17,332 bases of DNA from a bacterium (GCA_029933125.1 JAOZOU010000022.1:1-17332); one strand, 5' to 3'. Counted from the first letter of the stretch, positions 1 to 17,332 are shown. Made by a program: numbers and translations. The notes: generated by a model from the sequence alone, not told the origin.

Positions 1-166
1 AAGAGGTCTATTGACCTCGCAGATGCGTCAGGTTTTTCAAAGGAGAGCGGCAAACGGATCCTGGCGCTGACACACGAGCGGAGGTAGGGTGAAGCGGAGT
101 TTCCGTTTTGAACCCGATGCCTTGAATGAAGGTTTTAGCGCAAGCTAAACCGCAGGAGGTGTAGTG
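1..166 (+). promoter_or_regulatory. Structured leader upstream of the dockerin-like secreted protein gene
   Basis: No gene is seen here. The stretch has several potential RNA hairpins: GAGGTC/GACCTC at 3-8/13-18; a nested stem with GGGT at 87-90 pairing to ACCC at 112-115, enclosing AAGCGGA at 92-98 and TCCGTTT at 102-108 (one G-T pair); and GGTTTTAGC/GCTAAACC at 131-139/144-151 with one bulged T, closed by a GCAA tetraloop (140-143). The last hairpin ends three bases before the Shine-Dalgarno AGGAGGT at 154-160. No convincing -35/-10 pair was found, so the promoter may lie left of the window. It was compared by eye with the c-di-GMP-I riboswitch consensus and did not match. Confidence 0.35.
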
Positions 167-742
167 ATGAGAAACACGGTGTTTGTTCTCGCCGGGATTG
201 TCGCCCTTGCTTTCAGTGCCGGTGTTGCTTTTGCTGGTGTTCCGTGTGCTGGGACATCGACAGTCGAGGCTTCACCGGATTGTGGCGCGTATTGTCCCGC
301 GGGTGATTATGGAACAGTCACGGTGACTGTTACAGTTAAGGATTGCTATGATACCCCCCTCGAGGGTATCGAGGTTACCGTGACGGAAGCTGCGGGAGGT
401 ACAGGTCACTGCTGGTGTCCTGGTGAGGATGCAAAGGTTTGCACGACGGATGCGAGCGGCGTTTGCCAAGTTACCTTCAGTGCTTTTGGTGGATGCGATG
501 GAACGGACTGTGCCCTCCAGTTCCAGGCTGATGCTGAGGGTGTCATCCTTGGACCAAGTCTGCCTATAACTGCTGCAAGCGTCGACAATAATGCTGACTG
601 CTCAGTCACGCTTTCTGACTTCATCAATTTTGCAGGCGTTTATCTCACTAGCGATTGCTGCAGTGACTATGACTGCAATGGATCAGTAGCACTTTCTGAT
701 TTCATCAACTTTGCAAATCACTATCTGCATAGTTGTCCTTAA
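167..742 (+). CDS. Secreted Cys-rich protein with Ig-like domain and dockerin-like calcium loops
   Basis: Predicted exported protein of 191 residues. ATG 167 was chosen because AGGAGGT (154-160) sits six bases upstream; the adjacent GTG at 164 would be only three bases away. Residues 1-23 are a signal peptide (MRN, hydrophobic core, cleavage after AFA). Residues about 45-130 look like a bacterial Ig-like domain, with the pattern VTVKDCYDTPLEGIEVTV and a second strand pattern TDASGVCQVTF. Residues 140-151 (DNNADCSVTLSD) and 167-178 (DYDCNGSVALSD) are two EF-hand/dockerin-type loops with acidic or Asn/Ser residues at loop positions 1, 3, 5, 7 and 12, each followed by F-I-N-F. This is the two-fold arrangement of type I dockerins. 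Cysteines are numerous, suggesting disulphides outside the cytoplasm. A cohesin partner is not encoded here. The role could be surface assembly or calcium-dependent adhesion; neither is proven. Confidence 0.8.
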   Translation: MRNTVFVLAGIVALAFSAGVAFAGVPCAGTSTVEASPDCGAYCPAGDYGTVTVTVTVKDCYDTPLEGIEVTVTEAAGGTGHCWCPGEDAKVCTTDASGVCQVTFSAFGGCDGTDCALQFQADAEGVILGPSLPITAASVDNNADCSVTLSDFINFAGVYLTSDCCSDYDCNGSVALSDFINFANHYLHSCP

Positions 743-917
743 TGCGACTGGCAGAAGCCAGTCATGTGAGGAGGTGATGCGCCAAAGAGATTTCGTGGGT
801 TGTATTGCTCCGATTGAGGAGCAAGCCTGTTTGACTTCCTTCGACGTAGTGAAGCTGGACCAGGACAGGCTCTGAAGTAAGACTTGAGAGGCTTAGTTCT
901 GGAAAGGAGTAGAGGAC
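743..917 (+). promoter_or_regulatory. Hairpin-rich intergenic leader
   Basis: This spacer separates two secreted-protein genes. Perfect or near-perfect stems seen are GACTGGC/GCCAGTC (746-752/757-763, loop AGAA) four bases after the upstream stop, TTGCTCC/GGAGCAA (805-811/818-824), and AGCCTGT/ACAGGCT (824-830/865-871). The motif AGGAGGTGAT at 769-778 complements the extreme 3' end of 16S rRNA but is not placed to start a gene. The real SD for the next gene is AAAGGAG at 903-909. The first hairpin lacks a T-run, so it may be an mRNA end stabiliser or processing site rather than a terminator. No clear promoter was seen. Confidence 0.35.
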
Positions 918-1499
918 ATGAAGAAAGTTCTCGTGTTAGCAGTTGCTCTGACGCTTGTCCTCAGTGCTTCAGCTTTTGCTGGTGCCAACCCTGAGGCGAA
1001 GGTTGCCGTGCATGTCTTAAATCATGCATCGAGGTCATGCAGCAAGAATTTCCCTTCGATCTCGGGTTGCCAGGACATCATCACCACTAATGAAGGTATC
1101 AACGTCGACTTCTTCCCTGTTTGGTTCGATCTTACCGAATATCAGGGATTCGAGTACGGTGTGATGTGGGAAGGTCCGAGCTGCATGTTCACAAGCTGCA
1201 GCGACCTCACCATTGGTGATATCCTGTATCCGGGTGACGGCATTTCCCATGCCTGGACATCATGCCAGCCTGGTCCGGTTGGTATACCGGGATTTGGTTG
1301 GATCTATTCCTATGGCATGGTTATGATTGTGCCGCATCCTGAGTCCGGCGAGCTCGTAGTCGGTGACTGCGCATCGATCGTTGATCCACCGATCTGCATT
1401 TTCGCTGCCGGAACCAATGGTATGCTTGGTGATGATCCTTGTGCACCAACTGCCAATGAGGAGAGCACTTGGGGCAGCATTAAGAGCATGTTCAAGTAA
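918..1499 (+). CDS. Secreted Cys-rich protein, TWGSIKSMF-tail family (copy 1)
   Basis: Exported protein of 193 residues with no family I can name. ATG 918 follows AAAGGAG (903-909) by eight bases. Residues 1-21 are a signal peptide (MKK, hydrophobic core, cleavage after AFA). The mature part opens with KVAVHVLNHASRSCSKN, has segments IITTNEGINVDFFPVWFDL and GIPGFGWIYSY, and ends in DDPCAP, then TWGSIKSMFK. Eight mature cysteines recur at nearly the same places in the paralogue at 1971-2561, suggesting a disulphide-stabilised fold. No catalytic motif is visible. I recall small secreted proteins with W-G-x-I-K-x-x-F/Y tails from FCB-like candidate phyla; that is memory, not a search. The gene is followed by a strong terminator, so it ends a transcript. 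Confidence 0.85.
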   Translation: MKKVLVLAVALTLVLSASAFAGANPEAKVAVHVLNHASRSCSKNFPSISGCQDIITTNEGINVDFFPVWFDLTEYQGFEYGVMWEGPSCMFTSCSDLTIGDILYPGDGISHAWTSCQPGPVGIPGFGWIYSYGMVMIVPHPESGELVVGDCASIVDPPICIFAAGTNGMLGDDPCAPTANEESTWGSIKSMFK

Positions 1500-1513
1500 T
1501 CTTGAGCAACACC

Positions 1514-1540
1514 AAAGGGGGGCTTCCGCCCCCCTTTTTT
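1514..1540 (+). terminator. Rho-independent terminator after the first TWGSIKSMF-family gene
   Basis: AAAGGGGGGC (1514-1523) pairs with GCCCCCCTTT (1528-1537) around a TTCC loop (1524-1527), and the T-run continues to 1540. It lies 14 bases after the stop at 1499. A ten-base-pair GC-rich stem with an immediate T tract is a textbook intrinsic terminator. Confidence 0.92.
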
Positions 1541-1541
1541 A

Positions 1542-1565
1542 TTTTGGGGTCGGAGCTAAAAATCT
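1542..1565 (+). repeat. Single copy of the GGGGTCGGAGCTAAAAATC repeat
   Basis: GGGGTCGGAGCTAAAAATC at 1546-1564, preceded by TTTT and followed by T, is identical over 19 bases to the core of the three tandem units at 15015-15105. It begins a few bases after the intrinsic terminator. No tandem partner is seen here, and the sequence after the core (GCACTTTGG) does not match the distal half of the tandem units. No inverted copy was seen in the window. Confidence 0.8.
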
Positions 1566-1970
1566 GCACTTTGGCCATTCTAGCACAGAAATTGCTATCG
1601 ACACAAATTGCACTGCCGGATCACTAGAATTCCCTATCGCCATGTTGGACACTGCAACAAAGTCACTAAATAGCAGAGGGGTTGTATCAGAGCAGGGCTC
1701 TCTGGGCCGAGAAGAGTGTTGCTACAGCCTCTGAGTTGACCCCGCGCTTAGAGGTTTCCTCATTGGCCAATCAAATCACGCACTATTTTGCCTAAACCTC
1801 TGAGAAAGCTTTGACGAAGACTAATGTAGATGGATTCTCCATGAGAGGGATCTTCGCAAAGGGAGGAGGTGATTGAGACCGGTGCCCTAAAAAGAGCCTG
1901 GCAAAAGCAATTCTTGCTAATGAAGGAGAGTGGCAACTCGCCTGAGTTGCCAGAGGAAAGGAGAGAAGTG
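1566..1970 (+). promoter_or_regulatory. Long gene-free leader upstream of the second TWGSIKSMF-family gene
   Basis: About 400 bases without a convincing gene. An open frame from GTG 1869 runs into the downstream gene, but its SD spacing (GGGAGG at 1861-1866) is too short and the residues before 1971 do not look like protein. Structure is plentiful: CCTCTGAG (1728-1735), CTTAGAGGTTT (1747-1757) and AAACCTCTGAG (1794-1804) can pair in two exclusive ways; ATTGGCCAAT (1762-1771) is palindromic; CGAAGA/TCTTCG (1815-1820/1851-1856) enclose ATGGA/TCCAT (1830-1834/1838-1842); AGCAA/TTGCT (1906-1910/1914-1918); and GGCAACTC/GAGTTGCC (1932-1939/1944-1951) sits just before the SD. Weak TTGAC-like -35 boxes exist at 1736 and 1811, but neither has a good -10. 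Confidence 0.4.
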
Positions 1971-2561
1971 ATGAGAACAATTTTGGCTATCGGCCTCGTA
2001 AGTCTCTTGGTTTCAACAAGTGCTTTCGGTGGTGCGAATTCCGGCGTGGCTAAAGTCGCCGTTCATGTGGTAGATCACTCGTCAAGATCATGTTCAAAGA
2101 ACATGCCCACCATCACATCCTGCGAGGACATCATAACAACCAACGCAGGATATAATGTCGATTTCTTCCCCGTATTCTTCGATCTCGTGGAATATCAGGG
2201 GATTGAGTATGGGGTGACCTGGAATGGCTCCAGTTGCACCTTCACAAGCTGTAGCGATCTTACCATTGGAGATATCGTCAATGCTGGTGATGGGGTCTCC
2301 CATGCATGGTCCGAGTGCCAGTCTGGACCTGTTGCCATCCCTGGATTCGGCTGGATATACTCCTACGGTTCAATATGCATTGTTCCTCATCCAGCCGCAG
2401 GGGGGCCTAACATAGGGGACTGTGCTGCCCCTGATCCTCAAATCGATCAGCCAGTTGCAAACTACTGCGCAGGAACAAATGGGCTCCAAGGTGATGATCC
2501 CTGTGCGCCTATTGCAACCGAAGCGACCACCTGGGGTAGCATAAAGAGCATGTTTAGATGA
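1971..2561 (+). CDS. Secreted Cys-rich protein, TWGSIKSMF-tail family (copy 2)
   Basis: Exported protein of 196 residues, paralogous to the product of 918-1499. ATG 1971 was chosen over upstream in-frame starts because AAAGGAG (1957-1963) lies seven bases before it and it opens directly with a signal peptide (MRTILAIGL, hydrophobic core, cleavage near residue 20). By eye more than half of all positions match copy 1, including KVAVHV, SRSCSKN, IITTN, NVDFFPV, SCSDLTIGDI, GIPGFGWIYSY-like and DDPCAP segments and the TWGSIKSMFR tail. It has one extra cysteine (SICIV) and a short insertion before the last cysteine pair. Function is unknown. The two copies have different leaders, so they may be expressed under different conditions. 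No T-rich terminator follows; a large inverted repeat starts 14 bases after the stop. Confidence 0.85.
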   Translation: MRTILAIGLVSLLVSTSAFGGANSGVAKVAVHVVDHSSRSCSKNMPTITSCEDIITTNAGYNVDFFPVFFDLVEYQGIEYGVTWNGSSCTFTSCSDLTIGDIVNAGDGVSHAWSECQSGPVAIPGFGWIYSYGSICIVPHPAAGGPNIGDCAAPDPQIDQPVANYCAGTNGLQGDDPCAPIATEATTWGSIKSMFR

Positions 2562-2575
2562 GAAGGTTGGCATGG

Positions 2576-2661
2576 GTCTCCGGTATTACAAGTTGCGAAG
2601 TTGACAAAATTTGTTAGCCTTGATAAGGTAGGAGTCAACCTGGACTTGTAATGCCGGAGAC
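2576..2661 (+). repeat. Long inverted repeat enclosing a promoter and covering the next gene's SD
   Basis: GTCTCCGGTATTACAAGT (2576-2593) pairs with ACTTGTAATGCCGGAGAC (2644-2661) over 18 positions, with a single T-G wobble. After a 6 x 4 internal loop the pairing resumes as GTTGAC (2600-2605) with GTCAAC (2634-2639), and the apex CCTT/AAGG (2618-2621/2625-2628) can close it. The 3' arm contains CCGGAG (2654-2659), the likely SD of the gene starting at 2665. It fills most of the space between the two genes. Two readings are possible: an RNA hairpin that controls translation, or a small mobile-element remnant with 18-bp ends. No target-site duplication is visible at its edges. Confidence 0.85.
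2601..2629 (+). promoter_or_regulatory. Putative sigma-70-type promoter of the 12-kb operon
   Basis: A perfect -35 TTGACA (2601-2606) is followed after exactly 17 bases by TAAGGT (2624-2629), which matches the -10 consensus at three of six positions including the first two. Transcription would begin near 2636, about 30 bases before ATG 2665. The promoter lies in the loop part of the inverted repeat 2576-2661, so a transcript started here lacks the 5' arm of the hairpin. Confidence 0.6.
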
Positions 2662-2664
2662 TTG

Positions 2665-5600
2665 ATGCTGAAGTCTAGAAAGTCATATGTTCTTCCAATC
2701 TTTGCCCTTTTTCTTTTCTCCGGGGCAACCGGTCTTGCCTACGAGGTCATCTGGACCCGTATGCTCACCCGTAGCTTCGGTGCAACATCGCTCGCTATCA
2801 GCACGGTGCTTGCAGCATATATGGCTGGGCTTGCACTTGGAAGCTACCTCTTCGGGCGAATCATAGATAGGCGTGGCAATCCTGTACTCATCTATGGTTT
2901 GCTTGAGCTTGGTATTGGTTCATTTGCTCTCGTATTCCCTTGGATTTTAAAGGGCTTGACACCGGTCTATAAGTCCCTCTATCCAGGTCTTCAGAGCCAT
3001 TTCTATGTTTTAAGCCTCGTTCGTTTTGGGCTATCCTTCATCATCCTGCTTGTCCCGACGACACTGATGGGTGGAACGCTGCCGGTCTTAAGTAAATATG
3101 TGAGCCGAAATCTATCGAACCTCACGATGAGAGTTGGATGGCTTTATGCGATCAATACTTTCGGAGCAGTTGTTGGGACATTTGCAACAGGTTTCCTCCT
3201 CATGCCAGCACTTGGAATGAGCTCAACAACCCACCTTGGAGTCATCTTGAACTTTGCGATCTTTATTGTGAGTCTCTTGCTTGCACGGGGCTTTGTGCGG
3301 GAAGAGCTTCTCGGGGCTCGGGGTGAGGCTCGTGGTGAGCAGGCAATAGCAAAACCAGAGATTTCAGGGAGGGAAAAGATTGTCCTTATTGCTTTTCTCC
3401 TTACGGGACTTGCAGCTCTTTCGGCTGAGGTAATCTGGAGTCGCGTTCTTACTCTCGTTGTCGGAACAACGGTCTATGCCTTCGCCACAATGCTCACAAC
3501 TTTCCTCCTTGGACTTGCCGTCGGAAGTGCTGTCTTTGCCAGAGTAGCTCAGCGAACGAAGCATCCGGGGAAATTATTCTCCTGGCTTGTCGTTGCAATC
3601 GGATTATGCGTCTTTGCAAGTACCGTTCTTTTCGGGAAGCTTCCCTTTTTCTATATGCATCTCTATGAGACGATTCCCAAGACCTGGACGAATGTCATCT
3701 GGGTGAAATTCCTGCTTTCACTTGCTCTAATGATCTTGCCGACTTTCCTCATGGGGGGCACTTTCCCACTCGTTGCACGCATATATGCAACCGATCTCAA
3801 AAGAGTCGGTGGGCGCATAGGAACAGCTTATGCTTTCAATACAATTGGATCGATTTGCGGCTCCTTCATAGGCAGTTTCTTGCTTCTGCGGTTCCTCGGA
3901 GTAGAAAAGGGCATGCTTGTTGTGGCTGCCATATATGTTGGCGTTGGCATATTGCTGTGGGTGAGTATTGCTGAGGGAGTAAGAAGAGGCTTAAGACTCA
4001 TCGGTTCGGGTGTGGTTGCGGCTGCCATTGTGCTGGCTATGGTTCTGTCCCCTGGATGGGATGAGAAGGTAATGACGAGTGCGGTTTATGTCTATGCGCC
4101 GCTTTACGAGACGCTAGAAGGACTAAAGGCTGACCTTGCCCGCAGACACATTCTTTTCTACGACGAAGGTCCTGGCGCCACGGTATCAGTTGAAAGGATT
4201 GATAACATCCTTTCGATGAGGATTGATGGAAAGGCGGACGCCTCAAGCGGTGCTGATATGATTACCCAGGAGCTTGTTGCCCATCTTCCACTGCTCGTGC
4301 ATCCTCAGCCCGATACGGTGCTCCTCATTGGACTCGGTAGCGGTGTGAGCCTCTCCTCAGCGGAGACCCATGACATTGACTATGTCGAGTGTGTTGAGCT
4401 GTTGGAGAATGTTATAGAGGCAGCCCACTTCTATGATCATCTTACGCACGATTGCTTGAGCGATCCCCGTGCGAAGTTGATTGTAGGTGATGGGCGGAAC
4501 CATGTCATGCTTACGCATCAGAGGTACGATGTCATTATATCGGAACCAACAAATGCCTGGATCTCAGGTGTTGGCGATCTTTTTACCCTCGAATTCTTCA
4601 AGCAAGCGAGCAAGCGCCTGAAGCCTGGTGGGGTAATGTGCGCATGGTTCCACATTTACCACATGGGCGAGCGTGAGCTCAAATCTGGCATCAAAACATT
4701 CATTTCTGTTTTCCCCAATTCAATGCTCTGGTTCTCCAACGAGTCGGATATGGTTTTGATAGGCTCACTCAGTCCTATTACCATAGACGACCAATTCATA
4801 AGCAGGATGAATCAGCCGAGAGTTAGGCAGGATCTCTGGAGAGTAGGTATAGATGAGCCCGAGGACATCTTGAGTGCTTTGCTGCTTTACGGTGAGGGTC
4901 TTCGAACCTTCACAGGTGGCGATGTTGAACTACACACAGATGACAACATGCTGCTTGAATATCAGGCAGCCCGAAGAATAGTTGAGAAGACTCACCTTGG
5001 TCATCTTCAAAACTTCGCTCAACTTTATAGACCAGTGCGTTATCCCGATCTTGATGAAGCCATCAACAGGAGCATAAGCCGGCGCATGCGTGCACGAGCC
5101 ATCACCATGAGGGGAACAATCGAATATCTTAAGGGAAATGTTCGCACTGGACTTAGCTTCTTTGACGAAGCATATAAGGCAGCCCCGAGCGATCAATATG
5201 TTGTTTCCAAGTATGTTGAAAGGCATATTGTTCTTGGCGATGAACTTCTTGCCAGAGGCGATTATGCAGCTGCTCGCCGTGAGTATGAAAAAGGTGTGAT
5301 TGAGCCGAGGTATTTCGATGCCTGGTTTGCCTTCGACGGCTTGGGTATTGCTTGCCTTTATCAAGGAGACTATGAGACTGCGAAGGCTAGCTTCGAGAAG
5401 GCGCTTCAACTCAATCCATACAGTGGAGACACATATTACAATCTTGCGCAGACTCTTATCGCAGTTGGCGATACTCTGGGTGCACTCGGCAACCTCGAGA
5501 AAGCGTATGATCTTGAGCCTCAAGACCCGGATGTAGCAAATTCGCTTGCATGGTACTACGCTGAGGCCGGCAGCAATCTCGATAGAGCTGAGGAGATTGC

Positions 5601-5874
5601 TGAGAAGGTTGTCTCGAAGAATCCCGAGCCTCTGTATCTCGATACCCTTGGCTGGGTGCGCTTCAAGCGAGGCAATTTTGACGAAGCCAGGAAGGCCTTT
5701 GAGCAAGCTCTCAGCGTTGATCCCAACTATGCCGATGCATTGTTCCATCTCGCTCATGTTGAACTGGCAGAAGGTGACAGGACTGCTGCAAGAGAGCTTC
5801 TTGAGCGGGTTGTCAAAATTGATAACGGCGACATAGGTGCGAAGGCGAGGAAAATTCTAAGTGATCTGGAATAG
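2665..5874 (+). CDS. Fused polytopic membrane / spermidine synthase-like / TPR protein
   Basis: Product of 1069 residues. ATG 2665 has CCGGAG (2654-2659) five bases upstream; a TTG at 2662 is the less likely alternative. Residues about 1-475 form a polytopic membrane region built as two similar halves: YEVIWTRML...GATSLAISTV and LMGGTLPVLSKYV recur as AEVIWSRVL...GTTVYAFATM and LMGGTFPLVARIY. Residues about 500-710 form a spermidine synthase-like Rossmann domain with VLLIGLGSG near 552, the acidic ECVEL about 25 residues later and DVIISEPTNAW near 622. Residues about 860-1065 hold at least four TPR-like repeats (e.g. GDYETAKASFEKALQLNP and GNFDEARKAFEQALSVDP). Where classical SpeE has a catalytic Asp after D-V-I-I, this protein has Glu, so polyamine synthesis should not be assumed; the substrate is unknown. 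It overlaps the next gene by 14 bases. Confidence 0.85.
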   Translation: MLKSRKSYVLPIFALFLFSGATGLAYEVIWTRMLTRSFGATSLAISTVLAAYMAGLALGSYLFGRIIDRRGNPVLIYGLLELGIGSFALVFPWILKGLTPVYKSLYPGLQSHFYVLSLVRFGLSFIILLVPTTLMGGTLPVLSKYVSRNLSNLTMRVGWLYAINTFGAVVGTFATGFLLMPALGMSSTTHLGVILNFAIFIVSLLLARGFVREELLGARGEARGEQAIAKPEISGREKIVLIAFLLTGLAALSAEVIWSRVLTLVVGTTVYAFATMLTTFLLGLAVGSAVFARVAQRTKHPGKLFSWLVVAIGLCVFASTVLFGKLPFFYMHLYETIPKTWTNVIWVKFLLSLALMILPTFLMGGTFPLVARIYATDLKRVGGRIGTAYAFNTIGSICGSFIGSFLLLRFLGVEKGMLVVAAIYVGVGILLWVSIAEGVRRGLRLIGSGVVAAAIVLAMVLSPGWDEKVMTSAVYVYAPLYETLEGLKADLARRHILFYDEGPGATVSVERIDNILSMRIDGKADASSGADMITQELVAHLPLLVHPQPDTVLLIGLGSGVSLSSAETHDIDYVECVELLENVIEAAHFYDHLTHDCLSDPRAKLIVGDGRNHVMLTHQRYDVIISEPTNAWISGVGDLFTLEFFKQASKRLKPGGVMCAWFHIYHMGERELKSGIKTFISVFPNSMLWFSNESDMVLIGSLSPITIDDQFISRMNQPRVRQDLWRVGIDEPEDILSALLLYGEGLRTFTGGDVELHTDDNMLLEYQAARRIVEKTHLGHLQNFAQLYRPVRYPDLDEAINRSISRRMRARAITMRGTIEYLKGNVRTGLSFFDEAYKAAPSDQYVVSKYVERHIVLGDELLARGDYAAARREYEKGVIEPRYFDAWFAFDGLGIACLYQGDYETAKASFEKALQLNPYSGDTYYNLAQTLIAVGDTLGALGNLEKAYDLEPQDPDVANSLAWYYAEAGSNLDRAEEIAEKVVSKNPEPLYLDTLGWVRFKRGNFDEARKAFEQALSVDPNYADALFHLAHVELAEGDRTAARELLERVVKIDNGDIGAKARKILSDLE

Positions 5875-8800
5875 GCACATCTTTAGACTTACTTTGGTTT
5901 TTGCGATCTTTGTCGTAGCCGCTCTTTGTGAGGCACAGGTAGAGGTTGAGAGGATAAGCAGTGATGCCCGTGGTTTAACCCTGAAGATCGTACTTGATAC
6001 CTATACCCTCAAGAATGTAGATCTCGATGGAGGAACCTACACTTCAATAGATGCGGCCCAGCTTGTAACCTTTGCAAAGCCTGGTGAGCCGGCTATTCCT
6101 CTTTACTCAACCCTCGTTGCCTCTCCTGGCAAGGTAAGGATTGTCTCCTATACGAGAAGCGATGAAGAAGTGGTTGAAAATGTGCGCATCATGCCAGTTC
6201 CCTACATCGGCTCAGACGATGAACGGGGTCTTCCTGTTTACACCTATGAGGAAGATGCTGACGCTTATGGTTCGGAGAGGTATCCTTCTCAGGCTGTCTG
6301 GCTTGGAAATCCTGGAAGATTGAGAAATCAGGATGTGATAAGACTCTTCGTTGCTCCATTTATCTATGAGCCCTCTCAGGGGAAATTGCGCATTGCGAAG
6401 CAAGTAACGGTGCACCTTGAGTTCGAGTCCCAGGGTCTTTTAGGGAGAGCTCGTTTGGATGATAATGTTTCCTGGGAGAGGCTTCTTAAGGATGTCGTCA
6501 TAAACTATGAGCAGGCTCGGGCCTGGCGGGTGCGCCCGTCGCCACTTATGCTGCGAGGAGAAGGGGCGAATAGCAGGCTCAAGATACTCGTCAGTGAAAG
6601 CGGGCTTTATGATCTTGACTTTGATACTGCAAGCAATGCTGGCTTTCCTGAAGGCATTGCAACGGACGATATCTTCCTTTATCGCGATGAATTCCATGAG
6701 GGCAATCCTGACAGCCTTGAAGTCAAGGAAATTGCAATTGAGGCAATTGATGCTGACGAGAATGGCATCTTCTCTCAGGGTGATCATATAATCTTCTATG
6801 CAAAGGACTTCTACGACGAGTTTGGCTATCAGGGAAGCGAGGATATTTATTTTGACAAAAATGTTTACTGGCTCTCCTGGGGCCCGGGTGAACATGCGAG
6901 GGTGAAGTTGCAAGCGGGGTGGCGAGAGGCAACGTCACCGGCAAAACCAACACACTTCACTGACTTTGTCCATATTGAGAAGGATTCCTTCTTCATAAAT
7001 ACCCCACCCTACGGTGATTTTGATCTTTTCGCCTGGGCTCGTTATCAGCGGAGCCTCAACTTCTATCTGCCAGGTGTTGAGCCCAATGAGCCAGCTACAC
7101 TCGAGACAAAGTTTGCAAGCTACTACTATAATTACGGCGGTGCTCCAACGATTTCAGACATTGCACTCTTCATCAAAGGATGTAGTGGGGAGCTCACCTC
7201 CATAGATACGGTTCGTGTAAATAGAATACCAAGCATAAGACAATTCTCATCAGCCATCCCCTCTGGTCTTCTTTGTGAAGGCCCAAATACCTTTAGGTTT
7301 GAAAGTTCACTTCCAGCCGATAAGAAACCTGGCAATATGCTTGACTGGTTTGAGGTTTTCTATGAACGAAGGTATGAGGCTAAGGATGGTGTGCTTGAGT
7401 TTACAAGTGGTAGCACAACAGGTGAGATTGAAATCGAAGTGGTGGGCTTCACATCTCCAGATATCATTGCCTATGACATAACCGATCTGAGCAATGTAGA
7501 GAAAATAGACTTAACGGGCAGGATAACTCCTGAGGGTGGAACCTACAAGATCGTCTTCCGTGATAGCATTTCATCGCAGCACACATATGTTGCATCGACT
7601 GCTCAAGCAATAAGCACTCTTAGCTCAAGCGCAATCGCATTTAAGAATCCACCTCGCCTCAGAGGTGAAGTTGGCGACTATATAGTGATCACCCATCCCG
7701 ATTTTCTCGACGAAGTGATGCCTCTTGTTGAGCATCGCGAACTCAGCCATAGCGTTACCCTTGCTACCGCTGAAGAGGTCTATGATGACTTTGGCAACGG
7801 TATGAAATCAGATGTAGCAATAAAGCGTTTCATAAAGCATGGCTTCTATCGCAGCAATTCTGCCTTTGTGCTCCTTGTGGGTGATGCCAATCTCGATCGC
7901 AAGGGTATCCTGCTTGTTCCACCTGATGAAAGTCAGGATCCCAGCGATATCGACTATTTGCCTTCCCATAACTTCATGGTTACCGAACCGGGCAACCCCA
8001 ACTTCTTTGTTCGCCCTTATGAATACTGGTTTGTCTCTGTTGATGGACCTGGAGATCAATACCCTGATCTTTATCTCGGAAGGCTTCCGGTTGGAAGCGA
8101 TGAGGAAGCATCGGGGGCAGTGGGCAAGATTCTTTCCTTTGAGACCTACAGCGGGGAGGATCCCTGGAAGAGGCGCCTGCTGCTTGTATCCGATGATGCC
8201 TACAGACAGTGGGAGTTTAAGGATGGCGATATGCCATTTAAAGAGGCAAGCGAAAGCGTTGCAGCAATTGCTTCAGGATCGGTTGTTGCGCCTGACACTG
8301 TTAAGTTCTATCTCGAGCGATGTCTTAAGGATGATCAGCCTGAGAAGCGTGAGAATCATGAACCCGTTACACCCGGTCTGACAATCAACTTTACAAGAAG
8401 CAATTGTACCCCTGAGCTTATCTCGCTTCTTAACGATGGTGCCCTCATCGTAAATTATCAAGGTCATGCCAATCGTCAGCAATTCACCCATGAATGGCTC
8501 GTGCTTGATTATGATACTCCATTCGGAACAACCTATAGAGACATACGGAATCTTACCAATCGTGACAAGCCCTTCATCTTTTTCGGATATGGCTGTTGGA
8601 TGGCGGATTTTCAGATGCGAGCTGAGCCTGCACCGGCTATCGGTGATGCAATTGCAGAGAAGTTTATTACCAATCCCAATGGAGCAGGGTGTGCATCTGT
8701 GGCAAGTTCCTGTGCTGAGTCTATTACCGACAACAGGAATCTCAACATCATAATGGCGAATGTGCTTTATAGCCACCTGCCAGAGCTAGACCCATCAGGT

Positions 8801-10123
8801 AATCCTATTCCAGCCAGACTTCTTCTTGGCGAGATCGTATTGAGCGGGCTTTTGCGTTTTGGCAGGATCAAGATAATTGAGGCTTATGTCACTCTTGGTG
8901 ATCCAGCAATGGTTATCGATATGGGTCCGCCCAAAATGACAGTAAGTTTAGGGGATTCCTTGCTTGATGAAAGTTATGTCTTTGAGGGCGAAGCTTTCGA
9001 TACCCTCTCCTTTAGGCTGGATGTGCGTGACGATGAAGCTATAGTTTCAAACAAGATTGTGATCATCGAGAACGGTATTGAGAGCCTCGTTCCTGAGGAT
9101 GCTTACGAGATCCGTGCTCTCATTGACACATCCTATGCTGCGAGCCGTGCTTATGAGATAACCTACAATCACGTTCCCCATCTTGGTACCTATGTTGTGC
9201 GCTTCTCGTCAGAGGACTATTCAGGGGCCTCATCTTCTTTCGGAGTAAGTATCGCAACGGGTTCAGTCGGTTTCTTTGCTGACACCGCTGAGCTCTCTGA
9301 AGGTGGTAGCCTCGTTTTTGGACAGAAGATGATAATCGATGTTGAGCGTCCCTTCATCTTCCATGAGGATGACATCACCGTCTATGTTGATACTATACCT
9401 GCTTCAGATTTTCAGAGCTATGATGTGACGATGAAAGACAGTGAGGGCAAGCACTGGCAGATTGCCTTCCTTCCCAGGCTTGGCTCGGGGCAACATGAGG
9501 TAACCTTGAATGTGCAAGGTTTTGAAGCCAGAAGAAGTTTTAATTACGTACCCGTACGCATCACTTTATTCATTGAAGATGTGCCTATGGTTGACAACGA
9601 CTATGTCAGCGTTGGCTCAACTATCGAAATAGTTGTTGAAGCCGAATCTGGTATTGCTCCCGAAGATATCTATGTCGCAATTGATAGCCTCGCTCAGACA
9701 GTAACCTTCCAAACCGATTCGACAGTTGTTCGGGGCTATCTTGATGTTCCAGAGCTTGATCCCGGTAACCATGAGATAGAGGTCAATCTATTCAGTTTCA
9801 GCATTTCAAGGAAATTCCAGATTTCCTCAGAGGAAAAGCTTATCGATGTCTCTATCTATCCCAATCCCTTCACTGCCGAAACCTACTTTTCTTACATCCT
9901 TTCGAAAGACGCTGATGAGGTGATCCTTGATGTTTTCTCAGTTGCCGGGCGCAGGATCTTTAGTGACTACCTTGAGACCACCACCGGCTATCATCAATAT
10001 CGCTGGAGCGGAGAAGACCTGGATGGAGACCGCATTGCTAATGGAACCTATCTCTACAGGATTACCGCAAAGTGGGGTAGTTCGAAGCGAACGGCAAGGG
10101 GTTGGGTGGTCAAGATTGAGTAA
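5861..10123 (+). CDS. Secreted gingipain-like cysteine protease (peptidase C25) with C-terminal FlgD/T9SS-like domain
   Basis: Product of 1420 residues. GTG 5861 overlaps the upstream gene's end and has CGAGGA (5846-5851) nine bases before it. Residues 1-25 are a signal peptide (hydrophobic FRLTLVFAIFVVAAL, then CEAQ). Residues about 25-215 resemble the C25 propeptide (G-E-P-A-I-P-L-Y, then ASPGKV). The C25 catalytic region is about 606-1020: likely catalytic His869 in NYQGHANRQ and Cys912 in GYGCWMADF, followed by a GAGCASVASS segment and YVTLGDPAM typical of its end. Ig-like beta domains cover about 1030-1320. The last 90 residues start VSIYPNPF and contain GYHQYRWSGEDLDG and NGTYLYRI, a FlgD-like/type IX sorting-type domain. 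It could be an extracellular digestive protease or a PorU-like processing enzyme. No type IX secretion genes are in the window. Confidence 0.88.
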   Translation: MIWNRHIFRLTLVFAIFVVAALCEAQVEVERISSDARGLTLKIVLDTYTLKNVDLDGGTYTSIDAAQLVTFAKPGEPAIPLYSTLVASPGKVRIVSYTRSDEEVVENVRIMPVPYIGSDDERGLPVYTYEEDADAYGSERYPSQAVWLGNPGRLRNQDVIRLFVAPFIYEPSQGKLRIAKQVTVHLEFESQGLLGRARLDDNVSWERLLKDVVINYEQARAWRVRPSPLMLRGEGANSRLKILVSESGLYDLDFDTASNAGFPEGIATDDIFLYRDEFHEGNPDSLEVKEIAIEAIDADENGIFSQGDHIIFYAKDFYDEFGYQGSEDIYFDKNVYWLSWGPGEHARVKLQAGWREATSPAKPTHFTDFVHIEKDSFFINTPPYGDFDLFAWARYQRSLNFYLPGVEPNEPATLETKFASYYYNYGGAPTISDIALFIKGCSGELTSIDTVRVNRIPSIRQFSSAIPSGLLCEGPNTFRFESSLPADKKPGNMLDWFEVFYERRYEAKDGVLEFTSGSTTGEIEIEVVGFTSPDIIAYDITDLSNVEKIDLTGRITPEGGTYKIVFRDSISSQHTYVASTAQAISTLSSSAIAFKNPPRLRGEVGDYIVITHPDFLDEVMPLVEHRELSHSVTLATAEEVYDDFGNGMKSDVAIKRFIKHGFYRSNSAFVLLVGDANLDRKGILLVPPDESQDPSDIDYLPSHNFMVTEPGNPNFFVRPYEYWFVSVDGPGDQYPDLYLGRLPVGSDEEASGAVGKILSFETYSGEDPWKRRLLLVSDDAYRQWEFKDGDMPFKEASESVAAIASGSVVAPDTVKFYLERCLKDDQPEKRENHEPVTPGLTINFTRSNCTPELISLLNDGALIVNYQGHANRQQFTHEWLVLDYDTPFGTTYRDIRNLTNRDKPFIFFGYGCWMADFQMRAEPAPAIGDAIAEKFITNPNGAGCASVASSCAESITDNRNLNIIMANVLYSHLPELDPSGNPIPARLLLGEIVLSGLLRFGRIKIIEAYVTLGDPAMVIDMGPPKMTVSLGDSLLDESYVFEGEAFDTLSFRLDVRDDEAIVSNKIVIIENGIESLVPEDAYEIRALIDTSYAASRAYEITYNHVPHLGTYVVRFSSEDYSGASSSFGVSIATGSVGFFADTAELSEGGSLVFGQKMIIDVERPFIFHEDDITVYVDTIPASDFQSYDVTMKDSEGKHWQIAFLPRLGSGQHEVTLNVQGFEARRSFNYVPVRITLFIEDVPMVDNDYVSVGSTIEIVVEAESGIAPEDIYVAIDSLAQTVTFQTDSTVVRGYLDVPELDPGNHEIEVNLFSFSISRKFQISSEEKLIDVSIYPNPFTAETYFSYILSKDADEVILDVFSVAGRRIFSDYLETTTGYHQYRWSGEDLDGDRIANGTYLYRITAKWGSSKRTARGWVVKIE

Positions 10124-11036
10124 GCAACCACCCCAAGTCTTCAGGGAAATAGCTGACCTTCCTACTGAAGCCATAAATCCGCGAACCATCAATCTCGATA
10201 GATCCTCGACCCTCGAGATTCTGAGAATGATAAATCGTGAGGATCGCATTGTTGCACCGGCAGTGGGTAAGGTACTTAGCCATATTGCACGTGCAGTTGA
10301 AATCGTTGTTAGCGCTATTCGCAAGGGTGGGCGCATCTACTATGTTGGAGCTGGCACGAGTGGAAGGCTTGGTGTGATTGATGCAGCTGAATGCCCACCG
10401 ACATTTGGCACACCTCCTGAGCTTTTCCAGGCAATCGTTGCTGGTGGAAGATCTGCTGTTTTCAGGGCGAAGGAGGGAGCGGAGGATCGCACAGGCGAGG
10501 CTCGAAGGCTCCTTGCTCGTAAGCACCTTAGGAAGTGGGATGTGGTTATTGGGCTCGCGGCATGCCGAAGAACACCTTTTGTTGTAGCAGCTCTTGAGAG
10601 TGCTAAGAAGGTTGGAGCACGCACTGTTTATGTTACGTGCAATCCAAGGGGTGGAATTGATGCTGATGTTGTAATTGTGATCGATGTGGGACCTGAGGTG
10701 ATAATGGGTTCGACAAGGATGAAGTGTGGGACTGCTGAAAAGATGGTTCTTAACATGATATCGACAGCTGCCATGGTTCAGCTCGGCAAGGTCTACAGGA
10801 ATCTTATGGTAGATCTCATGGCAACTAGCGAGAAACTCAGACAAAGATCGCTGAGAACGGTTATGCTTGCAACTGGTTGCTCTTATGATGAAGCCACAAG
10901 AGCACTTAAAGCATCTGGTGGAAGTGTTAAGGTAGCAATCGTTATGATGCTCAAGGGTGTTGGGAAGCGCAAGGCCATGAGTCTGCTTAAGCGATGTGAA
11001 GGGAAGGTTCATCTAGCACTCGAGGAGGAAAGGTGA
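10116..11036 (+). CDS. murQ: N-acetylmuramic acid 6-phosphate etherase
   Basis: Cytoplasmic lyase of 306 residues that cleaves the lactyl ether of MurNAc-6-P to GlcNAc-6-P and D-lactate in murein recycling. A TTG start at 10116, overlapping the protease gene by eight bases, is favoured because the conserved N-terminal motif LPTEAINPRTINLD lies soon after it and later starts would remove it; only a weak GGGTGG (10104-10109) serves as SD. The SIS domain shows VGAGTSGRLGVIDAAECPPTFGT with Glu92, and GAED with Glu123, matching the two catalytic glutamates known in E. coli MurQ (Glu83, Glu114). VGPEVIMGSTRMKCGTA and KVYRNLMVDL are also family hallmarks. Odd point: the usual A-S-G-R-T-P motif is A-C-R-R-T-P here (Cys150, Arg151). 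It overlaps the transporter gene by four bases. Confidence 0.93.
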   Translation: MSKQPPQVFREIADLPTEAINPRTINLDRSSTLEILRMINREDRIVAPAVGKVLSHIARAVEIVVSAIRKGGRIYYVGAGTSGRLGVIDAAECPPTFGTPPELFQAIVAGGRSAVFRAKEGAEDRTGEARRLLARKHLRKWDVVIGLAACRRTPFVVAALESAKKVGARTVYVTCNPRGGIDADVVIVIDVGPEVIMGSTRMKCGTAEKMVLNMISTAAMVQLGKVYRNLMVDLMATSEKLRQRSLRTVMLATGCSYDEATRALKASGGSVKVAIVMMLKGVGKRKAMSLLKRCEGKVHLALEEER

Positions 11037-12223
11037 AAAGGTTAGCCACTTTCCTAATAGCTGTCTGTGTTTTCTCATGCTCTTCAAAGAGGCAAGGCAT
11101 TGTCTTCTGGCAGTTCCAGCGGCCCGATATCATGGAAACTTTGATCGATGATTTTTCCAAGAGCCACGGTATAGATGTCAAAATGGAGACACTCACCTGG
11201 CAGAGTGGGTTCGAAAAGGTGGTCATGGCATTTTCATCAGGCCGGATTCCCGACTTGCTCGAGCTTGGCTCAACCTGGATAGGGAAGTTCGCGGCAGAAG
11301 GGATGCTTGAAGACCTTAGTGATGCTGTCTCTGACATCAAGCCCCATCTCATGATGTGGGAACTTGCAACCTATAAAGGAAGAATCTATGGAATACCCTG
11401 GCTGGTTGGAAGCCGGGTGCTTTTCTACAATCGTGACCTTTTCAAAAGAGCCGGACTCGATCCTCTTCATCCACCCCAGACATGGGATGATCTCATCAAG
11501 TGTGCGCGTGCAATTGATGCGCTCGGTGAGGATATCTATGGATTTGGTCTCAATGCAGGTGAGAGATATATCCTTTACAAGAAGTTCATGCCCTTTGCCT
11601 GGAGCGCCGGCGGGCGTATCCTCAATCATGATCAATCAAGGTGTGTTATCAATTCACCTGAGAATCTTGAGGCTCTTAAGTTCTATGTTTCACTTAAGCC
11701 GTTTTCTGTTCTTGATCGCCAGGATATGATCGATGAGATGTTCAAGCAGGGCAGGGTTGGGATGATGATATCGGGTGGTTGGAACCTCAAGCGTCTTCCC
11801 GTGGATGCTCCCCAGCTTGACTTTGGCATTGCTCTCGTGCCTCGTCACAAGAAGGGGGCTCATGTGTCCTTTGCGGGCGCTGAGATTCTTGTTATTCCCA
11901 AAGGCTCAAAGAAGGCACAAGCTCTTGAGCTGGCAAAATACCTGGTCGAAGCTTCGAAAGCATTGGAAGTTGCAAAGAAAGTAAAGGGTGTACAGCCAGC
12001 CTCGATGGATGCCCTGAAGCATGCCTATTACAAGGATCATCCTATGGAAAGGCTTCTTCTTGAACAATGCATGATTTCAAGATCGCCACCTGCTTCACCT
12101 CACTGGATTGAGATAGAGGAAATAATAAATGATCGCCTTGAGGAATGTCTTTATGGAAAGATCTCTCCCAGCGAGGCTCTTTCCAAGATGGAAAGTGAAA
12201 TCAACGAAATAATAGCGCCATGA
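11033..12223 (+). CDS. ABC transporter sugar-binding lipoprotein (CUT1-type)
   Basis: Solute-binding protein of 396 residues for an ABC sugar importer. GTG 11033 overlaps the murQ stop (GTGA) and follows AGGAGG (11023-11028) by four bases. Residues 1-16 are a lipoprotein signal with lipobox V-F-S-C (lipidated Cys16), so it is membrane-anchored outside the cytoplasm. The family 1 extracellular solute-binding fold is recognisable: VFWQF at the mature start, IPDLLELGSTWIGKFAAEGMLEDL, YGIPWLVGSRVLFYNRDLF, PPQTWDDLIKCARAI, GRVGMMISGGWNL and GAEILVIPKGSKK. Its ligand cannot be read from sequence. Flanking murQ and anmK suggest a muramic acid sugar (anhydro-MurNAc or a disaccharide containing it). 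It overlaps the first permease gene by four bases. Confidence 0.9.
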   Translation: MKRLATFLIAVCVFSCSSKRQGIVFWQFQRPDIMETLIDDFSKSHGIDVKMETLTWQSGFEKVVMAFSSGRIPDLLELGSTWIGKFAAEGMLEDLSDAVSDIKPHLMMWELATYKGRIYGIPWLVGSRVLFYNRDLFKRAGLDPLHPPQTWDDLIKCARAIDALGEDIYGFGLNAGERYILYKKFMPFAWSAGGRILNHDQSRCVINSPENLEALKFYVSLKPFSVLDRQDMIDEMFKQGRVGMMISGGWNLKRLPVDAPQLDFGIALVPRHKKGAHVSFAGAEILVIPKGSKKAQALELAKYLVEASKALEVAKKVKGVQPASMDALKHAYYKDHPMERLLLEQCMISRSPPASPHWIEIEEIINDRLEECLYGKISPSEALSKMESEINEIIAP

Positions 12224-13086
12224 TTCCTCGCCGGAGCTTGCTACTCTTTTTCTTGCCCTGGCTTGTCTCGTTTGCGGTCTTCTCAGCCTACCCGATCGGA
12301 TTCTCACTTGGGCTGAGTTTTGCTGATTACAATCCCTTCGGTGGCGGGATCACACGCTGGGTTGGCCTTGAAAACTATCGTGCGATCTTTGCCGATTCCC
12401 TTTTCTGGCGCTCTTTCACAAATACAATTGTATTCGTAGTAGGCACGGTCTTGCCAACTGCAGGTATTTCACTTATTCTCGCTGTTCTTATTAACAGGAG
12501 CGGACGTCTCCTTGGTTGCCTGAGGGGTGGCTATTTCATCCCTTCGGTTGTCTCCCTTGCTGCTGTCTCGCTGATTTTCAAGTACATCTATTCAAAGCAG
12601 GGCTTCTTGAATGCAATTGTCACGATGATGGGGGGGACAGCCAGAGATTGGCTTCTGAGTCCCAAACTGGCACTGCCGAGCATAATAGCGATGGACATCT
12701 GGGCCAGTATCGGCTACTACGCCATCTTCTATCTTGCTGGTCTTCAGACCATTCCTCAGGAATTATATGAAGCTGCCCGAATGGATGGTGCAGGCAGGCT
12801 TGCTATCTTCCGTTTCATAACACTCCCATCTCTTAAGCCAGTCATAGTCTTTGTTGTGGTAGTAAATACAATCCGTGCCTTCCAGGTCTTTGTGGAAGTG
12901 GTCATAATGACACGAGGTGGTCCCATGGGAAGCACGATGACGCTCATCTACTACATGTATGAAAAGGCATTTCACAGAATAAACATGGGAGCGGCGAGTG
13001 CTGTTGCAGTTGTGGTTTTCGCTCTCATAGCTGGATTTGCTTTGCTACAGGTGAGACTTCTCAGGCAAGTGCGCTCAGCGGTTTAG
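12220..13086 (+). CDS. ABC sugar transporter permease, MalF/UgpA type
   Basis: Inner-membrane permease of 288 residues with about six hydrophobic segments, the first at residues 6-28 (LLLFFLPWLVSFAVFSAY). The start ATGA overlaps the binding-protein stop. The EAA loop that contacts the ATPase is clear: EAARMDGAGRLAIFRFITLP from residue 184. The order binding protein, MalF-type, MalG-type is the standard CUT1 layout, so it should form a heterodimer with the product of 13109-13924. No nucleotide-binding subunit is encoded in the window, so an MsmK/UgpC-like ATPase elsewhere is likely shared, which is common in CUT1 systems. Confidence 0.92.
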   Translation: MIPRRSLLLFFLPWLVSFAVFSAYPIGFSLGLSFADYNPFGGGITRWVGLENYRAIFADSLFWRSFTNTIVFVVGTVLPTAGISLILAVLINRSGRLLGCLRGGYFIPSVVSLAAVSLIFKYIYSKQGFLNAIVTMMGGTARDWLLSPKLALPSIIAMDIWASIGYYAIFYLAGLQTIPQELYEAARMDGAGRLAIFRFITLPSLKPVIVFVVVVNTIRAFQVFVEVVIMTRGGPMGSTMTLIYYMYEKAFHRINMGAASAVAVVVFALIAGFALLQVRLLRQVRSAV

Positions 13087-13108
13087 GTGAAAAGAGGGGA
13101 AGGCAGGT

Positions 13109-13924
13109 TTGAGGTGGACAAGAGAAAAAATAAGCGTTCTCGGAGTAGCATTGCTCATCCTCCTGTTTATCAATCTCTTACCACTCGGCGTGATGCTCTC
13201 AGTCTCTTTGAAGGGAGAGGGGAGCGTCCTGCGGAGTCTGGCTGATCTTATTCCAAAACAGATAACATTTGCGCACTATGCGGAGGTTCTGTCATCCGGA
13301 AGGTTTGCTCGCTACTTTCTCAACAGCACTATTGTTGCCATCGCAGTCGTCGCTGGTAACCTTATCTTCGCACCCATGGCTGCCTATGCTTTGCTGCGCA
13401 GTGACTCGAAGGTGACACGGATTTTCCTTGTGCTTGTGATTGCAACCATGATGGTTCCCAAGCACATAATGATGATTCCTCTCTTTACCATGCTCTACAG
13501 GATGCACCTCATCGACACTTACTTTGCGCTTGTGCTTCCATTTCTCGTAGATGCTTTCAATGTCTTCTTCGTTTATCAATATCTCAAAACTATTCCACAT
13601 GAGATAGAAGAGGCTGCCTTTATGGATGGAGCCAGTCTCGCAAACGCCTTTTTCCGTGTTGTCTATCCTGTGCTCAAGCCAGCCCTGGCTGTTGTCGCAA
13701 CAAATACCTTTCTCATAAACTGGAATTCTTTCCTGCTCCCCTTTGTGCTTACGAGCTCGGATAAGGTCCGAACTCTTCCTGTTGGCCTTGCAATTTTCTC
13801 GCAGGGCGAGCACAGCACAGATTGGTCTTTGCTCATGGCCGGTTCGATACTCGCGGCTGTGCCAACCATAGTTATCTGGATAAGGAGTCAGAAGATTGCT
13901 CAAAGTATGCTTGCCAGTCGGTGA
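13109..13924 (+). CDS. ABC sugar transporter permease, MalG/UgpE type
   Basis: Inner-membrane permease of 271 residues. The start is a TTG at 13109, with AGGGGA (13095-13100) eight bases upstream; no in-frame ATG gives a full first membrane segment. Residues about 10-32 form the first hydrophobic helix, and five more follow. The EAA motif is EEAAFMDGASLANAFFRVVYPVLKP from about residue 167. The typical MalG-like segment NTFLINWNSFLLPFVL is present near residue 200, followed by TLPVGLAIF. It lies 22 bases after the partner permease and nine bases before anmK. Confidence 0.92.
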   Translation: MRWTREKISVLGVALLILLFINLLPLGVMLSVSLKGEGSVLRSLADLIPKQITFAHYAEVLSSGRFARYFLNSTIVAIAVVAGNLIFAPMAAYALLRSDSKVTRIFLVLVIATMMVPKHIMMIPLFTMLYRMHLIDTYFALVLPFLVDAFNVFFVYQYLKTIPHEIEEAAFMDGASLANAFFRVVYPVLKPALAVVATNTFLINWNSFLLPFVLTSSDKVRTLPVGLAIFSQGEHSTDWSLLMAGSILAAVPTIVIWIRSQKIAQSMLASR

Positions 13925-13933
13925 GGAGGAACT

Positions 13934-15028
13934 ATGAAAGCTACCCTTGCCTGTGGTCTCATCTCCGGGACATCACGAGATGGAGTTGATGCTGCAATCA
14001 TTGAAATAAGAGATCGCTTCCCGCGAAATCGCATTAGGCTCGTCTGCGCTAAGACGTTCCCTTATCCTGGTTGGCTTAAGAAAGTGCTTGCAAAGCCTGG
14101 TGAACGGTTCTCCAGCGAGGAAATAGCAGCGCTTGACTTCCTCCTCGGCGAGATCTTCGCTCAGGCTGCCTTGCGTCTTATCAAGATTGCGAGGCTTAAG
14201 CCTGAGATGATTGATGTAATAGGAAGTCATGGCCAGACCATTCTCCACAAACCGCGTGGTATCCGCCTGGGAAGGAGAAGGATAAGAGCAACCCTTCAGG
14301 TTGGATCGGGAACGGTCATAGCAGCTCTGACAGGCATCACGACCATATTCGACTTCAGAACAGGGGATGTTGCACTTGGCGGTGAAGGTGCTCCACTTGT
14401 TCCCATTTACGATTATGTTGTGTTGACATCAAAGACGAAGACGCGCCTTGCACTCAACATAGGTGGGATCTCCAATGTGAGCGTGTTACCAAAAGGAGGG
14501 AAGTTGAGCGATGTCCAGGCCTTCGACTGTGGCCCAGGCAATTGCATGATTGATATTGCTGTCAGTTATCTTACAAATGGTCGAAAAAGTTATGACCGCG
14601 ATGGCAAGATAGCTCTTGAAGGCAGAGCCGACGGGAAAGAAGTTGCTCGCATTCTCAGTCATCCTTACTTCAGGCGCAGACCTCCCAAGTCAACTGGGTG
14701 GTCAGAGTTCGGCTATGACTTCACAATCAAAGCCGTAAGGCGCATGAAGAGGAGAATGAAGACGCCTGACATAATTCGCACCCTGACCGAGGCAACATGT
14801 AAGGCGATCTTACATTCTATAAGGAGATTTGTACTTAAGTCCATGCCAGTTGATGAAGTCATCGTCACAGGCGGTGGTGTTCATAATCCAGTTATTATGG
14901 CTTGCCTCAGTGAGGGTCTAAGCGACTGCAAGATACTCAAAGGTGAGGATGTCGGGATCTCGAGTGACTGGAAAGAAGCCTGCGCCTTCGCCTACCTCGC
15001 CTACCTCCACCACCGGGGTCGGAGCTAA
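13934..15028 (+). CDS. anmK: Anhydro-N-acetylmuramic acid kinase
   Basis: Cytoplasmic kinase/hydrolase of 364 residues that converts 1,6-anhydro-MurNAc and ATP to MurNAc-6-P, the substrate of MurQ in the same operon. ATG 13934 follows a GAGGAGGA SD region by about five bases. Family signatures in order: GLISGTSRDGVDAAII (residues 6-21), GSHGQTILHKPRG, TLQVGSGTVIAALTGITTIFDFRTGDVALGGEGAPLVP, LNIGGISNVS, FDCGPGNCMID with the likely catalytic base Asp198, YDRDGKIALEG, STGWSEFG and TGGGVHNPVIM. The length fits the family. DCGPGN replaces the more usual DTGPGN. The last residues, R-G-R-S, and the TAA stop are encoded inside the first unit of the 36-bp tandem repeat, so the original C-terminus may have been altered. 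Confidence 0.94.
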   Translation: MKATLACGLISGTSRDGVDAAIIEIRDRFPRNRIRLVCAKTFPYPGWLKKVLAKPGERFSSEEIAALDFLLGEIFAQAALRLIKIARLKPEMIDVIGSHGQTILHKPRGIRLGRRRIRATLQVGSGTVIAALTGITTIFDFRTGDVALGGEGAPLVPIYDYVVLTSKTKTRLALNIGGISNVSVLPKGGKLSDVQAFDCGPGNCMIDIAVSYLTNGRKSYDRDGKIALEGRADGKEVARILSHPYFRRRPPKSTGWSEFGYDFTIKAVRRMKRRMKTPDIIRTLTEATCKAILHSIRRFVLKSMPVDEVIVTGGGVHNPVIMACLSEGLSDCKILKGEDVGISSDWKEACAFAYLAYLHHRGRS

Positions 15029-15105
15029 AAATCTCCAAATCGCCCGTTTTGGGGTCGGAGCTAAAAATCTTCAAATCGCGCCCTTTGGGGTCGGAGCTAA
15101 AAATC
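15015..15105 (+). repeat. Tandem 36-bp direct repeats overlapping the anmK stop
   Basis: The core GGGGTCGGAGCTAAAAATC occurs at 15015-15033, 15051-15069 and 15087-15105, an exact 36-base period. The second half of units 1 and 2 is similar but not identical (TCCAAATCGCCCGTTTT and TTCAAATCGCGCCCTTT); after the third core the sequence diverges. A fourth copy is at 1546-1564. The 17-base interval between cores and the resemblance of these intervals to one another argue against CRISPR. The GGGGTC beginning resembles short elements I have seen near REP-associated Y1 transposases, but no transposase is here. From 15106 to 15254 I see only a weak CGCGC/GCGCG pairing near 15106-15126 and no gene. Confidence 0.9.
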
Positions 15106-15254
15106 CGCGCCAGTGAGAGCGCGCAGTTGATATCTTCTGGCTCATCAGCCCTTACACAGCAATTATACCTGCTCAACTGGCATGGTCTTTCAATTGCATC
15201 GCTTCTTGTGCTCCTTCCTGTTTTCCATGCCCGAGTAGTGGGTTTCAACTTCTA

Positions 15255-15290
15255 TTGACAGGATGGAGAGGTTCTGGTAATTTCTATAAT
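15255..15290 (+). promoter_or_regulatory. Promoter of tRNA-Asp
   Basis: A perfect TTGACA at 15255-15260 is followed after 17 bases by TAATTT (15278-15283). A perfect TATAAT lies at 15285-15290, but 24 bases from that -35. Either -10 would start transcription 5-10 bases before the tRNA at 15300. The pairing with TAATTT has ideal spacing; TATAAT has the ideal sequence. Confidence 0.65.
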
Positions 15291-15299
15291 GAAAATTGC

Positions 15300-15377
15300 G
15301 GGGTCGTGGTGCAGCTTGGTTAGCACACTGGCCTGTCAAGCCAGAGGTCGCGGGTTCGAGTCCCGTCGGCCCCGCCA
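15300..15377 (+). tRNA. tRNA-Asp (anticodon GTC)
   Basis: A full cloverleaf can be drawn. The acceptor GGGGTCG (15300-15306) pairs with CGGCCCC (15367-15373) with one T-G pair; the discriminator is G15374 and an encoded CCA follows at 15375-15377. The anticodon stem is CTGGC/GCCAG (15328-15332/15340-15344) around loop CTGTCAA, giving anticodon GTC at 15335-15337, which reads GAC/GAU (Asp). The T arm has GGGTTCGAGTCCC. The gene stands alone between the operon and the convergent glycosyltransferase gene. The palindrome GCTTTGCAAAGC (15427-15438) lies downstream without a T-run. Confidence 0.97.
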
Positions 15378-15461
15378 TTCTTACGGTCCTCAATGCAACC
15401 CTAACCCCAGCTTTGATCTCTCCAATGCTTTGCAAAGCCAAGTAAGTGTATAGCCCCCAGG

Positions 15462-16934
15462 TCAGTGCCACTTAAAGAGTATTCGCGCAAGCCTAACGAC
15501 GTTTGAAAGCGAGACAAAGGTGAATAACGCGATTCCAGTTACGCAAAGCAGAAGCCTAATCTGCCAGAGGGTTGCTCGTTCATGGGGCTTGTGGAAACCG
15601 GCTGGGGTTCTTTTTCCCGGTTTCGCTCTGGAGAGGGTTTGGGTCACAAATTCGTAGACCTTGACAAGCCCAGTTGCTGAAAACATCAGGATGATAGGCA
15701 TTATTGAGACTCGTAGACGAGAATTGGTGGCTATTGTTACCACAAACGTCAGAGTAAACAGGGCTGCAACTGTGATCAGGAAACGGCTCTCCAAATTGTG
15801 CCTTGTCCAGGCTAATCCTAAAATGGCAGCGATTATTACAAAACCATATATTGCTTGGACAAAGATGGAAAGCAGCCTCTGAGTCGGCTCGCCAACGTCG
15901 CCGTAGAATCCCATGCGCAGGTGGCGAAGCACGAACGGAGAACTTGCTCGCCAGTTATGTAAGTGGATCAGGAATTTCTTGAGCAACCAGTGAGGTTGAC
16001 TCATTCTGATCAAATCCATTGCCATCTGGAAAGCGTATCGCTCCCTTTCCAATGCGGTTTCGCCGCTTGCCTCGTACTTCTCTCTGGAGAAATCATAGCT
16101 TCCTTTTGGAGAGCCGGGGAGCAATGAGTTTCCTCTCCAGAGGTTCATACATAAGTTGGGAGCGACCAGAACCCAACCTCCATGAACTTTGAAGTTACGG
16201 ATCGTCCATGGTGCCATTGTTGCCGCAAAACCTGCCAGGAAGATGAGCAAGTGTGCCAGGATCTTGCGGGAATGATCAGACTTCAGCCAGAGATATACCA
16301 CAACAGCCGGAACTGACACCATGGCGATCGAGCGTGTCAGACATGCTAGCCCGAATAGTGCTCCGCAAAGGACTAACCTGTGGGGGCGCCAGGACTTCGG
16401 AGACTCAAACAGCAGGTGGATGAACAGTAAGTAAAGGAAGATAAAGAGAGTCTCAGACCACAGGTAGTGACTGAAGGCGATAAATGTGGGATAGATACAT
16501 GCAAGCGTGGCAGCAAGTGTGCCTACATATCTCGACCCGAAAGTATGCTCTGCGATCCTGTGGATCAGGATGACACTCAGCGAGCTTAGTGCCACCTCAA
16601 CCGCCTTGATTACGACTATCTTCTCACCTGCGATCCGGATAATTGCCGCTATAAAGTAGGGTTGGCCTGGCGGCCATCTCCAGAGTGCGCCGAAGCTGCC
16701 GGTTGCTGCAACCTCTCGAGCCATCCGCAAGTAGGAAACTTCGTCCATGACGGGCTTAATATCTCTTGTCAAGTAGAGGAAATAGCCCCTTAGGAGTAAC
16801 GCTATCAACACAATTAGAGGAAGCGTAAAGGCTTCCAGAAACGGTGACCCTGATGTCATTGCTGTCTTGGCCATCTTGAAGACATAAGCGACATTCCTGA
16901 GCCTCACTGGTTTCAACGATCTCAGTGATACCAT
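15462..16934 (-). CDS. GT-C family membrane glycosyltransferase (GT39/ArnT-like)
   Basis: Integral membrane protein of 490 residues with roughly ten or more hydrophobic helices. The first helix is at about residues 35-55 (LPLIVLIALLLRGYFLYL). The first extracytoplasmic loop carries the acidic pair Asp64-Glu65 in DIKPVMDEVSYL, as in glycosyltransferases that use polyprenyl-phosphate sugars (PMT/ArnT type). LWRWPPGQPYFIA and the later SHYLWSETLFIFLYLL also fit this group. Acceptor and sugar donor cannot be predicted. ATG at 16934 is the longest start, but the GGGAG before it touches the codon; internal ATGs at residues 21 or 26 are possible. It is convergent with the tRNA and separate from the + strand operon. 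Confidence 0.85.
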   Translation of the reverse strand: MVSLRSLKPVRLRNVAYVFKMAKTAMTSGSPFLEAFTLPLIVLIALLLRGYFLYLTRDIKPVMDEVSYLRMAREVAATGSFGALWRWPPGQPYFIAAIIRIAGEKIVVIKAVEVALSSLSVILIHRIAEHTFGSRYVGTLAATLACIYPTFIAFSHYLWSETLFIFLYLLFIHLLFESPKSWRPHRLVLCGALFGLACLTRSIAMVSVPAVVVYLWLKSDHSRKILAHLLIFLAGFAATMAPWTIRNFKVHGGWVLVAPNLCMNLWRGNSLLPGSPKGSYDFSREKYEASGETALERERYAFQMAMDLIRMSQPHWLLKKFLIHLHNWRASSPFVLRHLRMGFYGDVGEPTQRLLSIFVQAIYGFVIIAAILGLAWTRHNLESRFLITVAALFTLTFVVTIATNSRLRVSIMPIILMFSATGLVKVYEFVTQTLSRAKPGKRTPAGFHKPHERATLWQIRLLLCVTGIALFTFVSLSNVVRLARILFKWH

Positions 16935-17116
16935 CTCCCACTCGATTGTAAGAGTTCTCCACTACTCCAGCTGTCACATATTTTGATACCACTGGGAAGC
17001 ATCCGAGTCAATTACTACCAGTATTGCCTCTGAAGGGAGATTGGGATACTTGATGGCAGACCCCTGATAACTTGTCCCGGGACCTCGATTTTTGTTGTGA
17101 GGTAGTCCTACCTTCT

Positions 17117-17139
17117 CATTGACACCTTGGGTGACAATG
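17117..17139 (-). repeat. Inverted repeat downstream of the partial membrane protein gene
   Basis: CATTGACACC (17117-17126) and GGTGACAATG (17130-17139) form a ten-position stem with one A-A mismatch and a TTG loop. It lies 13 bases beyond the stop of the - strand gene at the window edge. There is no T-run, so it is a possible mRNA end structure rather than a clear terminator. The whole 16935-17152 spacer shows no convincing gene or promoter. Confidence 0.4.
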
Positions 17140-17152
17140 GAAACCTGTTGAA

Positions 17153-17332
17153 TCAGCCAGTGATGTGTGTATCCATCTGTCGATCCCTGACATTCCGCCA
17201 TACGTAGAAGAGCGGTATGGCTGGCAGAATGTCAACGAAACCCAGAATCGGTGAATAAGGGAGTGCCACTAGTCCGATCAGCCCCGCAACAATGGCGATC
17301 ACCATGGCAGCGATTGAGCAGGTACCGTAGTC
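17153..17332 (-). CDS. Membrane protein, C-terminal 59 residues only
   Basis: An open frame enters from the right window edge and stops at TGA (complement of 17153-17155). The visible 59 residues contain a hydrophobic helix (IAAMVIAIVAGLIGLVAL), a second one (ILGFVDILPAIPLFYVW) and a charged tail (RNVRDRQMDTHITG), typical of the end of an inner-membrane protein. The N-terminus is outside the window, so the family cannot be named. It is on the same strand as the glycosyltransferase gene and might be co-transcribed with it across the 218-base spacer. Confidence 0.6.
   Translation of the reverse strand, partial: DYGTCSIAAMVIAIVAGLIGLVALPYSPILGFVDILPAIPLFYVWRNVRDRQMDTHITG

Follow-up and report, generated by a model that had tools for sequence, protein, structure and literature searches.

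The five-gene block murQ–SBP–permA–permB–anmK is probably a dedicated operon for the import and salvage of peptide-free 1,6-anhydro-muramyl sugars, most likely GlcNAc-anhMurNAc, and we put the probability of this reading at roughly 0.7. The block lies in the window, by which we mean the whole stretch of DNA analysed (17,332 nt, bacterial; GCA_029933125.1 JAOZOU010000022.1:1-17332). The host assembly (3.2 Mb, 96.7% complete) is labelled G000, and the labels G001–G332 denote the other genomes surveyed. SBP stands for the lipoprotein sugar-binding protein. The five genes lie on one strand in the order given, among the following features.

5861–10123, plus strand: C25-type peptidase, PorU-related, with a T9SS-type tail (PF01364, 176 bits)
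10116–11036, plus strand: murQ, MurNAc-6-phosphate etherase, TTG start (TIGR00274, 360 bits, cut-off 302)
11033–12223, plus strand: SBP, CUT1-type lipoprotein, SBP_bac_1 (PF01547, 137 bits, 1.4e-39)
11552–11584, plus strand: clade motif NAGERYILYKK (NAGER..LYKK), SBP residues 174–184
12220–13086, plus strand: permA, CUT1 permease 1, MalF/UgpA type (PF00528, 8.8e-19)
13109–13924, plus strand: permB, CUT1 permease 2, MalG/UgpE type (PF00528, 1.7e-13)
13934–15028, plus strand: anmK, anhydro-N-acetylmuramic acid kinase (PF03702, 298 bits, cut-off 24)
15015–15105, no strand: 36-nt tandem repeat in 2.5 copies, which overlaps anmK at its 3′ end and provides the stop codon

The earlier note had placed murQ, the SBP, two CUT1 permeases and anmK in a single packed block with no gap above 22 bases. 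Coordinates, strand and family models all agree with this, and the sequence gives junctions of −4 (murQ/SBP, overlap GTGA), −4 (SBP/permA, overlap ATGA), +22 (permA–permB) and +9 (permB–anmK). In each of the five genes, changes among relatives pile up at third codon positions, which indicates purifying selection; as the gene order also recurs in relatives, the block is not a chance arrangement. A promoter and terminator scan gave matches no more numerous than in shuffled sequence. Because the 5′ end of murQ shares 8 nt, stop codon included, with the C25 peptidase gene upstream, the transcription unit may start farther upstream. An identical 8-nt overlap in G002 and G004 speaks for the TTG start at 10116. 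The C25 protein scored 227 bits against NF033707 (cut-off 420), and its tail 26 bits against TIGR04183 (cut-off 23). The C25–murQ order was kept in G002, G003, G004 and G007, and in the window both genes belong to the same packed strand. The pathway may serve either to recycle the bacterium's own wall or to feed on other cells; a C25 peptidase with a secretion-tail match beside the operon would fit feeding.

MurQ scored above the curated equivalog cut-off (NCBIfam TIGR00274), and in an alignment of ten MurQs it retained the acidic motifs DAAECPPT and EGAED. The catalytic roles of ECPPT and EGAED are presumably those of E. coli MurQ. In the same alignment, ‘A(C/S)RRTPFV’ replaced ‘ASGRTPYV’, a feature common to the LT-linked relatives. 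A scan of viral contigs detected no MurQ relatives. AnmK showed 387.4 bits against NF007148 (cut-off 387) and retained the ATPase motifs GTSxDGxD and FDCGPGN (DxGPGN). Its C-terminus is clipped, with about 25 aa conserved in relatives absent and the Pfam match ending at 340 of 367, apparently because the gene runs into the 36-nt repeat and takes its stop codon from it. Judging from the catalytic motifs and the codon bias, this short AnmK probably still works. In a scan of genome contigs with AnmK, one near relative was found (L038, which by gene coordinates is the G001 stretch), and the remaining relatives were distant SAR86 AnmKs.

The SBP_bac_1 lipoprotein and the two BPD_transp_1 permeases together make up a CUT1 importer, and import is the presumed direction of transport. 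The SBP N-terminus, MKRLATFLIAVCVFSC, holds a plausible lipobox (VFSC). permA was 73% identical to its counterpart in G003 and 46% to that in G201, and permB 67% and 45%, respectively. The sole OB_MalK-type ATPase in the host genome is of the UgpC type (G000:C76:254272; 493 bits, cut-off 432) and is unlinked. We infer that this UgpC/MsmX-type ATPase powers the two permeases, and it probably serves several CUT1 systems.

The earlier note had proposed a search for the neighbourhood in other genomes, and the search found it conserved in genomes sharing the family, the class or only the domain with the host. Within the host family, G003 carried SBP-permA-permB-anmK, G002 carried C25-murQ-SBP and SBP-permA-permB-anmK on two contigs, G004 carried C25-murQ-SBP-permA running to the contig end, and G001 carried permA-(permB)-anmK, its assembly dividing permB between two frames. 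G007, of the same class, showed SBP-permA-permB-anmK-SpoIID-NagZ with murQ on another contig; the two contigs may be neighbours, since the murQ contig breaks off within a second C25-type gene and the ABC contig likewise within a C25-type gene. In G201, which has only the domain in common with the host, murQ-SBP-permA-permB-anmK-SpoIID were observed on one strand, with an SBP 43% identical to that of the window. AnmK was the operon kinase in every complete copy.

A wider survey covered 386 genomes, in which murQ and anmK were frequently close together. Of these, 121 had AnmK and 90 had MurQ, with 63 having both. With one genome taken per family, MurQ and AnmK occurred together in 7/7 families of the SBP clade compared with 54/376 of the remaining genomes (Fisher 2e-6) and 5/21 of those carrying a different A1-matching SBP (7e-4), figures to be read with three of the seven families linked by construction, the clade chosen after data inspection and kinship ignored by the statistics. 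The four unlinked families provide a fairer test, and all four had both enzymes (about 4e-4 by multiplying the background rate, kinship ignored). Transporters of another type occurred in the same slot: in G073, murQ and anmK flank a sodium/solute symporter (SSS/SSF, PF00474), and SpoIID comes after anmK. A transporter near murQ/anmK is therefore a recurring design, of which the CUT1 importer is one version. SpoIID also followed anmK in G332 and G179, a BadF-type kinase was fused to MurQ beside SpoIID and AnmK in G283, and the order NagZ-AnmK-SpoIID was observed in G016 and G303, where the SBP is unlinked.

Among 30 SBPs compared in a tree, those linked to murQ/anmK (G000, G002, G003, G004, G007, G201) all fell into one clade with support of 97/96, together with the unlinked SBP of G126; a phylogeny had also been suggested beforehand, to see whether murQ-linked copies form a single group. 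G016, G303 and G164 formed the sister group (joint support 90/89), so that four of the ten SBPs in the joint clade (G126, G016, G303, G164) come without murQ/anmK linkage. The conserved neighbourhood and the single clade of linked SBPs support the proposal that this is a dedicated ABC import and salvage operon. Binding of maltose or cellobiose by the SBP was considered and dropped, because most GH94-linked SBPs occupied a separate clade of this tree (GH94-like genes named by eye).

The ten SBPs share a basic motif. K183 was present in 10/10 of them and in 0/20 other SBPs, which mostly have Q there; R178 was present in 9/10 versus 0/20, and K184 in 9/10 versus 2/20. The W-Q common in other SBPs is thus replaced by Y-K, with an extra R and K. 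Since positive charge is added where neutral-sugar binders have W-Q, the patch would suit the lactyl carboxylate of muramic acid, and contact of R178, K183 and K184 with this group is plausible. By analogy with UspC the motif would sit in the ligand cleft: in that protein Gln218, near the UgpB Leu205/Trp position, is a cleft residue with an effect on chitobiose binding (PMC4929945). An AlphaFold model built from the single SBP sequence, with no alignment, had a mean pLDDT of 39.

The motif also bears on the reading that chitobiose or another neutral GlcNAc saccharide is the ligand and that murQ and anmK stand beside the SBP gene through shared amino-sugar regulation only. A search of solved structures with the SBP gave 5ci5 as the nearest match, followed by other sugar binders, none with a name that indicates a muramyl-sugar ligand. 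The SBPs of G057 and G199, 34–35% identical, adjoin NagZ and a ROK regulator, with a NagA-type amidohydrolase as a further neighbour in G057, much as in Thermotoga ChiEFG; such chitobiose-type cousins suggest that the SBP family can bind neutral sugars. Both of these SBPs fall outside the linked clade, however, and the separation of that clade, its change from W-Q to Y-K with added R and K, and the presence of MurQ and AnmK in every family that has this SBP make the neutral-sugar reading very unlikely. We consider it highly likely that the ligand is some muramyl sugar and, somewhat less firmly, likely that it is an anhydro-muramyl sugar.

The anhydro form had been favoured earlier on the ground that AnmK was the only kinase present. 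This is true within the window but not genome-wide, as the host genome encodes a BadF-type sugar kinase (PF01869, 41.8 bits) beside a GHL10 glycosyl hydrolase, outside the window (G000:C76, kinase at L145:7060-7965). The kinase could act on GlcNAc released by NagZ or on MurNAc. If it phosphorylated MurNAc, the ligand might be non-anhydro MurNAc or GlcNAc-MurNAc, with AnmK serving a separate flux. DigH is a GHL10 protein, and a GHL10 neighbour for the kinase would agree with such a route. DigH is documented as a hydrolase of denuded glycans (PMC12288456), and the products that Waddlia SpoIID releases from denuded glycans are mainly non-anhydro (PMC6635528). Against this, all complete operon copies keep AnmK and not a MurNAc kinase, the BadF-type kinase scored only 51.7 bits against the NagK-like model (cut-off 370), and action on NagZ-released GlcNAc is equally likely for it. 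We regard the non-anhydro reading as improbable.

Two SLT-domain lytic transglycosylase proteins were found in the host genome. SpoIID was absent from both the host genome and the host family, and the anhydro-product link in this family therefore rests on the SLT enzymes. With the SpoIID of B. subtilis, non-anhydro moieties did not build up from denuded glycans (PMC6635528), unlike with the Waddlia enzyme, so the SpoIID argument is supportive and not decisive. NagA reached its cut-off neither in the host nor in nine relatives and comparison genomes.

SpoIID and NagZ in the same operon in relatives, together with the basic motif of the SBP, sharpen the ligand further. The host genome has one GH3/NagZ-like protein, which carries KHFPGHG and, judged by eye, no signal peptide; it is encoded away from the operon. 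Its score against the NagZ-type model (133 bits) is below the cut-off (207), and the name NagZ is probable rather than certain. As this sole candidate shows no signal peptide, we lean towards GlcNAc-anhMurNAc over free anhMurNAc, and give the disaccharide about an even chance of being the main ligand. Import of only free anhMurNAc, with GlcNAc removed extracellularly, would agree with the unlinked position of NagZ in the host and with operon enzymes, AnmK and MurQ, that require just the monosaccharide. The lack of a visible signal peptide on the NagZ-like protein, the NagZ gene within the operon of G007 and the ChiEFG-like NagZ and ROK genes beside the G057 and G199 relatives of the SBP favour the disaccharide, and we consider import of the free sugar unlikely, although less so than the other alternatives.

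AmpG (TIGR00901) had no match in the host genome or the host family, and some muropeptide route may be needed in its place. Anhydromuropeptides could then be imported with the peptide attached, as by AmpG or YejBEF-YepA. The SBP belongs with the CUT1 sugar binders (PF01547) and not with the SBP_bac_5 peptide binders, so the window lacks the SBP_bac_5 and Dpp-type permease pairing of YejABEF-type systems. No amidase or LD-carboxypeptidase was recognised beside any copy in the part of the neighbours scanned, and peptide-bound import appears highly improbable.

The preferred reading, salvage of peptide-free GlcNAc-anhMurNAc, would proceed as follows. Lytic transglycosylases outside the inner membrane, SLT enzymes in the host and operon-encoded SpoIID in relatives, would free the disaccharide, which the lipoprotein SBP would capture, R178, K183 and K184 holding the lactyl carboxylate. 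Through the two CUT1 permeases, driven by the shared UgpC/MsmX-type ATPase, the sugar would enter the cytosol, where NagZ would cleave off GlcNAc. AnmK would open and phosphorylate anhMurNAc to MurNAc-6-P, and MurQ would convert the latter to GlcNAc-6-P and lactate, these last two steps being established chemistry (PMC5061867). The odds are about balanced for a broader proposal, that the widely scattered CUT1 clade with NAGER..LYKK is specific for 1,6-anhydro-muramyl saccharides (GlcNAc-anhMurNAc) and replaces AmpG in AmpG-less phyla, fed by SpoIID or SLT enzymes from denuded glycans. If the reading is correct, bacteria without AmpG or MurP would gain an ATP-driven means of recycling peptidoglycan sugars or feeding on them, and a short motif would allow such anhydro-sugar importers to be annotated. 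The SpoIID-type enzymes of non-sporulating bacteria would also be tied to sugar salvage, as operons of several lineages combine SpoIID with AnmK and MurQ.

Several known systems resemble the operon in part. The MurT-MurK-MurQ operon of T. forsythia, a characterised MurNAc uptake operon with a secondary transporter (PMC5790795), likewise combines a transporter, a sugar kinase and MurQ and leads to GlcNAc-6-P. MurT, termed both a sodium symporter and an MFS protein in that work, is a secondary transporter and MurK acts on MurNAc, whereas the window has a CUT1 ABC importer and AnmK acting on the anhydro sugar. Agrobacterium YejBEF-YepA (PMC9790009) is also an ABC importer used in place of AmpG for anhydro wall fragments, but it takes anhydromuropeptides, whereas here a CUT1 sugar importer shares an operon with AnmK and MurQ. 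Thermotoga ChiEFG, for which chitobiose is the tentative substrate (PMC3750489), stands with ChiR, cbsA and nagAB, and this set of sugar ABC importer, ROK regulator and chitobiose hydrolase resembles the G057 and G199 operons in gene content. Its predicted ligand is neutral chitobiose, it has nagAB and not murQ/anmK, and a linked ROK regulator, hydrolase and nagAB of this type are absent from the window and its close relatives. Mycobacterium UspABC/UspC is an ABC amino-sugar binder proposed for peptidoglycan recycling; it binds non-acetylated amino sugars weakly (mM), and the available part of the source describes no linked MurQ or AnmK (PMC4929945).

The E. coli AmpG-NagZ-AnmK-MurQ pathway with the MurP PTS (PMC5061867) shares the cytosolic NagZ, AnmK and MurQ chemistry, but its uptake relies on an MFS permease or a PTS, in contrast to the ABC importer within the operon here. 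Our search, mostly confined to open-access literature, found no ABC importer that takes up free anhMurNAc or GlcNAc-anhMurNAc, and an ABC importer type for anhydro-muramyl sugars seems not to have been characterised previously. The parts are known from these systems; their combination and the proposed ligand class would be new among cell-wall salvage systems.

Upstream of murQ, the window carried the following features:

918-1499, secreted protein, in the same orientation as its paralogue at 1869-2561
1869-2561, secreted protein, the second member of the pair
2662-5874, 1070-aa fusion of an MFS-like membrane part, a spermidine synthase domain and TPR repeats
5861-10123, PorU-related C25 peptidase bearing a T9SS-type tail, its gene closely packed with murQ

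The adjacency of the C25 peptidase gene and murQ was kept in relatives, and the two genes possibly share one transcription unit. The 1070-aa fusion gene overlapped the C25 gene by 14 nt, and in G003 (a genome of the window's family) and G007 (same class) it likewise lay upstream of C25-murQ. The secreted protein at 918-1499 had no Pfam match.

At the other end of the locus, a tandem repeat was observed:

15015-15105, 36-nt unit in 2.5 copies, core GGGGTCGGAGCTAAAAAT

In the window, this repeat overlapped the anmK 3' end and provided the anmK stop codon. A further single copy with the same core was located at 1546-1563, and anmK of G001, from the same family, contained the similar sequence GGGGTCGGAGCCAAAAAC within its 3' end.

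Where the MurQ copy in comparison genome G199 read ASGRTPYV, MurQ of the window and of related operons linked to a lytic transglycosylase read A(C/S)RRTPFV, with R replacing G in a conserved loop.

A possible second cell-wall sugar pair was found elsewhere in the host genome:

L145:5960-7965 (C76), GHL10 glycosyl hydrolase followed directly by a BadF-type sugar kinase

Among the comparison genomes, the following loci were noted:

L119 (G073:C23), gene order murQ, sodium/solute symporter, anmK, SpoIID
L123:2704-4569 (G283:C29), BadF-type kinase-MurQ fusion, 621 aa
L127:4500-11009 (G199:C12), NagZ-like GH3, murQ, putative transcription regulator and SBP_bac_5 (peptide-type) ABC transporter, consecutive

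The G073 symporter, between murQ and anmK, is a candidate anhMurNAc transporter; in G214 (L120), murQ, anmK and SpoIID were present, together with a gap matching in size. SpoIID and AnmK came after the fusion in G283. The SBP_bac_5 transporter row of G199 may represent a muropeptide importer.
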